A DNA stretch of 64,000 nucleotides from [Eubacterium] eligens ATCC 27750 (lineage in GTDB: Bacteria; Bacillota; Clostridia; Lachnospirales; Lachnospiraceae): contig NC_012778.1 of NCBI RefSeq assembly GCF_000146185.1, positions 2,032,501-2,096,500 on the forward strand, read 5' to 3'. The notes under the pieces were generated by a model, which saw nothing but the letters and a program-made list of their open reading frames with translations, was not told the origin of the DNA and made no database searches. Below, piece by piece: positions 1 to 64,000 of this stretch; positions within the stretch are counted from its first letter, which is position 1, and every line of letters begins with the position of its first letter. The translations under genes and the position numbers were made by a program.

Positions 1-683
1 TTGGAAGCTGTCTCCGTTCCGCTTATTGCTGTAACAACTGTAAAAAATAACCATATTACAACAAGGCCTTCAACAAGCCCCAATATTACCCCGCCTGCTT
101 TATTCGCCTGTTTTATGACAGGCAGCCTGCTTATAATTCCTGTTGCAGCAATAACAATCCTAAGTGCTATAAATACAATCACCATTATCATTATATATAT
201 GATTGCCGTCAGGACTATATTTGCAAGCCTTACCGAGATTATCCTTAAAGTAATTTCTTTAACCGATGTTGATGTATAATCAGTTATAACATTTGCCAAT
301 TCAGATTCTGGAATTGCTTTAACTGCATCAGTCAGACTCTCTGGAAGATTGATTCTGTTTCCAACCTCACCTATAACTTTATTGACTTCATCTGAATAGC
401 TGCTTATATGATTAATATTTACATCTAATAAATTCCTCTGATTCGCAATAAAATAATCATCAATTTCTTTATTATTTGATAACAACTCATATATGGATTG
501 TGATAAATTTTCATCCAGATTAGTTCCGCTTTTTACCGCTGATGTTGCCAATGGTGCAACAATTACCGCAGCTATTATTGTTATAAGTATTGACGCCAGC
601 GAAAGAACTATTCTTATAACGCCCTTTCTCCATCCCACAACAGCAAATATTCCAAGAATTAATATCACTCCTATTAAAAGCAT
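1..683 (-). CDS. CvpA-like membrane protein (partial, C-terminus beyond window)
   Basis: The minus strand is open from an ATG at 683 to the window edge, so only the first ~227 residues are present. The product opens with a hydrophobic segment followed by a GWRKG turn, then a long polar stretch, then at least two more membrane segments (one rich in Ile/Met, one near the cut end preceded by AGGVILGLVEG). This hydrophobic-GxRKG-hydrophobic start and the later GxxLG segment fit the CvpA/colicin V production family, whose molecular role is poorly understood. An AAGGGGG ribosome site sits just upstream, and the gene follows the DUF5711-like gene by 14 bases, so the two are probably co-transcribed. 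Family assignment is by pattern; the missing C-terminus limits certainty. Confidence 0.7.
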   Translation of the reverse strand, partial: MLLIGVILILGIFAVVGWRKGVIRIVLSLASILITIIAAVIVAPLATSAVKSGTNLDENLSQSIYELLSNNKEIDDYFIANQRNLLDVNINHISSYSDEVNKVIGEVGNRINLPESLTDAVKAIPESELANVITDYTSTSVKEITLRIISVRLANIVLTAIIYIMIMVIVFIALRIVIAATGIISRLPVIKQANKAGGVILGLVEGLVVIWLFFTVVTAISGTETAS

Positions 684-697
684 TTTGTTCCCCCTTA

Positions 698-1966
698 TCA
701 CTTCAGTTTGATTGTCTGTATATATTTGGAATTCACAAGTGTATAATCTCCTCTGGTTCCCTTTGGCAACACATTAATAACCGGCATGTCAAATTCTATA
801 TCTGCCAGCTTTTTGCCTCTCAGATTCATCAGAACAAATGTTGATGCATTATTCATAATTATACTTTTTCCATCAAACTTAATATCTGTATATTGAACTG
901 CAAATGTAGTGTTAAATATTTCTTTTCCAGCTATGTTGTAAACTACAAGTTTATATGGATCTCCCGAATCAGAATTATTCTCAACAACACCTATGTACTG
1001 GTCACTATAAAATATTTTTTCTATTTCATTATTAATTTCAATTGTGTGCTCAAGTGACGGATATTCTTTTATCTTATAAATGCTTATTACATTTTCTCCA
1101 ACAGCAACAGCCATTGTATCATTTATAAATTTCACATCACCAACAATTATATCATCATAATTAAATCCACCGACAACTCGTTCCGTTTCATTTTTTCCAA
1201 CATCAGAAAAATTGTAAAAAACAACATTTGTTTTTATCTCATCACCACTCACCTTTATAAATGACGCTATAAGCTTCTTGGCATCTGATGAAATACTAAT
1301 ATCTAACGGATAACCATCACCCGACAAAGTTGTCTTCACACTGTATATTTTATCTCCATTTGTATCATACATATTAATGTAATTGGCATGATTATCCTCT
1401 AGGACTGTCGCTATTTTACCAGTTGAGGAAACCTCAACCTGCAATATTGGCATAGAAGTATCGGCCTTTCCGACTTGTCCATCCTGATTAAATGAATATG
1501 CTGTACTTCCATTAATATCAGCAACAGCTATAGAATTTTCACATATGCTTACTGCCGGGTTCTGCATTGAATATGTCTGGTTCCATATAGCCTTGCCATT
1601 TCCCTTATAATATGAAATACCATCATTGCTATACCTTACATATCCATCTGCAAATGAAACATACCTGGAAGATTCTATATCATCCCTGTTAGTTGAATTA
1701 ACAACTGAATATGATGTATAATCATAATTGTCCATAAATCTCAAAGCAATATATACACCAGCTGCAATTAACGCTATTATAAATACTGTTGCACATATAA
1801 CCCTTATTTTATGTCTGCGTATCTTTCTTTTTACTGTTTCATCATCAAGAACATCCTCTGATTGTTCTAAAGACGCTGCCGCCTGTGAATTTATGCTGAT
1901 TACTTTTCTGACCGGCGCATTTCTGTCACCATTAAATCTTGATTTTCCAGATATTATATCTGCCAT
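698..1966 (-). CDS. DUF5711-like membrane-anchored beta-propeller protein
   Basis: A 422-residue protein with a short basic cytoplasmic N-terminus, one membrane segment at about residues 54-77, and a ~340-residue extracytoplasmic part. The exported part has repeated beta-strand blocks with small turn motifs (NDGISYYKGNG, DTNGDK, NSKYIQTIKLK), as expected for a propeller. This matches the lachnospiral family I know as DUF5711, of unknown function. It has no catalytic motif that I can see. The start is supported by AAGGGGATT before the ATG. It sits upstream of the CvpA-like gene in the same direction, and both are membrane proteins, so an envelope role is a reasonable inference only. Confidence 0.7.
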   Translation of the reverse strand: MADIISGKSRFNGDRNAPVRKVISINSQAAASLEQSEDVLDDETVKRKIRRHKIRVICATVFIIALIAAGVYIALRFMDNYDYTSYSVVNSTNRDDIESSRYVSFADGYVRYSNDGISYYKGNGKAIWNQTYSMQNPAVSICENSIAVADINGSTAYSFNQDGQVGKADTSMPILQVEVSSTGKIATVLEDNHANYINMYDTNGDKIYSVKTTLSGDGYPLDISISSDAKKLIASFIKVSGDEIKTNVVFYNFSDVGKNETERVVGGFNYDDIIVGDVKFINDTMAVAVGENVISIYKIKEYPSLEHTIEINNEIEKIFYSDQYIGVVENNSDSGDPYKLVVYNIAGKEIFNTTFAVQYTDIKFDGKSIIMNNASTFVLMNLRGKKLADIEFDMPVINVLPKGTRGDYTLVNSKYIQTIKLK

Positions 1967-2027
1967 ATTAATCCCCTTTTTATTGCATCCTCTAACATAG
2001 CTAATTATACAATATTAGGGAATTTAA

Positions 2028-3182
2028 TCAAGGAAGTTTTATCTGCTGTCCTATGTATAATACATTTTCATCTTTTATATCATTATATGCAGTTACCTCT
2101 TTACATTTTGATGTGTCACCATAATACTTTTTACATATTCCCATTATTGTATCCCCAGATTTCACCGTATATATCACAGGCTCCTTAACTGTTGCTGCAA
2201 CCACCTGCTCCTCCGTCTGTACAACAGTTGTCACATCAAAACTTTCCGTTGCTGTCGCAATTATGCTTGTCCCTTCTGTTTCTGCTTCTGTAGGATATAC
2301 ACCGCCCTCTAATTTATTGACTGGTACAACCGTATCCGCTTTTGTCGAATCATTTCCTGACATCTGTACCATAAGACTGCTTATTGATTTGTCAAACTTT
2401 TTCATTTTCTGGTAATTATTCATCAGATTAATTCCAATAACAAGAATGACTACAACCATAAATGTGCTTACACCGTACATAAATCTTGTACTCTTTTTCT
2501 GTTCTCTCAGTTCCTCTTTTTCCTTAATTATATTACGTATAGATTTCATTACCTTGTCCGGTCCCTCTTCACTTGAACTCCGTTCTCTTCTCTCTAACAT
2601 ATATTCCTGCATCTCATAATTCCGCTCATAAAAACATACATATCCTTTTTGTTTTTTCAACTCACCATTTTCATAAAGATAAAAATTCTCTTCCTTCTCC
2701 ACTGTATCAATAAGATAAAATGTTTTCATTGTCCCCGCAAAATTATCCAGATGTATTTTCTTTAATTTAAGCATTCTTTCAGGCGTAACTTCAGGAATAG
2801 CTGCAAACCAGCCTACAACTGAAAGATCCGGGAAATATTTTTCAACATCTGTATATATTACATTCCAGACATTTTCATTAAAATACACCCCTTTTTCTTC
2901 AACCTCTTTCCCAAGTTTTGCTTTTATTATACCTTTTATAAAAACACATTTTTCTTCTCCATCCACCTGATTGTCCCCAAGAAGAACTCCAGCCTGTATA
3001 TCCGATGGATTATTGTATGCTATTGAATTTATATATGTAAAAGCATAATCTTCTATATATATTTTCTTATCAGAGTTCACTTCGCCTATCTGTTTAATAT
3101 TTTTCGGTCTCCTTATGGCCGCACCTCTTGTACCTTTTTTTGACTTATCTGAATTTTCTTCATTACAAATTATTTCTATCAT
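2028..3182 (-). CDS. Membrane protein with degenerate MPN-like domain and C-terminal LysM
   Basis: I start the gene at the internal ATG at 3182 because AAAGGAGG precedes it at ideal spacing; the longer frame (to 3206) lacks a site. Residues ~42-165 look like an MPN/JAB fold: a GVLLG strand, then VVGWFAAIPEVTPE where active JAMM proteases carry GWYHSHP. The metal-binding His-x-His pair is absent, so it should be non-catalytic. A single membrane segment follows at ~235-252, then a Thr/Glu-rich linker, then one LysM domain at ~336-384 (YTVKSGDTIMGICKKYY...LYIGQQIKLP) that should bind peptidoglycan outside the membrane. The topology puts the MPN-like part in the cytoplasm. LysM is certain; MPN kinship is an inference from a few motifs. 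Confidence 0.75.
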   Translation of the reverse strand: MIEIICNEENSDKSKKGTRGAAIRRPKNIKQIGEVNSDKKIYIEDYAFTYINSIAYNNPSDIQAGVLLGDNQVDGEEKCVFIKGIIKAKLGKEVEEKGVYFNENVWNVIYTDVEKYFPDLSVVGWFAAIPEVTPERMLKLKKIHLDNFAGTMKTFYLIDTVEKEENFYLYENGELKKQKGYVCFYERNYEMQEYMLERRERSSSEEGPDKVMKSIRNIIKEKEELREQKKSTRFMYGVSTFMVVVILVIGINLMNNYQKMKKFDKSISSLMVQMSGNDSTKADTVVPVNKLEGGVYPTEAETEGTSIIATATESFDVTTVVQTEEQVVAATVKEPVIYTVKSGDTIMGICKKYYGDTSKCKEVTAYNDIKDENVLYIGQQIKLP

Positions 3183-3354
3183 GGTGCCTCCTTTTACTCT
3201 TTTCATCAGAATAATATCACTGTAATAAAGAAAAAATTATCAGATTTTGTCAGCGCGAAAAAAATATTAAAAATAATTTTGTAATAATCATTAATTCTAC
3301 AGCGTACACATTACTAAAGAGCCTGTCTCTGTCAGATAATAATCGGAGGTATAT

Positions 3355-3939
3355 ATGCTTTATTACTTTAATTCAACCAATTCTTCTTCTGGAGTAAAAA
3401 TGGGAAAAATGCTCTGTGATATCGTATCCAAGAATATTCTCCCTAATCAGGAAATCATTATTTTATGTATAGGAAGTGACCGTTCTACCGGTGACAGTCT
3501 TGGCCCACTAATTGGTCACCAGTTCAGGGATTATATTTCTCCTGGTATGTATCTCATCGGAGATCTTAACCAGCCTGTTCATGCTGCCAATCTTAATTAC
3601 TGTCTTAAAACTATAAGCAAAACATTTGATAATCCTTACATAATCGCAATAGATGCTTCTCTTGGCAAAGAAGATCATGTTGGTTATATGACTCTCGCAA
3701 CTGGTCCTTTAAAGCCCGGACTGGGTGTTAAAAAAAAGTTGCCCGAAGTGGGAGATATTCACATTACAGGAATTGTTAACTCTTCCCGTGATATGGAATT
3801 CTCTACACTTCAGACAACCCGCCTGTCAATAATATTTCAGATAGCTGATGCAATTGTGCTTGCATTAAGAACATTTAATGACGATTATTATATACAGCAA
3901 GAGCCTGCGCTATCGTATCTGCTGCGCCAGACTTCATAA
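3355..3939 (+). CDS. yyaC: YyaC-like spore protein (DUF1256)
   Basis: A 194-residue protein with the DUF1256/YyaC hallmarks: a GSDRSTGDSLGPLIG block near residue 40 and an AIDASLG block near residue 100, resembling the Gpr-like germination protease/HyaD-type fold. In Bacillus yyaC is sporulation-associated, so the organism is probably a spore former or descends from one. CGGAGG lies 6 bases before the ATG. It is one of few plus-strand genes here; its 3' end overlaps the convergent coiled-coil gene by 65 bases. No sigma-F/G promoter could be assigned with confidence in the 150 bases upstream. Confidence 0.85.
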   Translation: MLYYFNSTNSSSGVKMGKMLCDIVSKNILPNQEIIILCIGSDRSTGDSLGPLIGHQFRDYISPGMYLIGDLNQPVHAANLNYCLKTISKTFDNPYIIAIDASLGKEDHVGYMTLATGPLKPGLGVKKKLPEVGDIHITGIVNSSRDMEFSTLQTTRLSIIFQIADAIVLALRTFNDDYYIQQEPALSYLLRQTS

Positions 3940-4966
3940 TTGAATTCAATTCCGAAAGCCTGTCAACACTCATAAATTCTTTTCCTAGATACGCTTCATA
4001 ATTAGATGATATATATATCCTCTGCTTCTTGACCAGATCATCCAGATCATCATATTCATCCTTTTTCTTTTTTAATTCTGCATCCATGCTGGTTATTTTA
4101 TCGTCATAACGATTGTTTATTTCACTTATAATGTCAGCTTTGGTTGTATTTTCAAATTCCTCCAAAGCTGCATTTTTTTCTTCCTCAATGCCAGAAATTT
4201 CATCATGAAGCGCATTAATCTTTGAATCATAAGATTCAAGACCATACATATCCTCATTCCTGTCCTTGCGTATATTTCTCTCAATTTTCTTGATTCTCTT
4301 CTTGTTATCGCGTATCTGCATTCTGGTATTCTGAGCTGCAATTATCGTATCCTTATGTTTCAATAGCACACCCTTATATATTCCTTTAACAAGAATCAAA
4401 CATAAAATTGGCATTAAAATACTATAAAGCAGAAGAATCCAATCTGGAATCACTGGCAGAAAATACAACAATACTGGTATCACCGCAAAAAGAACTAATA
4501 ATAACGATACATCAATTACATAATCCAAAAATTTTCTGGCGTTAAAAGCCGCGATAAATATCTGACTGTTACACATTTTTGAAATATTCTCATGTATAAA
4601 AGCCTCATTTATCTGTTCTGCCAAATCACAATTTTCCGCTCTTAAAGACGCTGTTTCAGAATTAATCCGTTCCTTAACGCCTGCCATCTTAGCCTTATCT
4701 CTGGCAGCAGTAACATTTTTTATTTTATCTTTATCAGCATTGATTGATTTATCGTATCCATCACATATTGCGTCTATACTTGCTTTTATTTTAGAATCAG
4801 TTTCATTCTGCTTTTCTTTGTTTGTGTTATCTAACTCTCTTGAAATATCTTTTACGCTTTCAGAAAGCTTCTCAAGCCTTTCTTTTTTAGAGTTATGTTC
4901 TTTCATATCTCCAATTATCTGTTCCAGCTGTTTCTGATTCCCATTAAGTATATTCTGTTCTGCCAT
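3875..4966 (-). CDS. Coiled-coil protein with two central membrane segments, unknown function
   Basis: A protein of about 363 residues from the ATG at 4966, chosen because GGTGAG lies just upstream; a GTG 24 bases earlier has no ribosome site. Residues ~1-140 and ~200-330 are highly charged Lys/Glu-rich coiled coils, and between them lie two hydrophobic segments (around VIDVSLLLVLFAVIPVLLYFL and LLLYSILMPILCLILVKGI). Both coiled coils therefore lie on the same side of the membrane. I do not recognise a family. The 3' end runs 65 bases into the convergent yyaC gene, which is more than a usual stop-codon overlap. Confidence 0.7.
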   Translation of the reverse strand: MAEQNILNGNQKQLEQIIGDMKEHNSKKERLEKLSESVKDISRELDNTNKEKQNETDSKIKASIDAICDGYDKSINADKDKIKNVTAARDKAKMAGVKERINSETASLRAENCDLAEQINEAFIHENISKMCNSQIFIAAFNARKFLDYVIDVSLLLVLFAVIPVLLYFLPVIPDWILLLYSILMPILCLILVKGIYKGVLLKHKDTIIAAQNTRMQIRDNKKRIKKIERNIRKDRNEDMYGLESYDSKINALHDEISGIEEEKNAALEEFENTTKADIISEINNRYDDKITSMDAELKKKKDEYDDLDDLVKKQRIYISSNYEAYLGKEFMSVDRLSELNSIMKSGAADTIAQALAVYNNRH

Positions 4967-5005
4967 CTGCTCACCAACTTCCGTATACACTAATATTTCA
5001 TCTTA

Positions 5006-7294
5006 TTATTTGTTATCTCTATAATAATTAATAAGACATCCATCAAGAATTATCTGTCTTTCATCATCTGTAAGCTCATCAAGCTTAAGTTCGAACTCTT
5101 TCATATCTTTATTAACAACAAATGCCTTGATTGTAGACACTTTGTTCTTAATCGCATCCTGAATCTCCGGAATAAAGATATAATCTCCATTCTCAAAAGG
5201 AAGCTCTCCCTTATCAATTATGAATGGAAGCATACCCCAATTGATAAGATTTGAACGATATCTCTTAGTCGCATACTCATTAGCAATGTTAGCCCATCCG
5301 CCAAGTACCTTCTGACATGATGCTGCCTGCTCTCTTGCTGAACCATCGCCCGGCTTAACTGCAAATATAGTGCTTCCAACACCAACATTAGACTTATGAA
5401 CATCATATGTTTCTTTAATCTTATGCATGATGTCTCTGAGCTCTGGTAAGGCTTCTCCCATGCACTGTCCAGCTTCTCTTGCCTTCTCTGCTTTCTGTAC
5501 TTCCTTAGCACGTCCTACATATGCAGGATCCTTTCTTGAAAGCGCGAATTCAGCAAGACCAAGAGGATTAGATCTGAATGATGATGTCTCTCCTGATGGA
5601 ATAAGTTCATCTGTTGTTGTAACCGGATCATGTATCTCAGATACAACCTTAATAATAAGGTTCTCTGGAAGTGCAACCATCTCTGGCCAATCTTTGATAT
5701 TAGGTCCGAACTGGATTTCCTGTTCTGGATCTGCAACCCCCTTGCTGTCAAATACTCTGTTAGCATAGATTGAGCTGTCAAAATGGTATGCTGGTCCTGT
5801 AAACTCTACATCAACATCTGTAGCTGCTGTAAGGTATCCCTTATTAGCTGCTGTTGCTGCAATAGAACGTGCATCCATAAGTGCAACAGATGATATCTGA
5901 CCATTCTGTAACTTAGAACCCTCTCTGTTAGGGAAGTTTCTTGTTGAATGTCTGATTGAGAATGCATTATTAGCAGGTGTATCTCCTGCACCAAAGCATG
6001 GTCCGCAGAATGCAGTCTTAACGATTGCGCCTGTCTCCATAAGATCTGCAAGTCTTCCATTTCTTGCAAGTTCAACATAAATCGGTGTACTTGCAGGATA
6101 TACGCTAAGCGTAAACTCATCTGCACCAATAGACTTTCCTTTAAGAATGTCTGCAGCTGCACATATGTTTTCAAAACCACCACCGGCACATCCGGCGATA
6201 ATTCCCTGATCAACATAAAGTCTGCCATTCTTAATCTTATCCGTGAGCTTATATTCAACCTGTCCATCAAGGCTTACAAGAGCCTTCTTCTCTACATCAT
6301 GGAGAATATCTTCAAGATTAGCATTAAGCTCTTCAATTGTATAAGTATTGCTTGGATGGAATGGCATAGCAATCATTGGCTTGATTGTGCTTAAATCCAC
6401 ATATACAACACCATCGTAATAAGCCACATTTCCAGGATTAAGTTCCTTGTAGCTCTCACTTCTTCCGTGAATATCATAGAATTCCTTAACCTTATCATCT
6501 GTTCTCCAGATAGATGAAAGACATGTTGTCTCTGTAGTCATAACATCTACGCCAATTCTAAAATCAGCACTGAGTGATGAAACACCAGGTCCAACGAACT
6601 CCATAACTTTATTCTTAACATAACCGTTACCAAATACTGCACCTATAATAGCAAGTGCAACATCCTGAGGACCAACACCCTTTGCTGGTTCTCCTGTCAT
6701 GTAGATAGCTACTACTCCCGGTCTGTTAATATCATATGTCTTATTAAGAAGCTGCTTAACAAGCTCTGGTCCACCTTCGCCCATAGCCATTGTTCCAAGA
6801 GCTCCATAACGTGTATGGCTGTCTGAACCAAGAATCATCTTTCCACCTTCAGCCAGCATTTCTCTTGCAAACTGGTGGATTACAGCCTGATGAGGTGGCA
6901 CATATATTCCGCCATATTTCTTTGCACATGTAAGACCAAACATATGGTCATCTTCATTAATAGTTCCGCCAACTGCACAGAGACTGTTATGACAGTTAGT
7001 AAGTACATAAGGAATTGGGAATTTTTCAAGCCCTGACGCTCTTGCTGTCTGGATAATTCCAACAAATGTAATATCATGAGAAGTCATCTTATCAAACTTA
7101 ATCTTTAACTTCTCCATGTTTCCAGATGTGTTATGGTTTTCAAGAATTCCATATGCAATAGTATTCTTAGCAGCCTCTTCCTTTGTTACTGAACATCCTG
7201 TCTTGGCAGCTACTTCATTCACAGCCGAAGCACTATCCTCAACAATATCGACACCGTTGATAAGATATGCTCCTCCATCACTTAATTTAATCAT
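5006..7294 (-). CDS. Aconitase-family hydratase, YbhJ-like
   Basis: A 762-residue member of the aconitase/isopropylmalate dehydratase superfamily. All three Fe-S cysteines are present: C369 (IAGCAGGGF) and C430/C433 (CGPCFGAGD). The substrate-region motif GSDSHTRYG is at ~156-164 and the swivelling C-terminal domain is fused, as in aconitase A. Several positions depart from true aconitases (GCAGGG instead of SCTNS; GAGD instead of GQWD), and the length (~760) matches the uncharacterised E. coli YbhJ type rather than AcnA (~890) or AcnB. It probably hydrates/dehydrates an organic acid, but substrate cannot be read from sequence. No citrate-cycle genes adjoin it. GAGGAGAAAGC precedes the ATG. 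Confidence 0.85.
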
Positions 7295-7377
7295 GCTTTC
7301 TCCTCTTTCTATATATCATTACGGTTTCCCGCTTAATATCCGTTATTCATATCCTCATTATATAACATATACAAACA

Positions 7378-7794
7378 TTAAAGATAAGGTGTAACTTTTT
7401 CTACTATTGATGCTATGGTGTCATTATCTGCAGTTCCCGGAACCCATCCAACATTAACTGTATCACCTTTAATTCTAGGAATAATATGCATATGGAAATG
7501 AAATACTGTCTGCCCTGCTACTTCTCCATTGTTCTGAACAATATTAAGTCCATCAAAATCCAATGCTTTCTTATACGCTTTAGAAATCTTAGCTGCTACT
7601 TTAAATACATGTGCGGCAGTGTCATCATCAAGTTCATATATATTGTCAAAATGTTCCTTCGGCAATATAAGTACATGTCCTTTAGCGGCAGGACTTGCAT
7701 CGAAAATAACTTTTACAATATCATCCTCATAAAGAGCATTTGTTGGAATCTCGCCGTTTGCCAGCTTGCAAAAAATACAATCATCCTTTTTCAT
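7378..7794 (-). CDS. HIT family nucleotide hydrolase (HINT-like)
   Basis: A 138-residue histidine-triad protein. The N-terminus carries CIFCKLANGEIP and the catalytic triad region reads HFHMHIIPR near residue 100, preceded by NNGEVAGQTV, all typical of the HinT branch. HinT enzymes hydrolyse nucleoside phosphoramidates and aminoacyl-adenylates. Length is normal for the family. GAGGAAATAGT precedes the ATG. It lies upstream of the aconitase-like gene on the same strand, 83 bases apart, with no functional link evident. Confidence 0.93.
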   Translation of the reverse strand: MKKDDCIFCKLANGEIPTNALYEDDIVKVIFDASPAAKGHVLILPKEHFDNIYELDDDTAAHVFKVAAKISKAYKKALDFDGLNIVQNNGEVAGQTVFHFHMHIIPRIKGDTVNVGWVPGTADNDTIASIVEKVTPYL

Positions 7795-7836
7795 ACTATT
7801 TCCTCACTTTGCGCGAAATTTGTCGAAATACTTTTG

Positions 7837-7865
7837 TTTACATGTACTTCGAATATGTATATACT
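7837..7865 (+). promoter_or_regulatory. Predicted sigma-A promoter of the histidine kinase gene
   Basis: TTTACA and TATACT are separated by exactly 17 bases. Initiation would fall near 7872, downstream of the possible ATG at 7855, which argues for a later translation start of the kinase. Confidence 0.55.
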
Positions 7866-7962
7866 TTATTATATACTTTTATATGATAACTTAAAGAGTG
7901 TTCGATTACAACCTCATAGCAAAAAACTTATTAAATTAATGTCTGAAAGGATTTCTTATAAT

Positions 7963-8697
7963 ATGCTTAATAATGATGAATATAACCAACTATGTAACTT
8001 AGTAAAAAATACTCCTGATTTAAAACCTGTTATCGAAAAACTGTCTTTAATCTCTCCTTCAGAATTATCTATTAGTTCCCATAATATCAAAAATCATATT
8101 GCGTATCTGAAAACAAGCTTTCAGCTTCTAAAAAAGAAATCCCCCGAAATATCAGATAATATTTATTTCAAACGCATGGAAAAAGTACTATCTGAACTAA
8201 TATGTCATATGGACCGCACTACTCTATATCGTTACAGCATGAAAGATTTAGATAGATATCCTGTATGCATTAAAGATATACTTTATGAACTTCCTGATAT
8301 TATTGATGAAAATACAGACAACGACTGTAGCTTTAATTTCTCTCTTGCCGACTTGCCTGATATATCAATCAATCCTGAACATTTCAAAATGATGATGACA
8401 GAAATTGTATTAAACGCATGTGAAGCCTCTGATTATTCTGGTGAAATAACGCTCCAGTCCGATATTAATGACAATATAATTCGTATTAATATAGCAAATA
8501 ACTGCACAACAGAAATTCCCAAAAATATATCCCTTGAACATATCAGCCAGCCTTTTTTCACTACAAAGAAAGGACACTGTGGTGTCGGTCTTGCAATCGT
8601 TCATCAGATATGTATGAAATATAACATTTCTGCTTCAATATATAATGCAGACAACCAGATTATATTCAGTATAATTATACCTTTATCAGACAATTAG
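7963..8697 (+). CDS. Orphan soluble sensor histidine kinase
   Basis: The C-terminal half is a HATPase_c domain: N-box around EIVLNACEAS, a QPFFTTKKGH lid segment, and the G2-like GVGLAIV. Upstream, a dimerisation/phosphoacceptor helix contains SSHNIKNHI, resembling the HDxxNH pattern of Spo0B/AgrC-type kinases. The start at 7963 is chosen because GAAAGGA lies ~11 bases upstream and a predicted promoter starts at about 7872; ATG 7939 is an alternative with no ribosome site. Either way there is no membrane segment or sensor domain, and no response regulator nearby, so input and partner are unknown. The frame extends further 5' over the HIT gene, but that part is antisense. Confidence 0.75.
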   Translation: MLNNDEYNQLCNLVKNTPDLKPVIEKLSLISPSELSISSHNIKNHIAYLKTSFQLLKKKSPEISDNIYFKRMEKVLSELICHMDRTTLYRYSMKDLDRYPVCIKDILYELPDIIDENTDNDCSFNFSLADLPDISINPEHFKMMMTEIVLNACEASDYSGEITLQSDINDNIIRINIANNCTTEIPKNISLEHISQPFFTTKKGHCGVGLAIVHQICMKYNISASIYNADNQIIFSIIIPLSDN

Positions 8698-8705
8698 CCT
8701 ATTGA

Positions 8706-8748
8706 ATATTCAGATTCAGATCTCGGATTAATTCTGAAATCTGAATAT
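8706..8748. terminator. Hairpin between convergent genes, possible bidirectional terminator
   Basis: Arms ATATTCAGATT-CAGA and TCTGAAATCTGAATAT pair with a single bulge around a 12-base loop. It follows the kinase stop and covers the last codons of the convergent flavodoxin gene. There is no strong T-run, so termination efficiency is uncertain. Confidence 0.5.
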
Positions 8749-9720
8749 CTCATCTAACATTCTCAAAGTTTTAAGATTACCTCTTGCAGTCATTGCGCCT
8801 GTCATAAATGCCCTATGAAAAGTATCTCTGCCTTTCACTACATTGTCAAAGGTTTCTTTTGTCAGCTTACCAATTACATCTGCACCCTTGTTTTCCCCTA
8901 ATTCAACTTTTATCTGACTTCCATCAACGTATATACTTATTAATTTTTCTTTATCACTTATTGATAACATATATGTACTCTTAAATCCTGCTGCCGGTTT
9001 AAAATTATCTTTAAATACATTAATATAATAATCATCTCCGCCATTCTCCTGATCACTAAGCAATTCTTTATATATACTTGCCAGTGATTCAATATCCTGC
9101 TTTTGTGTTTTTACAAAATCATCATCAGATGCATACTTTGATAACTGTTCACTTTCTTGTGGAGTAAGTTTAATCGTATCCTTAAGCATATTATTTTTTA
9201 TTGTCTGACTGCTTGATGGAAGCTGTTTTATTTTCTGTGAAATTGTTCTATATACATTCTCAGCATATTTTTCTATTATGGTATTATATTCAGAATTAAA
9301 CTCAAAATCAGTTGTATCATCAATATAAGCACTTAATGCCTGACCAATCTTTCCACCAATAATCTCCCATGAATTATTTAATGCCAGAGTAACTTCTCTT
9401 TCTCCATATGTCCTAGCCATTACAACTGGAAACATATATATACTTGCTGCCTGAGACTTATCTGAATACAACCAGCATGAATCTAAAAATGTCTGCATAT
9501 ATCCACCCATTCCAACCCATTCAACTGTAGTTGCAAGAATAAGTCCATCTGCCTCAGTAATTGTCTGCGACAATGTTGTTATAGTGTTTTTCATTTCATA
9601 TAAATTATACCTTGTAACATTAACATTTAACTCTGTAAGTACTTCCTGTATCTTGTTAATCACAAAAACTGTAGGGTCATCAACAAGACCTCTTCCACCA
9701 TAATATATATTAATATTCAT
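8728..9720 (-). CDS. Flavodoxin-like/SCP2-like fusion protein
   Basis: I start at the ATG at 9720 (MNINIYYGG) because GGGGATT is correctly spaced; two earlier in-frame ATGs overlap that site. Residues 1-~160 form an NADPH-dependent FMN reductase/flavodoxin-like fold with the LILATTVEWVGMGGYMQTFLD segment shaping the flavin site. After a linker, the last ~90 residues look like an SCP2 sterol-carrier domain (strands ending in DGSQIKVELG, then FDNVVKGRDTFHRAFMTGAMTARGNLKTL). Such a fusion would pair a flavin protein with a hydrophobic-ligand pocket. The flavodoxin part is the surer half; the SCP2 call rests on the typical GxxKxxGNL-like end. Confidence 0.75.
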   Translation of the reverse strand: MNINIYYGGRGLVDDPTVFVINKIQEVLTELNVNVTRYNLYEMKNTITTLSQTITEADGLILATTVEWVGMGGYMQTFLDSCWLYSDKSQAASIYMFPVVMARTYGEREVTLALNNSWEIIGGKIGQALSAYIDDTTDFEFNSEYNTIIEKYAENVYRTISQKIKQLPSSSQTIKNNMLKDTIKLTPQESEQLSKYASDDDFVKTQKQDIESLASIYKELLSDQENGGDDYYINVFKDNFKPAAGFKSTYMLSISDKEKLISIYVDGSQIKVELGENKGADVIGKLTKETFDNVVKGRDTFHRAFMTGAMTARGNLKTLRMLDEIFRFQN

Positions 9721-9798
9721 TGCCATAATCCCCATATATGTTTAATTACATTCACTACTTATCTATAGTGATATATCAGTCAGAATATAGCATAAAAT

Positions 9799-11178
9799 CT
9801 AGCTTATTTCAACCTTGAAGGCTATCGCCGCCAGTTTAAGTATATCTCCATTACATAATTGTTTTTTCTCATGATTATTAAGCCTTTCTCCATTAATGTA
9901 TGTTCCATTAGTTGCATTAAGATCCTCTATGCTATATATATCCTCCTGATTGCTCTCATGATATACACAACAGTGCATACGACTTATAACTTGTGCATTC
10001 ACAACTACATCTGACATTTTTTCAAGACTGCCGATAATATATGGATATTTGTTCATTGCTATTGACCTTATATTATGTTCATCTGATGTATGTATATCTA
10101 ATTCACCTATCAGATTGTCATCCATAAGATGCAATTTTAATTTTTTCTTTTTTCTCGCTGAACCAATAAAATCTGATAACAGCATTGTTTCATTGCATAA
10201 ATCATCATACATATCTGATACATTTTTTGTTTTATTAACCAGATTATTATCTTTTACTTCTTCTTTTATTGCGTAAGGGATTTCTTCCTTTTCAACAGAC
10301 GTTACTGTATCAGCGTATGATTTCTTCTTTTTGAATGTATAAAATAATATTCCAGCGCCTGCGCCAGTACATGCAAAAGAAACCATAGCAGGTATATTTA
10401 ACGGAATCATATCTGGCAGAAACATATTAATAAGTCCAAAAAACATAATTAACGCTCCTGCTATTGGAATTTGAGATAAAGACTTTTCCTGTCTTTCTTC
10501 TTTATCTACAAGAATCTGTTCCGGAAATACTGTTGGAATTTCCCTTTTTATTTCTCTTTTAATTTCTCTTTTTTCTTCACTAATTTCTTGTGATGCTATT
10601 TTTTCATCATCCCATTGTTTTTCTGACATTCCAAACATTTTTATTAAATTGAAAGGATCATAGTCACCTACCAATACCTTCTGATATATTTCATACAATT
10701 TAACAATACACTGTTTATCCAGACTATGATCAAAATGCTCAAGTATAAACTCAAACAGCATTTTTAAGCTTTCATTAAATGTATAAGAATTAAGATTTGT
10801 ATGATATACAAAATACAATTTTTTAGTTCCAACATCCATATATATGTATTTAGGTTCAATTTTCACATGATCTATATCCAACATGTAATCATCAGCAATC
10901 CTGACTATCTCAGAAATATTTATGCATATTGATTTAACATCATCCATTGTCATTTTTCCATATTCATAGAATTTACTCACCTGCTGTTTCGATGTTATAT
11001 CATAATATATCCCGTATTTATTATTTACCGAATACATAGACATCTTTAAAAAATGATCTGGCTTATTGCGTCTCAGCATTTTATACTGATAATCCTCATA
11101 TTCTTTTTCATCCTCTATTACCAGATAATTACTGTTATTCTGATGCTCGTATCTTACATTTATATTATCACTCCCCAA
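9799..11178 (-). CDS. FHA-domain protein of the Tad pilus locus (DUF6382-like N-terminus)
   Basis: The start is the TTG at 11178: GGAGG lies 7 bases upstream, while the codons further up overlap that site and the preceding gene. Residues ~1-170 resemble the DUF6382 module seen in lachnospiral FHA proteins. A basic linker leads to two adjacent hydrophobic segments (GALIMFFGLINMFLP and IPAMVSFACTGAGAGILFY), and a C-terminal FHA domain follows (GSLEKMSDVVV, SRMHC, NATNGTYING, LCNGDILKLA) with the Arg, Ser-Arg-x-His and Asn-Gly residues of a phosphothreonine-binding fold. The adjacent Tad genes suggest it controls or scaffolds the pilus machine in response to Ser/Thr phosphorylation; no kinase is in the window. 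Confidence 0.85.
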   Translation of the reverse strand: MGSDNINVRYEHQNNSNYLVIEDEKEYEDYQYKMLRRNKPDHFLKMSMYSVNNKYGIYYDITSKQQVSKFYEYGKMTMDDVKSICINISEIVRIADDYMLDIDHVKIEPKYIYMDVGTKKLYFVYHTNLNSYTFNESLKMLFEFILEHFDHSLDKQCIVKLYEIYQKVLVGDYDPFNLIKMFGMSEKQWDDEKIASQEISEEKREIKREIKREIPTVFPEQILVDKEERQEKSLSQIPIAGALIMFFGLINMFLPDMIPLNIPAMVSFACTGAGAGILFYTFKKKKSYADTVTSVEKEEIPYAIKEEVKDNNLVNKTKNVSDMYDDLCNETMLLSDFIGSARKKKKLKLHLMDDNLIGELDIHTSDEHNIRSIAMNKYPYIIGSLEKMSDVVVNAQVISRMHCCVYHESNQEDIYSIEDLNATNGTYINGERLNNHEKKQLCNGDILKLAAIAFKVEIS

Positions 11179-11191
11179 ATCTTTCCCTCCT

Positions 11192-11521
11192 CTAATTAAC
11201 TGCCTCAATTATTGCCCTCATTATTCTTATACTTTTCTCCGGCTGACTTTTCTTTATTGCCGAATCATCCACTTTCACTTTATAGTTATGTGAAAATATA
11301 CATCTTTCCTTTAAATATTCTTCTGCAATTTTCTCAAAATCATTTCTTCTGTCACTATTCATTTCACTTAATTCGTTCTCTATTCCAATCTGACTCATAA
11401 CATTTTCTTTTATAATTTCATCATGAATATTACATGTAAATGATATTATTAAAATAATTATCATTGAAAACACAGGAACTATAACTGCATTTTCAACCGT
11501 ATAAGAAGCTCTTATCCACAC
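11192..11521 (-). CDS. Short TadE-like pseudopilin
   Basis: A 109-residue protein with the prepilin-type start RASYTVENAVIVPVF followed by a hydrophobic segment; the Glu at the +5-like position and helix match TadE/TadF minor pseudopilins. The remaining ~75 residues are polar and exported. Translation begins at GTG, with GGGGGTG 6 bases upstream inside the end of the preceding peptidase gene, so the two genes are translationally coupled (10-base overlap). Confidence 0.75.
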   Translation of the reverse strand: MWIRASYTVENAVIVPVFSMIIILIISFTCNIHDEIIKENVMSQIGIENELSEMNSDRRNDFEKIAEEYLKERCIFSHNYKVKVDDSAIKKSQPEKSIRIMRAIIEAVN

Positions 11522-11940
11522 AATATCACCCCCACATAAGAAAAAAGAACAAATGGCAAAAATGCTATACTGTCATTAGTTTTAGCTTTTTTCAACAACA
11601 ATAATATACCTGCAAATACGCTGACCAGAAACAACGATGTCAGAAGCACTCCTAATGCTATTCTCATACCATCTAAAAAGGCTATCAATCCTATTAAAAT
11701 CATATCTGCAAGTCCGATCATTTTTCCATATATGCTAATCAGCATAGTTATACCCACAAATACGAAAAAATATATCAGATGAATACCCCCTATCGTCTGC
11801 TTCTCTCTTATAAGACATATTACTTTTATGATTATGGAAAATATAGAAAATATAATTAACATCCATAATGGAACTGCTTTTCTCTTTATATCCGTAATCC
11901 CCATAATTAACAATCCTGTCATAATAAATATATTAACCAT
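11512..11940 (-). CDS. Small A24 prepilin peptidase (TadV/CpaA type)
   Basis: A 142-residue, almost wholly hydrophobic protein. The first aspartate lies in MGITDIKRKAVPLW after helix 1; the second is in IGLADMILIG, where most A24 peptidases have GxGD. The second Gly is thus replaced by Ala (GLAD). Both catalytic aspartates remain, so activity is plausible. Processing substrates would be the Flp and TadE-like prepilins next door. A second, canonical A24 peptidase sits at the other end of the locus. GAGGGGGAAT precedes the ATG. Confidence 0.8.
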   Translation of the reverse strand: MVNIFIMTGLLIMGITDIKRKAVPLWMLIIFSIFSIIIKVICLIREKQTIGGIHLIYFFVFVGITMLISIYGKMIGLADMILIGLIAFLDGMRIALGVLLTSLFLVSVFAGILLLLKKAKTNDSIAFLPFVLFSYVGVILCG

Positions 11941-11948
11941 ATTCCCCC

Positions 11949-12773
11949 TCAGCCATTATTTTCAGCGCATTTAATACAACATCTCATTGTTTTTTCTGCA
12001 ATTTCCCTTTTTATGCTTGTGACATTGCGTTGCAACACTTCACATGTAGAAGTTGTATGGTATCTGCGTCCGTATGGCGTATAATAAATTGTATCTGAAT
12101 TTCCATCACATTTACTGCATTTATAATACTTTGCACCTGCATCATTTCTTAATTGTGAAACATCATTTATACTGGCAGTTCTTATCTGATGTAGTAAATA
12201 TGTGCAATCAATATCAGTATGAAATACCTGTCCATTTTCTGTAACATAAACATACATATCCCCCTTATTGTATTCAGATGGCACATATGTGTTTCTGTCT
12301 TCCCCAAGCCAGGCATCTGTCAGACAATGTTCCTGAATATATATCCCCTGTTTCCCAAATATGTTAAATGGATTATATATTCTGTATGTAAGTTTTACTT
12401 CGATTGTGGAACTATTATCAAGTACTTTTGTTCCGGCAAAAACCCAGCCTGCATTACCACCTGTTATATAATTATCTTTGGCATAACTGCCACCTATTTC
12501 ATCTATAAAAACAGTCACCAATTCAACATTGGTAATAACTTTTCTGCATATACCTGCATCATCTTCACTTTTCTTTAAACTGTTAAATATATCATTTTTA
12601 TCTTCATCTGACAGTTCCTGCACCGATTCACTTATATACGCATATCTGTTTATTTTTCTTACTGTGTTATACAATGCATTATTTACCTGTGTTCTTACCA
12701 TTAGTACATGCAGCATAAATATAACCGCTACTGTTGCATAGACAAATAATGGTATTACTAATGCTGCCTCCAC
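11949..12773 (-). CDS. TadE-like pilin protein with duplicated C-terminal Cys/His module; start codon uncertain
   Basis: The body begins STTVEAALVIPLFVY, a class III prepilin signal with Glu at +5, then a membrane helix, a ~110-residue exported region, and two similar C-terminal modules: VFHTDIDC...YYKCSKC and RYHTTSTC...RCCIKC, each H-x4-C followed by C-x2-C, likely metal-binding. Coordinates here use the only in-frame GTG, but the frame stays open to 12833 and the segment upstream of the GTG contains the rest of the prepilin signal (RQVSA). A strong AGGAAAGGAG-ATG at 12843 is one base out of frame and stops after four codons. So the true start is either a rare ATT at 12833 or the gene is frameshifted. 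Confidence 0.75.
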   Translation of the reverse strand: MEAALVIPLFVYATVAVIFMLHVLMVRTQVNNALYNTVRKINRYAYISESVQELSDEDKNDIFNSLKKSEDDAGICRKVITNVELVTVFIDEIGGSYAKDNYITGGNAGWVFAGTKVLDNSSTIEVKLTYRIYNPFNIFGKQGIYIQEHCLTDAWLGEDRNTYVPSEYNKGDMYVYVTENGQVFHTDIDCTYLLHQIRTASINDVSQLRNDAGAKYYKCSKCDGNSDTIYYTPYGRRYHTTSTCEVLQRNVTSIKREIAEKTMRCCIKCAENNG

Positions 12774-12922
12774 AGTTGTCGACGCAGAAACTTGCCTATT
12801 TATGATGTATTTTATTTGGGTGAGTTGTTTAATCTAACCGCATCTCCTTTCCTGATGAGCATTCTTAATAAAAATTTTCTGCGTCAAACTGCTATTTAGA
12901 AGCTTTATGCTGCTAAATCTAA

Positions 12923-15028
12923 TTATATATACGAACATTTCATATACTGCTTGTATATTTTCGGACGTTCCTTACATTTAAAAAAAGCTCTTGCCTGCGC
13001 CGAAACAATATAATCTTTCATTCTGAAATCTTCGTGTCCCATGCTTATCATTTTCAGTTCCATAGCTCCCATTGTCCTGTAATTCTTATGCTCCGCCTTC
13101 TCCATTACCAGCAGCATTCTTATGTATCCTTCATAATCAATACCTGAACCATCTTCATCACTGTCAGTTCCAAAATCCATTGCCAGAAGTTTTTCTAATG
13201 AAAGATTCCATGTATTTTTTGTCTTTACAAGTTCTACCTTTTTACCTGAATATAATTTCTGCAAGTCTGTAATTGCCTCTCCATATGCCCATACCGACAA
13301 CACAAGATACTGTCCCGCCTTTATTATTGCCATATTACCAGTAAACCCTAATGCTCCAGATGCCAACGCATATGCCTGTGCTTTCTTTTCTTGATCCGTT
13401 ATAAGATATGCCAGATTAATTCCTGTTCTTATCCCTGACAGCTTCAGCATAACCTGTTCCAGATTTTCTTTATCACTATCCCTGCCTTCAAGAATATATT
13501 CGAGTGTATAATCAAGACAATCATCCAAACTGTTTTCACTTTCTATGTAATCTGCATAACTATTGAATTTCATCATAAGATATTCATTCATAAGTAAAGC
13601 ATCTTTCGTTTTATTAAATGCAGAATCTCCATTATCATATTTACCTGTCATAGAAGACGCTAATCCTGTATAGTTAATCTGTTTTTTTGATATCTTATCT
13701 GTATTAACAACTAATGCAAGAATACCTTCCGTAATCATTTGTTTTATCTTCTTTAATGCCTTCAGCCCTACTCCATTAGAAGAAAAATCTATTCCTGAAT
13801 AATTAAATTCCATACCCTTTGCAGACAGACCTGATAACAGCCCCTGACATTTAACAACCTTCTGCCTTACTGATTTGCAATTATTCTGTAGTAACCCAAC
13901 ATCAAGTTCGTCAAGTACAGCACACGCTCCATCCAGAATAACCTGATTTCTCTTTAATGCATTTGTTAATGTGTATGTATCACACATCTTTAATTCTTCA
14001 GAACCCCCAGACTGCTTCATATCATTAAGATCCTGCATCATTCCGTTATATATCTCTTCTCCGATTATTTCCCTGCTTTTTTCCAGCTTATTAATGCATT
14101 CATATATGTTATCATCCACTCCCGACTTTGCAGATGTATAGCCATCCAACACATTTAATGCCTCTTTTGTTTTATTTCTGCTCGTCTCTAATGAATTTTT
14201 TAGTGCCTCGTAATTTCTCTTATAAAGCTGAGCATAAGAATTATTTCCAGATAATTCACTTTCCTCATCTCCCATTTCAAACAAACCATCAGTGTCATCT
14301 ATCATATCCTGCAGTATCTGTGATACATCTACATATCCTAAAGCACTGCCCCTTACAGGATTATATATTCTAGAATCATTAACCCCTACTGTTGCCATTG
14401 TTATTTCACCATTGACCGCCATCTTTGCAAATCCCTCTGTGACAGCTTCTGCATGTTTGTTTTTTATAACCAATCCGGCTTCATTAGTCCTTACCCCATC
14501 GACTAACCGGACGAGTTCCAGAATTTTTTCATCTGCATCCGCCATTTTATTCTCACATGCCGAAATATCAGATACTAATTCATTAATTATTTCTGCCTTT
14601 TCTACCTGTCTCTGTGTATCCTTTAACATATCAACAACCTCAGAATATATTCCATAATTCATATATGCAGTAATTTCTTTCATTAAATAATCGCCACCAT
14701 TAGAGGTCATATATCCAAAATCATTAAATTCAACTCCCGTAAGTTCAATGTTTTTGTTCTCTGATTCTATATTCTGTCTTATATAATCTTCCGTATGCCT
14801 TTTTATTTTATCTGTCTTTTTCATTACCAGAATATCGTATTCATTAAGCATATCATTATGGTAACATGAAAAAGCCCCTTCTATTGCCAGCATACAGGCT
14901 GACTTAATATATGTATTTCTCATGCTGTCTGATACTGACTTTATACATGTCAGTATCAGAGATAACACAATTGTCATGCTTAAAGCTGCCATTATTGTAA
15001 TCTGGGCTTTTACATCTTTTTTTATCAC
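12923..15028 (-). CDS. DUF5702-like Tad-locus membrane protein
   Basis: A 701-residue protein beginning with KKDVKAQITIMAALSMTIVLSLILTCIKS, a pseudopilin-like N-terminal helix, then a very long Glu/Lys-rich exported domain with helical, partly coiled-coil character. This architecture matches DUF5702 proteins found in lachnospiral Tad loci, functionally comparable to TadG-like long pseudopilins. The start is GTG with AGGGGGATTCA upstream. It follows the Flp pilin gene by 12 bases. A second hydrophobic stretch near residue 560 (ALASGALGFTGNMAIIKAGQYLVLSVWAYG) may touch the membrane. Confidence 0.75.
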   Translation of the reverse strand: MIKKDVKAQITIMAALSMTIVLSLILTCIKSVSDSMRNTYIKSACMLAIEGAFSCYHNDMLNEYDILVMKKTDKIKRHTEDYIRQNIESENKNIELTGVEFNDFGYMTSNGGDYLMKEITAYMNYGIYSEVVDMLKDTQRQVEKAEIINELVSDISACENKMADADEKILELVRLVDGVRTNEAGLVIKNKHAEAVTEGFAKMAVNGEITMATVGVNDSRIYNPVRGSALGYVDVSQILQDMIDDTDGLFEMGDEESELSGNNSYAQLYKRNYEALKNSLETSRNKTKEALNVLDGYTSAKSGVDDNIYECINKLEKSREIIGEEIYNGMMQDLNDMKQSGGSEELKMCDTYTLTNALKRNQVILDGACAVLDELDVGLLQNNCKSVRQKVVKCQGLLSGLSAKGMEFNYSGIDFSSNGVGLKALKKIKQMITEGILALVVNTDKISKKQINYTGLASSMTGKYDNGDSAFNKTKDALLMNEYLMMKFNSYADYIESENSLDDCLDYTLEYILEGRDSDKENLEQVMLKLSGIRTGINLAYLITDQEKKAQAYALASGALGFTGNMAIIKAGQYLVLSVWAYGEAITDLQKLYSGKKVELVKTKNTWNLSLEKLLAMDFGTDSDEDGSGIDYEGYIRMLLVMEKAEHKNYRTMGAMELKMISMGHEDFRMKDYIVSAQARAFFKCKERPKIYKQYMKCSYI

Positions 15029-15040
15029 TGAATCCCCCTA

Positions 15041-15220
15041 TCAGATTTTATTCGCCTGATTAAACATCTTTGCAAGAATAGAATTAACCAGAGCTGTTAT
15101 CTGACTTTTAAATAAAATAACCAATCCAACTAAAACTATAGTTATAAGTACCACCTCAACAACTCCCATACCATCTTCATCTTTCCAGAATTTTTTTATA
15201 CCATAATATAATGTCCTCAT
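15041..15220 (-). CDS. flp: Flp-type IVb major pilin (59 aa)
   Basis: A short ORF, ATG at 15220 to TGA at 15041, with GGAGACA upstream. The 59-residue product has a basic leader of ~17 residues, then DG-MGVVEVVLITIVLVGLVILF: cleavage after Gly would leave Glu at +5, the class III/Flp prepilin rule, followed by one hydrophobic helix and a short polar tail. Size and pattern match Flp1-type major pilins. It sits between tadC and the DUF5702-like gene, where the major pilin of this locus is expected. It is the only candidate for the main pilus subunit here. Confidence 0.88.
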   Translation of the reverse strand: MRTLYYGIKKFWKDEDGMGVVEVVLITIVLVGLVILFKSQITALVNSILAKMFNQANKI

Positions 15221-15250
15221 AATTGTCTCCTTTCTTATTCACCCCGGTAT

Positions 15251-16504
15251 TTACATATTAAATTTCATAACCGCTGGAATCATAATTATTGCCATTACAA
15301 CTCCAAGCATTAAAAGCATCGGAAATAACAGCTTTGTAGTTGCTTCTTCCCCTTTAATCTTTGCTATATTTTTTCTTTTTTCAAATGATTCGTTAACCTC
15401 ATGCTCCAGCAACACCCGGAGCTGGCTGGTTCCCTTTTTTATATTGGTCTGTAACAATGACGCCAGCTTCATATATTCTCTTGTATCACATTTTTTACCA
15501 AATCTCTCATATGCAGCAGCCTCAGATATTCCAGCCTGCATATTACAATCTGCCTCATACATTTCGTCATAAGCCGGTCTTACCCCAATACTCCCCGATT
15601 GTCTTTTCCGGTTATAATCTTCCACTATCTTGTGCCATGCCATTCTTGTAGTCATCCCAGCTCCTAACAACAAAGTAAGTTTAGATACTATTTCCGAATA
15701 ATCATATATCAGCTCTTTTTTTCTTTTTTTTAACAAATCTTTATTCTTCTTTTTTTCGAGTAATACAATAAGAACTACTGACACCATTCCTAGAACAAGA
15801 TACAATGAAGGCGGACTGGTACTGCCTGCTGGCTCATAATCAACAGCCTGCCCATCTATATATTCAGGAAGTTCTATATCAGATGCATAAGGACTGCTAT
15901 CTGCTGCCTTCTTTATGCTTTCCTGGGCACTAACCTTAATCTTTGTCTTGGAGTCATACTCTGGTGCAACAACCTTTACCCCGATATCGTACTCATTTTT
16001 ATATTCCCCATACCTGGTTATCAGCACAAGCTTAACTTCCTTTTCATCATTTTCGGAAAACCCCTGGTTATTTACCTTTCCATCGTATCCAACAAGCTCA
16101 TAATCCGTTGAATACCACTCTAGTTCTATAATTCCGTTCTGGGCTGTGTCGCACATATTCAAATCCGAAGTTATGTGTCTGACGCTTTCATTGTTCCCAA
16201 GCATATTTATCAGCGTTTCCTGGTACGCTTTTTCAAAATATTCAAAAGCCTCTTCTTCTGATAATTGCCTCGGTTCAACATTAATATCAAGTTGAGCCAG
16301 CACCCCACCATCTTTATCAAGCACATTTATCTGTCTTATCTCATCAGCTTCTCCCGGCTGCGGGCGCGTCAATGCTGTTGTCTTTACTTTGTCTCTCTGA
16401 TTCATAGCTGCACTTGCCCCGGCAAATATAATACTTATTACTATTGCAGCTATTATTTTCTTTTTCATATCTAACTTGTAACTTCTTTTTATTTCAAACT
16501 TCAA
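15251..16504 (-). CDS. tadC: TadC-like type II secretion F-domain protein with extracytoplasmic insert
   Basis: The C-terminal ~200 residues are a T2SSF domain: one membrane helix (LYLVLGMVSVVLIVLL), a cytoplasmic four-helix region with GAGMTTRMAWHKIVEDY and LLQTNIKKGTSQLRVLLEHE, and two closing helices (LLFPMLLMLGVVMAIIMIPAVM). Before it lies an N-terminal helix and an unusual ~170-residue exported region. I start at TTG 16504 (GAGG ~10 bases upstream); ATG 16468 is an alternative with a weak site. The 5' end overlaps tadB's last codons. TadC partners TadB in the inner-membrane platform. Confidence 0.82.
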   Translation of the reverse strand: MKFEIKRSYKLDMKKKIIAAIVISIIFAGASAAMNQRDKVKTTALTRPQPGEADEIRQINVLDKDGGVLAQLDINVEPRQLSEEEAFEYFEKAYQETLINMLGNNESVRHITSDLNMCDTAQNGIIELEWYSTDYELVGYDGKVNNQGFSENDEKEVKLVLITRYGEYKNEYDIGVKVVAPEYDSKTKIKVSAQESIKKAADSSPYASDIELPEYIDGQAVDYEPAGSTSPPSLYLVLGMVSVVLIVLLEKKKNKDLLKKRKKELIYDYSEIVSKLTLLLGAGMTTRMAWHKIVEDYNRKRQSGSIGVRPAYDEMYEADCNMQAGISEAAAYERFGKKCDTREYMKLASLLQTNIKKGTSQLRVLLEHEVNESFEKRKNIAKIKGEEATTKLLFPMLLMLGVVMAIIMIPAVMKFNM

Positions 16505-17282
16505 TATTAACAATCCTCTTTGACCATACATTTGAAATAAGATATACCCCAAGACAGCAAGTCATAATAAGTACTCCAGACAAATTACCATACAAAGGCT
16601 CCACAAACTCTCTTGCCGTCACTTTAAGATATAAAATTATTAATGCTGGTATTGCACTCATAACTTTCTGCTCCATTCGTTTTCCACTTACAATAGTTTC
16701 TACTTCTGTGGCAACTTCTGTTTTTTGCTGAATAATATCCGCAGTATTCCTGATTATGGATATCAGATCACCTCCACTTCGTTTTGCATAACGAAACACC
16801 TCTGCAAAATACATGATGTCTTCAATCTTACATTCTTTAGCAAAATCATTAAGAATATCTTCAAGGTTTTCATTCTGATTAATACGGACAACTATATTTT
16901 TAAATTTCATTACTATATCCGCTTCCGATCCATAGAGAAGTATTAACTCATCTATAGCTTGTGAAAAAGCATTTTCAATCGAGTATCCAACATTCAGTGC
17001 AAATGAAACTGCCATTATTCCATCCTTAAACTGTTTTGTAAGAATACGCTTCTTCTTTGCCTCTGCTATTCTTCGGGATTCCTTAATATGCACAGCAACA
17101 TACGGTATCAAAAGTACTGACATAAATATATTTTCATAAAAAATATATGCTGCAATTATTATTACTCCTACTCCTTCTGCAATATATTTTATGTCATTCA
17201 AGCCTGATTCCGGCGGCTTCAAGCTTTTCTGTCCTTTTAATACAGGCACTCTGCCTGACAAGCCCACCAAGTATCCTTCCAT
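16494..17282 (-). CDS. tadB: TadB-like inner-membrane platform protein
   Basis: A T2SSF-domain protein with an N-terminal pair of hydrophobic segments (AEGVGVIIIAAYIFY and FMSVLLIPYVAVHI), a cytoplasmic helical region containing YSIENAFSQAIDEL and FRYAKRSGGDLISIIRNTADII, and two C-terminal helices. This order fits TadB. I prefer ATG 17282 because AAGGTGAG lies upstream at proper distance; the frame is open further (17411) but over tadA coding sequence. Even so it overlaps the end of the ATPase gene by 89 bases, indicating tight coupling. Confidence 0.85.
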   Translation of the reverse strand: MEGYLVGLSGRVPVLKGQKSLKPPESGLNDIKYIAEGVGVIIIAAYIFYENIFMSVLLIPYVAVHIKESRRIAEAKKKRILTKQFKDGIMAVSFALNVGYSIENAFSQAIDELILLYGSEADIVMKFKNIVVRINQNENLEDILNDFAKECKIEDIMYFAEVFRYAKRSGGDLISIIRNTADIIQQKTEVATEVETIVSGKRMEQKVMSAIPALIILYLKVTAREFVEPLYGNLSGVLIMTCCLGVYLISNVWSKRIVNIEV

Positions 17283-18414
17283 CTTTTGTCTCACCTTTTT
17301 CAACATATTTAAATAATGGCGTAAGTTCAATTTCTCCATTTTGGTAATTCCCAACTTCTGCAATCTGTACCACCTTTCTGCTTTTATCTCTCTGTCTTGC
17401 AAGATGAACAATAATATCTATTGCCGAAGCTATCTGTGTTCTGATTGCATCAACCGGCATACTCATTCCCATAAGTACCATTGTCTCAAGTCTGGTAAGC
17501 ATGTCTTTCGGACTATTGCCGTGTCCTGTTGACAAACTTCCATCATGCCCTGTGTTCATTGCCTGCAACATGTCCAAAGCTTCCGCTCCTCTTACCTCAC
17601 CTACGACAATTCGATCTGGTCTCATTCGAAGGCTTGATTTAATCAAATCTCTTATTGATACAGCATTTTCACCTTCTGCATTAGCCATCCTTGCTTCAAG
17701 TCTTACCATATTACTGATATTATGTAACTGAAGTTCTGCGGAATCTTCAATTGTTATAACCCTTTCATCACTTGGTATATAATCTGACAATACATTAAGA
17801 AATGTTGTTTTACCACTTCCTGTTCCGCCAGATATAAATATGTTATATCTGCTCTTAACAAGTTTTTCTAAAAAACAAGCTGCTTCCGGTGTTATTGAAC
17901 CAAGCTCTATTAGCCGTTCTATTGTCAATGGTGTATCATAAAATTTTCTTATTGTTATAACCGGTCCATCAATCGCAACTGGCGGCAATACGATATTTAC
18001 TCGTGAGCCATCATTTAACCTTGTATCAACAATTGGAGATGCTTCATTAACCATTCTGTTAGACATTGCAGCTATCCTTTGAGCAATATCAGCAAGCTTT
18101 TCCTCACTTTCAAACTGCCTGTCCCATTTTTTAATCCGTCCCTGCTTCTCATAAAAAATGCATTCTGTACCATTAACCATGATTTCTGTAATTTCGTCAT
18201 CATCTAAAAGTTCCTGTAAAATATCCAGTTTTTTAATAGAATTATATAATCTGCTTCTTAATTCCTCCTTTTGCCTTATTGATATTATTTTTTCCCTGCT
18301 TTCCTCATATATGCATCTGTCTATGACCTGATATAATTCATCATCTGTAATATCATGCCCCACATCCAGATTCTGGTACACCTTATGACGTATAGTCTGA
18401 TATAATCCCTCCAT
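17194..18414 (-). CDS. cpaF: Tad/CpaF secretion ATPase
   Basis: A 406-residue type II/IV secretion ATPase. The Walker A motif GGTGSGKTT is at ~196-204, preceded by VITIRKF and [12 protein letters not shown]; the Walker B/His-box region reads [26 protein letters not shown], followed by STGHGNSP. These are hallmarks of the TadA/CpaF branch that powers Flp pilus assembly from the cytoplasmic face. AGGTGG precedes the ATG. It overlaps tadZ start-stop upstream and tadB downstream. Confidence 0.95.
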
Positions 18415-19418
18415 TAAATTCCACCTGCATTTATCATCCTCTGCAAATCTTCATAATATTCACTGAACGGTAACTTCCCCCATATGTCTTCTACAGGAAT
18501 ATCAGGCTGTACATTAACACTGACTTTATTTAATTTTTCTGATATGTTATCCATTCCCTGCTCAATCATATATTTTTCAAAGTTCCTGATACGACTGTTT
18601 TCTATGCTATTCTCACCGCATGTAATGTAATATTCATCACAGCATTCCAGTACAGCCCATGGCATTCTGATACAATCACCTATATCAATAACAATATATG
18701 AATATCCCAGTTCTCTACCAATTGCCTGTATAAATGTTCCTATCTCCTGCGACTTTATATCTGACACATCTTCCGCACAGTCAGCTTCAGGTATATAATC
18801 CAGCCTGTCATAATGGCTTATTGAATTAGCTATATTTTTATGAAACTGATTATGATTCTGTCTGAATGTGTATAATGCATCTGATAAATTTTCATTATTA
18901 TCACATTTTAATATATTAGCCACACACGAAAACGACTCAAAACTGACAAACAATGCAGCCGCTCTTTCTGACAGTATTCTTGCAATAGCAAGCGACAACA
19001 CAATTCTCTTGCCACTGTTAAAACCATACACTCCTATCACCTTCAGCCTGCCACTCCTTAATGCTTTTTCTTTCTTTTCATATTTCATGACAGACTGTAA
19101 TATCTGATATGATGGCTGATACTTACATACTCCGACTAAATCCTCTCCTTTTCTGGTATTAATTTCATCTGCATCTTCATCTTCTTCACATAATACAACA
19201 GTTTTACTTCCAACCCTGTCCGAATCATACTCATATGCCTCTTCACTTATCATCAGCATATCAGCCTTTTTTTCTTTAAGATACCTGTCCAGATCATTCT
19301 CTTTTGTGAATACCTGTGCATTGTACGGAATATCATTATCATCATTAATTACAGACATCAGTCTTTTTGCATAACTTTCGTCCGAATCATATATTACACA
19401 GATATTATTTTTCCCCAT
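18414..19418 (-). CDS. tadZ: TadZ/CpaE-like pilus localisation protein with altered P-loop
   Basis: A 334-residue protein: residues 1-~125 form a receiver-like domain (starting with a CVIYDSDES strand-loop) and the rest a MinD/ParA-like domain. The nucleotide loop reads VYGFNSGKRIVLSLA, lacking the first Lys of the deviant Walker A and with Arg where Thr/Ser is usual. TadZ proteins are known to vary here, so nucleotide binding may be weak or lost. In the family TadZ positions the Tad machine at the pole. GGGTGGATGT precedes the ATG, and its stop overlaps the ATPase start by one base. Confidence 0.8.
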   Translation of the reverse strand: MGKNNICVIYDSDESYAKRLMSVINDDNDIPYNAQVFTKENDLDRYLKEKKADMLMISEEAYEYDSDRVGSKTVVLCEEDEDADEINTRKGEDLVGVCKYQPSYQILQSVMKYEKKEKALRSGRLKVIGVYGFNSGKRIVLSLAIARILSERAAALFVSFESFSCVANILKCDNNENLSDALYTFRQNHNQFHKNIANSISHYDRLDYIPEADCAEDVSDIKSQEIGTFIQAIGRELGYSYIVIDIGDCIRMPWAVLECCDEYYITCGENSIENSRIRNFEKYMIEQGMDNISEKLNKVSVNVQPDIPVEDIWGKLPFSEYYEDLQRMINAGGI

Positions 19419-19442
19419 ACATCCACCCCCTTATTGATTTAT

Positions 19443-19913
19443 TCACATCACAACAAATCTGTATCCAAACACAACAACATAAGCCATAAGTATTGCAACT
19501 GCATAATGAAATCCATGCATCTGCACATGACTCATTCCTAATTCAACCCTGCCAGTCTTCTTAATACACAACTCAACAACTCCTGTAATACCACCTGTTA
19601 CAAGAGAAACAATCAACAACTGTGTTATCAGCGTCTTTCCAAGCAATAATCCAAGTACTGCAAAAAGCTTTACATCTCCCGCGCCAACCGCCTTTATAAT
19701 ATAAAAAATCAGCATTTCCGATAATCCCACCAGGGTTCCAGTTATGTGATTTCCTATATGCTCTCCGGAAAAGCCTCTTATAACAAGCATTATTACTCCC
19801 GCAATATATCCTGCAATAATCAGCCTGTTGGGTATTCTGAATGCTTTTACATCCTCTGATACTGCCCATACAATTAATATCAGCGCAATTCCTGCTGATA
19901 TAACATCTGTCAC
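19443..19913 (-). CDS. A24 prepilin peptidase (canonical GxGD)
   Basis: A 156-residue multi-helix membrane protein with both catalytic aspartates of type IV prepilin peptidases: SEDVKAFRIPN after the first helix and VGAGDVKLFAVLG in the middle. It lacks the methyltransferase domain of PilD, as CpaA/TadV enzymes do. Start is GTG with GGAGGTGG upstream. It is the first gene of the Tad cluster and is the canonical partner to the GLAD-variant peptidase at 11.5 kb; the locus may divide labour between pilin and pseudopilin processing. Confidence 0.88.
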   Translation of the reverse strand: MTDVISAGIALILIVWAVSEDVKAFRIPNRLIIAGYIAGVIMLVIRGFSGEHIGNHITGTLVGLSEMLIFYIIKAVGAGDVKLFAVLGLLLGKTLITQLLIVSLVTGGITGVVELCIKKTGRVELGMSHVQMHGFHYAVAILMAYVVVFGYRFVVM

Positions 19914-20018
19914 TTATCCACCTCCTCAAAAAAAATGTATAGAATTACCATTTAATGCCTATACTTTTAATACAAGGCATTCAATGCCCCTAATCTCAAA
20001 TATTAAGGAGTAATTCTA

Positions 20019-20249
20019 TTGAAAATGTTTGGTAAAAAAAAGAATCCTGCTACATATGATGAAAAATATCTGTTACAGGAACTTATGATGACTAAAAAGG
20101 CTATGTACACTGCCTATTCTAATCTTGATAATGTTACTGATCCTGACCTGATTGACTGTTACATCTACCAGCTTAACTCGGAACAGAAACGGTATAACTA
20201 CCTTCTTGCAAAGGCAAAAGAATCCCAGCTTTCTGCATCTGAATTCTGA
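20019..20249 (+). CDS. DUF2508 (YaaL-like) small protein
   Basis: A 76-residue charged helical protein beginning with KKKNPATYDEKYLLQELMMTKKAM and containing DPDLIDCYIYQLNSEQKRYNYLL, the pattern of DUF2508. In Bacilli the relative YaaL sits beside recR; here it is separate. Function is unknown. The start is TTG with AAGGAG 8 bases before; the ATG two codons on is too far from that site. It diverges from the Tad locus with ~105 bases between. Confidence 0.8.
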   Translation: MKMFGKKKNPATYDEKYLLQELMMTKKAMYTAYSNLDNVTDPDLIDCYIYQLNSEQKRYNYLLAKAKESQLSASEF

Positions 20250-20351
20250 GTTTCATAAGAATTGTTGTGTTGTACAGATACTATATATTCTATTCAATAA
20301 ATTGTCAATACCTTTTCTATATTTTTATTTAAAAAATCATATGAATTCTAA

Positions 20352-20380
20352 TTGACATTTTGCAAAAGCTAATATACCAT
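20352..20380 (+). promoter_or_regulatory. Predicted sigma-A promoter of the GH25 gene
   Basis: A consensus TTGACA is followed after 17 bases by TACCAT, a weak -10. It lies ~60 bases upstream of the muramidase ATG with no other gene between. Confidence 0.4.
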
Positions 20381-20440
20381 TTATACAAGAAATACTTTTT
20401 ATGAATAACTCATAATTAATTATTATAGAGGTGATGCACT

Positions 20441-21448
20441 ATGAAATCGAAGAAAACCAATCCTTTTGTGATAACAACTTTAATATTCTTTATGACAACT
20501 GTAATGTTCGGTCTTCTGACCACCGGTGTCATTATTAAGTACCGAAAATCAACCGTTGCAACTAATACCGATAAGCTTAGCAATGACGAGATTGAGAAAC
20601 TAAAGTCAGAAGAGAAAGAGGATCTTCTTTCTGATATGAAGTTAAGATTCACTAACGGTGAAGGTTCTCTTTCTATACTTAAGAGCTATTTCCCTGATAA
20701 TATAGTCTATGTGAACAATAAGAATCAGTATGTATTTGCGCAGATACTTCCTGAACTTGCGAAGAATAATTATAAGGATGAGAATTTCAAGCAGGATGAT
20801 AAAGGAATTATCACATACAATGAAGACGGTAAAGTTACAACACATATGGGTGTTGATGCTTCGAAGTTTCAGGGGAATATTGACTTTAAGAAATTAAAAG
20901 AACAGGGCGTTGAATTTGCCATGTTAAGATGTGGTTTCAGAAGCTATGGCAATGGAATCCTGAACACTGATTCTTCATTTGATACATTTGCAAAAGACGC
21001 AATAAAGAATAATATTAAGATTGGCGCATACTTCTTCTCATCTGCAATTACGAAACAGGAAGCTATAGAAGAGGCTGATTATGTTCTTGATATTATCAAG
21101 CCTTACAAGATTACATATCCTGTAGTTATTGACTTTGAGGAGATTTCAGGCGATTCATACAGACAGGAGAATCTGACTACTGAAGAACTTACAGATATCA
21201 TAATCGCATTCTGCAACAAGATAGAAAAAGCAGGCTATAAGCCAATGATATATTCCAACCTCAAGGGATTCGTTGGAAGACTTGACCTTACCCGCTTAGA
21301 AAAATATGAGAAGTGGTTTGCCTACTATTCAGACACACCTTACTTCCCATATGAATTCTCTATATGGCAATACACTGAATCAGCTAAGTTAGACGGTGTC
21401 AGTGGTAATACCATAGATCTTAATATTAGTTTTAAAGATTACAATTAA
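20441..21448 (+). CDS. Membrane-anchored GH25 muramidase
   Basis: A 335-residue protein with an uncleaved N-terminal membrane helix (residues ~8-30) and a C-terminal glycoside hydrolase family 25 domain from ~140. The catalytic barrel shows GVDASKFQGNIDF, FAMLRCGFRSYGNG, IGAYFFSSA, VVIDFEEIS (acid/base region) and the closing SIWQYTES. The domain cleaves the MurNAc-GlcNAc bond of peptidoglycan; tethering suggests wall remodelling rather than lysis. GAGGTGATG precedes the ATG. Ends in a 4-base convergent overlap with nudC. Confidence 0.93.
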   Translation: MKSKKTNPFVITTLIFFMTTVMFGLLTTGVIIKYRKSTVATNTDKLSNDEIEKLKSEEKEDLLSDMKLRFTNGEGSLSILKSYFPDNIVYVNNKNQYVFAQILPELAKNNYKDENFKQDDKGIITYNEDGKVTTHMGVDASKFQGNIDFKKLKEQGVEFAMLRCGFRSYGNGILNTDSSFDTFAKDAIKNNIKIGAYFFSSAITKQEAIEEADYVLDIIKPYKITYPVVIDFEEISGDSYRQENLTTEELTDIIIAFCNKIEKAGYKPMIYSNLKGFVGRLDLTRLEKYEKWFAYYSDTPYFPYEFSIWQYTESAKLDGVSGNTIDLNISFKDYN

Positions 21449-22398
21449 TTGTGACTCACATGCTCACTGCGGAATTTCTCAATCATTTCCCTTGTGAGAC
21501 TGATATGGTCATCAATTACATCTATATCATCTGCCTTGACCCATGTGCCGACCGATAACTCATCTTCTTCAAGAGTTATTGTGTCGTCACCGTCAAGCTC
21601 ACAGAAGTAACCAAGAAGCTGAGAACCGCTGAGTCCCCAAGGCTGGCTCTTATAATATGTGATATTTTTAACCTTCACACCTACTTCTTCCATAACTTCT
21701 CTGCTTACAGTTTCCTCTGTTGTTTCACCAATCTCAGTGAATCCGGCAATAAGCGCATAATTCCTGTAAGTTCTTCCCGCATATTTAGTAAGAAGAATTC
21801 TGTCCTTATCTGTAACTGCAACAATAACAGCCGGACATATCTTAGGAAATACCATATTCTTACAGCAGTCACAGCGTAACATTCTCTGCTTGTCATCATG
21901 CTTGAGTGGTTTTCCGCATCTTCCACAGAAATGATTATCCCTGTACCAGCCATACAGATGAAATGCAGTAATAGCCGCATAAGCATGCTCTCTTGGCTGT
22001 GCCTTACGGAAAGAATCGACTCCTATGAATTCATATCCTCTGACGAAAGAATACATATCCTTGTGTACAGCTGAATCAGCCATCTCTCCCAAGAATGTGC
22101 CTCTTTCGAGGCTTCCTGTCTTTCTTGCGAGGAAAAAATGTTCCTCATCAATTGACAACAGATATATGAATTCAAAGTTATCCACAGCTTTGTCTCCGTA
22201 AGAGGACTTTATCCCCTGAACGAACTCATCATACTGTGGATATATTAATACATTTTCTTCAGGATTCTGTGAGTTAAAATGTCCTGATGGTCTTGCAAGC
22301 AACGAGGAACCCTGAAAATAAAACACAGTGTCCTCATTGCCTGACTTAAGATTCTTATACTGATTGTCCAGATGTTTTGGCCATATATCCTGTATCAT
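21445..22398 (-). CDS. nudC: NAD(+)/NADH diphosphatase (NudC type)
   Basis: A protein of ~317 residues from ATG 22398 (upstream codons overlap the previous gene). It has the NudC zinc ribbon, Cys at ~158, 161, 176 and 179 (FCGRCGKP...CDCCK), and a complete Nudix box at ~219-241 (G-x5-E-x7-REVMEEVGV). The downstream SQPWGLSGSQLLGYF matches the SQPWPFP-x-S-LM signature of NudC, but with LSG in place of FPxS, a mild deviation. NudC cleaves NAD(H) and can remove NAD caps from RNA. The gene start overlaps the stop of the metallochaperone-like gene. Confidence 0.88.
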   Translation of the reverse strand: MIQDIWPKHLDNQYKNLKSGNEDTVFYFQGSSLLARPSGHFNSQNPEENVLIYPQYDEFVQGIKSSYGDKAVDNFEFIYLLSIDEEHFFLARKTGSLERGTFLGEMADSAVHKDMYSFVRGYEFIGVDSFRKAQPREHAYAAITAFHLYGWYRDNHFCGRCGKPLKHDDKQRMLRCDCCKNMVFPKICPAVIVAVTDKDRILLTKYAGRTYRNYALIAGFTEIGETTEETVSREVMEEVGVKVKNITYYKSQPWGLSGSQLLGYFCELDGDDTITLEEDELSVGTWVKADDIDVIDDHISLTREMIEKFRSEHVSHN

Positions 22399-22399
22399 A

Positions 22400-23347
22400 T
22401 CAGAAGAACACCATCTCTTCCTTAGGTGCACCTGTCTTTTCTACGCTTTCAACGTAAAGAACAGGACCTTTCTTCTTATACGCCATCTGGAATTCATACT
22501 TAATAGTAGCTGTAACCCATATCCATTCTCTGTTCTCAAGAGAAGCTATGTTGTTGTAGAAGCTGATATAACCAATAAACTGTGTATCTTCTGCACAGCA
22601 TGTCATAACCTTTCTTCCCGGAACGAAATTCTTATCCTTAAAGTACTTATTCTTAAGAACCTGTCCCTTGAATCTTACCTTCTTACCTGCGTATACTTCC
22701 GGTCTTTCAGACACATCCATATACCAGATACCATAATCTTCGTCATCAACCTGAATAACATCAGCATTGATGTCGTATGGAAGCTGTTCAGATATAGCAA
22801 CCTGGTCACCCTTCTCGTCCTCGAAGATAATCTGAAGTGCAGGATTTAATGCTCTCATGCTTCTTCTGTAGCTGCCAAGATCCATACCTGACTTGCATCT
22901 GTTAAAGATAACCATGTCCGCATATTTAACAGACTCTGCAATAATAGACTTCATGTTAGCCCACTGTAAGCCAAATGAATTAGCATCAACTAAAGTTATA
23001 GACTGGTATACCTGCCATCCTCTTGGCTTCTCACTTCCAAGAATAAGTGCTGGATCCCACATTCCGTTATATTCAACAATAACAATCCATGGATCATACT
23101 TCTTGTCCAGTTCATTAAGAGTCTTGATATTAAAATCTTCCTTCTCTACAACAACCATATCAACTCCGTTGTCCTTAAGAAGCTTCTCGCTATACTCCTC
23201 TTCACCTTCTTCACACACAATAAGAAGTTTATTCTTAGCGTCTGCAAACTGTCCCATTGCTATAGTATCGGAGATAAATCTTGTTTTACCACTGTCAAGC
23301 TGACCGTTAATCAAGAAAATCGGAATCTGATATTCCTCATTTGCCAT
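22400..23347 (-). CDS. CobW-like P-loop protein fused to DUF1980/YcgQ-like domain
   Basis: Start at ATG 23347 is supported by GAGG 6 bases before. The N-terminal half has a G3E-type P-loop (INGQLDSGKTRFI, ~13-25), strand-WIVIVEYNGMW, and FNRCKSGMD where GTPases carry NKxD. The C-terminal ~115 residues (GQVLKNKYF...FVPGRKVMTCCAEDTQFIGYIS) resemble the C-terminal domain of YcgQ/DUF1980 proteins, whose RxxMxCCAAD block is recognisable. In Bacillus ycgR-ycgQ neighbour the zinc-regulated CobW protein YciC, so the fusion with an adjacent CobW protein points to metal handling. The exact metal is not determinable. Confidence 0.7.
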   Translation of the reverse strand: MANEEYQIPIFLINGQLDSGKTRFISDTIAMGQFADAKNKLLIVCEEGEEEYSEKLLKDNGVDMVVVEKEDFNIKTLNELDKKYDPWIVIVEYNGMWDPALILGSEKPRGWQVYQSITLVDANSFGLQWANMKSIIAESVKYADMVIFNRCKSGMDLGSYRRSMRALNPALQIIFEDEKGDQVAISEQLPYDINADVIQVDDEDYGIWYMDVSERPEVYAGKKVRFKGQVLKNKYFKDKNFVPGRKVMTCCAEDTQFIGYISFYNNIASLENREWIWVTATIKYEFQMAYKKKGPVLYVESVEKTGAPKEEMVFF

Positions 23348-23428
23348 ATTTATCCTCATTTCCGCGCATTTGCGCTATCATTTCATTATAAATGCGTTGT
23401 AAAAATGTGTTCTTCTATTAAACACTGA

Positions 23429-24571
23429 TTAAACTTCAAAAAGTTCCTTAAGTGCATCTTCCTTAAGTTCAGAACCGATTACACAGATTCTTCCTGTGAA
23501 ATCAGCACTTCCCTCACGAATCTCATATTCTTCTGGTACAAGGTCGAAATACATCCATGTTCCATCTGTGCAAGGAAGCATACCCTTAGAACGGAGAACC
23601 TTACCATAATCTTCACTCTCAGAAAGCTTCTTTAATATGCTGTCAAGCTCTGCCTTCTCATACTTCTTAGGAGTCTCTGTTCCCCAGCTTGTAAATACGT
23701 CATCTGCATGGTGATGGTGATGATCATGCTCATGGTCATGATGATGTTCGTGCTCGTGGTCGTGGTCGTGATGATGCTCATGTTCCTCATCATGGTCATG
23801 ATGATGCTCATGCTCGTGGTCGTGATGATGCTCATGCTCGTCATCATCATCATCATCATGTCCGCCGCAACAGCAGCACTCTCCATCTTCATGATGATGA
23901 TGGTGGTGGTGCTCCTTCTCATGCTCCTCATAAGCCTTCTGCGCTGCCTCTGCAAGCATGTCTAATTCAAGGTTAGTAACATTCTCCATTGCACCAAGAA
24001 TCTTAGTTCCGTCAATATCATCCCAAGGAGTTGTGATAATATGTGCATTAGGATTAACACTCTTAATAAGCTCAATAGCTGTCTTTAACTTCTCTTCAGA
24101 AACATTCTGTGTTCTGCTTAAAATAACAGTTCCTGCATGCTCAATCTGGTTATTAAAGAATTCACCAAAATTCTTCATATATACCTTAACCTTAGATGCA
24201 TCTGCAACTGTTGAAGCACTGTTAAGAACGATTTCATTCTCAATGTGAAGGTCTTTAACCGCTTTGATAACATCTGAAAGCTTGCCTACTCCTGAAGGCT
24301 CAATAATAATTCTGTCTGGATGATACTTATCAACAACCTCCTTAAGAGAAGTTCCGAAATCACCAACAAGTGAACAGCAGATGCATCCTGAATTCATCTC
24401 TCTTATCTCAACACCAGAATCTTTAAGGAATCCTCCATCAATACCGATTTCACCGAACTCATTCTCAATAAGAACTACCTGCTCTCCCTTTAAGGCTTCC
24501 TTTAAAAGCTTACTTATAAGAGTTGTTTTACCTGCTCCCAAAAAGCCTGAAATTATATCTACTTTAGTCAT
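23429..24571 (-). CDS. CobW/COG0523 metallochaperone-like GTPase with His-rich loop
   Basis: About 380 residues from ATG 24571 (AAAGG upstream). Walker A FLGAGKTT at ~10-17; the metal-site motif GCICCSL at ~62-68; EPSG Walker B-like at ~91-94; a CobW C-terminal domain after ~290. Between ~217 and 288 lies an extreme His/Asp/Glu tract with a CCCC cluster at ~232-235, expected to bind zinc or a similar metal. The nucleotide specificity motif NKxD is replaced by SRTQ (~152-155). COG0523 proteins deliver metals to client proteins. It is followed after 81 bases by the CobW-DUF1980 fusion, probably the same transcript. Confidence 0.88.
   Translation of the reverse strand: MTKVDIISGFLGAGKTTLISKLLKEALKGEQVVLIENEFGEIGIDGGFLKDSGVEIREMNSGCICCSLVGDFGTSLKEVVDKYHPDRIIIEPSGVGKLSDVIKAVKDLHIENEIVLNSASTVADASKVKVYMKNFGEFFNNQIEHAGTVILSRTQNVSEEKLKTAIELIKSVNPNAHIITTPWDDIDGTKILGAMENVTNLELDMLAEAAQKAYEEHEKEHHHHHHHEDGECCCCGGHDDDDDDEHEHHHDHEHEHHHDHDEEHEHHHDHDHEHEHHHDHEHDHHHHHADDVFTSWGTETPKKYEKAELDSILKKLSESEDYGKVLRSKGMLPCTDGTWMYFDLVPEEYEIREGSADFTGRICVIGSELKEDALKELFEV
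23707..23920 (-). repeat. Low-complexity CAY/GAY repeat encoding the His-rich tract
   Basis: Short imperfect tandem units built from CAT, CAC, GAT, GAC, GAG and GAA codons, coding mainly alternating His and Asp/Glu. It is slippage-prone and likely varies in length between strains. It also produces spurious Met-rich ORFs on the other frames. Confidence 0.8.
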
Positions 24572-24686
24572 CTTAATCAACCTTTCTGCAGTATATGACT
24601 GCTCTTTTATCTCATATTTTCAATTATACACTTCTTGTCAATCCCTATTTGAAAAGAAAATGTAAAATTTTATTAAAAATATTTAA

Positions 24687-25640
24687 TCAGACAGAGATTC
24701 CCATGCTCTGTCTTAATTCATCTGCCTTCTCGCCAATCTTTCTTAGCCTGTGGTTTACACCCGATTTACCAACCTGAGGGTCTAACAGCTCACCTAATCC
24801 CTGAAGACTCATGTCAGGATTCTCGAGTCTTAAAAGAGCAACCTGCATCAGACTGTCACTTAAACTGTCAAGCCCGACAGTATCTCTTATAAGTTCAATA
24901 TCCTTAATCTGCTTGACCGCCGCTTCAATTGTCTTGTTAAGATTAGCAGTCTCACAGTTTACCTTTCTGTTGACATCATTACTGATTCCCTTAAGAATCA
25001 TGACATTGTAAAGATTCATCTGTGATACAACCGCTCCCATAAGATTAAGCGTATCAGTAATATTATTGCCTTCTTTCATATACACAACAAAACTGTTTTT
25101 TCTTACAATAACCTTGGCATCGAGTCCGAAAAAACGCAGCATATCCATAAGAATATCAGCGTCCTCCTCATATTTGCACACAATCTCATAGTGATAGAAC
25201 TTGTTGGGGTCACTTATAGAACCTCGTTCCATAAAAGCTCCTCTTATAAATGCTTTCTTACAGCAGTCCATAGCTACAATTCTTGCGTCAACAAACACCG
25301 GTTCAATCTGTGTAAACCGGTCGTCGCACCATTTTAATGTCTGCAATATCTTAGCAACATCACTCTGTCTGGTTATCCTTATAATAGTTTCCTTGCCATT
25401 CTTAACCATTTCATTCGTATCAGCATCCATCTTAATGCTAAATATTCTCAATAACAGGTCACTGAATTTCTCAACTGACAATTCGTTCTCTGTAACGAAT
25501 TCCAGACATAATTCTCCATTATCTGTCTCGCTTACATTGCCAGACATTCCCATAAACGCAGCAAATTCCGCAATCTGGCAATGCCTCGCGGAATCTGTTT
25601 TCTTAACTAACTCTTCTTTTACTTCTGATGAAAACGACAT
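24687..25640 (-). CDS. whiA: WhiA, LAGLIDADG-like/HTH regulator
   Basis: A 317-residue protein starting SFSSEVKEELV, the signature start of WhiA. The N-terminal half is a homing-endonuclease-like fold (KKAFIRGAFMERGSISDP, YHYEIVCKYEEDADILMDMLRFFGL), and the C-terminal half a helix-turn-helix (ALLRLENPDMSLQGLGELLDPQVGKSGVNHRLRKIGE). In Firmicutes WhiA binds DNA and influences division and chromosome segregation. It follows rapZ within 2 bases; the whiA-rapZ pairing is conserved in Gram-positives. Confidence 0.96.
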   Translation of the reverse strand: MSFSSEVKEELVKKTDSARHCQIAEFAAFMGMSGNVSETDNGELCLEFVTENELSVEKFSDLLLRIFSIKMDADTNEMVKNGKETIIRITRQSDVAKILQTLKWCDDRFTQIEPVFVDARIVAMDCCKKAFIRGAFMERGSISDPNKFYHYEIVCKYEEDADILMDMLRFFGLDAKVIVRKNSFVVYMKEGNNITDTLNLMGAVVSQMNLYNVMILKGISNDVNRKVNCETANLNKTIEAAVKQIKDIELIRDTVGLDSLSDSLMQVALLRLENPDMSLQGLGELLDPQVGKSGVNHRLRKIGEKADELRQSMGISV

Positions 25641-25642
25641 AC

Positions 25643-26521
25643 TTAACCTTTTCTCTTAGAATCTTTCTCAATATCTCTATGCTCAACCTTGCATCCATAC
25701 TCAGTCCTGCTTATAAGCTTATAGATTTCATTAGCAAGAGTAACTGAACGATGCTTTCCTCCTGTACAGCCAATTGCAATAACAAGGCTGTTCTTTCCTT
25801 CCTTAACATAATTAGGCAGAAGGAACTTCAATAAATCATCTATCTTTTCCAGAAATTCTGTTGTCTCCGGAGCTTTCTTCACATAATCCTGTACAGGCTT
25901 ATCATTACCGGTAAGGTATTTAAGTTCTTCAATATAATATGGATTAGGCAGAAATCTCACATCAAACACAAGATCTGCGTCTGCAGGTATTCCATATTTG
26001 AAACCAAAAGAAAGAACTGTAACAAACAGATTCTTGAAATTCTTATCGTCAAAGAATATGCCCTCAAGCTCTGCCTTAAGTTCCCTTGTAAGCATCTGAC
26101 TTGTGTCAATGATAACATCTGCTCTTTTCTTTAAGAACTTAAGCTCATCTCTTTCCAGCTTTATTACATTATCTATTCTGTCATGATCGTCCATTGCAAG
26201 CGGATGTGTTCTTCGCGTTTCCTTGTATCGTTTTACAAGTACCTCATCACTTGATTCAAGAAACAGAATTGTATAGTTAAAATGCTTATTAATCATATCA
26301 TCAAGCACTGAATCCAGCTCAGCAAGTGCGTGACCACTTCTTATATCTACACCAATTGCTATGTTGCTATATCCGTCTTCTCCCGCATTGGCAAGCTCTG
26401 CAAACTTAGGAATCAGAGAGATTGGCATATTATCGACACAATAATATCCCTCATCTTCTAATACATTAAGTGCTGTAGATTTACCTGCACCTGACATACC
26501 TGTAACAATAATCATCTTCAT
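25643..26521 (-). CDS. rapZ: RapZ (YvcJ) nucleotide-binding protein
   Basis: A 292-residue protein with Walker A TGMSGAGKSTAL at the N-terminus, the FLESSDEVLVKRYKETRRTHPL block, and the C-terminal IAIGCTGGKHRSVTLANEI, all diagnostic of RapZ/YvcJ. E. coli RapZ binds small RNAs controlling GlmS; in Gram-positives YvcJ hydrolyses GTP and affects competence and wall metabolism. Placed between murB and whiA in one direction, 60 bases from murB. Confidence 0.96.
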   Translation of the reverse strand: MKMIIVTGMSGAGKSTALNVLEDEGYYCVDNMPISLIPKFAELANAGEDGYSNIAIGVDIRSGHALAELDSVLDDMINKHFNYTILFLESSDEVLVKRYKETRRTHPLAMDDHDRIDNVIKLERDELKFLKKRADVIIDTSQMLTRELKAELEGIFFDDKNFKNLFVTVLSFGFKYGIPADADLVFDVRFLPNPYYIEELKYLTGNDKPVQDYVKKAPETTEFLEKIDDLLKFLLPNYVKEGKNSLVIAIGCTGGKHRSVTLANEIYKLISRTEYGCKVEHRDIEKDSKRKG

Positions 26522-26581
26522 CTTATCATCTTCTCTTTCTTATCTGCCTTTAATTACTGGTCTGTTTAATTATAACAAGCC

Positions 26582-27517
26582 TTAGAATCCAACCTTTACA
26601 ACTTCCAGTTCCAGCCCGACACCGAACTTTCCCATAACTTCACTCTTAATATAATCCGTAAGCTCGCATACATCCTTCGCAGTTGCATCGCCCTTATTGA
26701 CAACGAATCCGGCATGCTTCTCCGATACCTGTGCGCCACCTCTTGCACAACCCTTAAGACCTGCATCCTCAATAAGCTTTGCTGCAAAATATCCTTCCGG
26801 TCTTTTAAATGTGCTTCCGGCACTAGGATACTCAAGTGGCTGCTTCTGCCTTCTCTTAGCTGCCAGCTCTGAGATATTATTTCTTATTATATCCGGTTCA
26901 CCTTTTCTTAATTTCAAAGTTGCTTCAAGAACAATCATATTGCTTTTCGCTACAATACTTGTTCTGTATCCAAGCTCAAGTTCATCTGCTGAAAGCTCCC
27001 TGATAACACCTTCATCATCAATAACCTTTGCACTGACAAGAATATCCTTGAACTCCCCGCCATAAGCACCTGCATTCATTCTTACAGCACCACCTATGCA
27101 GCCCGGAATACCTGTTGCAAATTCAAATCCAGCAATTCCATTAGCAGCAAGCTGGTTGCCAAGTCTTGTAAGCTTCATACCTGCACTTGCTTTGACAAGC
27201 ACTTCATCTGAATTATCCTGTGAATCCTGCAGAAACTCATAATCTGAAAAACCATCGCCAAGCTCAACTACAACTCCCCTGAAGCCTTCATCACTCACAA
27301 GAATATTACTGCCATTTCCAATAACAATATATTTAATGTCCGATTTTTTCAAAAATGCGATAACATCTGCTATCTGCTTTTCTGCCTGTGGTGTTACATA
27401 ATAATCTGCAGCACCTCCGATTCTGAATGTAGTATGTGTCTTCATTAGTTCACCTGTTCTTACATTCCCGGCACCAAGCATTGATATTAATGCTTCTGAT
27501 AACATTTTATTATCCAT
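26582..27517 (-). CDS. murB: UDP-N-acetylenolpyruvoylglucosamine reductase
   Basis: A 311-residue FAD enzyme of peptidoglycan precursor synthesis, reducing UDP-GlcNAc-enolpyruvate with NADPH. Visible motifs: FRIGGAADYYVTP, the FAD-site GNGSNILVSDEGF, AGAYGGEFKD, the LGYRTSI block lacking an extra loop (type II MurB), PSAGSTFKRPEGYFAAKLIEDAGLKG with the catalytic Ser, and a C-terminal Glu-containing GLELEVV. Length is normal for type II enzymes. It lies 21 bases downstream of the ROK kinase stop region on the same strand. Confidence 0.96.
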   Translation of the reverse strand: MDNKMLSEALISMLGAGNVRTGELMKTHTTFRIGGAADYYVTPQAEKQIADVIAFLKKSDIKYIVIGNGSNILVSDEGFRGVVVELGDGFSDYEFLQDSQDNSDEVLVKASAGMKLTRLGNQLAANGIAGFEFATGIPGCIGGAVRMNAGAYGGEFKDILVSAKVIDDEGVIRELSADELELGYRTSIVAKSNMIVLEATLKLRKGEPDIIRNNISELAAKRRQKQPLEYPSAGSTFKRPEGYFAAKLIEDAGLKGCARGGAQVSEKHAGFVVNKGDATAKDVCELTDYIKSEVMGKFGVGLELEVVKVGF

Positions 27518-27538
27518 ATAATCTCACTATCCTTAATA

Positions 27539-28480
27539 CTAATTTCCAAGAATAAGCTTTGCTGCTCCATACATTCCTGCATCATTACCAAGAGCAGCCT
27601 TAACTATCTTAGTCTGTCTGCTCGCATGGAACACACATTCCTTATAATACTTATCAATAAGATTGATAAAATATTCCCCTGCGGCAGAAACTCCGCCACC
27701 AATTACAAATACCTCCGGGTCAACCATTCCCGCTGCACATGCAAGTCCTTTTCCAAGATACCTGCATACATACTCTGTTACCTGTATAGCAAGGGCATCT
27801 CCTCCCTTAGCCTCGTCAAATATAACCTTTGCCGATATGTATGGCACACTTCTTAAAGATGAAGGCATGTCACTTTCTGCAAGCATACGGTTAGCCGTTC
27901 TTACAATTCCAGTTGCAGAAGCAACCTGCTCAAGACAGCCCTTCTTTCCACAGTTACAGCTCTCAGTCTCACCTTCAACAAGTGGAAGATGACCTATCTC
28001 ACCTGCTGCACCGTTAAATCCATAAAGAGGCTTTCCATCAATAATAACTCCACCGCCTACACCGGTTCCAATCGTCACCATTACCATGCTGTTATATTCG
28101 CTTCCACCGCCTACCCAGAATTCTCCGAGTGCTGCCATATTTGCATCATTACCAATCTTAACAGGAATACCTGTAAGCTCAGACAGTGCATTGGCTGCAT
28201 TAAATACTCCCCAGCCCAAGTTGATACATTTGTTGACAGTTCCATCCTCAAGACATGCACCAGGAAGTCCCATTCCGATTCCTGCCACATCCTCTGTTGT
28301 CATATTCATATCTGCAAGAACGCCCTTGATATACTCACTTATATCAGGCAGAATCAGGCTTCCACCCTCATCCTTTCTTGTAGGAATCTCTTCTTTTCTT
28401 AACAGCTCACCTTCTTTAGAAAATGTACCACATTTGCAGGTTGTTCCTCCAACATCAATTCCAAATATAATCTTACTCAT
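27539..28480 (-). CDS. ROK-family glucokinase
   Basis: A ~313-residue ROK protein: ATP-binding FGIDVGGTTCKCG at the start, GIGMGLPG, the sugar-site GNDANMAALGEFWVGGG, TIGTGVGGGVIIDG, and the zinc motif CNCGKKGCLEQVAS. The absence of an N-terminal HTH makes it a kinase rather than a NagC/XylR repressor. Likely converts glucose to glucose-6-phosphate. I start at the second ATG (28480) because GGAGGGG is then 9 bases away; the ATG at 28486 is also possible. Both lie inside the end of hprK. Neighbouring hprK links it to carbon control. Confidence 0.9.
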   Translation of the reverse strand: MSKIIFGIDVGGTTCKCGTFSKEGELLRKEEIPTRKDEGGSLILPDISEYIKGVLADMNMTTEDVAGIGMGLPGACLEDGTVNKCINLGWGVFNAANALSELTGIPVKIGNDANMAALGEFWVGGGSEYNSMVMVTIGTGVGGGVIIDGKPLYGFNGAAGEIGHLPLVEGETESCNCGKKGCLEQVASATGIVRTANRMLAESDMPSSLRSVPYISAKVIFDEAKGGDALAIQVTEYVCRYLGKGLACAAGMVDPEVFVIGGGVSAAGEYFINLIDKYYKECVFHASRQTKIVKAALGNDAGMYGAAKLILGN

Positions 28481-29426
28481 CGTCATCTTCCCCTCCTCTC
28501 ATAAGATTTTCCTGTACTCTTCTGTATAATTCCTTCGCTGCATTATATCCCATCATCTTCTGTCTGTGGTTGACCGCTGCTGACTCAACAATTACAGCAA
28601 GATTACGTCCTGGTCTTACCGGTAGCGTATGGCACACAACCTTATTGCCAAGATATTCTATGTATTCTTCCTCAAGTCCAAGTCGGTCATACTCTCTGTC
28701 CTTGTTCCAGTCCTCAAGCTTGATAACCATATCTATTTCCTGAGTTTCCTTAACACTTTCAACACCGAAAAGTGTCTTGACATCAATAATACCAATGCCT
28801 CTAAGCTCTATAAAATACTTGGTAACTCCCGGTGCGCTTCCAACCAGAGTCTCGTCACTGACCTTTCTGATTTCAACCGCATCGTCAGTTACAAGACGAT
28901 GTCCTCTCTTTATAAGTTCAAGCGCGGCCTCGCTCTTACCAATACCAGACTCACCTGTGATAAGTACACCTACACCATATACATCAACTAAAACTCCATG
29001 GATTACGATACATGGTGCAAGCTGAACCTTCAGCCAGCGTATTACTTCTGCTGTAAATGAAGATGTTGCCTGGTCTGTCATAAGAAGAGGTATCTGATAC
29101 TTAACCGCAAGTTCAATAATCTTAGGCTCTGGCTTTATACTCCTGCAGAATATAATACATGGAATATTACTTGACAAAAGCTGCATATATCTTTCATATC
29201 TCTCCTGCTCAGAAAGACTCGCAAGATAAGCATGCTCCACATTACCAATAATCTGTAATCTGTCATTATCAAACTGGTCATAAAAACCTGTAAGCTGCAA
29301 AGCCGGTCTGTTCACATCAGGCAGATTAAGCCAGATTCCTGACACATCTATCTGTGGTGTAAGATTAACAAGATTCATTTTCTGGATAACTTTAGATAAC
29401 TTTACCCTCTCTTTACCATTATTCAT
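28473..29426 (-). CDS. hprK: HPr kinase/phosphorylase
   Basis: A 317-residue protein with the C-terminal kinase domain: HGVLVDVYGVGVLITGESGIGKSEAALELIKRGH contains the catalytic His and the GESGIGKS P-loop, followed by LVTDDAVEI and LRGIGIIDVKTLFG; the HprK signature block LEDWNKDREYDRLGL follows. HprK phosphorylates HPr on Ser46 and so sets CcpA-dependent catabolite repression in Firmicutes. It overlaps the glucokinase start, consistent with one operon from uvrC onward. Confidence 0.96.
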   Translation of the reverse strand: MNNGKERVKLSKVIQKMNLVNLTPQIDVSGIWLNLPDVNRPALQLTGFYDQFDNDRLQIIGNVEHAYLASLSEQERYERYMQLLSSNIPCIIFCRSIKPEPKIIELAVKYQIPLLMTDQATSSFTAEVIRWLKVQLAPCIVIHGVLVDVYGVGVLITGESGIGKSEAALELIKRGHRLVTDDAVEIRKVSDETLVGSAPGVTKYFIELRGIGIIDVKTLFGVESVKETQEIDMVIKLEDWNKDREYDRLGLEEEYIEYLGNKVVCHTLPVRPGRNLAVIVESAAVNHRQKMMGYNAAKELYRRVQENLMRGGEDDDE

Positions 29427-29514
29427 ATATTCTCTGCCTCCAAACTCATATTTACGATTTCATATATCCTAAGTTTATCACAGACAAGCTCTAAATGCTA
29501 TTATAAAAGTATTA

Positions 29515-31353
29515 TCAATGAAAGAATTTGTATATATTCTCTGCCACATTTTCAGTAATACCATCAGCCTTCATAAGCTCATCCACTGATGCCTGCCGTA
29601 TCTTTTCTATATCAAGAAAATGCTTCATAAGTGCCTTTCTTCTTACAGGGCCGATTCCTTCAATCGAATCAAGTACAGAAGATACCTGTGCCTTATCTCT
29701 TAAGCTTCTGTGATAAGTTATTGCAAATCTGTGTGCCTCATCCTGCACCCTTGTAATCAGCTTAAAGCCCTCGCTGTGCTTATCTATCGGTATCTCAATA
29801 TTGTTATAATACAGACCCCTTGTGCTGTGGGTATCATCTTTTACCATACCACACACAGGAATATTAAGTCCCAGTTCCTTAAGTACATCAAGTGCAATAT
29901 TCACCTGGCCGCGTCCGCCATCCATCATAATAAGGTCTGGATATCTCGAAAATCCGTGACTATCCTCGAGTCCTTCCCGCTCACGCATACCCCTTGTAAA
30001 ACGTCTTGTCAGAACCTCACGCATGCTCTTATAATCATCCGGCCCCTTTACTGTTCTTATCCTGAACTTGCGATAATCGTTCTTCTTTGGTTTTCCATCC
30101 TCAAAAACGACCATTGAGCCAACACTTTCAACGCCATTTGTATTAGATATATCGTAAGCCTCTGCTCTGTGAAGTGTCCCAAGTCCAAGCCAGCCGGCAA
30201 TCTCTTTCATAGCTCCTGTTGTCCTGCTCTCCTCACGCTTAATCTTCTCCGCATCCTGTGTAAGAACAAGCTGGGCATTCTTATATGCAAGCTCAACCAT
30301 CTTTTCCTTGTCGCCCTTCTTAGGTGTGACAATACTTACCTTGCGACTCTTTCTTGCACTAAGCCACTGTGCTATTGTATCCGCATCCTCTATCTCGTAC
30401 TGCACCATAATAATATTAGGTATAAATGGAGTTCCGCCGTAATACTGTTTCATAAATTCAGAAATTATGTCGCTCTTAGAGTCACCTTCGGCAACCTTCA
30501 TATGAAAATGATCTCTTCCAAGAAGCTTGCCCTGCCTGATAAAGAACACCTGCACAACTGCGTCCTGACCGTCACTTGCACACGCAATGACATCTCTGTC
30601 ATTAACATCATCTGCTGTAATCTTCTGCTTCTGTGCAACCTGCTTGACACTCATTAACAAGTCTCTGTATCTTGCAGCTTCCTCGTATTCCATCTTCTCA
30701 GACGCTTCCTGCATCTGCGTTGTAAGCCTGTCCATAATCTTCTTGTAATCACCATTTAAGAAAGCTACAACCTCATCAATTCTTCTTCTGTATTCCTCAC
30801 CGCTTACATATCCCTGACATGGTGCATCACACTGTCCGATATGATAATTAAGACACGGCCTGTCCCTGCCCTCATCTTTAGGCAGATTTCTGTTACAGGT
30901 TCTTACCTTATACAGCTTGCATAGAAGTTCAATAGTGTCCTTGACTGCTGCCGCAGAAGTGTAAGGACCGAAATACTTACCTGCTCCATGCTTCATCTTT
31001 CTTGCAAAAAGTACCCTTGGATACTCTTCACCAACGGTAATCTTAATAAAAGGATAACTCTTGTCATCCTTTAGCATGGTATTGTACTTAGGCCTGTGCT
31101 CCTTGATAAGATTGCACTCCAAAACAAGCGCCTCAAGTTCAGAATCTGTGATAATATACTCAAAGTACTGAATATGTGACACCATCTGCACAATCTTGGC
31201 AGACTTATTCCTGTTGCTCTGGAAATACTGTCTTACACGATTCTTTAAAACCTTCGCCTTACCTATATATATTATGTTGTCCCACTTATCATGCATAATA
31301 TAAACTCCCGGTTTTGCCGGGAGTTTCTTAAGCTCTTCTTCTAAATTAAACAT
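29515..31353 (-). CDS. uvrC: Excinuclease ABC subunit C
   Basis: A 612-residue UvrC: N-terminal GIY-YIG nuclease ([21 protein letters not shown]), a Cys cluster ([27 protein letters not shown]), a UVR motif (residues ~200-235, [12 protein letters not shown]), the RNase H-like C-terminal nuclease ([33 protein letters not shown]) and terminal helix-hairpin-helix. It makes both incisions in nucleotide excision repair. Its start overlaps the stop of the transglutaminase gene by 13 bases although the functions are unrelated. Confidence 0.97.
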
Positions 31354-33536
31354 ACTATAAGCTTCTTCAATCCTCTGGCTTTCTTAAGTGCGTATCTTCG
31401 CACCTGTCTTATAGTATTTATTATCCCAGTTATGTCAGCTTTGTCAACACATTTTACATTACCAAATCTGACCGCAAGGATTGTCTGCACTGCTTTCTCA
31501 AGTCCAATTCCCTGTAATTCTTTTTCAGATGCAACAATACCATATATATAATCCTGATAATCCATATCCTCATCTCTTCTGAAACCAGAGAAAGCAAGCA
31601 GTTTCTCAAGATATTCATACATTTTAATCAGTTTTTCACTATCAGCCGCATCACCGTCTAAAAGTCTCTGCCTTGAAACTATCCTGCTGACACATATTAT
31701 AATTAATATAATAACTGCACACATAACAACAGCTATTATTATAAATGCTGCATACATTGTGCCGTTTTGTGAAAATTTCATTGAAATATTCTTTTTATCC
31801 GTTGTACTTTCCTGGATATTTCCATCAATTGATGAATCCACTGTTTCGCGCTCTGTCTCTGTGATATCAGTTTCTGTCTGTTTCTCTGATTCATTCACTC
31901 CACTATTCGTTGAAGGCTCTTTAACTATATCCTCTTCTCCATATCCCGGAGTCGGATCAACTACAGCCCAGCCATATCCATCAATATACACCTCTACCCA
32001 TGCATGTGCTGAATTATCTGACACTTCAAATGTCTGATATTTTTCTTCATCAGTACTATCAAGTAGTCTTGTATCAACAACATATCCTGCACAATACCTT
32101 GTCGGAATTCCGGCACTTCTTAAAATAATTGCAGCTGATGTTGCAAAGTATGTACAGTACCCCTTCTTACTCTCTTTAAGAAAATAATCAACGACACTTC
32201 TTCCCTCCGGAACTTTCCCCGGCTTCATGGTATATTTGTAATTTTTTCTGAGATAACCGACAACATAATTAATATAATCAATCTTATCAGTCATGTCAGA
32301 AAGCTCTATCTTCCCAAATAAATCCTCTACAACCATTCTGTCCTCAGCCGGCACATCAAGATAGGACTGTTTCACAAAATTGTCATACGATTGAAATACA
32401 GCATTTGTCCTATACTTTTTCATCAGTTCTCCCATTTCCTGATATGCTGACAGATTACCATTTTTTATATAAAACTTATACGGACCATCAAATTGCGGAT
32501 GTGCTCCATAATTATCTGTAAAAGATGGTGAATACATTTTAAATCTTCTGGCTAACTGCTGCTCATCTTCATCCAGAGAAATGCTTTTCTGTTTTATAAG
32601 TGCATTGGCAAATTCAAGTGTTGCTGATTCATAAGAATATTCTCTTTCTCTTGTATCCAGCCATCTTGTCCAGTTATTATCTTCATAATCCCTCGCCTTA
32701 AACAGACTTATATATTGTATGTTTCCATTGGCAATAGTAGTATACTTTCCAACAACTTTATCATTATAATATAATTCATCAACCTGACCGACTTTGCCTG
32801 TTCCTACTCCTACAGAAGCCTCCTGCCTCTGCGTCTCATCATCATCCGTACCTGAATTTCCATCAAGATCTATTCCCAGTATGTTATATGCCATATCATT
32901 TACCATGACTCTTGTTTCTTCAAAAAAAGCAATTCTTTTATAATTCGTCTGCGGATAAGCAAAAATCAAAACAAATGCAGCAATAAATGATAATATAATC
33001 ATAAATCTGGCATTATTATTTCGTTTTGTTTTTTTTCCAAGTGCCATTGAATCAAATATAAACAACACACATGCTATTACACTTATTAAATCCGGTACTA
33101 AAGCTGCTGCAATAAATATACCTGGCAATGGCAGTATTATAATAAGCGCAAACAGCATATTAGGGCGTATATTCACTTCCCACGCTGCTAAGACAGCCAT
33201 TATCATAGTTACCAATATTACTGCCGCTGCTATCCCACCGTTTCCAACTACACTATACTCATACTCTGGATCTGATGACATGCTCTGCATAAACAGATTA
33301 ACTATATTTTCAAATCCATCTGTTATATTACTTAAATTAACAACAGAATATAACGCTATTACACCAACACTTCCGCATATTTTAATAATCCGGCTATGCT
33401 TGCCATAATATGAAAACAATATAGTATACAGCACAGAAAAAAGGGCTGACATTACAACAATAAGTCCCAGCCCTGCATATTTATCTGTAACATTAATCAG
33501 GACAGAAGCTGTTCCTCTTGTTCCAAGATATGTCAC
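31341..33536 (-). CDS. Membrane transglutaminase-like protein; 5' end frameshifted
   Basis: The N-terminal ~200 residues hold about six membrane helices, followed by an exported domain with a transglutaminase/protease core: C461 ([10 protein letters not shown]), H511 (SAHAWVEV) and D527 (WAVVDPTPG), the full Cys-His-Asp triad, then a final helix and cytoplasmic tail. Only a GTG without a ribosome site starts this frame. At 33588 an ATG with GAGG upstream begins a frame differing by one base in a run of seven A; with six A it would read MKKAWNIDRNN... straight into this protein. The downstream position after MoxR and DUF58 genes is the usual context for such TgpA/YebA-like proteins. Confidence 0.88.
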
Positions 33537-33603
33537 AATTATGCGTAATATTAAATTATTCCGGTCTATATTCCATGCTTTTTTTCATCTATATCCTCTG
33601 CAG

Positions 33604-34626
33604 TTATTCGTTTTCCTTGTATGTAATAATTATTGGTTCTGATGAAAGTTCAATTCCATCAAGATCATATAATTTCTGACATGCTTTATATGCCGCACTG
33701 ACACTGCATTTTAGATTCATAATGCCCATAAGTGCTTTCATACAGGTTTCATTGTCATAAAAATTATACCTTACAATATTCCCGGCAGAATTATCCCAGC
33801 CAACATACTCACATATTATTCCCTGTTCAAGATAAGCAATCCCCTGTGAATACGCATCCTGATATATCCGGCTCATGACACTTAGTCTTTTGTCTTTACC
33901 TGTCTCTAATGTATCAACAACCAAAAATACAGTTTTATAAATATTATTATCATATTCCTTTATAATAAAGTCATCCTCAGCCAATATACTGCTCTTTTTC
34001 CAATGAATATAACGCGGGCTGTCTCCTTCCCTGTACTCCCTGAGTTCAGAAACTTCATCACCCGCAGATTTCAAATACAGCACTGCATCATCCATATCTT
34101 CGCTATATCCACCATCAGTCTGTATAATATCTGCCTGTGCATATTCCGGCACAATATAAACCTTGCTTAAACCTGTATATTTTTTCCGCTTATGAAACAA
34201 TCCCAGATAATCACACATATCAATAGACTCAACCCACAAATATATATAGCCACAATAATCCACTGGAATATCTATTACTCCGGCTGACTTTCCCAGACCT
34301 GATTTTATATCAACTGTATAACTAAATTCATCACCTGTGTGATAGTACTTATATTTCACATGAATCTGTCCATTTACAAATGCAAGATTATACTTATTCT
34401 TTTTAATCAGCATCAGATGTACCTTACTGCCTTTTAGCACAACATTATTCTTAATCTGCATGCTTATTCCCATTCCCAATGCAGAAATAAAATATACAAA
34501 CCATGAACATGCAGGAATCACCAGCATTAACACAAGCATTATAAAAATCTGATATTCAACATAAAATATATTAACACCCAATACTATCAGAAGACAGAAA
34601 ATGTATAATATCCTTCTTCTTTTCAT
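33604..34626 (-). CDS. DUF58 membrane protein
   Basis: A 340-residue protein with two adjacent N-terminal membrane helices (~5-22 and ~28-58), a beta-rich domain, and the DUF58 signature LREYREGDSPRYIHWKKSS at ~195-213 that begins a von Willebrand A-like fold (FLVVDTLETG). DUF58 proteins pair with MoxR ATPases and transglutaminase-like membrane proteins; function is not settled but is linked to envelope or protein-complex maturation. The ATG has AAGGAT ~11 bases upstream; it follows the MoxR gene by 14 bases. Confidence 0.9.
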   Translation of the reverse strand: MKRRRILYIFCLLIVLGVNIFYVEYQIFIMLVLMLVIPACSWFVYFISALGMGISMQIKNNVVLKGSKVHLMLIKKNKYNLAFVNGQIHVKYKYYHTGDEFSYTVDIKSGLGKSAGVIDIPVDYCGYIYLWVESIDMCDYLGLFHKRKKYTGLSKVYIVPEYAQADIIQTDGGYSEDMDDAVLYLKSAGDEVSELREYREGDSPRYIHWKKSSILAEDDFIIKEYDNNIYKTVFLVVDTLETGKDKRLSVMSRIYQDAYSQGIAYLEQGIICEYVGWDNSAGNIVRYNFYDNETCMKALMGIMNLKCSVSAAYKACQKLYDLDGIELSSEPIIITYKENE

Positions 34627-34640
34627 ATAATTATTATCCT

Positions 34641-35600
34641 TTATTTCTCCTGCATCTTTGGTACAGGTATCATTCTTAATATATCTGTTATTTCTTTCTT
34701 GGCTGCTTCATTACCTGCTGCCCCGGCAACATTAGTAATAAGTCTGTGCGCAAGTGTCTCAACGGCTATATTCTTAATATCTGATGGCAGAACATATTCA
34801 TTACCTCTTAGAAATGCCTCTGCTTTAGCCATAGAAATAATCGAAATGCTTCCTCTTGGCGATACACCCTGTATTATATTTTCTCTATGCCTTGTCTTGT
34901 CTACAATATTAGCAACATATTCATAAATTGAATCATCTACATATATGTCAGATACTGCTTCCTTAATTGCCTGAATATCGCCATTATCAAGTACACACTC
35001 TGACAATATCTTTCTTTTATCATTCTCAGACCTGCTTTTCATAATTGTAATTTCATCCTCAACTGAAGGATATCCCATAGAAAGTTTTACCATGAATCTG
35101 TCCATCTGCGATTCCGGCAATTTCTGTGTACCTATTGAACCTATCGGATTCTGTGTTGCAATAACCATAAACGGTTCCGGAAGATCATATGTTTCGCCAT
35201 CAACCGTCACCCTGTACTCCTCCATTATCTGTAACAATGCAGATTGTGTCTTTGGTGATGTTCTGTTTATTTCATCAGCAAGAAGCAGGTTGCACATAGC
35301 TGCCCCCTGCTTGAATTCAAATTTTCCTGTCTGTCTGTTATACATTGAAAATCCTGTTATATCTGATGGCATTACATCCGGTGTAAACTGTACTCTGTTG
35401 CATTTAAGTCCTAATGCATTAGCAAATGCATGTGCCATTGTTGTTTTTCCAACTCCGGGAATATCATCTAACAGAACATGTCCTCCCACAATTATTGCCA
35501 TATACACCTTGCATATGACATCATCTTTTCCTATAACTGATTTCCTTACTTCTCTTAAAACAGCTTTAGATTTCTTTAAGTAATAATTATTGTCGTTCAT
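34641..35600 (-). CDS. MoxR-family AAA+ ATPase
   Basis: About 319 residues from ATG 35600 (GGGGGATTAC upstream). Walker A DIPGVGKTTMAHAFA, Walker B LLLADEINRTSPKTQSALLQIMEE, sensor 1 MVIATQNPIGS, arginine finger region LPESQMDRFMVKLSMGYP, and sensor 2 GVSPRGSISI. These are diagnostic of MoxR. Such ATPases act as chaperones for VWA/DUF58 partners, and the next two genes supply DUF58 and transglutaminase proteins. Lies between the sigma-factor partner and the DUF58 gene. Confidence 0.95.
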   Translation of the reverse strand: MNDNNYYLKKSKAVLREVRKSVIGKDDVICKVYMAIIVGGHVLLDDIPGVGKTTMAHAFANALGLKCNRVQFTPDVMPSDITGFSMYNRQTGKFEFKQGAAMCNLLLADEINRTSPKTQSALLQIMEEYRVTVDGETYDLPEPFMVIATQNPIGSIGTQKLPESQMDRFMVKLSMGYPSVEDEITIMKSRSENDKRKILSECVLDNGDIQAIKEAVSDIYVDDSIYEYVANIVDKTRHRENIIQGVSPRGSISIISMAKAEAFLRGNEYVLPSDIKNIAVETLAHRLITNVAGAAGNEAAKKEITDILRMIPVPKMQEK

Positions 35601-35621
35601 GTAATCCCCCAAAAGCTTATT

Positions 35622-36335
35622 TTATTCCTGTATTATGCCTGCGTAACCGTATTTACCATCATCAATATAAACGATAATATTATCTCCTGATAATTCACAT
35701 CTCACAGTAACTTCATCTTTCCAGACCACATCAGTTGCATTAATATATTCTATAAGACTCTGATGTATTAATTCAGCAGCAATTTCATCTGCTCCTTCAA
35801 CTAATTTCCCATCCTTTTTTATCTGATATGGAATATTAATCTTAAATGTCATTCCATTATCACATAAAACATTATCAACTCTTTCCTGATAAGAATATGG
35901 ATCTGAATAGTTTCCATAATAGCTGCTCGTAACTCTGGAGATATTAATCCCTGCTATATCGCCATATATAATCTGCGAAGTGGTATCAGCCTCATTACCT
36001 GCATCAGAACTGCCTGCTTCTCTTGTATATACAGCATCCGGACCATCTGCACTTCCTGTAGCCAGAGGTATCTGGCTTTTTGTTCCTGATGTTTTTTTAT
36101 TGACAACACTGTAATTCTTAACTGCAACAACAAATATCACAATTGCCGCAGCCGTAACTACAAACTGTATCACACGCATAACCGGAATTTTTTCTCTTAC
36201 TGGCTTTAATTCTACTATTTTATTATCTGTATGTATAGTCTTATCCTGTGAATCATTAAACAAATCTGACTTATCCAAAATAATGTCTATCTGGTTTCTA
36301 ATCTTTTCCCTATCTGGATATTTTACTTTACTCAA
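35622..36335 (-). CDS. Single-pass membrane protein, probable partner of the ECF sigma factor
   Basis: A 237-residue protein: ~50 cytoplasmic residues, one membrane helix (VMRVIQFVVTAAAIVIFVVAV), and an exported domain of ~165 residues ending with alternating beta strands (WKDEVTVRCELSGDNIIVYIDDGKYGYAG). It overlaps the sigma gene by 8 bases. By position and topology it could be an anti-sigma factor, but I see no zinc-binding HxxxCxxC motif, so the role is inferred only from linkage. Confidence 0.65.
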   Translation of the reverse strand: MSKVKYPDREKIRNQIDIILDKSDLFNDSQDKTIHTDNKIVELKPVREKIPVMRVIQFVVTAAAIVIFVVAVKNYSVVNKKTSGTKSQIPLATGSADGPDAVYTREAGSSDAGNEADTTSQIIYGDIAGINISRVTSSYYGNYSDPYSYQERVDNVLCDNGMTFKINIPYQIKKDGKLVEGADEIAAELIHQSLIEYINATDVVWKDEVTVRCELSGDNIIVYIDDGKYGYAGIIQE

Positions 36336-36900
36336 GATAATCCCACTCCTTTCTGACTCGTTTAAGCATTGAATAATATCTGCTCTTTACCGTACTAAGT
36401 TCAACCCCCTGACTGGCACTGATTTCCCCAAAAGTATATCCCTCGTACACTTTCAGTCTGAATGTCTCCCATTCACAATTCTTATGATGACCATACATTT
36501 TTTCCATCTCTTCATATGAAAGCTTATCAAGCACACTCGTCTCCGTACCTGCTCTTTCATCTGCTGTTTCTGGTAAAGTATCATCCATAATCTGGGTAAC
36601 AATACTCTCATGATACTGCCTGCTCCTGAAATAATCTGTGACCTTGTTGTCAGCAATTCTTGTAAGCCATGTCTTAAATGAAGCTTTTGCATCATTAAAG
36701 GACCCCAACCCTCTTAATGCCGCAATAAATGTTTCCTGCGTGATATCCATCCCCGTCTCTTCATCTTTAACCTTAATATAAATGTGCTTATATACACATT
36801 TGTAATAACGGCTTACAAGTTCATCTGCCGCTTTTCTGTCATTATTATCAAGGATTCTTTTTATCAGTTCGACATCCTGACCTTTAGACAGCAAACCCAT
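36328..36900 (-). CDS. ECF-type RNA polymerase sigma factor
   Basis: A 190-residue sigma-70 family factor. Region 2 is around DELVSRYYKCVYKHIYIKVKDEETGMDITQETFIAALRGL, with the DxTQETF pattern of ECF sigmas; FKTWLTRIADNKVTDYFRS ends it. Region 4 holds FRLKVYEGYTFGEISASQGVELSTVKSRYYSMLKRVRK. Regions 1.1 and 3 are absent. The gene heads the operon membrane partner-MoxR-DUF58-transglutaminase, which may be its regulon. GGGGGTGAG precedes the ATG. Confidence 0.92.
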   Translation of the reverse strand: MGLLSKGQDVELIKRILDNNDRKAADELVSRYYKCVYKHIYIKVKDEETGMDITQETFIAALRGLGSFNDAKASFKTWLTRIADNKVTDYFRSRQYHESIVTQIMDDTLPETADERAGTETSVLDKLSYEEMEKMYGHHKNCEWETFRLKVYEGYTFGEISASQGVELSTVKSRYYSMLKRVRKEWDYLE

Positions 36901-37001
36901 CTACTCACCCCCGGTTACTATGTATTACAGACTAAAAACAATTATCTTTTGTTCTTTCATTGATATATACGGAACAACTTTTAAAAAGGTTTAAAAAATT
37001 T

Positions 37002-37045
37002 AAAAAAATCCTTTATGCATAAAAATTTCTTACACATAAAGGATT
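37002..37045 (-). terminator. Rho-independent terminator of the coat-like gene
   Basis: On the minus strand the arms AATCCTTTATG and CATAAAGGATT pair over a ~17-base loop and are followed by a run of T (GGATTTTTTT). It lies just past the stop of the ferritin-fold gene. Confidence 0.8.
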
Positions 37046-37077
37046 ATAACATACAAATATTACATTCAGCTTACAAT

Positions 37078-37536
37078 TTAAGCCATTCCATTAACAGTCT
37101 TATATTTATAAAGCATTTCTGCATGATTCTGCTCCTCAATCTGGATATCAGCAAGAATCTTTCTGATGGCTGTATCAGCAAAATTAAACACATTCGTATT
37201 ATACTCTCCCGATACAAGTTTTTCAGAGCCAATACTGTCTGTTGCTAAAAATGCGTCGCTTTCCTTATCATCTGACTTACTCATCACATCATATGTTGCC
37301 TCAGGCTCATACTCTTTTCCCTCACAGTCGTTGCAGTCACATTCAGGAACTTTTCCCTCAAGAATCTGTCCTAATGTGTCATAGTGCTTCTGCTCATTCC
37401 TCTCTAATGTAGAGAACAGCTCCTTTAACACAGGATCTTTAGCATCCTGTCCATACTTCTTGTACTTCTTGATACAGGTCTGCTCCTGAGTCTGTAAATC
37501 CTTAATCGTAGTCTTTTCTTTTTCATTCAATGCCAT
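37078..37536 (-). CDS. CotF-like ferritin-fold spore coat protein
   Basis: A 152-residue helical protein. The N-terminal helix pair (KTTIKDLQTQEQTCIKKYKKYGQDAKDPVLKELF; NEQKHYDTL) and the C-terminal pair (DTAIRKILADIQIEEQNHAEMLYKYK) carry Glu and ExxH patterns of a ferritin-like four-helix bundle. A Cys-rich CDCNDCEG loop lies between. Proteins of this pattern are commonly called spore coat proteins in Clostridia. Its ribosome site GGAGGCTTTTTATT is part of a hairpin after the alcohol dehydrogenase gene. Confidence 0.75.
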   Translation of the reverse strand: MALNEKEKTTIKDLQTQEQTCIKKYKKYGQDAKDPVLKELFSTLERNEQKHYDTLGQILEGKVPECDCNDCEGKEYEPEATYDVMSKSDDKESDAFLATDSIGSEKLVSGEYNTNVFNFADTAIRKILADIQIEEQNHAEMLYKYKTVNGMA

Positions 37537-37542
37537 AATAAA

Positions 37543-37587
37543 AAGCCTCCTGATAATTAATACAACCGTATTATTACCAGAAGGCTT
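37543..37587 (-). terminator. Hairpin after alcohol dehydrogenase that contains the next gene's ribosome site
   Basis: On the minus strand AAGGCTTCTGGTAATAATAC pairs with GTATTAATTATCAGGAGGCTT (a few mismatches) and is followed by TTTTTATT. It can act as terminator of the dehydrogenase gene, and its 3' arm is also the GGAGG site for the coat-like protein. Confidence 0.65.
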
Positions 37588-37611
37588 AACATTTATTCTT
37601 ATATGTAATTA

Positions 37612-38823
37612 TTAGAAGTCAACTTCTGTATCATAGTAGCAGCATGTAAGAAGCTTCTCCATCTCTTCCTGACTTGGCTGACGTGGATTAGAACCTGTAC
37701 ATGCATCAAGGATAGCATTGGCTGCGATGTCGTGTAACTTAGCCTTGAATTCTTCCTCTGATACAAATCCTGTCTCTGCTGGGAGACCACCCTCACCATA
37801 ATTCTTGATGCAGTGAGGAATATTAAGTTCATCATTCATCTTTCTTAACATAGCGATAAGATTGTCAATCTTCTCATCCTGTGTATTGCCACCAAGATGT
37901 AAGAAATCAGCGATAAATGCATATCTCTTAGCTGCTGTCTCATCCTTGGCATTGAACTTGATAACCTTAGGAAGATACATAGCATTAGCTGCACCATGGA
38001 TAATATGTCCACCTTTAAATGCTGCACCTGTCTTATGTGCCATTGAATGAACGATACCAAGTAATGCATTAGAGAATGCCATACCTGCAAGACATTGTGC
38101 GTTGTGCATTGAATCTCTTGCTGCCATATCTCCGTTGTATGATTTAACGAGATTAGCCTGAATCATCTCCATAGCATGAAGTGCCAGTGGATCTGTGTAA
38201 TCACAGTTAGCAGTTGATACATAAGCCTCAATTGCATGTGTCATGGCGTCCATACCTGTATGTGCTACAAGCTTAACCGGCATAGTCTCTGCAAGCTCAG
38301 GATCAACAATAGCAACATCAGGAGTAATCTCGAAATCTGCTATAGGATACTTAATACCTTTCTCATAATCTGTAATAATAGAGAATGCTGTTACCTCTGT
38401 AGCTGTTCCTGATGTAGATGAAACTGCACAGAAATGAGCTTTCTTACGAAGCTTAGGAAGACCGAATACCTTGCACATATCTTCAAATGTTGTATCAGGA
38501 TATTCATACTTAATCCACATTGCCTTAGCAGCATCAATAGGAGAACCTCCGCCGATAGCAACAATCCAGTCTGGCTCAAACTCTGTCATAACAGCAGCGC
38601 CCTTCATAACAGTCTCAACTGATGGATCAGACTCGATACCCTCGAAAAGCTTAACTTCCATTCCTGCTTCCTTGAGGTAATCCTCTGCTTTCTGAAGGAA
38701 ACCGTTACGCTTCATAGATCCGCCACCAACGCAGATGATAGCTTTCTTTCCTTCAAGTGTCTTGAGGGCTTCCAAAGAACCCTTTCCATGATACAAATCT
38801 CTTGGTAAAGTAAATCGAACCAT
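37612..38823 (-). CDS. Iron-containing alcohol dehydrogenase
   Basis: About 403 residues from ATG 38823 (GGAGG 7 bases before). Type III Fe-ADH: NAD-site GGGSPIDAAKAMW near residue 95, metal ligands in GMDAMTHAIEAYVS and HSMAHKTGAAF...HIIHGAAN, giving one Asp and three His. The FTLPRDLYHGKGSLEAL start and the FEGIESDPSVETV strand match the butanol/lactaldehyde dehydrogenase-like branch of clostridia. Likely reduces an aldehyde to an alcohol to dispose of NADH during fermentation; substrate undetermined. Confidence 0.93.
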   Translation of the reverse strand: MVRFTLPRDLYHGKGSLEALKTLEGKKAIICVGGGSMKRNGFLQKAEDYLKEAGMEVKLFEGIESDPSVETVMKGAAVMTEFEPDWIVAIGGGSPIDAAKAMWIKYEYPDTTFEDMCKVFGLPKLRKKAHFCAVSSTSGTATEVTAFSIITDYEKGIKYPIADFEITPDVAIVDPELAETMPVKLVAHTGMDAMTHAIEAYVSTANCDYTDPLALHAMEMIQANLVKSYNGDMAARDSMHNAQCLAGMAFSNALLGIVHSMAHKTGAAFKGGHIIHGAANAMYLPKVIKFNAKDETAAKRYAFIADFLHLGGNTQDEKIDNLIAMLRKMNDELNIPHCIKNYGEGGLPAETGFVSEEEFKAKLHDIAANAILDACTGSNPRQPSQEEMEKLLTCCYYDTEVDF

Positions 38824-38882
38824 AATAAAACCTCCGTACATAAATATTTGATTGTTAAATTATAAACAAACCCTATGCTTTT

Positions 38883-38911
38883 ATTATATGCTTGCCCGTA
38901 TAATAATTCAA
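38883..38911 (-). promoter_or_regulatory. Predicted sigma-A promoter of the alcohol dehydrogenase gene
   Basis: Minus-strand TTGAAT and TATAAT with a 17-base spacer, ~60 bases upstream of the ATG at 38823; the leader between contains AT-rich sequence only. Confidence 0.6.
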
Positions 38912-38960
38912 GTAAATTTTATTATAATTTTTTGTAAATATTCCATGAACAATTATATTT

Positions 38961-39395
38961 TTATTTCACGCTTTCCATCATGTTTATCAGTTCTTTTATC
39001 TGCTCATCAGATATTTGGGCATGACCTTTACAATTATATGTTGATTTATCAGATTCAGCCTCAAACAAATACAGTCTATTCTCGTTATATGAAATCTTGA
39101 TTTTTATCTTATTATTAAAATCTACCACAATATCATAAGATTCTGCTGTATCAACAACAGGCACTGAATTCTGGTAAATGTTACTGACATACTCTGCTAT
39201 TTTATGAATATTCTGCTTATCATCAATTGAATATGTTTTGTCATCATAGTCAACATTAATCGTCTTACAATACAGCTCAAATCTCGATATACCAACTTTA
39301 GGTTTATCCGAATTCAATTTTATAATTATGGCAGCTATTGCTGATATAAACAATATCAGACAAAATATAATTTTTATTATAATTCTTTTTTGCAT
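38961..39395 (-). CDS. Small membrane-anchored protein, unknown
   Basis: A 144-residue protein with an N-terminal membrane helix (IIIKIIFCLILFISAIAAIII) and an exported domain of alternating strands (ELYCKTINVDYDDKTYSI...KIKISYNENRLYLFEAE). Not recognised. AGGGGGTACAT precedes the ATG. It is the last gene of the lipoprotein-permease operon and, like the first, acts outside the membrane. Confidence 0.6.
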   Translation of the reverse strand: MQKRIIIKIIFCLILFISAIAAIIIKLNSDKPKVGISRFELYCKTINVDYDDKTYSIDDKQNIHKIAEYVSNIYQNSVPVVDTAESYDIVVDFNNKIKIKISYNENRLYLFEAESDKSTYNCKGHAQISDEQIKELINMMESVK

Positions 39396-39447
39396 ATGTA
39401 CCCCCTAAATATATACGAAAAGCATTTCTAAAAGTTTTCATTTACAA

Positions 39448-39774
39448 CTACAAGTTTCTCTTAAACAACATATAACTATCTGCTATTCCAGTCTGAATCC
39501 TATAATAACAAGTCTCCTCTTTTCCATCATTATATATAACTTTTGCCTCTATAAGTATGGCATTAAGCATATCATTTCTTTCCCTAAGTACCGTATCTGA
39601 TGATTGTTTATTCATATACCATGAATATGTACTTGTTGGAAATTCCATATACAATATTAAATCCAGTTCTTCCTGCTCTGCTCCCGATATCTTTTTACTT
39701 TGCGTTTTAATAACTTTTTTATCAAGGAATTCCTTAAGCTGCATATCTCTCTTTTCAAACTGTTTAAATCTCAT
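39448..39774 (-). CDS. Small soluble protein, unknown
   Basis: A 108-residue protein without membrane segments or signal peptide: a Lys-rich helix (QLKEFLDKKVIKTQSKK), a middle part with LDLILYMEFPTSTYSWYM, and strands AILIEAKVIYNDGKEETCYYRI. Not recognised. TGAGGGGAATGT precedes the ATG; it starts 9 bases after the permease gene stops, so it is in the same operon. Confidence 0.6.
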   Translation of the reverse strand: MRFKQFEKRDMQLKEFLDKKVIKTQSKKISGAEQEELDLILYMEFPTSTYSWYMNKQSSDTVLRERNDMLNAILIEAKVIYNDGKEETCYYRIQTGIADSYMLFKRNL

Positions 39775-39783
39775 ACATTCCCC

Positions 39784-41868
39784 TCACATAATAATACATA
39801 ATATAGCAGTATTAATAACTATAATCAGAGGTATTCCTTTCCCTGAATTCTTTTTAAAAATGTGCCTTGAAGCGAATACTGTTTCAAGTCCGACTGCTAC
39901 TGCGAATAGTATCTCCTCTGCCATGAGAACAAGCATGTACTGGCTTATCGTTATATTCCTGAATACCTTTGCTGTATTCATATATGTAAGGCTTATAAGC
40001 GGTGCATTAATATATGGCATACCATATGCCTTATACATTATTATCATTTCGATTATATACAGTAAAAATGCACTTGCCCCCACCAATATGCAGACAGCAG
40101 CAGCCTTAACTGTATGTTCCCATCTTCTTCCTCTCTTAGACGAGCCAATAAGCATATTCATTCCGTTCTTATATTCCACTGAGCTTTCAGTCTCTGCAAT
40201 AAGAACAACTCCAAATCCGAGTATAATATATATAAGCAGTTTTCTCGTTGCTCCTTTACTGCCAAATATCTGGTCGTATCCCCGTTGTGACATAACAAAC
40301 GCATCTATTCCGTACTGCTCTTTTATCTGTGAAACATATTCTATCTGCTGCATATATTCGCTCATGTTATCAAGCAGTCTCGCAGCATCCATTAGGTTGT
40401 ACACATATCTGCTTACATCATCCTCACTAAGTTCCCCCCGCTCATACTGTTCTCTTGCAGCATCCAGCTTTGCCTGTGCCTCATAAACATCATTTTGTCT
40501 CTGATCTATAAGACTGGTAAATCCACTGTAATCCCTGCCACCATACTGCTGATAATATTCATCACGCTTCTTTTCATCTTCAGAATATGCTATTTTCTGG
40601 TTATTACATATAAATATTGTTATAAACACAACAACACATATTACAATCCAGCCTCTTGCTGTTATTAAAAATTTGTACATTTCTTTCCAGAAATGCGGAA
40701 GTCTGGACAAAATCCTTTGAACTCCATGTCCGATTTTTTCAATCATTTTTCCTATAAAGCCAGCACTTCTTCCCGGACGGATAACCTTTCCAAGTAACGC
40801 AAGAAATATTGCTGATATTACAGCTATAATAATACACACCATGCACAGCACATTTACCATGCTCACAGGAACACCTGCTATCATGATATTATCATACTTC
40901 CTGAGTATATTGCTTACATCCATCACATTTATTATATTAATCTTCTTGAAAATTCTTAATCTGCCCTGCATTGATATATTCTGGTATGCAAATGCTTCCG
41001 CTCCGGCAATTATACCCACCAGCACAATTGAACTGATTCTTTTCCTGCATAATGCAAATACGAGTGATATAACAAGCACTATTGCAATAACTATCAAAGA
41101 TATAATCATATATCTTATAAAAAGATATGTCATTACGCTTATCGGATAAGTGAAATTATTATACCCTGTCAGACACTGTACAGGTGCGATAAGGAAATCC
41201 CAGCCACCATACACCACAAGCATAGAGACAAGACCGCATAACTGCATAATCAGTGATACAAATAAAGCACCCAATCCGACTGCAGCAGTGTCCTTAACTG
41301 CAAGTCTTATTCTTCCATTGACAGCAGTATAGATAATCTGCCACATTCCATTATCCCTGTATTCATAAATGTTATAAATAATATATATCATCAACGCAAG
41401 AACGATATAGATAGAAATATCATTCTTCAGAAACTGTTCAACTGCCCTGCTGTTTAATTCCCTAACCTGTACATTTTCAATCCTTTTATAATCATTTTCC
41501 GTTTTATTGATATTAGCTATTGATTCTGATGTACCGAACACACTGAATTTTTTCATATTCGAGGCATTTGTAATAACTGCTTTGACACTTTCTGTATATC
41601 CATCAATATAATCAGACTTTTCCTTGTATTCCTTTGCAAGTCTCTTAAATATTCTTCTTTCATCCTGTGCCAGTTCGTCAGCATGCTCCTGTATCTGTTC
41701 ATCTGTATGCCCATTAATCAGCCAGTTGTACTCTCTTACTTTAATCTTATAATTATCTATTCCACAGTCTGAAAAGTCCCCTGCAAAAACAGCCACGACA
41801 CATATACATGCCGCAGCCAGAATTAGCAATATTGTTTTTCTATTAAGCAGTCTCCCCAGTTCCTTCAT
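39784..41868 (-). CDS. Large ABC-2-like permease, duplicated architecture
   Basis: A 694-residue membrane protein that reads as two ABC-2-type permease halves in tandem: each has one N-terminal helix (LLILAAACICVVAVFAG; GWIVICVVVFITIFIC), a large exported coiled-coil-like loop (~120 residues), then about five helices. The two halves are similar in design rather than in detail. It starts at the base after the lipoprotein stop. No ABC ATPase is within this operon, so it must borrow one or work otherwise. Confidence 0.7.
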   Translation of the reverse strand: MKELGRLLNRKTILLILAAACICVVAVFAGDFSDCGIDNYKIKVREYNWLINGHTDEQIQEHADELAQDERRIFKRLAKEYKEKSDYIDGYTESVKAVITNASNMKKFSVFGTSESIANINKTENDYKRIENVQVRELNSRAVEQFLKNDISIYIVLALMIYIIYNIYEYRDNGMWQIIYTAVNGRIRLAVKDTAAVGLGALFVSLIMQLCGLVSMLVVYGGWDFLIAPVQCLTGYNNFTYPISVMTYLFIRYMIISLIVIAIVLVISLVFALCRKRISSIVLVGIIAGAEAFAYQNISMQGRLRIFKKINIINVMDVSNILRKYDNIMIAGVPVSMVNVLCMVCIIIAVISAIFLALLGKVIRPGRSAGFIGKMIEKIGHGVQRILSRLPHFWKEMYKFLITARGWIVICVVVFITIFICNNQKIAYSEDEKKRDEYYQQYGGRDYSGFTSLIDQRQNDVYEAQAKLDAAREQYERGELSEDDVSRYVYNLMDAARLLDNMSEYMQQIEYVSQIKEQYGIDAFVMSQRGYDQIFGSKGATRKLLIYIILGFGVVLIAETESSVEYKNGMNMLIGSSKRGRRWEHTVKAAAVCILVGASAFLLYIIEMIIMYKAYGMPYINAPLISLTYMNTAKVFRNITISQYMLVLMAEEILFAVAVGLETVFASRHIFKKNSGKGIPLIIVINTAILCIIM

Positions 41869-43023
41869 CTACCTAAGCTCCTTAATATCCCCTTTTTCAA
41901 TGTTGCTCTTATCAATATATACAATTCTATTATTCACAGATGAGAACATAAACATCTTCCTGCTGTCCCCGTGCATAATTGAAAATATCTTTTCCTCGTC
42001 TGGAATCGTTCTCTTTGCTATAAGCTTTCCATCTAAGCCTAACTGATATATCGTATAATCAAGTGAACTGCTCTGTTTGTTAAAATACATTGCCATACTC
42101 TTATATCCTTCATCATCCATCCAGATATAATTTCCGTCAAATGTTATATAAAAATATCCTGTATCATTATCGCTTTTATATATGCTTTCTGACTTGCCGC
42201 TGCCAAGATCATATTCATATATCGTTCCATCTCCAAGCCCGCTGTAATACAGCTTGTTATTATCTGCATCTATACAGTAACTATACACATTCTTGTCAAG
42301 CAGACATTCAGTATTTTCCCCTGTAATTCTGAATATTCCTTTTCCTTCCAACGAATATAATCCCTTATCATCTTTTGAAACAGATGTCTTTAAAAAAAAT
42401 GTGTCACTGCCATATGTTTTAAGCGAATTAATTCCTATACCATATCCCGTTTCTTCGTATATTTTATCGCTCGAACCCGTATCAAGATTAAATCTGTACA
42501 GCCTTACTGTTACATTACCTTCTATATCTCCCGTTATCTCTTGAGATACATATGCATATCCATCATTGAAGCACATTGACACACTATCCTGTCCACTCAG
42601 GACGCATATGCTTCCAAGGTCTGTTCTCTGTGTTCCGTCAGCACTTATCTGTACAAGATTTCCCTTGGAACTTATCATATATATGTACGAATTATAGTAA
42701 TACAACTCACTTTTAAACTCACTTCCTGAAATATATGCCATGCACTCTTCTCCATCATGCCCACATTGTGGTTTATTACATAACACAATGCTTTCCTCTG
42801 ACTTATCATCATAAAACATAAGATTATCATCTGATGCGCTGCATTTATCAAGATAATAATATCCTGTATCACATCTTGCCACCATATGCATGCTTTCAGA
42901 AAAATATGACTGCGTATTATCAAGCTTATCACTTCCTACTGTTATCGTATTCCCTGTTTTCCCCTTACATGACACAAGCAAAACTGACATTATAACAATT
43001 AATCCTGCTGCTATTCTTCTCAT
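41869..43023 (-). CDS. Propeller-type lipoprotein
   Basis: A 384-residue protein with a lipoprotein signal: RRIAAGLIVIMSVLLVSCKG, lipobox LVSC with the modified Cys at ~19. The exported part repeats blocks such as YYYLDKCSASDDNLMFYD, YYYNSYIYMISSKGNLVQIS and DNNKLYYSGLGDGTIYEYDL, i.e. DUF5050/TolB-like propeller blades. It may sense or bind a cell-wall or extracellular ligand. AAGGGGGATTACA precedes the ATG, and a promoter overlapped by a palindrome lies just upstream. Confidence 0.75.
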   Translation of the reverse strand: MRRIAAGLIVIMSVLLVSCKGKTGNTITVGSDKLDNTQSYFSESMHMVARCDTGYYYLDKCSASDDNLMFYDDKSEESIVLCNKPQCGHDGEECMAYISGSEFKSELYYYNSYIYMISSKGNLVQISADGTQRTDLGSICVLSGQDSVSMCFNDGYAYVSQEITGDIEGNVTVRLYRFNLDTGSSDKIYEETGYGIGINSLKTYGSDTFFLKTSVSKDDKGLYSLEGKGIFRITGENTECLLDKNVYSYCIDADNNKLYYSGLGDGTIYEYDLGSGKSESIYKSDNDTGYFYITFDGNYIWMDDEGYKSMAMYFNKQSSSLDYTIYQLGLDGKLIAKRTIPDEEKIFSIMHGDSRKMFMFSSVNNRIVYIDKSNIEKGDIKELR

Positions 43024-43047
43024 TGTAATCCCCCTTAAAGTTACTAC

Positions 43048-43086
43048 ATCTATAGTTAGTTTAATTAACTATAGATATTATGTCAA
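43048..43086 (-). promoter_or_regulatory. Sigma-A promoter overlapped by an 11-bp palindromic operator
   Basis: On the minus strand TTGACA (43081-43086) and TAAACT (43058-43063) are 17 bases apart. A perfect inverted repeat, ATCTATAGTTA-N7-TAACTATAGAT (43048-43076), covers the -10 box and most of the spacer, as expected for a repressor that blocks polymerase. It controls the lipoprotein-permease operon. The cognate regulator is not in the window. Confidence 0.7.
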
Positions 43087-43177
43087 GCGTAAACAACCAA
43101 ACCGGACACTATTAATCATGGTCTTGGAACACGAAGCATTAAAAGAATTGTTGACAGTTACGATGGCATCATGCAAT

Positions 43178-43278
43178 AGTTTTGGCATATTCTGCAATAT
43201 ATGGCATATTCGGTAATATACGTCACATTTGTATCGGGTAGTTTTGGCACATTCGGTAATATATGGCACATTCTGCAC
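43178..43278. repeat. Two copies of a ~40-bp element, each made of two half-units
   Basis: Copies start at 43178 and 43240; each contains AGTTTTGGCAYATTCKGYAA and a second GGCAYATTCKG half. They lie in the 345-base gap between the lipoprotein promoter and transketolase. No coding sense; the ORF crossing them is fortuitous. Apart from these repeats, the promoter and the terminator, I see nothing else in the gap. Confidence 0.6.
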
Positions 43279-43288
43279 TTGACAACAT

Positions 43289-43340
43289 AAAAAAATCAGG
43301 GATTCCAGTTATATTTAATAACCGAAATCCCTGATTTTTT
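43289..43340 (-). terminator. Rho-independent terminator of transketolase
   Basis: AAAAAATCAGGGATT and AATCCCTGATTTTTT form a ~15-bp stem ending in T-runs on both strands. It lies ~30 bases past the transketolase stop and may also work in the opposite direction. Confidence 0.85.
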
Positions 43341-43368
43341 ATATTAATTTTCTTATTATTCTATCATC

Positions 43369-45357
43369 TTAGAAAAGACTCTTAACAGTGTTAACTACAT
43401 TCTCTACAGTGAATCCGAAATGCTCGAATAACTGGTTAGCCGGACCTGAAGCTCCGAATGTCTTCATGCAGATTACCTTTCCGTCAAGACCTACATATCT
43501 GTACCATCCAAAGTCTGAAAGTGCTTCAACTGCAACTCTCTTTCTTACACTCTTAGGAAGTACTGATTCCTTGTATTCATCTGACTGCTTCTCGAATACG
43601 TCCATAGATGGCATACTTACTACTCTTACATCTATTCCTGCATTCTTAAGCTCTGCCTTTGCAGATACAGCTAAGTTCACTTCTGAACCACTTGCAATGA
43701 TGATTCCATCTGGAGTCTCTTTATCTGAATCCTCAAGAATATATGCACCCTTGAGTGCTTCCTTAGATGAACCTGCCATCTGTGGAAGATTCTGTCTTGT
43801 AAGAACTAATGCTGTTGGCTCATCCTTAGACTCAATAGCATATTCCCATGCAAGTGCTGTCTCTGTTCTGTCACATGGTCTGAATACTGTGAAGTCAGGC
43901 ATTGAACGGAATGCTGCAAGCTGCTCGATTGGCTCATGTGTAGGTCCGTCCTCACCAACTCCGATACTGTCATGTGTGAATACATATACAACTGGTAACT
44001 TCATAAGTGATGTAAGTCTTGCCATTGGCTTTGTGTAATCACTGAATACGAAGAATGTTGCAACGAATGGTCTTAATCCACCATGAAGTGCAAGTCCATT
44101 ACCAATTGCTGCCATAGCCTGTTCTCTTACACCAAAGTGAAGGTTAGTTCCTGCATAATTCTCCTTAGAGAAATCTCCTGCATCCTTCATGTTAGTCTTA
44201 TTAGATGGTGCTAAATCTGCTGAACCACCAATAAGGTTAGGCATGAGATTCTTAATCATGTTAAGAATTGTTCCACTTGAACTTCTTGTTGCTTCTGCCT
44301 TCTCTGGCTTCGCAAGGTATTCCTCAGAATTGAATAAATCGGACATATCACATCCATTGTAATATTTATCCCAGAGTTCCTTCATCTCAGGGAACTTCTC
44401 ACAGTATTCAGCAAAGAGCTTATTCCATTCTTTCTCTGGCTCAGCCATTCTTGCTGCTATCTCTTTATAATGGTCATATACTTCCTGTGGTACTTCAAAA
44501 TCACCCTTGCATGGCCAGTTAAGATTTTCCTTAAGTGCTGCAACATTATCAATACCAAGAGGCTCACCGTGTGCGCTTGCCTTACCCTGCTTTGCAGGAC
44601 AACCGTATCCGATAAGTGTATTAACCTTGATAAGTGAAGGTCTTTCCTTATCAGCCTTAGCTTCTTCAATAGCCTTGCCTATAGCTTCGATATCATTGCC
44701 ATCAGCAACCTCGATTGTCTGGAAGCCAAATGCTTCAAATCTCTTCATTACATTTTCTGTAAATGCAATATCTGTGCTTCCTTCGATTGATATATTGTTA
44801 GAATCATAGAATACAATAAGCTTTGAAAGACCTAATGTTCCTGCAAGTGAGAAACACTCTGATGAAATACCTTCCATCATACAGCCGTCTCCACCAAGTA
44901 CATATGTGTAATGGTCTACTACATTGTATCCATCCTTATTAAATACTGATGCAAGATGTGCTTCTGCCATAGCCATACCTACTGCCATAGCCATACCCTG
45001 TCCAAGAGGTCCAGTTGTTGCTTCAACACCAACTGTATGACCATACTCTGGATGTCCTGGTGTCTTTGAGCCCATCTGTCTGAAATTCTTTACATCATCT
45101 AAAGAAAGATTGCCAATTCCAAGTAAATGGAACAATGAGTAAAGAAGCATTGAACCATGTCCGCCAGAAAGAACGAATCTGTCTCTATTCTCCCACTTAG
45201 GATCAGCAGGATTGTAATTCATATGGTTAGTCCATAATTCATAAGCTGTTGGTGCAGTTCCAAGTGGAAGTCCAGGATGTCCTGAATTCGCCTTCTGAAT
45301 TGCATCTGCTGACAATACTCTGATTGCATTAATTGACATTTCATCGATATTAGTCAT
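43369..45357 (-). CDS. tkt: Transketolase
   Basis: About 662 residues from ATG 45357 (GGAGGAAACT upstream). Thiamine-diphosphate enzyme: [53 protein letters not shown], the ThDP motif GDGCMMEGI...NN, and the pyrimidine domain [14 protein letters not shown] with [21 protein letters not shown]. All expected motifs intact. It transfers two-carbon units in the pentose phosphate pathway. It lies 38 bases after the TPR gene stop, so could be co-transcribed with it. Confidence 0.97.
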
Positions 45358-45395
45358 AGTTTCCTCCCTGTGTAAGCACATTTGTGCATATAGTT

Positions 45396-48182
45396 TTATC
45401 TGTCTTTAAAGTCTGCCTCTGTCAAGAATATAACATCACCATTCTCGCTTCTCTTCTTCTTAAGTCCGCCAAAGAATCTTCTTGATGCTCTTCTTTCAGA
45501 ATTGACAATTGCCTGATTGATAATTTCCTTGATATCATCAAGTTTAATATTATCATTCACGTTATGGAGTTTGTCAATCTTAAGATACAGTTCTAGTAAT
45601 GCATCATCATCAACCTCATACTGTCTCTTTCTTGCAAATCTCTTCGCCATCTCAACAAGTTCATTGACTGTATACTGCTTAAGAATAATTCTGTGATTAA
45701 ATGTGTTAGTTAATTCAGGATTGAAGTTAATAAGTACATTCATATCTGTATCTGAATCTTCGAATATAACTATCATTCTGTCAGTATCCTGCTCAAGACA
45801 GTTAAGAAGCTCGTTAATTCTCTTAGGCTGAATTGTTCCTGCGCCTTCTACAATAAGTGCAGTACCTTTAAGTCTTCCCATAGCCTTTGCAATTCCGCGC
45901 TGGTTTATACTCTCTCCTGATGTCTTTGCAATCTTTTTCTGTTTATCAGGATATAATGTATTGATTGCTCTAATAATTGTTCTTGCCAGATCTGTCTTAT
46001 CTGAACTTGAATTACCAGAAATGAGAATATTGCCCACTTTAGATGTATTAATCTGCATCTCATCATCGATTGTATCGAATAAATCAACAAGCTGCTCCTC
46101 AAGTCCCGGCATATCCCTGTACTTTCTGAATATCTTGGCAAGCTCTCCTGTAAGCTTCTTATCTTTTTCTTCTTCGACTTCATCGTTGTCTGTATTATAT
46201 TCTTCCATACTCTCCGGCTGTCTGTTCTGTCTAGTAAATGGAACTGTTTCTTCTGGCTCAACGCCCGCAGCTGCCTCTTGCTGGGCAACAGCCTCATCAC
46301 CTTCTTCTTTATTATTATCATCATTCATAATTGAATTGATATCTGATATCATAGATTCTGAAACTGTTGGAATCTGTGCTGTAACTAAAGGAATTTCTTC
46401 ACTTGGTTCCTCTGCATTAACTGGTGCCTTCTTAGTTACTGCTGCCGCAGCCTTTGCCGCTTCCTGCTCTAATCTTGCAGCAGCCTTACCTGTTCTGATA
46501 GCTAAATCCATTCTTGCTGAATCAACCGCCATCTGTGCAAGAGCAACCTGTTTTGCTTCCTCTTTGTCAATCTCTTTGCCTGCTACCAGAGCTTCTGCTT
46601 TTTTACGTTCAACCATTTTCTCATAGGCAGCGCTTTTTTCTTCTTTTTCGTCAAGATACCTCTCAAGCTCCGACTTAGAAAATTCTCTCGTATCCTGCTT
46701 ACCGTATTTCTCTTCCCTGACAGACTGCATCCATTCTGTTATATCCATCTGGCCTTCAATCTGGTCATCATCTGATGTCTCTGTTCCTTCAGTTTCATCA
46801 ACTGTATCAGTGTTCACAGATACTGCCATAGCATTTTCCTTAACAGGCTCTTTCTCTTCCTGCTTTTCATCCTGATGCTTTGAAGCTGGTACAAATGTCT
46901 TAACATCCTCATCTTCTTCGTCAGCTCTAAACAAATCACTCATATTAGCTGCAAGCTCTTCCTGAAGATTTCTTGTATCATAAAGGCTGTAATCCGGAAC
47001 CGGAACATTAATATCAATATTCTTTGCCTTTTCATTAATACGAGCCTCTGTCTCTCTTCTCTGCTCTGCCTCATCTTCTTTATTAATCTTATCATAATTA
47101 TTATCAAGCTTCTGCTTTGCATTTGCGATAAGCTCTTTTAATGAAAGATTTGCCTTATTAATTTCATTAGAAAATGCTTTTTCTCCAGCTTCACTTAAGG
47201 CTTCTGCAACCTCCGGCTTCTCAACCTGTGGAGTCTCAATCTTTCTTACACTGGCCTCCTGCTCCGACAGCTGACTTTTACTGTTATCACTGTTCTTGCT
47301 CAGTGCTTTCATAATAAACTCTTTAATATCATTATTCTGGTCATTCTGGACAAGATCCATTGAAAGAGGACCTTCCTCCTGCTGCCTGTCGTACTCTGGA
47401 ACATTAAGATGTACTTCCTTAGGTGTCTGTGCTGCCTTCTTAGGTAATTCAGATATCTTCTCATCTTCTTCCCTGAAAACATCCTCAACATCATCTCTCT
47501 TAAGATCTATTAACTCTTTCTGTTTAGCAAAAAGCTCTTCCTTAGCAGCCTCGATGTCATCCTTTCTCTTCTTCACATCCTCTAAGATACCCTTCTGTGT
47601 CTTCGTAAGCGTAACACCCAGCTGCTCCTTTAACTGTACTGCCTTTTCAACATATCTTCCATCCTGAAACCACAGAACAATATTATCACAAGTCTTGACA
47701 CACTCTTCTTTTCTTCCCGTCTTATAATAAAGAGTTGCAAGCTCATACATGTATTTCTCATCAATCTCATGATCCCTGTAGTCCTCTAAGATTCCTACTA
47801 GTTCATTATCAGATGCATTCTGCGCTTTCTTCAAATCATATAAAAGAATGAATCTGCTCACATCATGCTGTGATGTTCTGCTATATTCTTCATAAAGTTC
47901 ATTGGCATTTTCAAAATCTCCAACTTTAATAAAGAATTCTGTAAGCTTATAAACAAGCTTTCTTCCTCCAAGATTTCTATTATAAGCAAGAATTGCCATA
48001 TCTCTTGCTTCTTCATAATCACCAACTGCTTCCTGCACATTAATTGCGGTAGCAAGTGACTGCCAGTCCTTTACCTTTGACCAGTTAAGCTCTTTTGCAA
48101 TAGCTGCAGCCTCGGCATAATCCTTCTTGGCAGCCAGTTTCTTAATCTGGTCTATCTTAATTCCTAATTCATATTTATTCAT
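45396..48182 (-). CDS. TPR-like protein with C-terminal degenerate AAA domain
   Basis: A 928-residue protein. Residues 1-~190 are TPR-like helical repeats ([66 protein letters not shown]). A long acidic, Glu/Lys/Ala-rich linker follows to ~640. The C-terminal ~280 residues resemble a CbxX/ClpX-type AAA fold: [28 protein letters not shown] in the P-loop place, but with Asp for the usual Gly before Lys, ALIVEGAG in the Walker B place, and a later arginine-rich end. It is probably a scaffold rather than an active ATPase. It directly follows the jetC gene (131 bases) and has its own promoter. Confidence 0.7.
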
Positions 48183-48256
48183 GGTTATATATTCCTCATT
48201 CCTGTGCTTACTGAATGTTAAAATTGATTCAATTGTCGCATTTTACAACTCATTAA

Positions 48257-48285
48257 AGTTTAGCACAGCCTAAGTTTGTTGTAAA
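48257..48285 (-). promoter_or_regulatory. Predicted sigma-A promoter of the TPR gene
   Basis: Minus-strand TTTACA and TAAACT with a 17-base spacer in the gap between jetC and the TPR gene, ~75 bases before its ATG. It indicates that the TPR gene can be expressed apart from the condensin genes. Confidence 0.5.
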
Positions 48286-48313
48286 CCGAGTTCACAGAAT
48301 TGTTACAAATATG

Positions 48314-51300
48314 TTACAAAAAATCAAATGTTGCCTGTTCGTAATCCATTCTCGTGTATTCCAATTCTGATTCCTTCGTGCTGCTGTAATAATCAACAAC
48401 CACAGTCTGCTGCCTTGAATCAACCAGCTTCTGGCCAAGTATGTAATTAACATCGAATCTTCCTGTAATAGCAGGAGTTGCACCTCTTGCAGGAACAATA
48501 AGCTGGACATGGTTAGTTGCAAGCAGCTTGAATATTGGCTCCCATATGTATATATCCTTTGCCGCACCGAATGGGTTATCTATGAATATTGTCTTACCCT
48601 CAACACCTTCATTACCTGAAGAATTCATATTAGATATGTAGTTGATAATCGCAATAAGGAACTGGATATATATACCCTGTGACTGTCCTGTTGAGCCAAC
48701 CGCTTCCTCATATCTTAAATAACGGCTCTGATCCTTGATTCTCTCTCTCTTATACAGATTAATTCTGATTGAATTCATATCTGTGACAATAACTGAGAAA
48801 AGTCTCTTCCATGACAGTCTGTTTCTTATATACTTGAGTCTTTCCGCAGGCTCTTTAAAACTTTCCGCCATAAAAACAGTTTCATCAATATATTCAGACA
48901 TCTTTTCCTTATATAATTCTTCCTTTATATAAGGAATCTGCAGACTGATTATTGCAATCTGTTCTCCGTCAAGATTGATATTAGACAACTGTGGCAGACG
49001 GTCAAGCTCAGTCTTAATGTTACTGCATGTCTGGATACAACGATTTTCGAAGTTATCCTTAATCATCTGCATATCCTCTATACCCTTGGCAATGCGGTCT
49101 TTTTCTAACTGTATAAATGTGTTCGTCTCATTTAACGATTCAATCATACTTCTGGTCTTAACCACATTTTCAGGAACATTAAGCGATATCCTTACTTCAT
49201 CTGCAAGCTCGACTGCATTAAATCCGTTAAGCAGGTCAATAAGTTTAGATTTATTCTTATTAAATTCATCAACCTTCTTATACTCTAATCTGGTAATTGA
49301 AGCATATTCTTTATGAACAGCCTCATATTCTGTAAGATTAGCTGTAATTCCCTGTGCATCCTCCGGACGGAATTCTTCTGGAACATGCATGCCCGCATCT
49401 GACACAATTCTTTCAAGGTCTTTTCTGCATACAAGTATGTCTTTTAATGAATCAGACATCTGTCTGCGTGTCTTTTCCTGAACCTTGGTGTTATCCTCTA
49501 ACTTCTTAATAAGTACCTTGTGCTGTGTAATGAATCCATCCGGGTCATCGCATGGGAATTCATTAAAGCTTCCATAATTATTCTCAATCTGGTTAATACC
49601 ATGCGCGATACTTCCCTCAAGTCTGTTAAGAAGTGCTTCCTGTGACTCAAGTTCTTCCCTTACAGCATCACTGCTCTTCACAAGATTATTAAGAGCATCC
49701 TTGGCATTCCTTAACTGCTGTGAACCTGCTGCCATAATCTCACCGGCTTCATACTTTGCCTTAATATCGTCAAATGTATAACCTCTGTACTCTATTGCAT
49801 CACGACATTTGTTCATAGATGCAGACAGATGGTTCATCAGCGCCTGCTTATCTGCAAAGTCACTGTTCTTCTGTGAAAGTGCTGTCTTTAATCCGGTGAA
49901 TCTGCTCTCAATTTCATCCTTATCAAGACGGTATGTATCATCATCGATTTCTATCGAAACATTTTCATCATAATAAGGTGCATACTGCTCCTCCCATGAC
50001 TTAATGATTTCCTCATATTCCTTTCTTGTACTGTCCTCAAAATCTCTTGCAGTATCATACTCAGAATTAGCAGAAGCTGCTGCCTCCTCGCACTCATATA
50101 TGCGGTTTCTTGCAGCTTCACTGTCTGCCTTAAGTGACTTTAACTTCTCATACTTCTTGTCTATAGAAGAATTCATATCAATAATCTGTGAAAGAATCCT
50201 GCATGAATTTTCTTTTTCTTCAATGTAAGCCCTTGTCTGTGAAAGCTGACCTGCAAGCTGTTCCTTTGCAACATTTAATGCACTTCTCTTCTTCTCAGCC
50301 TCAATAATTGCAGCCTCGCTGTCAGCAATCTTTAATCTGATTGCTTCTGCCTCGGACGCATCCACCTTTCCAGACGCAGCATTATATACAAGTGCAAATG
50401 TATAATCATTCCACACAAGCCCCATTCTGTCGGCCAGCTTTCCTGCCTGCGCCTTATGCGAATCAAGCTCCTCCTGTGCAAGCTTAATCTGTGTCTCAAG
50501 CTTTGCCTCATCACGAAGGAATGACATATCCTTTAATGCGAATACAATCAGGTCTTTGTTAATCTCTAACTTAGTATCAATAAGCACCTGCTCGCTTATA
50601 ACAGGATAAGCAGCCGCACCCTTGCCGAAATCCTTAAGCATCTCATCTGCTTTGATTCTCTCGAAATCGTTCTTTATTATAAATGCGTACTCAACGAAAG
50701 GCGTTCTCTTTAATACATCTCTTTTCTGTCCTGCATTCAGGGCTGCGAACCACTCATGACCCTCAACAACATCTGAACCATACTGGCTCTCAAGGTATTC
50801 CTTAAGCCTGTCTCTTTCAGGACTCTTACAGATATATGTTCCCTTTCTTGCATTGTCAATAAAGCTATCAAGTTCCTGGGCTGCCTTACACTCTTCTGTA
50901 TATTCACTGCGCATCTTCTGGTAAGTCTCAAGAATAACCGAAAGCATTGCCTCGTCATTATCTGCACTATATATTTCACGGATTTTGCCCATGCGCTCGT
51001 TATCAGCATTTCCAGCCTCATCAGCCTTTTCTAGCTTTTCTGACTGCTCTGTGAATATATCAATAAGTGCTTTATTGGCAGATATTGTCTCATTAAGTGA
51101 CATTAACTGCTGCTGCACATCATTGAATTTTTCGGACATTCTTGTCTCTTCATTCTTTAACAGTTCTTTATCGCTGAATGACTTGTCATATTCTTCAGAC
51201 GCATTTTCACATACGACAGTTCCTGCATCTGATAAAGCTGCTCCAAGCTGTGTCTGTAATTCCTGTATCTCATTCTCAAGATTATCCGAAAGACTGCCAA

Positions 51301-52747
51301 GACCTGCCGCCTCTTTGTCAGCATTTCTAAGGTTATCCTTAGCCTCTGATAATCTGACTTCAAGCGCCTTAACACGGTTAGCTGCTATATCAAGCTTTTC
51401 CTTAAGTCTTTTGGTCTCTGTCTCATAGAATTTTCTGTAACCTGCAACAAGTATCTTTAACTCTGCTGTTATATCCGTATCTTCTCTTAATCTGTTATCT
51501 ATCGCAATCTGAAGTCCTTTATAAGACTTCTCGTACTCTGCATAATCTTTATAATCACCCGCAGACTCCATCAAAGAAAGCTTTCCTCTTGCCTCTTCAA
51601 TTGCAGTATTCTTAAGTTCAAGTGCCTTTCTTGTCTCATTAACAAGGCTCTCAACTCCTGCCATCGAATTCTTTTCAGACATAACCTCTGCAACTGCTAT
51701 AGCTTCCTTCTCTTGGGCAAGCTCATCATACATCTTAGTGATAAGATCGTCCTGACTCTTAAGTTCCTTATCCTTCTTATCACTTTCCCGCATAGCAACA
51801 AGAAGCAGGTCATAAAGCTGCTTCTCTATCTCTTCTTTTCTGTTGTAAAATGCTTCATATGTCGACAGATATTCTTTAAAACTGTCGATAGCTGCAATCT
51901 GGCTGTCGTATGCTCCAAGCTGTGAGTGTTTCTTTGAAAGCTCCACTAACTTGTCCTTAATATCCATAAGAGTCTTAGCCATCATGCCCTCATCATTATC
52001 AACTGACAGCTTGTTATTGAAGGATTTCTGGATAATCTCCTCTATAAGCAGATCCTCAACAACCTTACGGCTTGTCTTATAATTTGACTCGAAATATGTT
52101 CTTACATGTCCCTCTGTCTTGTTAATTCCACGCACAATTTCCCATGCACTCTCATATATTCCGTAGTTACTTATAAAGCTCTGGTAATCACCTTTTCTGT
52201 CAAATATCTTAACAACATATTTGTACCCGCCCTTCTCAAGGTCACGAAGATAAGCCTTAAGTCCGTTATATGTAATTCTCTCTCCATTACTTACAAGTGG
52301 AAGATTCTTAATATCGTTATCGCCAAACTCCCTGTAGAATATGCAGTAATTAAAGTATTCAACACTTGCTGTCGGTGCAGCTGTCTGTTCCTGTCCATCC
52401 TGATTCTCATCGTCTGTGCCTCTTCCCTTTCTTGCACAGAAACCAGTTGTCATGAACCTGAAACCATCCTTCTGATAACATGGATCTAACTTCCACTCAA
52501 CCAAAGAATGAATACATGTATTACCGCTTCCCTGTCTGAAAAGCTTCTCAATAGGCTGCTTGTCATCAAGTGTGCAGTTAGGAAGCATATTCTGCATAAG
52601 AAGCAGCATAAGCAGACTCTTACCACCGCCATTGGCAAGGTCATATATAGTATTCTGGCAGTTGAAGCGCATCACGAAATCGTCGTACACCTGTGTACCG
52701 AAATTATATTTAACATTATTAACTCTGATTCTGTTAATCTGTGGCAT
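48314..52747 (-). CDS. jetC: SMC/MukB-like ATPase (Wadjet JetC-like)
   Basis: About 1477 residues from ATG 52747 (GGAGGACGCG upstream; the ATG at 52759 precedes that site). The N-terminal head has IYDLANGGGKSLLMLLLMQ with an NGGGKS P-loop at ~39-44, then ~1000 residues of long coiled coils with a central hinge-like globular part, and a C-terminal head with GSTGQSQGIYIQFL (ABC signature) and TIFIDNPFGAAKD in the Walker B place. The Walker B catalytic Glu appears to be Asn (D-N-P). This architecture is that of MukB/MksB/JetC condensins. It overlaps jetB by 14 bases. DNA loop extrusion or plasmid restriction are known family roles; which applies here is unknown. Confidence 0.85.
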   Translation of the reverse strand: MPQINRIRVNNVKYNFGTQVYDDFVMRFNCQNTIYDLANGGGKSLLMLLLMQNMLPNCTLDDKQPIEKLFRQGSGNTCIHSLVEWKLDPCYQKDGFRFMTTGFCARKGRGTDDENQDGQEQTAAPTASVEYFNYCIFYREFGDNDIKNLPLVSNGERITYNGLKAYLRDLEKGGYKYVVKIFDRKGDYQSFISNYGIYESAWEIVRGINKTEGHVRTYFESNYKTSRKVVEDLLIEEIIQKSFNNKLSVDNDEGMMAKTLMDIKDKLVELSKKHSQLGAYDSQIAAIDSFKEYLSTYEAFYNRKEEIEKQLYDLLLVAMRESDKKDKELKSQDDLITKMYDELAQEKEAIAVAEVMSEKNSMAGVESLVNETRKALELKNTAIEEARGKLSLMESAGDYKDYAEYEKSYKGLQIAIDNRLREDTDITAELKILVAGYRKFYETETKRLKEKLDIAANRVKALEVRLSEAKDNLRNADKEAAGLGSLSDNLENEIQELQTQLGAALSDAGTVVCENASEEYDKSFSDKELLKNEETRMSEKFNDVQQQLMSLNETISANKALIDIFTEQSEKLEKADEAGNADNERMGKIREIYSADNDEAMLSVILETYQKMRSEYTEECKAAQELDSFIDNARKGTYICKSPERDRLKEYLESQYGSDVVEGHEWFAALNAGQKRDVLKRTPFVEYAFIIKNDFERIKADEMLKDFGKGAAAYPVISEQVLIDTKLEINKDLIVFALKDMSFLRDEAKLETQIKLAQEELDSHKAQAGKLADRMGLVWNDYTFALVYNAASGKVDASEAEAIRLKIADSEAAIIEAEKKRSALNVAKEQLAGQLSQTRAYIEEKENSCRILSQIIDMNSSIDKKYEKLKSLKADSEAARNRIYECEEAAASANSEYDTARDFEDSTRKEYEEIIKSWEEQYAPYYDENVSIEIDDDTYRLDKDEIESRFTGLKTALSQKNSDFADKQALMNHLSASMNKCRDAIEYRGYTFDDIKAKYEAGEIMAAGSQQLRNAKDALNNLVKSSDAVREELESQEALLNRLEGSIAHGINQIENNYGSFNEFPCDDPDGFITQHKVLIKKLEDNTKVQEKTRRQMSDSLKDILVCRKDLERIVSDAGMHVPEEFRPEDAQGITANLTEYEAVHKEYASITRLEYKKVDEFNKNKSKLIDLLNGFNAVELADEVRISLNVPENVVKTRSMIESLNETNTFIQLEKDRIAKGIEDMQMIKDNFENRCIQTCSNIKTELDRLPQLSNINLDGEQIAIISLQIPYIKEELYKEKMSEYIDETVFMAESFKEPAERLKYIRNRLSWKRLFSVIVTDMNSIRINLYKRERIKDQSRYLRYEEAVGSTGQSQGIYIQFLIAIINYISNMNSSGNEGVEGKTIFIDNPFGAAKDIYIWEPIFKLLATNHVQLIVPARGATPAITGRFDVNYILGQKLVDSRQQTVVVDYYSSTKESELEYTRMDYEQATFDFL

Positions 52748-53450
52748 CGCGTCCTCCATTCATAAGTTCGGCAAATCGTCCTCTGTAATCATCAAAATAA
52801 TTCTCTATAAGACTTCTGAATCTGTCTGTCGGATAATATCTGTCCTGACTCTCAACTAAAAGTTCCTGCGCAACGCAGAAATTAAGCACAAGCTTTACCA
52901 TACCCGACTTGGAATTTCTTGCTGCTCTCGCTCCTGTCTGATCCTCTACTGTTGTCACCGGAAGCTCGTCCCATGTAAGTGCTATCTGCTTAAAGCTGTT
53001 CTCCTCAACCTCATCAAGCACAAGCCCTGCGCTCTTATCGACAATACCACCTGTTGTCTTATCAACATTTTTAATGATGTCCTCAAGTCTTATGAACTCA
53101 GCATAAGTTGAACTCATTGTATCTGAATAAAACTCTGTTATTATGTTGTAGATTATGAAATACGCAAGATATAATTCTTTGTTAACTCTTAATCCAAGTA
53201 CATTTCTTAATTCCTCATTAGAATATCCAAACACCCTGTTATTATCACCTGCACTCACATACAGACCATTGTTATATTCATATATGTTAAGATTAAGTTT
53301 CTTAAGTGACATATGAACGATGTCATACACTTCTGCATTATTATTGTATTCCTGATAAAGAGCTGCATTCTCGCCCCTCTCAGACACATTTTCCCCTGTG
53401 ATAAGCTTGGAAACTATGTCCAGCGCCTTATCTAGATTTCTATTCTCCAT
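52734..53450 (-). CDS. jetB: MukE/JetB-like condensin subunit (DUF6063-like)
   Basis: About 238 residues from ATG 53450 (AAAGGAAGCAC upstream; the longer frame overlaps jetA more). Winged-helix-like segments: ENRNLDKALDIVSKLITGENVS, DIVHMSLKKLNLNIYEYNNGLYVSAGD, and a C-terminal MVKLVLNFCVAQELLVESQDRYYPTDRFRSLIENYF that ends like MukE/JetB small kleisin-interacting proteins. It lies exactly between the kleisin-like and SMC-like genes with overlaps on both sides, the MukF-MukE-MukB order. Identity rests mainly on operon position and fold pattern. Confidence 0.78.
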   Translation of the reverse strand: MENRNLDKALDIVSKLITGENVSERGENAALYQEYNNNAEVYDIVHMSLKKLNLNIYEYNNGLYVSAGDNNRVFGYSNEELRNVLGLRVNKELYLAYFIIYNIITEFYSDTMSSTYAEFIRLEDIIKNVDKTTGGIVDKSAGLVLDEVEENSFKQIALTWDELPVTTVEDQTGARAARNSKSGMVKLVLNFCVAQELLVESQDRYYPTDRFRSLIENYFDDYRGRFAELMNGGRDATD

Positions 53451-54969
53451 GTGCTTCCTTTCGTACCAATTCAACATCTGCCATCATACAGTTATCCGAC
53501 AATATAACCTGCCCGCCAAGCCCTTTTCTTATTGCAAATGTAAAGCTTTCTGTATCTTTAAAACCTTCCCCTAAGTATGCATCAAGAAATGTATCTTCTC
53601 CCGCATCACCGCCAAGCTGGTACTCATCCTTCTGGCACAGATTAACAAAGAAAGAGAAGAAATCTGCATTTCTTAAAATCTGCTCACCATACGCCCTCTT
53701 CATTGCATCTGCAAACTGACCGAGTGTTATAATGTCCGATTTTTTCAAACACACAATGAGATTTTTCATAAGGAATACATAATTATCCTTAATTCTCTTT
53801 TCTTCAATCTCATCTTCGAATTCAATATCTTCCGGTCTTTCATTGCTTATAAGCTCTTTCTCCTCATATCTTGGAGGCTTCACCATAAGCGCATCATCAA
53901 TGCTTATCAGGTCAAATGTCTTTCTTATGTTCGGCTTTAGAAGCGGACTTAACATTGTGACTAATATATCTGCATTGTCCCTCTTAATCATATCTGAAAG
54001 TGCCGATGTGAAATCCATATGGCTTCTTAATCTGCCAAGCTTGGCGCGTCTTACTGCGTCATCGGTCATCTTCTGCATTTCTGTACAATCCTTTAACAGC
54101 TCGCTGTGCCTGTTCATTGCCTGCTTAAGCTGAGTCTCAAGACTGTATATTTCGTTCATCGTCCTGTAATAGCCTTCGCCTGTGCTGCCCGATGCATTAA
54201 GCTTCTCGATTGATTTTGCAATAAGGTCACGGTTCTTCTTAAAAAGCTTTTCTTCATCATCAAACCATTTCATTCCTGTCTTGACGAATTCCTCATAAGC
54301 CTCTATTCCTGCAAATACATCGCCCGACAATATTGTCAGCACTTCATTCTTCTTTAACTTAAGGCGGTTGACCTCTTCGTTAATTCTTTCAACCACTTCA
54401 ACTCCGCCACGGAAGTTCTGTGAATTAATCATTTTTTCAAGAAGAAGCTGGGATACGCTTATCCTGCTCTCGTCCTTGATTTCCTTGGTATCAAGATAGA
54501 ATTCAATAGCATCAGGGCTTATCGAATACCACACGGTATTGTCTCTTATTGAACTCTCGATTATCTTCATCCTTGAAACTCTCTTTTTCCTGTCCACCGG
54601 ATCAAAATACGAGAATTCAAATGGCCTGCCATCATTCTTTATCTTGTCAAATATATAATCAGCAATCTCCTTGCTGTCCTGTTCATTCAAATCAAGCCCG
54701 AAATCTCTCTTAAGTATCAGCCTTAAGAAATCGAGATATTCGGGATATGTAACATCCTTTTCCTTAAAATTATTCTCCTCTATAAAGAAACGGAGAACCG
54801 CCATAACTATATAGCCCATATCAAGGATTTCGTATTTGCCATCCTTGAAATTAGAAAATGATGTGTCTATCAGTCTGAAGAAAGGATAATATTTCTTCAG
54901 ATTAAGCATTCGTTCACGGTGATCCGATATGATATCACCTGTCATATTCTCTGCCATAGTATTCTTCAT
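53440..54969 (-). CDS. jetA: MukF/JetA-like kleisin subunit
   Basis: A 509-residue protein. The N-terminus has a winged-helix region (LKKYYPFFRLIDTSFSNFKDGKYEILDMGYIVMAVLRFFIEENNF and DAIEFYLDTKEI), the middle a long helical bundle with coiled coils (VVERINEEVNRLKLKKNEVLTIL; TMNEIYSLETQLKQAMNRHSELL), and the C-terminus a second wHTH. This order is typical of MukF/MksF/JetA kleisins that bridge the SMC heads. The start at 54969 is uncertain; ATG 54957 is an alternative. It lies 82 bases after recR on the same strand, in the same direction as dnaX-ebfC-recR. Confidence 0.82.
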   Translation of the reverse strand: MKNTMAENMTGDIISDHRERMLNLKKYYPFFRLIDTSFSNFKDGKYEILDMGYIVMAVLRFFIEENNFKEKDVTYPEYLDFLRLILKRDFGLDLNEQDSKEIADYIFDKIKNDGRPFEFSYFDPVDRKKRVSRMKIIESSIRDNTVWYSISPDAIEFYLDTKEIKDESRISVSQLLLEKMINSQNFRGGVEVVERINEEVNRLKLKKNEVLTILSGDVFAGIEAYEEFVKTGMKWFDDEEKLFKKNRDLIAKSIEKLNASGSTGEGYYRTMNEIYSLETQLKQAMNRHSELLKDCTEMQKMTDDAVRRAKLGRLRSHMDFTSALSDMIKRDNADILVTMLSPLLKPNIRKTFDLISIDDALMVKPPRYEEKELISNERPEDIEFEDEIEEKRIKDNYVFLMKNLIVCLKKSDIITLGQFADAMKRAYGEQILRNADFFSFFVNLCQKDEYQLGGDAGEDTFLDAYLGEGFKDTESFTFAIRKGLGGQVILSDNCMMADVELVRKEAHGE

Positions 54970-55051
54970 TTCTGCGCACGCATTTTACACATATTGTCTT
55001 AACGCCCGGTGCGCCAGGGCATTAAGCTTAAAGCTTGGTTCTTCACCAAAT

Positions 55052-55648
55052 TTAAAGCTCGGTTCTTCCGTCTAATGCTCTTAAAAGTGTAACCTCATCG
55101 ATATATTCAAGATCGCCGCCGACAGGAACTCCGCTTGCAATTCTTGTCACCTTAATTCCTGTTGGCTTTATCATTTTGCTTATGTACATTGCTGTTGTCT
55201 CACCCTCCAGATTGGAATTAGTTGCGATAATAACCTCGTCAACATCTCCCTGAAGCCTTACCATAAGCTCCTTTAATCTGATATCAGCCGGTCCGATTCC
55301 AAGCATCGGGCTTATTGCTCCATGAAGAACATGATATACGCCCTCGTACTTTCCTGTCTTTTCATATGCCGCCATATCTCTTGTATGTTCAACTACCATA
55401 ATTGTCTTATGGTCTCTTTTCTGGTCGCGGCATATCGGACACAGTTCTTCATCTGTAAGTGTAAAACACTCCTTACAGTAGTGAATATGCTGCTTTGCAT
55501 CAATCATTGTGTCTGCAAGGCTCTTAACCTCAGACTCAGGCATGTTTATAATGTGAAATGCCAGGCGCTGGGCACTCTTCGCCCCAACCCCTGGTAATCT
55601 CGACAATTCTTCAATTAATCTGTTAATATGACCACTGTAGATGTCCAT
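55052..55648 (-). CDS. recR: Recombination mediator RecR
   Basis: A 198-residue protein with the HhH start ([20 protein letters not shown]), the four-Cys zinc finger ([16 protein letters not shown]), and the Toprim domain ([52 protein letters not shown]), then the terminal [26 protein letters not shown]. RecR acts with RecO/RecF in loading RecA at gaps. It adjoins ebfC with the start immediately at its stop, the classic dnaX-ebfC-recR cluster. Confidence 0.97.
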
Positions 55649-55998
55649 TAGAATAAGCCTCCGCCTAATCCTCCAAGTCCTCCAGTAATCTTAGCCATCT
55701 GTGCCTGTGACTCTTCTTCGCATTTTCTTAAAGCTTCATTAGTAGCTGCTACGATTAAGTCCTCAAGCATCTCTACATCATCTGGATCAACTGCTTCAGG
55801 GTCAATCTTAACCTTAGATACTTCTCTCTTACCTGTAACAGTTACCTCAACTACTCCGCCGCCTGCTGTCGCACTGAATTCCTTATTCTCAAGCTCTGCC
55901 TGCTGCTCCTCCATCTGACGCTGCATTCTCTGTGCCTGCTTCATCAGATTATTCATATTACCAGGCATTCCTCCTGGAAAACCACCTCTTTTAGCCAT
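55648..55998 (-). CDS. ebfC: EbfC/YaaK nucleoid-associated protein
   Basis: A 116-residue protein with the family pattern: a Gly/Met-rich start, [71 protein letters not shown] (read as a continuous set of short motifs), and a Gly-rich tail. The family binds DNA as a dimer. Its ATG overlaps the dnaX stop (TAATG), and recR begins at its end. Length is normal. Confidence 0.95.
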
Positions 55999-57635
55999 TA
56001 TATAAGTTCCTCCTTATCATCTACTTCTATATCTATGCCTACGAGTTCCTTAAGATCCACGAATCTGCTGTGGAAATCTTCATCATCGTTAAGCTTAGTC
56101 ACTTTAATTGAAACCCTTACTCCTGTTCTCTCCTCAATTACATTCTCTATGCTTTCCATAACTTCCTGTCTGCTGAGTGAATTATAGGCACTAAGTGATT
56201 CTACCATAATTTCAAGACTAATTCCATCTTCTGCTAATGTAACATGTGCAGCCTGTAAAAATGTCTGATTAACAGGGTCATCTATCGTTGCTATGATATC
56301 CTTCCAGCCTGCCGCTATTGCCTTAACATCTTCTGGAACTGCATCATATACACGCTTAACTACAGGCTTCTTTGAGGTCTGCTGCTGTACTGCTGCCTGA
56401 CTGCCCGCAGCGCCACCAGCCATACCTGCTGTGCTTACAAGTTTACCGCTTTTAATATCATCAAGTACTTTCTGTAACTGCCCTTCAAGCATTGTCACAC
56501 GGCTTACAACATCGCCGATATCCTGACTGTTATCCATTGCCGGACGCATCAGCTTTATAAATGTTATCTCTGTCTTAACTCTTTTCTGTGTAGAAAACTT
56601 CAGGTCATTCGATAATTCTGACAACACTCTTATATAATACATAAGTGTATCTATATCTACATTCTGTGCATCTTTCTTCAGGTCTTCAAGATTATCTGCT
56701 GATACTTCTATTACGTCCTCAATTCTTTCTGCATCTTTGGTTGTCTTAATAAGAAGCAGATTTCTAAGATACCATATAAAGTCTGTAACAAATTGTGAAA
56801 GGTCTCTTCCCTGCATTATCAGGTCTTCCATAAGTGACATGCACACAGCAACATCTCCTGACAGGATTGTTGAAAGCATTTTACTAAATACCGCCGTGTC
56901 AACTGCCCCAAGAACATCTAATACATTTTCATACTTAAGGTCTTTCCCCAGATAGAATGCCAGACACTGGTCTAACAGACTTAACGCATCTCGCATAGAA
57001 CCATCTGCAGCTTTGGCAACATATTTTATTGCCTTATCCTCTACATTCAGTCCCTCCGCCTTCATAAGTTCTGACAGCCTGCCTGCAATTGTCTCTATTG
57101 TTATCCTGTGGAAGTCATATCTCTGACATCTTGAAAGGATTGTAATAGGAATCTTCGCCACTTCTGTAGTAGCCAGTATAAATATTACATATGCCGGAGG
57201 TTCTTCCAATGTCTTTAACAATGCATTGAACGCTCCTATTGAAAGCATATGAACCTCATCAATTATATAGACTTTGAATCTTCCTTCTGTCGGTGAGTAC
57301 TGTACTTCTTCTCTTATCTGTCTTATATTATCGACACCATTGTTAGATGCCGCATCTATCTCTATTACATTCATGCTTGTTCCAGCCGCAATCGCCTTGC
57401 ATGTCGGGCACTCTCCACAAGGGTTGCCGTCAACCGGATGCTCACAATTAACTGCCTTCGCAAATATCTTGGCAACTGATGTCTTACCAGTTCCTCTTGT
57501 TCCGCAGAACAGATATGCATGGCCTATTCTGTCTGCATTAATCTGATTTCGCAGAGTTGTTACTATTGTATCCTGTCCTTTTACATCATTGAAATTGTCT
57601 GGACGCCATTTTCTGTATAAAGCCTGATATGACAT
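55998..57635 (-). CDS. dnaX: DNA polymerase III gamma/tau subunit
   Basis: About 545 residues from ATG 57635, chosen for GGGAGGTAACC upstream; 20 extra codons read upstream lack a site. AAA+ clamp-loader: [16 protein letters not shown], Walker [22 protein letters not shown], the zinc Cys set CGECPTCK, Walker [18 protein letters not shown] sensor/arginine finger. The C-terminal tau part with an Ala/Gln-rich linker is present. It follows SRP RNA and precedes ebfC and recR, as in Bacillus. Confidence 0.96.
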
Positions 57636-57865
57636 GGTTACCTCCCTCTGCGCTGTCTTTACTTTCGCAGCCCTTAACCTCATGCGTAAAACCATCCGCC
57701 TCCGGCGTCTGCCGCTGCTTCGCAGCTTATGTTTTACTTATGTCGGTTAAGTTCCTGCTTCGCAGGATAATTTAGGAATATCATACAGTTTCTTACATGC
57801 AAGCATGACGAATCTGCCTGACATTCCTAAATTAGCTGCGACGAGTAACATTTTAATAACAAAAG
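57636..57865 (-). other. Structured intergenic leader between SRP RNA and dnaX
   Basis: The 230 bases contain several potential hairpins on the minus strand: TTTAGGAAT...ATTCCTAAA, CCTGCGAAGCAGG, and GTAAAACAT...ATGGTTTTAC. It holds the SRP RNA 3' T-run and the dnaX ribosome site but no gene. Confidence 0.5.
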
Positions 57866-58129
57866 CCGTGCGTCCGGCTTCGAACTGATATCCACAGACG
57901 TTACCGATGCAGTTAGCTCGATCCAGGCACCCTTTCAACACCCGGAAGATTCCACTTAATGCTGCTTCATTCCTGACCTGACATGGTTCGTGGATTTCCG
58001 TCGTGAAAGACCCAAATGTCAACACCACTTACACCGGGCTGCTCCATAAATATCAGCCCTCTGCCGAACATCACCCCTGCTATAGCGGATTGCAGGTTCA
58101 AGGTGCCGCTACTACCCCGGCTGCACGGT
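57866..58129 (-). ncRNA. ffs: Signal recognition particle RNA, large Bacillus/Clostridium type with Alu domain
   Basis: About 264 nt. The 5' CCGTGC pairs with the 3' GCACGG. The Alu domain shows GGGGTAGTAGCGGCACC and CCTGCAATCCGCTATAGCA; the linker has AGTGGTGTTGACATTTGGGTC; helix 8 reads CCATGTCAGGTC-AGGAAT-GAAGCAGCATTAAGTGG with its GGAA tetraloop closed by A-U instead of C-G. The 3' end is followed by TTTTGTTATT. Neighbour dnaX matches the Bacillus scr-dnaX order. Ends are set to within a few bases. Confidence 0.95.
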
Positions 58130-58135
58130 ATTTCA

Positions 58136-58165
58136 ATTATACTTGTTACATATGCCTGTTGTCAA
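58136..58165 (-). promoter_or_regulatory. Strong sigma-A promoter of SRP RNA
   Basis: TTGACA (58160-58165) and TATAAT (58136-58141) on the minus strand with an 18-base spacer; initiation about 7 bases downstream coincides with the SRP RNA 5' end at ~58129. Confidence 0.9.
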
Positions 58166-58212
58166 GGTGTGAAGCACTTCCCAATTTCACTTCCCAATTG
58201 TTGTTTGTGGAG

Positions 58213-58550
58213 TCTTTGGACTTTCTCTTGCCTTCACACTGCTTTAACGTCCAATTTCGCGTGCCGACTTCCCGGGATTGGACTTCCACACGGCTTACCA
58301 CTGCTTCAACGTCCAATCCGTCATGCTTTGGCGCTCTTTTTGGACTTTCTCTGTGACTCACACTGCTTTAACGTCCAATTTCGCGTGCCGACTTCCCGGG
58401 ATTGGACTTCCACACGGCTTACCACTGCTTCAACATCCAATCCGTCATGCTTTGGCGCTCTTTTTGGACTTCCTCTGTGACTCTCTCTGCTCTAATGTCC
58501 AATTTCGCGTACCGGCTTCCCGGGATTGGACTTCTACACAGCTTACCATC
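58213..58550. repeat. 124-bp tandem repeat with nested GTCCAA/TTGGAC hairpins, ~2.7 copies
   Basis: Units start their GTCCAATTTCGCGT segment at 58249, 58373 and 58497, exactly 124 bases apart. Within each unit GTCCAAT...ATTGGAC flank ~21 bases including CTTCCCGGG, and GTCCAATCCGTC...TTTTTGGAC flank a second hairpin. This is GC-richer than surrounding DNA. It fills the gap between the SRP RNA promoter and the end of the editing deacylase gene (425 bases); no gene is seen there. Confidence 0.9.
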
Positions 58551-58555
58551 GGTTC

Positions 58556-59110
58556 TTACTCAGATATATCATACCTCGGCAGCTCAACTATCACCGCCTC
58601 ATGATGAACAGCCGGAAGGAATTTCTCCATCACTTCCTTAGTCTTTAATTTAAGACTTGATGTATTAATGCAAGGATGACATCCGAGAGATTCACCCTCA
58701 AGCACTTCCTTATCCATCAGTAACTGCACATGGTTATCCGTATCATTCATAAGTCCCATTATGGATACTGAACCCGGTGTTATATCTAGGAATTCCTCCA
58801 TATATGATTCATCTGCAAATGAAAGTCTCGCTGAATTAATCTGCTTACTCAGATCCTTTGTCTTAAATGGCTTGTCACCCGGCATCATAAGCATATAAAA
58901 ATTCGTCTTCTGTCTGTTACATAAGAAAAGATTCTTACATATAAGTGTGTCCAGAATCTTATCTATGTCATTACACACTTCCATTGTTGTAGCAGGCTCA
59001 TGGTCTGTTCTGTAATATTCCATTCCAAGCTTATCCAACAAATCATATACTCTGATTTCTTTTTCTAGTCTTCCTGTTTCATCGGCAGGTCTTCCTTTAA
59101 TAAGTTCCAT
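58556..59110 (-). CDS. YbaK/ProX-type tRNA editing deacylase
   Basis: About 184 residues from ATG 59110 (GGGAG upstream). Motifs of the ProXp-ala/YbaK family: EIRVYDLLDKLGMEYYRTDHEPATTMEVC, LFLCNRQKTNFYMLMMPGDKPFKTKDLS, then SARLSFADESYMEEFLDITPGSVSIMGLMND. This group hydrolyses mischarged Ala-tRNA(Pro) in trans. Its end adjoins the tandem repeat, which may serve as its 3' region. Confidence 0.9.
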   Translation of the reverse strand: MELIKGRPADETGRLEKEIRVYDLLDKLGMEYYRTDHEPATTMEVCNDIDKILDTLICKNLFLCNRQKTNFYMLMMPGDKPFKTKDLSKQINSARLSFADESYMEEFLDITPGSVSIMGLMNDTDNHVQLLMDKEVLEGESLGCHPCINTSSLKLKTKEVMEKFLPAVHHEAVIVELPRYDISE

Positions 59111-59145
59111 GATATTTCTCCCTGACAATCTGATATTCCAATATT

Positions 59146-60063
59146 CTACTCAAAATAATACAGATATACATCCTCAAGGTCAATATTATCTCCAACTTTT
59201 ACTGCTTCTTCTGGCAGCTCATCACCTACAACTCTTAACGCAAGACCGTTCTTTCTCTGTCTGATATTGCCAATCTTGTATTCCTTCTGCAGCTCGCCGA
59301 CCTCATCAAGCGTACATGTTATCTCACCAACTTTTCCAGCCATGCTTTCAATAAGCTCAACAGGTGTTCCTGTCGCAATTATTTCTCCGCTCTTTAGAAG
59401 AAGTACTTTATCAGCAATACATTCAATATCACTTACAACATGAGTTGCAAAAAGAATTATCTTGTCCTTAGACAGCTCTGCAATATAGTTTCTTATTGAG
59501 ATTCTCTCTTTAGGGTCAAGTCCTGCTGTCGGCTCATCAAGTATAAGAATCTTAGGATTACCAAGAAGTGCCTGTGCAAGCAGCACTCTCTGCTTCATTC
59601 CTCCTGAAAATCCTCCAATTTTCTTATATGCAACCTTAGTAAGATTAACTACCTCTAGCAGCTCGTCTATCTGCTGGTTGACAGTCTTAACAACCTCATT
59701 GCCATTGTCATCAGTCGTCTTAATCTTCTTAACTCCCTTAATCTCTGCCATATATTTAAGAAATGCTTTAGGCGAAAAATCCTCATAAAATCCCTGCTGC
59801 TGCGGCATGTAGCCAACCAATCCCCTGAACTGTTTGCCAAGCTTTAATATATCTTCCTCTGCACTATCCTCGCCAAAAAGAATACTTCCACCATTCATCT
59901 TATCTCTCGATACATTATCAGTGATAAGATTAATCATAGTACTCTTGCCGGCTCCATTAGCACCAAGAATACCATATACTCCTGGTGTAAATGTATAATT
60001 AATCCCCTTCAGTGCCTGAACTGTACCATAAGTTTTCTTTAAATTCCTTACCTCTAATTTCAT
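59146..60063 (-). CDS. ABC transporter ATP-binding protein without a permease neighbour
   Basis: A 305-residue ATPase: Walker A GILGANGAGKST, Q-loop GYMPQQQGFY, signature GFSGGMKQRV, Walker B LILDEPTAGLD, and H-loop FATHVVSDIE. The extra C-terminal ~80 residues (GKVGEITCTLDEVGELQKEYKIGNI) match the CcmA/DrrA-type export ATPases. No membrane permease is within 2 kb, only two tiny hydrophobic ORFs upstream. A ribosome site GGTACAGGG overlaps the start region. Confidence 0.92.
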   Translation of the reverse strand: MKLEVRNLKKTYGTVQALKGINYTFTPGVYGILGANGAGKSTMINLITDNVSRDKMNGGSILFGEDSAEEDILKLGKQFRGLVGYMPQQQGFYEDFSPKAFLKYMAEIKGVKKIKTTDDNGNEVVKTVNQQIDELLEVVNLTKVAYKKIGGFSGGMKQRVLLAQALLGNPKILILDEPTAGLDPKERISIRNYIAELSKDKIILFATHVVSDIECIADKVLLLKSGEIIATGTPVELIESMAGKVGEITCTLDEVGELQKEYKIGNIRQRKNGLALRVVGDELPEEAVKVGDNIDLEDVYLYYFE

Positions 60064-60098
60064 ACCCTGTACCTTCTCTTTCCTAATGATTTTCCGAA

Positions 60099-60161
60099 CT
60101 ACATCATAACCAGCATAATAATAAGCTCAGCCACTAACTCTGTCACATAACGCATAGTCAT
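60099..60161 (-). CDS. Possible 20-residue hydrophobic peptide
   Basis: ATG at 60161 to TAG at 60099; encodes MTMRYVTELVAELIIMLVMM. AGGA lies 6 bases before the ATG, within the stop region of the peptide ORF upstream. Too short to be sure; may be a chance ORF or translational relay to the ABC ATPase gene. Confidence 0.3.
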   Translation of the reverse strand: MTMRYVTELVAELIIMLVMM

Positions 60162-60164
60162 GAA

Positions 60165-60272
60165 TTATCCTACCGATGCATGAAGTATAAGACTTTTGAT
60201 AGCTCCGATACTGCCTACTGATATAATCATTATACTACTAATCTGTGCCAGTGCAATCATAATTCTGCGCAC
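60165..60272 (-). CDS. Possible 35-residue membrane peptide
   Basis: GTG at 60272 to TAA at 60165, with a strong AGGAGGGAAC upstream. The product has an Arg-rich start (RRIMIALAQ) and one hydrophobic helix (ISSIMIISVGSIGAI) then KSLILHASVG. No family recognised. The ribosome site quality is the main evidence that it is real. It could be a small membrane partner of the ABC ATPase or a leader peptide. Confidence 0.45.
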   Translation of the reverse strand: MRRIMIALAQISSIMIISVGSIGAIKSLILHASVG

Positions 60273-60325
60273 GTTCCCTCCTTTTATTATTAATACGAAA
60301 AATGTTCCAGATAAGTTGACGCATT

Positions 60326-60353
60326 TTCACAAAAAAGTTAAAATTTTTATAAT
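60326..60353 (+). promoter_or_regulatory. Predicted promoter of tadA
   Basis: TTCACA and TATAAT with a 16-base spacer, ending ~20 bases before the GTG start at 60374. Confidence 0.5.
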
Positions 60354-60373
60354 ATTTTGTGGAGGATAATTTA

Positions 60374-60889
60374 GTGGATAATACTCAGGTGGATTTTGAA
60401 AAAGATGATTACAGATATATGAAACAGGCAATCACACAGGCTAAGAAGGCTTATAAACTCAATGAAGTGCCTATCGGCTGTGTGATTGTGTATGAAGGAA
60501 AGGTTATAGGAAGAGGCTACAACCGCCGTAACACTGATAAAACCTCTCTCGGCCATGCCGAGATTACTGCAATTAAGAAAGCCAGCCGCTACATGAACGA
60601 CTGGCGGCTTGAGAACTGCACTTTATATGTTACGCTTGAACCTTGTCAGATGTGTGCAGGTGCTATTGTTCAGGCAAGAATTCCAAGAGTTGTTATCGGT
60701 TCCATGAATCCCAAAGCAGGATGTGCCGGTTCTATACTTAATATACTGCAGATTCCGACATTTAATCACCAGTGCGAAATTACTAAAGGTGTATGTGAAG
60801 AAGAATGTTCAGAAATGCTCACAACATTTTTCAAGGAACTGCGTAAAAGCAAGAAAAAGAATACTACTGTCACTACTGATGGAGAATGA
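60374..60889 (+). CDS. tadA: tRNA-specific adenosine deaminase
   Basis: About 171 residues from GTG 60374 (GGAGG 8 bases before; a GTG at 60359 precedes that site). Cytidine deaminase fold: HAEITAIKKA (zinc His and catalytic Glu), PCQMCAGAIVQARIPRVVIG (zinc Cys pair), VPIGCVIVYEG. Converts A34 to inosine in tRNA(Arg). In Bacillus the gene also lies beside SRP RNA and dnaX, but here it is divergent from them and separated by three or more genes. Overlaps the acetyltransferase gene by a few bases upstream of its start. Confidence 0.96.
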   Translation: MDNTQVDFEKDDYRYMKQAITQAKKAYKLNEVPIGCVIVYEGKVIGRGYNRRNTDKTSLGHAEITAIKKASRYMNDWRLENCTLYVTLEPCQMCAGAIVQARIPRVVIGSMNPKAGCAGSILNILQIPTFNHQCEITKGVCEEECSEMLTTFFKELRKSKKKNTTVTTDGE

Positions 60890-60891
60890 TT

Positions 60892-61431
60892 ATGAAATTT
60901 GAATACGATTTTGAAGGCATGAAGCTTAAAGTACTTGATGAAACATTTGCAGGAAAAGTACTTGAATTCTACAGCCGTAACCGTGAAGAATTCGACAGAT
61001 ACGAAGCTGCCAAGCCCGATAATTTCTATACAACAGAATATATTACAGCCACACTTAAAGCCGAATATGCTGCTTTGCTAAAGGGTGAATTCGGCAGATT
61101 TTTTCTTTTCTCTGACGACATGCCAGGTGAAATTCTCGGCTCTGTATCTTTTTTTGGTGTTACAAGCATTAACCGTTCTTGCCGCATAGGATATAAGATT
61201 GATAAGAATTACCGCCAGTTAGGACTTGGAAGCCTTATGGTTAAACATATGCTTGAGATTCTTACACACGAAAAGGAGATGCACAGGATTGAAGCTTACA
61301 TTCACCCTCAAAACATCTCCTCTATTAATCTTGTCAAATCTCTTGGCTTTATATCCGAAGGAACCGCCTACTCCTATGTAAAGCTTAACGGCTCATGGCA
61401 GGATCATTTAAGATTCGTCTATATTTCCTGA
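60892..61431 (+). CDS. RimJ/RimL-like GNAT acetyltransferase
   Basis: About 179 residues from ATG 60892 (GGAGA upstream). GNAT core: GSVSFFGVTSINRSCRIGYKID, acetyl-CoA loop YRQLGLGSLMVKHML, then RIEAYIHPQNISSINLVKSLGFISEG, matching RimJ/RimL protein N-acetyltransferases. Substrate unknown. Begins 2 bases after the tadA stop and probably shares its transcript. Its end overlaps the convergent gene by 13 bases. Confidence 0.88.
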   Translation: MKFEYDFEGMKLKVLDETFAGKVLEFYSRNREEFDRYEAAKPDNFYTTEYITATLKAEYAALLKGEFGRFFLFSDDMPGEILGSVSFFGVTSINRSCRIGYKIDKNYRQLGLGSLMVKHMLEILTHEKEMHRIEAYIHPQNISSINLVKSLGFISEGTAYSYVKLNGSWQDHLRFVYIS

Positions 61432-62543
61432 TACCAGTATCCAAAATATGGATTGGCATAGTCACTCCTGTGACTCTTCTTAAAATTATTAAAGCCAAAC
61501 ATTGAAGCCATGTAACGTTCACGGTTGCAGTACATTCCCGGAACGCCAACGAAATATTTAGTATTATCAAGGTTATCGCGCACTCTTCCAAAAAGTATGT
61601 GCCTGAAATTATAATAACCATGCAGCAGGAAGCTGTTTCCCGTGATATCAATTTCATTCTGGTTAAGACACTTTAACTTCTCTGGCGACACTTCTATACA
61701 ATCATAGAAGTAATCATCGTCAAATGCATCTATATAATCAGCCCGCACAAAAAGCTTTTCAAAAGGATCCGTCTGCGTTGCATTAGCTCTGTGTGCTTTT
61801 TGCTGCAAATGTTGTGTTTCCGCAGGTATTTTAGCTGCTGCTCCGGCAGCCTTTATATCTTCTGTGGCTGTGTCACTTACGCTTTCCGCAGTCACGCCTG
61901 TCTGCGGTCTGTATGCTTCGGCCTGCTTTGACTGAACTGCCTGCGGTCTGCCCGCTGACACAGCAGGTTCTGCCTGAGCCATCTGCGATTCTAATGTCTG
62001 CGATTCTGACAACTCTGGTCTGACCGGTTCTGACCTTAACGATTCTGCCAGAACAGACTCTGACATTTGCTGCCCCCGCTCTTTCTCCTCACTCTGTCTC
62101 ATACGCTCTTTTATAACAATTCCGGCCTCAGCCTGCTTCTTTGCGTCCATTCCTGAGAACACAAGCATATCAGGAGTTACATCTTCATCTTTCCACATTG
62201 AAAGCATGCAGTCATATCTTGCGTCCTCCATTGCAACCGCAAGTCCGCATATATCCCTGAAGCTGTAGCCTGTGTCATTTATATTATCAGGGTTAAATAC
62301 GCCACTGTATTCCATCTGTCCCATTTTTACAAGACATTCCCCTAACTTTATAAGCCTGTAGCCGCTGTCAGTAACCATCATATATATTCCAAACATTTCC
62401 GGACTGTCTGTTTTAACGCCTCTTAAACTGATGCTTAACTTGAACTGCCCCTGATGAACTAATGCCTTTGCAAAGCCTGCATTTCTGCCCTTTACTCCCT
62501 CCGGATATGAATATATGTATGAAACAAGACGCTGATAATCCAC
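61419..62543 (-). CDS. DUF6128-like protein, unknown function
   Basis: A 374-residue protein from GTG 62543 (GGAGG 6 bases before). The N-terminal ~130 residues (SYPEGVKGRNAGFAKALVHQGQFKLSISLRGV, LGECLVKMGQMEYSG) and the C-terminal ~100 residues (LLHGYYNFRHILFGRVRDNLDNTKYFVGVPGMYCNRERYMASMFGFNNFKK) are conserved-looking blocks of a lachnospiral family I associate with DUF6128. Between them is a Gln/Ala/Glu low-complexity linker (~170-245). No signal peptide or membrane helix. Function not known. Confidence 0.6.
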   Translation of the reverse strand: MDYQRLVSYIYSYPEGVKGRNAGFAKALVHQGQFKLSISLRGVKTDSPEMFGIYMMVTDSGYRLIKLGECLVKMGQMEYSGVFNPDNINDTGYSFRDICGLAVAMEDARYDCMLSMWKDEDVTPDMLVFSGMDAKKQAEAGIVIKERMRQSEEKERGQQMSESVLAESLRSEPVRPELSESQTLESQMAQAEPAVSAGRPQAVQSKQAEAYRPQTGVTAESVSDTATEDIKAAGAAAKIPAETQHLQQKAHRANATQTDPFEKLFVRADYIDAFDDDYFYDCIEVSPEKLKCLNQNEIDITGNSFLLHGYYNFRHILFGRVRDNLDNTKYFVGVPGMYCNRERYMASMFGFNNFKKSHRSDYANPYFGYWYQEI

Positions 62544-62546
62544 AAT

Positions 62547-62619
62547 AAACCTCCGCCATAATTAATTCTCTTATGCACCTTATGCCATGCATTAAGAAAA
62601 TATTCCATCAGGGAGGTTT
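62547..62619 (-). promoter_or_regulatory. Potential ribosome-site-sequestering hairpin before the DUF6128-like gene
   Basis: An AAACCTCC (62612-62619, minus strand) can pair with the GGAGGTTT containing the ribosome site (62547-62554) across ~57 bases. It may lower translation of the gene or form part of a terminator. Confidence 0.35.
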
Positions 62620-62623
62620 TATC

Positions 62624-63652
62624 TTAATCTACCACCATATTCTTTCCGTTATTTTTTCCGTAATAAAGCCTGTCATCTGCACTCTTTATCCATTCTTCTA
62701 TATCACCATCGGCATTTCTCTGCGCCACTCCTATTGTTAGTGATATATTTATCTTCTGCTGTTTATAAATACATTCAGAGTTTTCTATTTCTCTCCTCAA
62801 TTTTTCTAATACTTCATGTGTGCTGTCGTGTGTTCCATTATGTATAAGAAATTCTTCTCCGCCCCACCTTGAAATCACACAGTTACTGCATATATTTTTC
62901 ATCTTCTGTGCAATGAAATTTAACACATAATCACCACAGTTATGTCCATATGTATCATTTATTTTCTTGAAATCATCTACATCTGCCATTGCAAGCCAGC
63001 CTTCATCGTCCGCATCATATTCTTCAAGATAATTAATCATATATCTTCTGCTGTAAAGGTCTGTCAGAAGATCAATGTTGGCAATTGAATTAAGCTTCTT
63101 CTCAGACTCAATAACAAGATCGACTATCACCTTAGTATAATATATTAAAAATGCTGATACACTTATTGCATTACATGCAAGCATCACAGATATAATTGTT
63201 TTATTAATTTCATACAATGGTCCGTTAATTATAGCTATTGCTGATGATATTATACTTACAGCAACTATTGCTATCGACACAGCCAGTGGATTCGGGTCTT
63301 TTGTATCGGTCTTGGTTGATATGTATTGTGAATAAAATATTATAGGTATTAATGACATGCTATACAGATGAAATCCACATTTATACCCAAGACATATTGT
63401 TGCAATAGCCATATAAATTATAATTGTTGCATACACACACCACATATATGCACACACTTTCTGCCTTTTTAACAGCATAAAATATAACACATAACCAATC
63501 AGTGCTATTACACTGTAATAAATCATTGGTGTTATATTAAAATATACAAATAATGTCAGCATAAATGCAACAAATAAAAACAACGATATGTTAACAACCA
63601 CGCATAGTTTAACAACCTGCTCCAGATTAAATTCTTTTTTATTAATGCTCAT
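62624..63652 (-). CDS. Membrane diguanylate cyclase
   Basis: About 342 residues from ATG 63652 (AGGAGATATC upstream). The N-terminal ~185 residues hold about six membrane helices; then a short linker and a GGDEF domain: DLLTDLYSRRYMINYLEEY, MADVDDFKKINDTYGHNCGDYVL, and SRWGGEEFLIHNGT. The active GGEEF is intact; an RxxD inhibitory site is not seen before it. It should make cyclic di-GMP from two GTP. No EAL protein or effector is near, and a type IV-like pilus cluster in the window is a possible but unproven target. Confidence 0.93.
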   Translation of the reverse strand: MSINKKEFNLEQVVKLCVVVNISLFLFVAFMLTLFVYFNITPMIYYSVIALIGYVLYFMLLKRQKVCAYMWCVYATIIIYMAIATICLGYKCGFHLYSMSLIPIIFYSQYISTKTDTKDPNPLAVSIAIVAVSIISSAIAIINGPLYEINKTIISVMLACNAISVSAFLIYYTKVIVDLVIESEKKLNSIANIDLLTDLYSRRYMINYLEEYDADDEGWLAMADVDDFKKINDTYGHNCGDYVLNFIAQKMKNICSNCVISRWGGEEFLIHNGTHDSTHEVLEKLRREIENSECIYKQQKINISLTIGVAQRNADGDIEEWIKSADDRLYYGKNNGKNMVVD

Positions 63653-63738
63653 GATATCTCCTGATAATATGTTCTCGATTGTAAGTAGTACTATAGTATC
63701 ATACAAAAGTTACTTTTGCACTACATTTTTATTGCAGC

Positions 63739-63767
63739 TTGACATTTTTTATTAAGTTTCATAACAT
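63739..63767 (+). promoter_or_regulatory. Predicted sigma-A promoter of rsmA
   Basis: A consensus TTGACA followed after 17 bases by TAACAT, ~23 bases upstream of the rsmA ATG. Confidence 0.5.
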
Positions 63768-63790
63768 TATTCTTATAGATTGGAGGCAAT

Positions 63791-64000
63791 ATGAGCGATA
63801 ATAAATATAATAATGTTATGCACCTTGGCAACCCAACTAACACGATTGCCGTGCTTAACAGATATGGTTTTGATTTCAAGAAAAAGTTCGGGCAGAACTT
63901 TCTTATAGATGAAAATGTTGTTGAGAAAATCGTCCGTGAAGCAGGCGTTACCAAAGATGATTTTGTTGTTGAAGTTGGTCCGGGAATCGGAACAATGACC
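63791..64000 (+). CDS. rsmA: 16S rRNA dimethyladenosine transferase RsmA/KsgA (5' part)
   Basis: ATG at 63791 (GGAGG upstream) runs to the window edge: 70 codons. The visible sequence has the family N-terminus, RYGFDFKKKFGQNFLIDENVVEKIV, and the start of the SAM site, VVEVGPGIGTMT. RsmA dimethylates two adjacent adenosines near the 3' end of 16S rRNA. C-terminal catalytic motif NIPY lies beyond the edge. Confidence 0.93.
   Translation, partial: MSDNKYNNVMHLGNPTNTIAVLNRYGFDFKKKFGQNFLIDENVVEKIVREAGVTKDDFVVEVGPGIGTMT

Follow-up and report, generated by a model that had tools for sequence, protein, structure and literature searches.

Among described systems, those closest to the locus reported here are the Wadjet type III system (JetABCD), which restricts circular plasmids and whose jetA, jetB and jetC genes stand in that order, frequently overlapping, together with jetD, and the condensins of the MksBEF and MukBEF type. 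In Pseudomonas aeruginosa, the nuclease-free MksBEF is a kleisin-KITE-SMC operon found beside a resident SMC. MukBEF has the same gene order and apparently took the place of SMC-ScpAB, and a review speculates that both condensins descend from defence systems (PMC10586767). In Borrelia burgdorferi, MksB occurs beside SMC without MksE and MksF and promotes long-range chromosome contacts as detected by Hi-C (PMC10406323; the parts of this report drawn on here do not contain the word "nuclease").

The locus that we compared with these systems lies in a window of 64,000 nucleotides of the [Eubacterium] eligens ATCC 27750 chromosome. It consists of a kleisin-KITE-SMC operon without a nuclease, as in MksBEF/MukBEF-type condensins, flanked by the following features (positions within the window).

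45396-48182, minus strand: TPR-AAA protein, 928 aa (TPR, long charged linker, CbbX/EccA-like AAA)
48314-52759, minus strand: jetC, type III SMC ATPase, 1481 aa (PADLOC JetC3 PDLC00581, 2043 bits, E 0)
52734-53477, minus strand: jetB, type III KITE subunit, 247 aa (PADLOC JetB3 PDLC00571, E 8e-114; Pfam PF19539 (DUF6063), E 2e-47)
53440-54969, minus strand: jetA, type III kleisin, 509 aa (PADLOC JetA3 PDLC00560, E 4e-236)
55052-55648, minus strand: recR, directly upstream of jetA (Pfam RecR domains and Toprim_4)
55648-55998, minus strand: ebfC (open reading frame; name taken from the sequence-only reading)
55998-57695, minus strand: dnaX (open reading frame; name from the same source)
57866-58128, minus strand: large SRP RNA (Rfam RF01854, 183.7 bits)

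The sequence-only reading had called a kleisin-SMC operon at these positions, and the call holds: the type III JetA, JetB and JetC profiles all matched strongly, in order and far above chance, identifying proteins that are homologous to those of Wadjet type III across their full length (PADLOC). The label KITE for the jetB product is our assumption from family knowledge. The genes overlap by 38 nt (jetA/jetB) and 26 nt (jetB/jetC), and the operon starts 82 nt after recR on the same strand, near dnaX and the SRP RNA, as that reading had described; Pfam confirmed RecR and Rfam confirmed the SRP RNA. The TPR-AAA gene is the next of the run, beyond 48314-54969, and is separated from jetC by 131 nt. 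Compared with Wadjet type III, the jetABC genes of the window adjoin housekeeping genes, and the order dnaX-ebfC-recR is kept in relatives. Just upstream of the SRP RNA, a 12/12 promoter match was found (58165-58136), within a scan that returned 50 sites overall against 45.3 expected by chance.

A further difference from Wadjet type III is the lack of jetD, which is missing from both the operon and the genome. Its absence had been noted for the window, and our searches extended it genome-wide: PF09983 gave no match in the genome, PDLC00592 gave a sole match of 26 residues (E 0.12), and a type III JetD profile gave nothing at E ≤ 0.01. As a control, the latter profile matched 8/8 JetD-positive genomes at E ≤ 6.2e-76, with the JetD of six of them lying outside the profile. 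Type III JetD was likewise not found in the 48 JetD-less genomes searched by profile (34 from the family survey, window included, and 14 further Lachnospira), 38 being without any match and 10 having weak partial ones (best E 2.7e-6). A hidden JetD after jetC was also considered at loci where the TPR-AAA gene is absent; here the genes are unrelated by eye (malic-enzyme-like, MoxR-like, radical-SAM-like).

Type III jet genes were present in 54 of 250 Lachnospiraceae genomes, where JetD-positive and JetD-less systems coexist: jetD was adjacent in 19, lay 9.5 kb off in one and was lacking in 34, window included. Outside the family jetD was adjacent at 27/29 type III loci, indicating that its absence is a clade trait. 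Because only 34 of the 250 genomes have JetD-less jetABC, the genes are dispensable in most genera and must have been lost many times, a point against the condensin reading preferred below. Within Lachnospira, 17 of 22 genomes carry this class (the window, L036, L154-L164 and L223-L226), all in the arrangement recR-jetA-jetB-(jetC), consistent with the stable chromosomal position suggested earlier. A jetD in the same operon of close relatives, named by the sequence-only reading as evidence that would count against it, was absent at all 17 loci. In L142 and L143, which are Clostridia outside Lachnospiraceae, a distinct JetD-less branch adjoins an SNF2 ATPase.

All 46 JetD-less Lachnospiraceae JetC sequences formed one clade (support 100) nested among JetD-positive ones. 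Across 28 genomes, JetC distances followed those of chromosomal SMC (Mantel r 0.755, 0/5000 permutations as high; 17/25 splits in common), with one strongly supported JetC split missing from the SMC tree. Strong JetC splits of the JetD-less class never conflicted with SMC (0/13, 26 genomes), and in three 16-genome subsamples 1/25 did so, whereas the JetD-positive class conflicted at 6/7 (16 genomes) and 10/11 (20 genomes). JetA+B behaved in the same manner when strong splits were compared with strong SMC splits, with conflict at 0/13 for JetD-less and 4/4 for JetD-positive systems. The latter keep some vertical signal (Mantel r 0.455-0.597; 38/5000, 53/5000 and 23/3000 permutations as high). 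Thus, JetD-less jetABC is passed on vertically, and with dN/dS of 0.04-0.10 (three pairs) it is under purifying selection; both results strengthen the earlier suggestion of a chromosomal condensin. The resident SMC is retained, being present in the window's genome (1115 bits) and in 34/34 JetD-less genomes, although in G031 it is split across two contigs.

The ATPase motifs of JetC are conserved. In the window they read NGGGKS (Walker A), STGQ (signature) and IDNPF (Walker B), and among JetD-less sequences holding the region STGQSQG and DNPF were found in 43/43 and NGGGK in 44/44. The signature separates the two classes, being STGQ in the same 43 JetD-less sequences and NSGGE, NSGAE or SSGAE in 20/20 JetD-positive ones. 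A catalytic glutamate usually stands directly after Walker B; here D-N replaces D-E in 63/63 type III sequences with the region, JetD-positive and JetD-less alike, so that ATP hydrolysis by JetC is uncertain from sequence.

Our preferred explanation, which we consider fairly likely, is that JetABC of the window is a Wadjet type III complex that lost its nuclease gene jetD and was kept by vertical descent as an accessory condensin beside SMC. Loss of the DNA-cutting part, together with inheritance like that of a chromosome gene, makes a chromosome-organising role probable; JetABC would then help to organise the chromosome of this gut bacterium instead of destroying plasmids. By analogy, the best reading would be the route proposed for MksBEF, in which nuclease loss yields a vertically inherited second condensin, although here the loss would be a separate one, in type III and in another phylum. 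According to this model, jetD was lost once from a mobile defence system, JetABCD, in an ancestor within or before Lachnospiraceae, and the retained JetABC motor was then inherited vertically as a second condensin beside SMC. From what is known of the family, JetC would form dimers that JetA, as the kleisin, and JetB, as the KITE subunit, bridge; these dimers would load on DNA and extrude loops through ATP hydrolysis. Without JetD a finished or stalled loop would have no cutting outcome, and the net effect would therefore be long-range DNA contacts or segregation of chromosome or plasmid rather than restriction. If a regulator or adaptor takes part, the most plausible candidate would be the TPR-AAA protein encoded beside jetC.

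The TPR-AAA protein also offers an alternative, namely that with JetABC it forms a four-part machine, in which the AAA domain, a relative of CbbX/EccA, supplies the output in place of JetD or acts on the SMC complex by remodelling and unloading it. Linkage speaks for it: the gene follows jetC on the same strand, with at most one intervening same-strand open reading frame of ≥90 aa, at 24/32 assessable JetD-less loci (11 of them outside the recR-linked clade), and at 0/20 JetD-positive loci, even though all 20 of these genomes match the TPR profile elsewhere (G207 weakly, E 1.1e-27). However, the first loci, which had suggested a jet-specific fourth subunit, gave way to a wider picture: the TPR part is matched in 241/250 Lachnospiraceae genomes, most of them without jetABC, which lowered the claim to that of a linked partner. 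Moreover, the P-loop of the window protein is degenerate (GNSSSDKT), as it is in a jet-less relative (L103). In 6/40 TPR-AAA neighbourhoods the gene directly follows recR with no jetABC between them, so that the linkage may be an inherited position. In the eight JetD-less genomes without an adjoining TPR-AAA gene, the best TPR match had an AAA domain in two, one in the next open reading frame in one and none in four (one was unreadable), indicating that an intact TPR-AAA is not required for jetABC to be retained. Given the breadth of the TPR part and the degenerate P-loop, we regard the protein as at most a partner or regulator, with no demonstrated substitution for the nuclease, and a four-part machine as unlikely.

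Vertical inheritance and purifying selection would also be compatible with a resident defence system that acts through a different effector. Membership in the Wadjet family is consistent with continued defence against plasmids or phages through a trans-acting or unrelated host nuclease, which might be a PF09983 protein encoded elsewhere, RecR or some other enzyme. A PF09983 protein that could serve in trans was found in 10/34 JetD-less genomes; however, the remaining 24, including that of the window, had none at E ≤ 0.001. RecR had been put forward as an effector, a proposal that its linkage does not sustain. The recR-jetABC linkage is kept in 17/17 Lachnospira carriers but is absent at 21/34 family-survey loci, and the 13 loci where recR precedes jetA form one clade, which rules RecR out as an obligate or general partner. 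Inheritance is also far more vertical than for the JetD-positive systems of Lachnospiraceae, and beside its main contig the genome includes one of 60,455 bases, presumably a plasmid of this strain. A search of a plasmid collection, which may leave out near relatives, with 2 kb of this contig gave no match. Defence through a trans-acting or unrelated nuclease thus appears distinctly improbable. A decaying Wadjet remnant after jetD loss, to which the missing JetD would point, is in the main refuted by the low dN/dS, the conserved ATPase motifs, the presence in 17/22 Lachnospira genomes and a diversification that tracks SMC, and is very hard to credit.

Within Lachnospiraceae, nuclease loss accompanies a shift from largely horizontal to vertical inheritance, providing a natural before/after comparison. 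A bolder extension, which we hold to be rather unlikely, is a third kind of chromosome SMC system, JetABC with a CbbX/EccA-type TPR-AAA regulator, present in the Lachnospiraceae ancestor after one conversion from a mobile plasmid-cutting machine to a vertically inherited condensin; JetABC motors might then have been re-tooled repeatedly by swaps of their output modules, as the SNF2 branch would suggest. Because relatives include named Lachnospira species, the preferred reading is testable in culture. The strong PADLOC JetA3, JetB3 and JetC3 matches to JetD-less genes also imply that single-gene annotation may mislead, reporting a defence system where none exists. In the literature searched, where some results were swamped by unrelated papers, we found no title or abstract describing a JetD-less type III clade.

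Sequence comparison with the other condensins was negative: JetA, JetB and JetC had no match at E ≤ 1 to the MukB, MukE and MukF Pfam families, and a search of solved structures retrieved no Jet, Mks or Muk relatives, whether by JetA or JetB profile or with JetC as the query. The counterparts of MksE and MksF, lacking beside MksB of B. burgdorferi, are nonetheless present here as JetB and JetA. The predicted JetA fold (pTM 0.39) weakly suggests a kleisin type, since the top rank went to MukF (7nz2, E 4e-5), while JetA (8as8, E 5e-3) came eighth; TM-scores were ≤0.4 for both, and CorA chains ranked close behind. A possible hint of a lost JetD-docking residue, confounded by phylogeny, comes from JetB position 22 (window numbering), which is aromatic in 42/47 JetD-positive sequences (L016 counted there) versus 17/47 JetD-less ones.

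The jet genes of the window (48314-54969, minus strand) gave very strong matches to Wadjet type III models and are members of Wadjet type III protein families. On the minus strand the order is SRP RNA, dnaX, ebfC, recR, jetA, jetB, jetC, a TPR-AAA gene (45396-48182) and a gene that we read as transketolase. The sequence-only reading had held that the nuclease gene jetD was missing, and this was borne out genome-wide: a PF09983 search of the window genome found no JetD, and a PDLC00592 search returned a single match at E 0.12 and nothing stronger. Because the defining nuclease was not found, the locus itself is not termed a Wadjet system, despite its family membership. The genome (2,831,389 bases in three contigs; nearest named relatives Eubacterium/Lachnospira) includes contigs of 626,744 and 60,455 bases, which we take to be plasmids of Eubacterium (Lachnospira) eligens ATCC 27750. 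At 58300-58460, upstream of the SRP RNA, two copies of an identical terminator-like hairpin (58319 and 58443) and repeating ORF translations suggest a direct repeat.

Among 250 Lachnospiraceae genomes surveyed, 55 had a JetB match, 54 of them above the cut-off; the sub-threshold match (locus L069) had no jet genes around it and was excluded, and 53 loci were retrieved and read together with the window (54 in all). jetD lay directly upstream, in the order D-A-B-C, in 19 of the 54 and at a distance in one (L016/L228), while 34, the window included, had no jetD (JetD-less, as opposed to JetD+). When 393 genomes were sampled across the class, a few of the family again among them, 29 further type III loci above the cut-off came to light outside the family, with jetD adjacent in 27; the other two, L142 and L143, belong to one genus. 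The unusual loci were as follows.

L228:2069-14871 (genome G147), type III JetD+ system whose jetD and jetA share a strand but are 9.5 kb apart, jetD lying upstream
L142:992-8404 and L143:9160-16368, JetD-less jetABC with an SNF2 ATPase, from another Clostridia family
L227:1-4282 (genome G257), JetD+ type III set that is additional to a JetD-less set in the same genome and lies on a 4.3-kb contig

In L142 and L143 the SNF2 ATPase (937 and 936 aa, with a bacterial SNF2-associated domain) follows jetC on the same strand, and each genome has a separate JetD+ type III set (L141 and L138). G257 is a Lachnospira genome that is 59% complete, and its JetD+ set is possibly contamination. In Lachnospira the JetD-less class was present in 17 of 22 genomes, including 12 of the 13 of good quality. 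A jetD in the operon of these close relatives was looked for and was absent from all 17 loci, each of which reads recR-jetA-jetB (two end at a contig edge, within or after jetC). A protein of about 760 aa is encoded directly upstream of jetABC in four loci (L013:7674-9953, L031:10876-13212, L042:11351-13666, L048:6088-8367); the L031 copy had a weak cyclic-nucleotide-binding match, below the cut-off.

A type III JetD profile was built from 38 proteins and run on 56 genomes, namely eight JetD+ controls and 48 JetD-less genomes (the 34 of the family survey and 14 further Lachnospira). All eight controls were matched at E <= 6.2e-76. Two of them (G545, G603) had contributed their JetD to the profile; the other six (G105, G222, G150, G057, G304, G147) had not. 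The 48 JetD-less genomes gave no match in 38 cases and weak partial matches in 10 (best E 2.7e-6). PF09983, which covers further JetD types beyond type III, matched a protein elsewhere in the genome in 10 of the 34 JetD-less family genomes.

In a JetC tree of 91 sequences, from which nine near-duplicate loci and fragments below 1,100 aa had been removed, the 46 JetD-less family sequences formed one clade (support 100) surrounded by JetD+ sequences, and L142/L143 represent a separate loss of jetD. The tree was made with FastTree, has long branches and is midpoint-rooted, so the exact neighbours of the clade are unsure. For comparison we used the chromosomal SMC, which is unlinked to the jet locus. 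JetD-less JetC and SMC trees shared 17 of 25 splits (28 genomes). With uniform code for all sets, none of 13 strong JetC splits conflicted with SMC in the JetD-less set (26 genomes), whereas 6 of 7 (16 genomes) and 10 of 11 (all 20) did so in the JetD+ set; three 16-genome JetD-less subsamples gave 0/7, 1/9 and 0/9. JetA+B behaved likewise (conflicts 0/13 in 28 JetD-less genomes versus 4/4 in 16 JetD+ genomes; quartets same as SMC, 88% versus 49%). JetD+ systems nevertheless correlate with SMC overall, if less strongly (Mantel r 0.455, 0.499, 0.597), and their history is thus mixed rather than random. The midpoint root of the SMC tree, where support for the fork is weak, has JetD-less genomes on either side; the data therefore suggest, but do not prove, that jetABC was present in the family ancestor and was lost in some lineages afterwards.

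The jetABC genes are under purifying selection, with dN/dS of 0.04-0.10 against three relatives. Walker A and Walker B are retained in JetD-less JetC, and its signature reads STGQ, against NSGGE, NSGAE or SSGAE in JetD+ JetC. Walker B is followed by asparagine (DNPF), giving D-N instead of D-E with the usual catalytic glutamate, in all 63 type III JetC sequences having the region; since these include both JetD+ and JetD-less proteins, alignment marks D-N as a type III trait and not a sign of decay. The JetA model (pLDDT 79, pTM 0.39) ranked MukF chains first and E. coli Wadjet JetA eighth, with CorA chains close behind, and the TM-scores were low. A chromosomal SMC was also present in all 34 JetD-less genomes. 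By analogy, JetABC most likely works like MksBEF, as an SMC motor that extrudes loops and has its role on the chromosome. P. aeruginosa MksBEF likely derived from JetABCD through loss of JetD and helps to organise the chromosome (PMC10586767), and Borrelia MksB promotes long-range contacts (PMC10406323). Type I is the subject of most Wadjet studies (PMC10586767), and a Bacillota survey with B. cereus Q1 Jet proteins has JetD as its focus (PMC12287153). The portions consulted of these three papers and of PMC10123090, PMC10512200, PMC10197239 and PMC12786226 contain no description of the JetD-less clade.

The linkage to recR seen in the sequence held in all 17 JetD-less Lachnospira loci, but in the family overall recR preceded jetA in only 13 of 34 JetD-less loci, which form one group in both the SMC and JetC trees; in one locus (L035) the gap is 1,088 nt with an opposite-strand ORF inside. 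On a DnaX+RecR tree of 34 sequences, presence and absence of jetABC needs two changes.

Of 32 assessable JetD-less loci, 24 have the TPR-AAA gene after jetC: 22 retrieved loci, the window, and the operon of G166, which is divided between contigs (L050/L112). L048 and L062 are interrupted by contig ends and were left out. These counts describe related genomes, not independent events. The gap was below 350 nt in 14 of the 22 retrieved loci and 747-1,797 nt in the other 8, with at most one intervening same-strand ORF of at least 90 aa. The eight loci scored as lacking the gene were inspected over 2.5-4.5 kb downstream of jetC. No TPR-AAA gene adjoined any of 20 JetD+ loci. A terminator scan listed no minus-strand site between recR and jetA (82 nt) or between jetC and the TPR-AAA gene (131 nt), so that recR-jetABC-TPR-AAA could form a single transcript. 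Of the 250 Lachnospiraceae genomes, 241 had a match to the TPR part. Both its sequence (E 3e-21 to CbbX) and its predicted fold make the AAA domain a CbbX/EccA relative. The P-loop of this domain is intact in some relatives, whereas the window and many others have a degenerate one, so an apparent pseudo-ATPase form arose within the family. It is improbable that the ancestor of Lachnospiraceae had a third kind of chromosome SMC system, JetABC with a TPR-AAA regulator, and that JetABC motors have repeatedly been refitted by exchange of the output module; a four-part machine of JetABC and the adjoining TPR-AAA protein is a shade more doubtful still. Five of nine JetD-less genomes inspected again have a diverged TPR protein, and neither in this protein nor beside it was there an AAA match.
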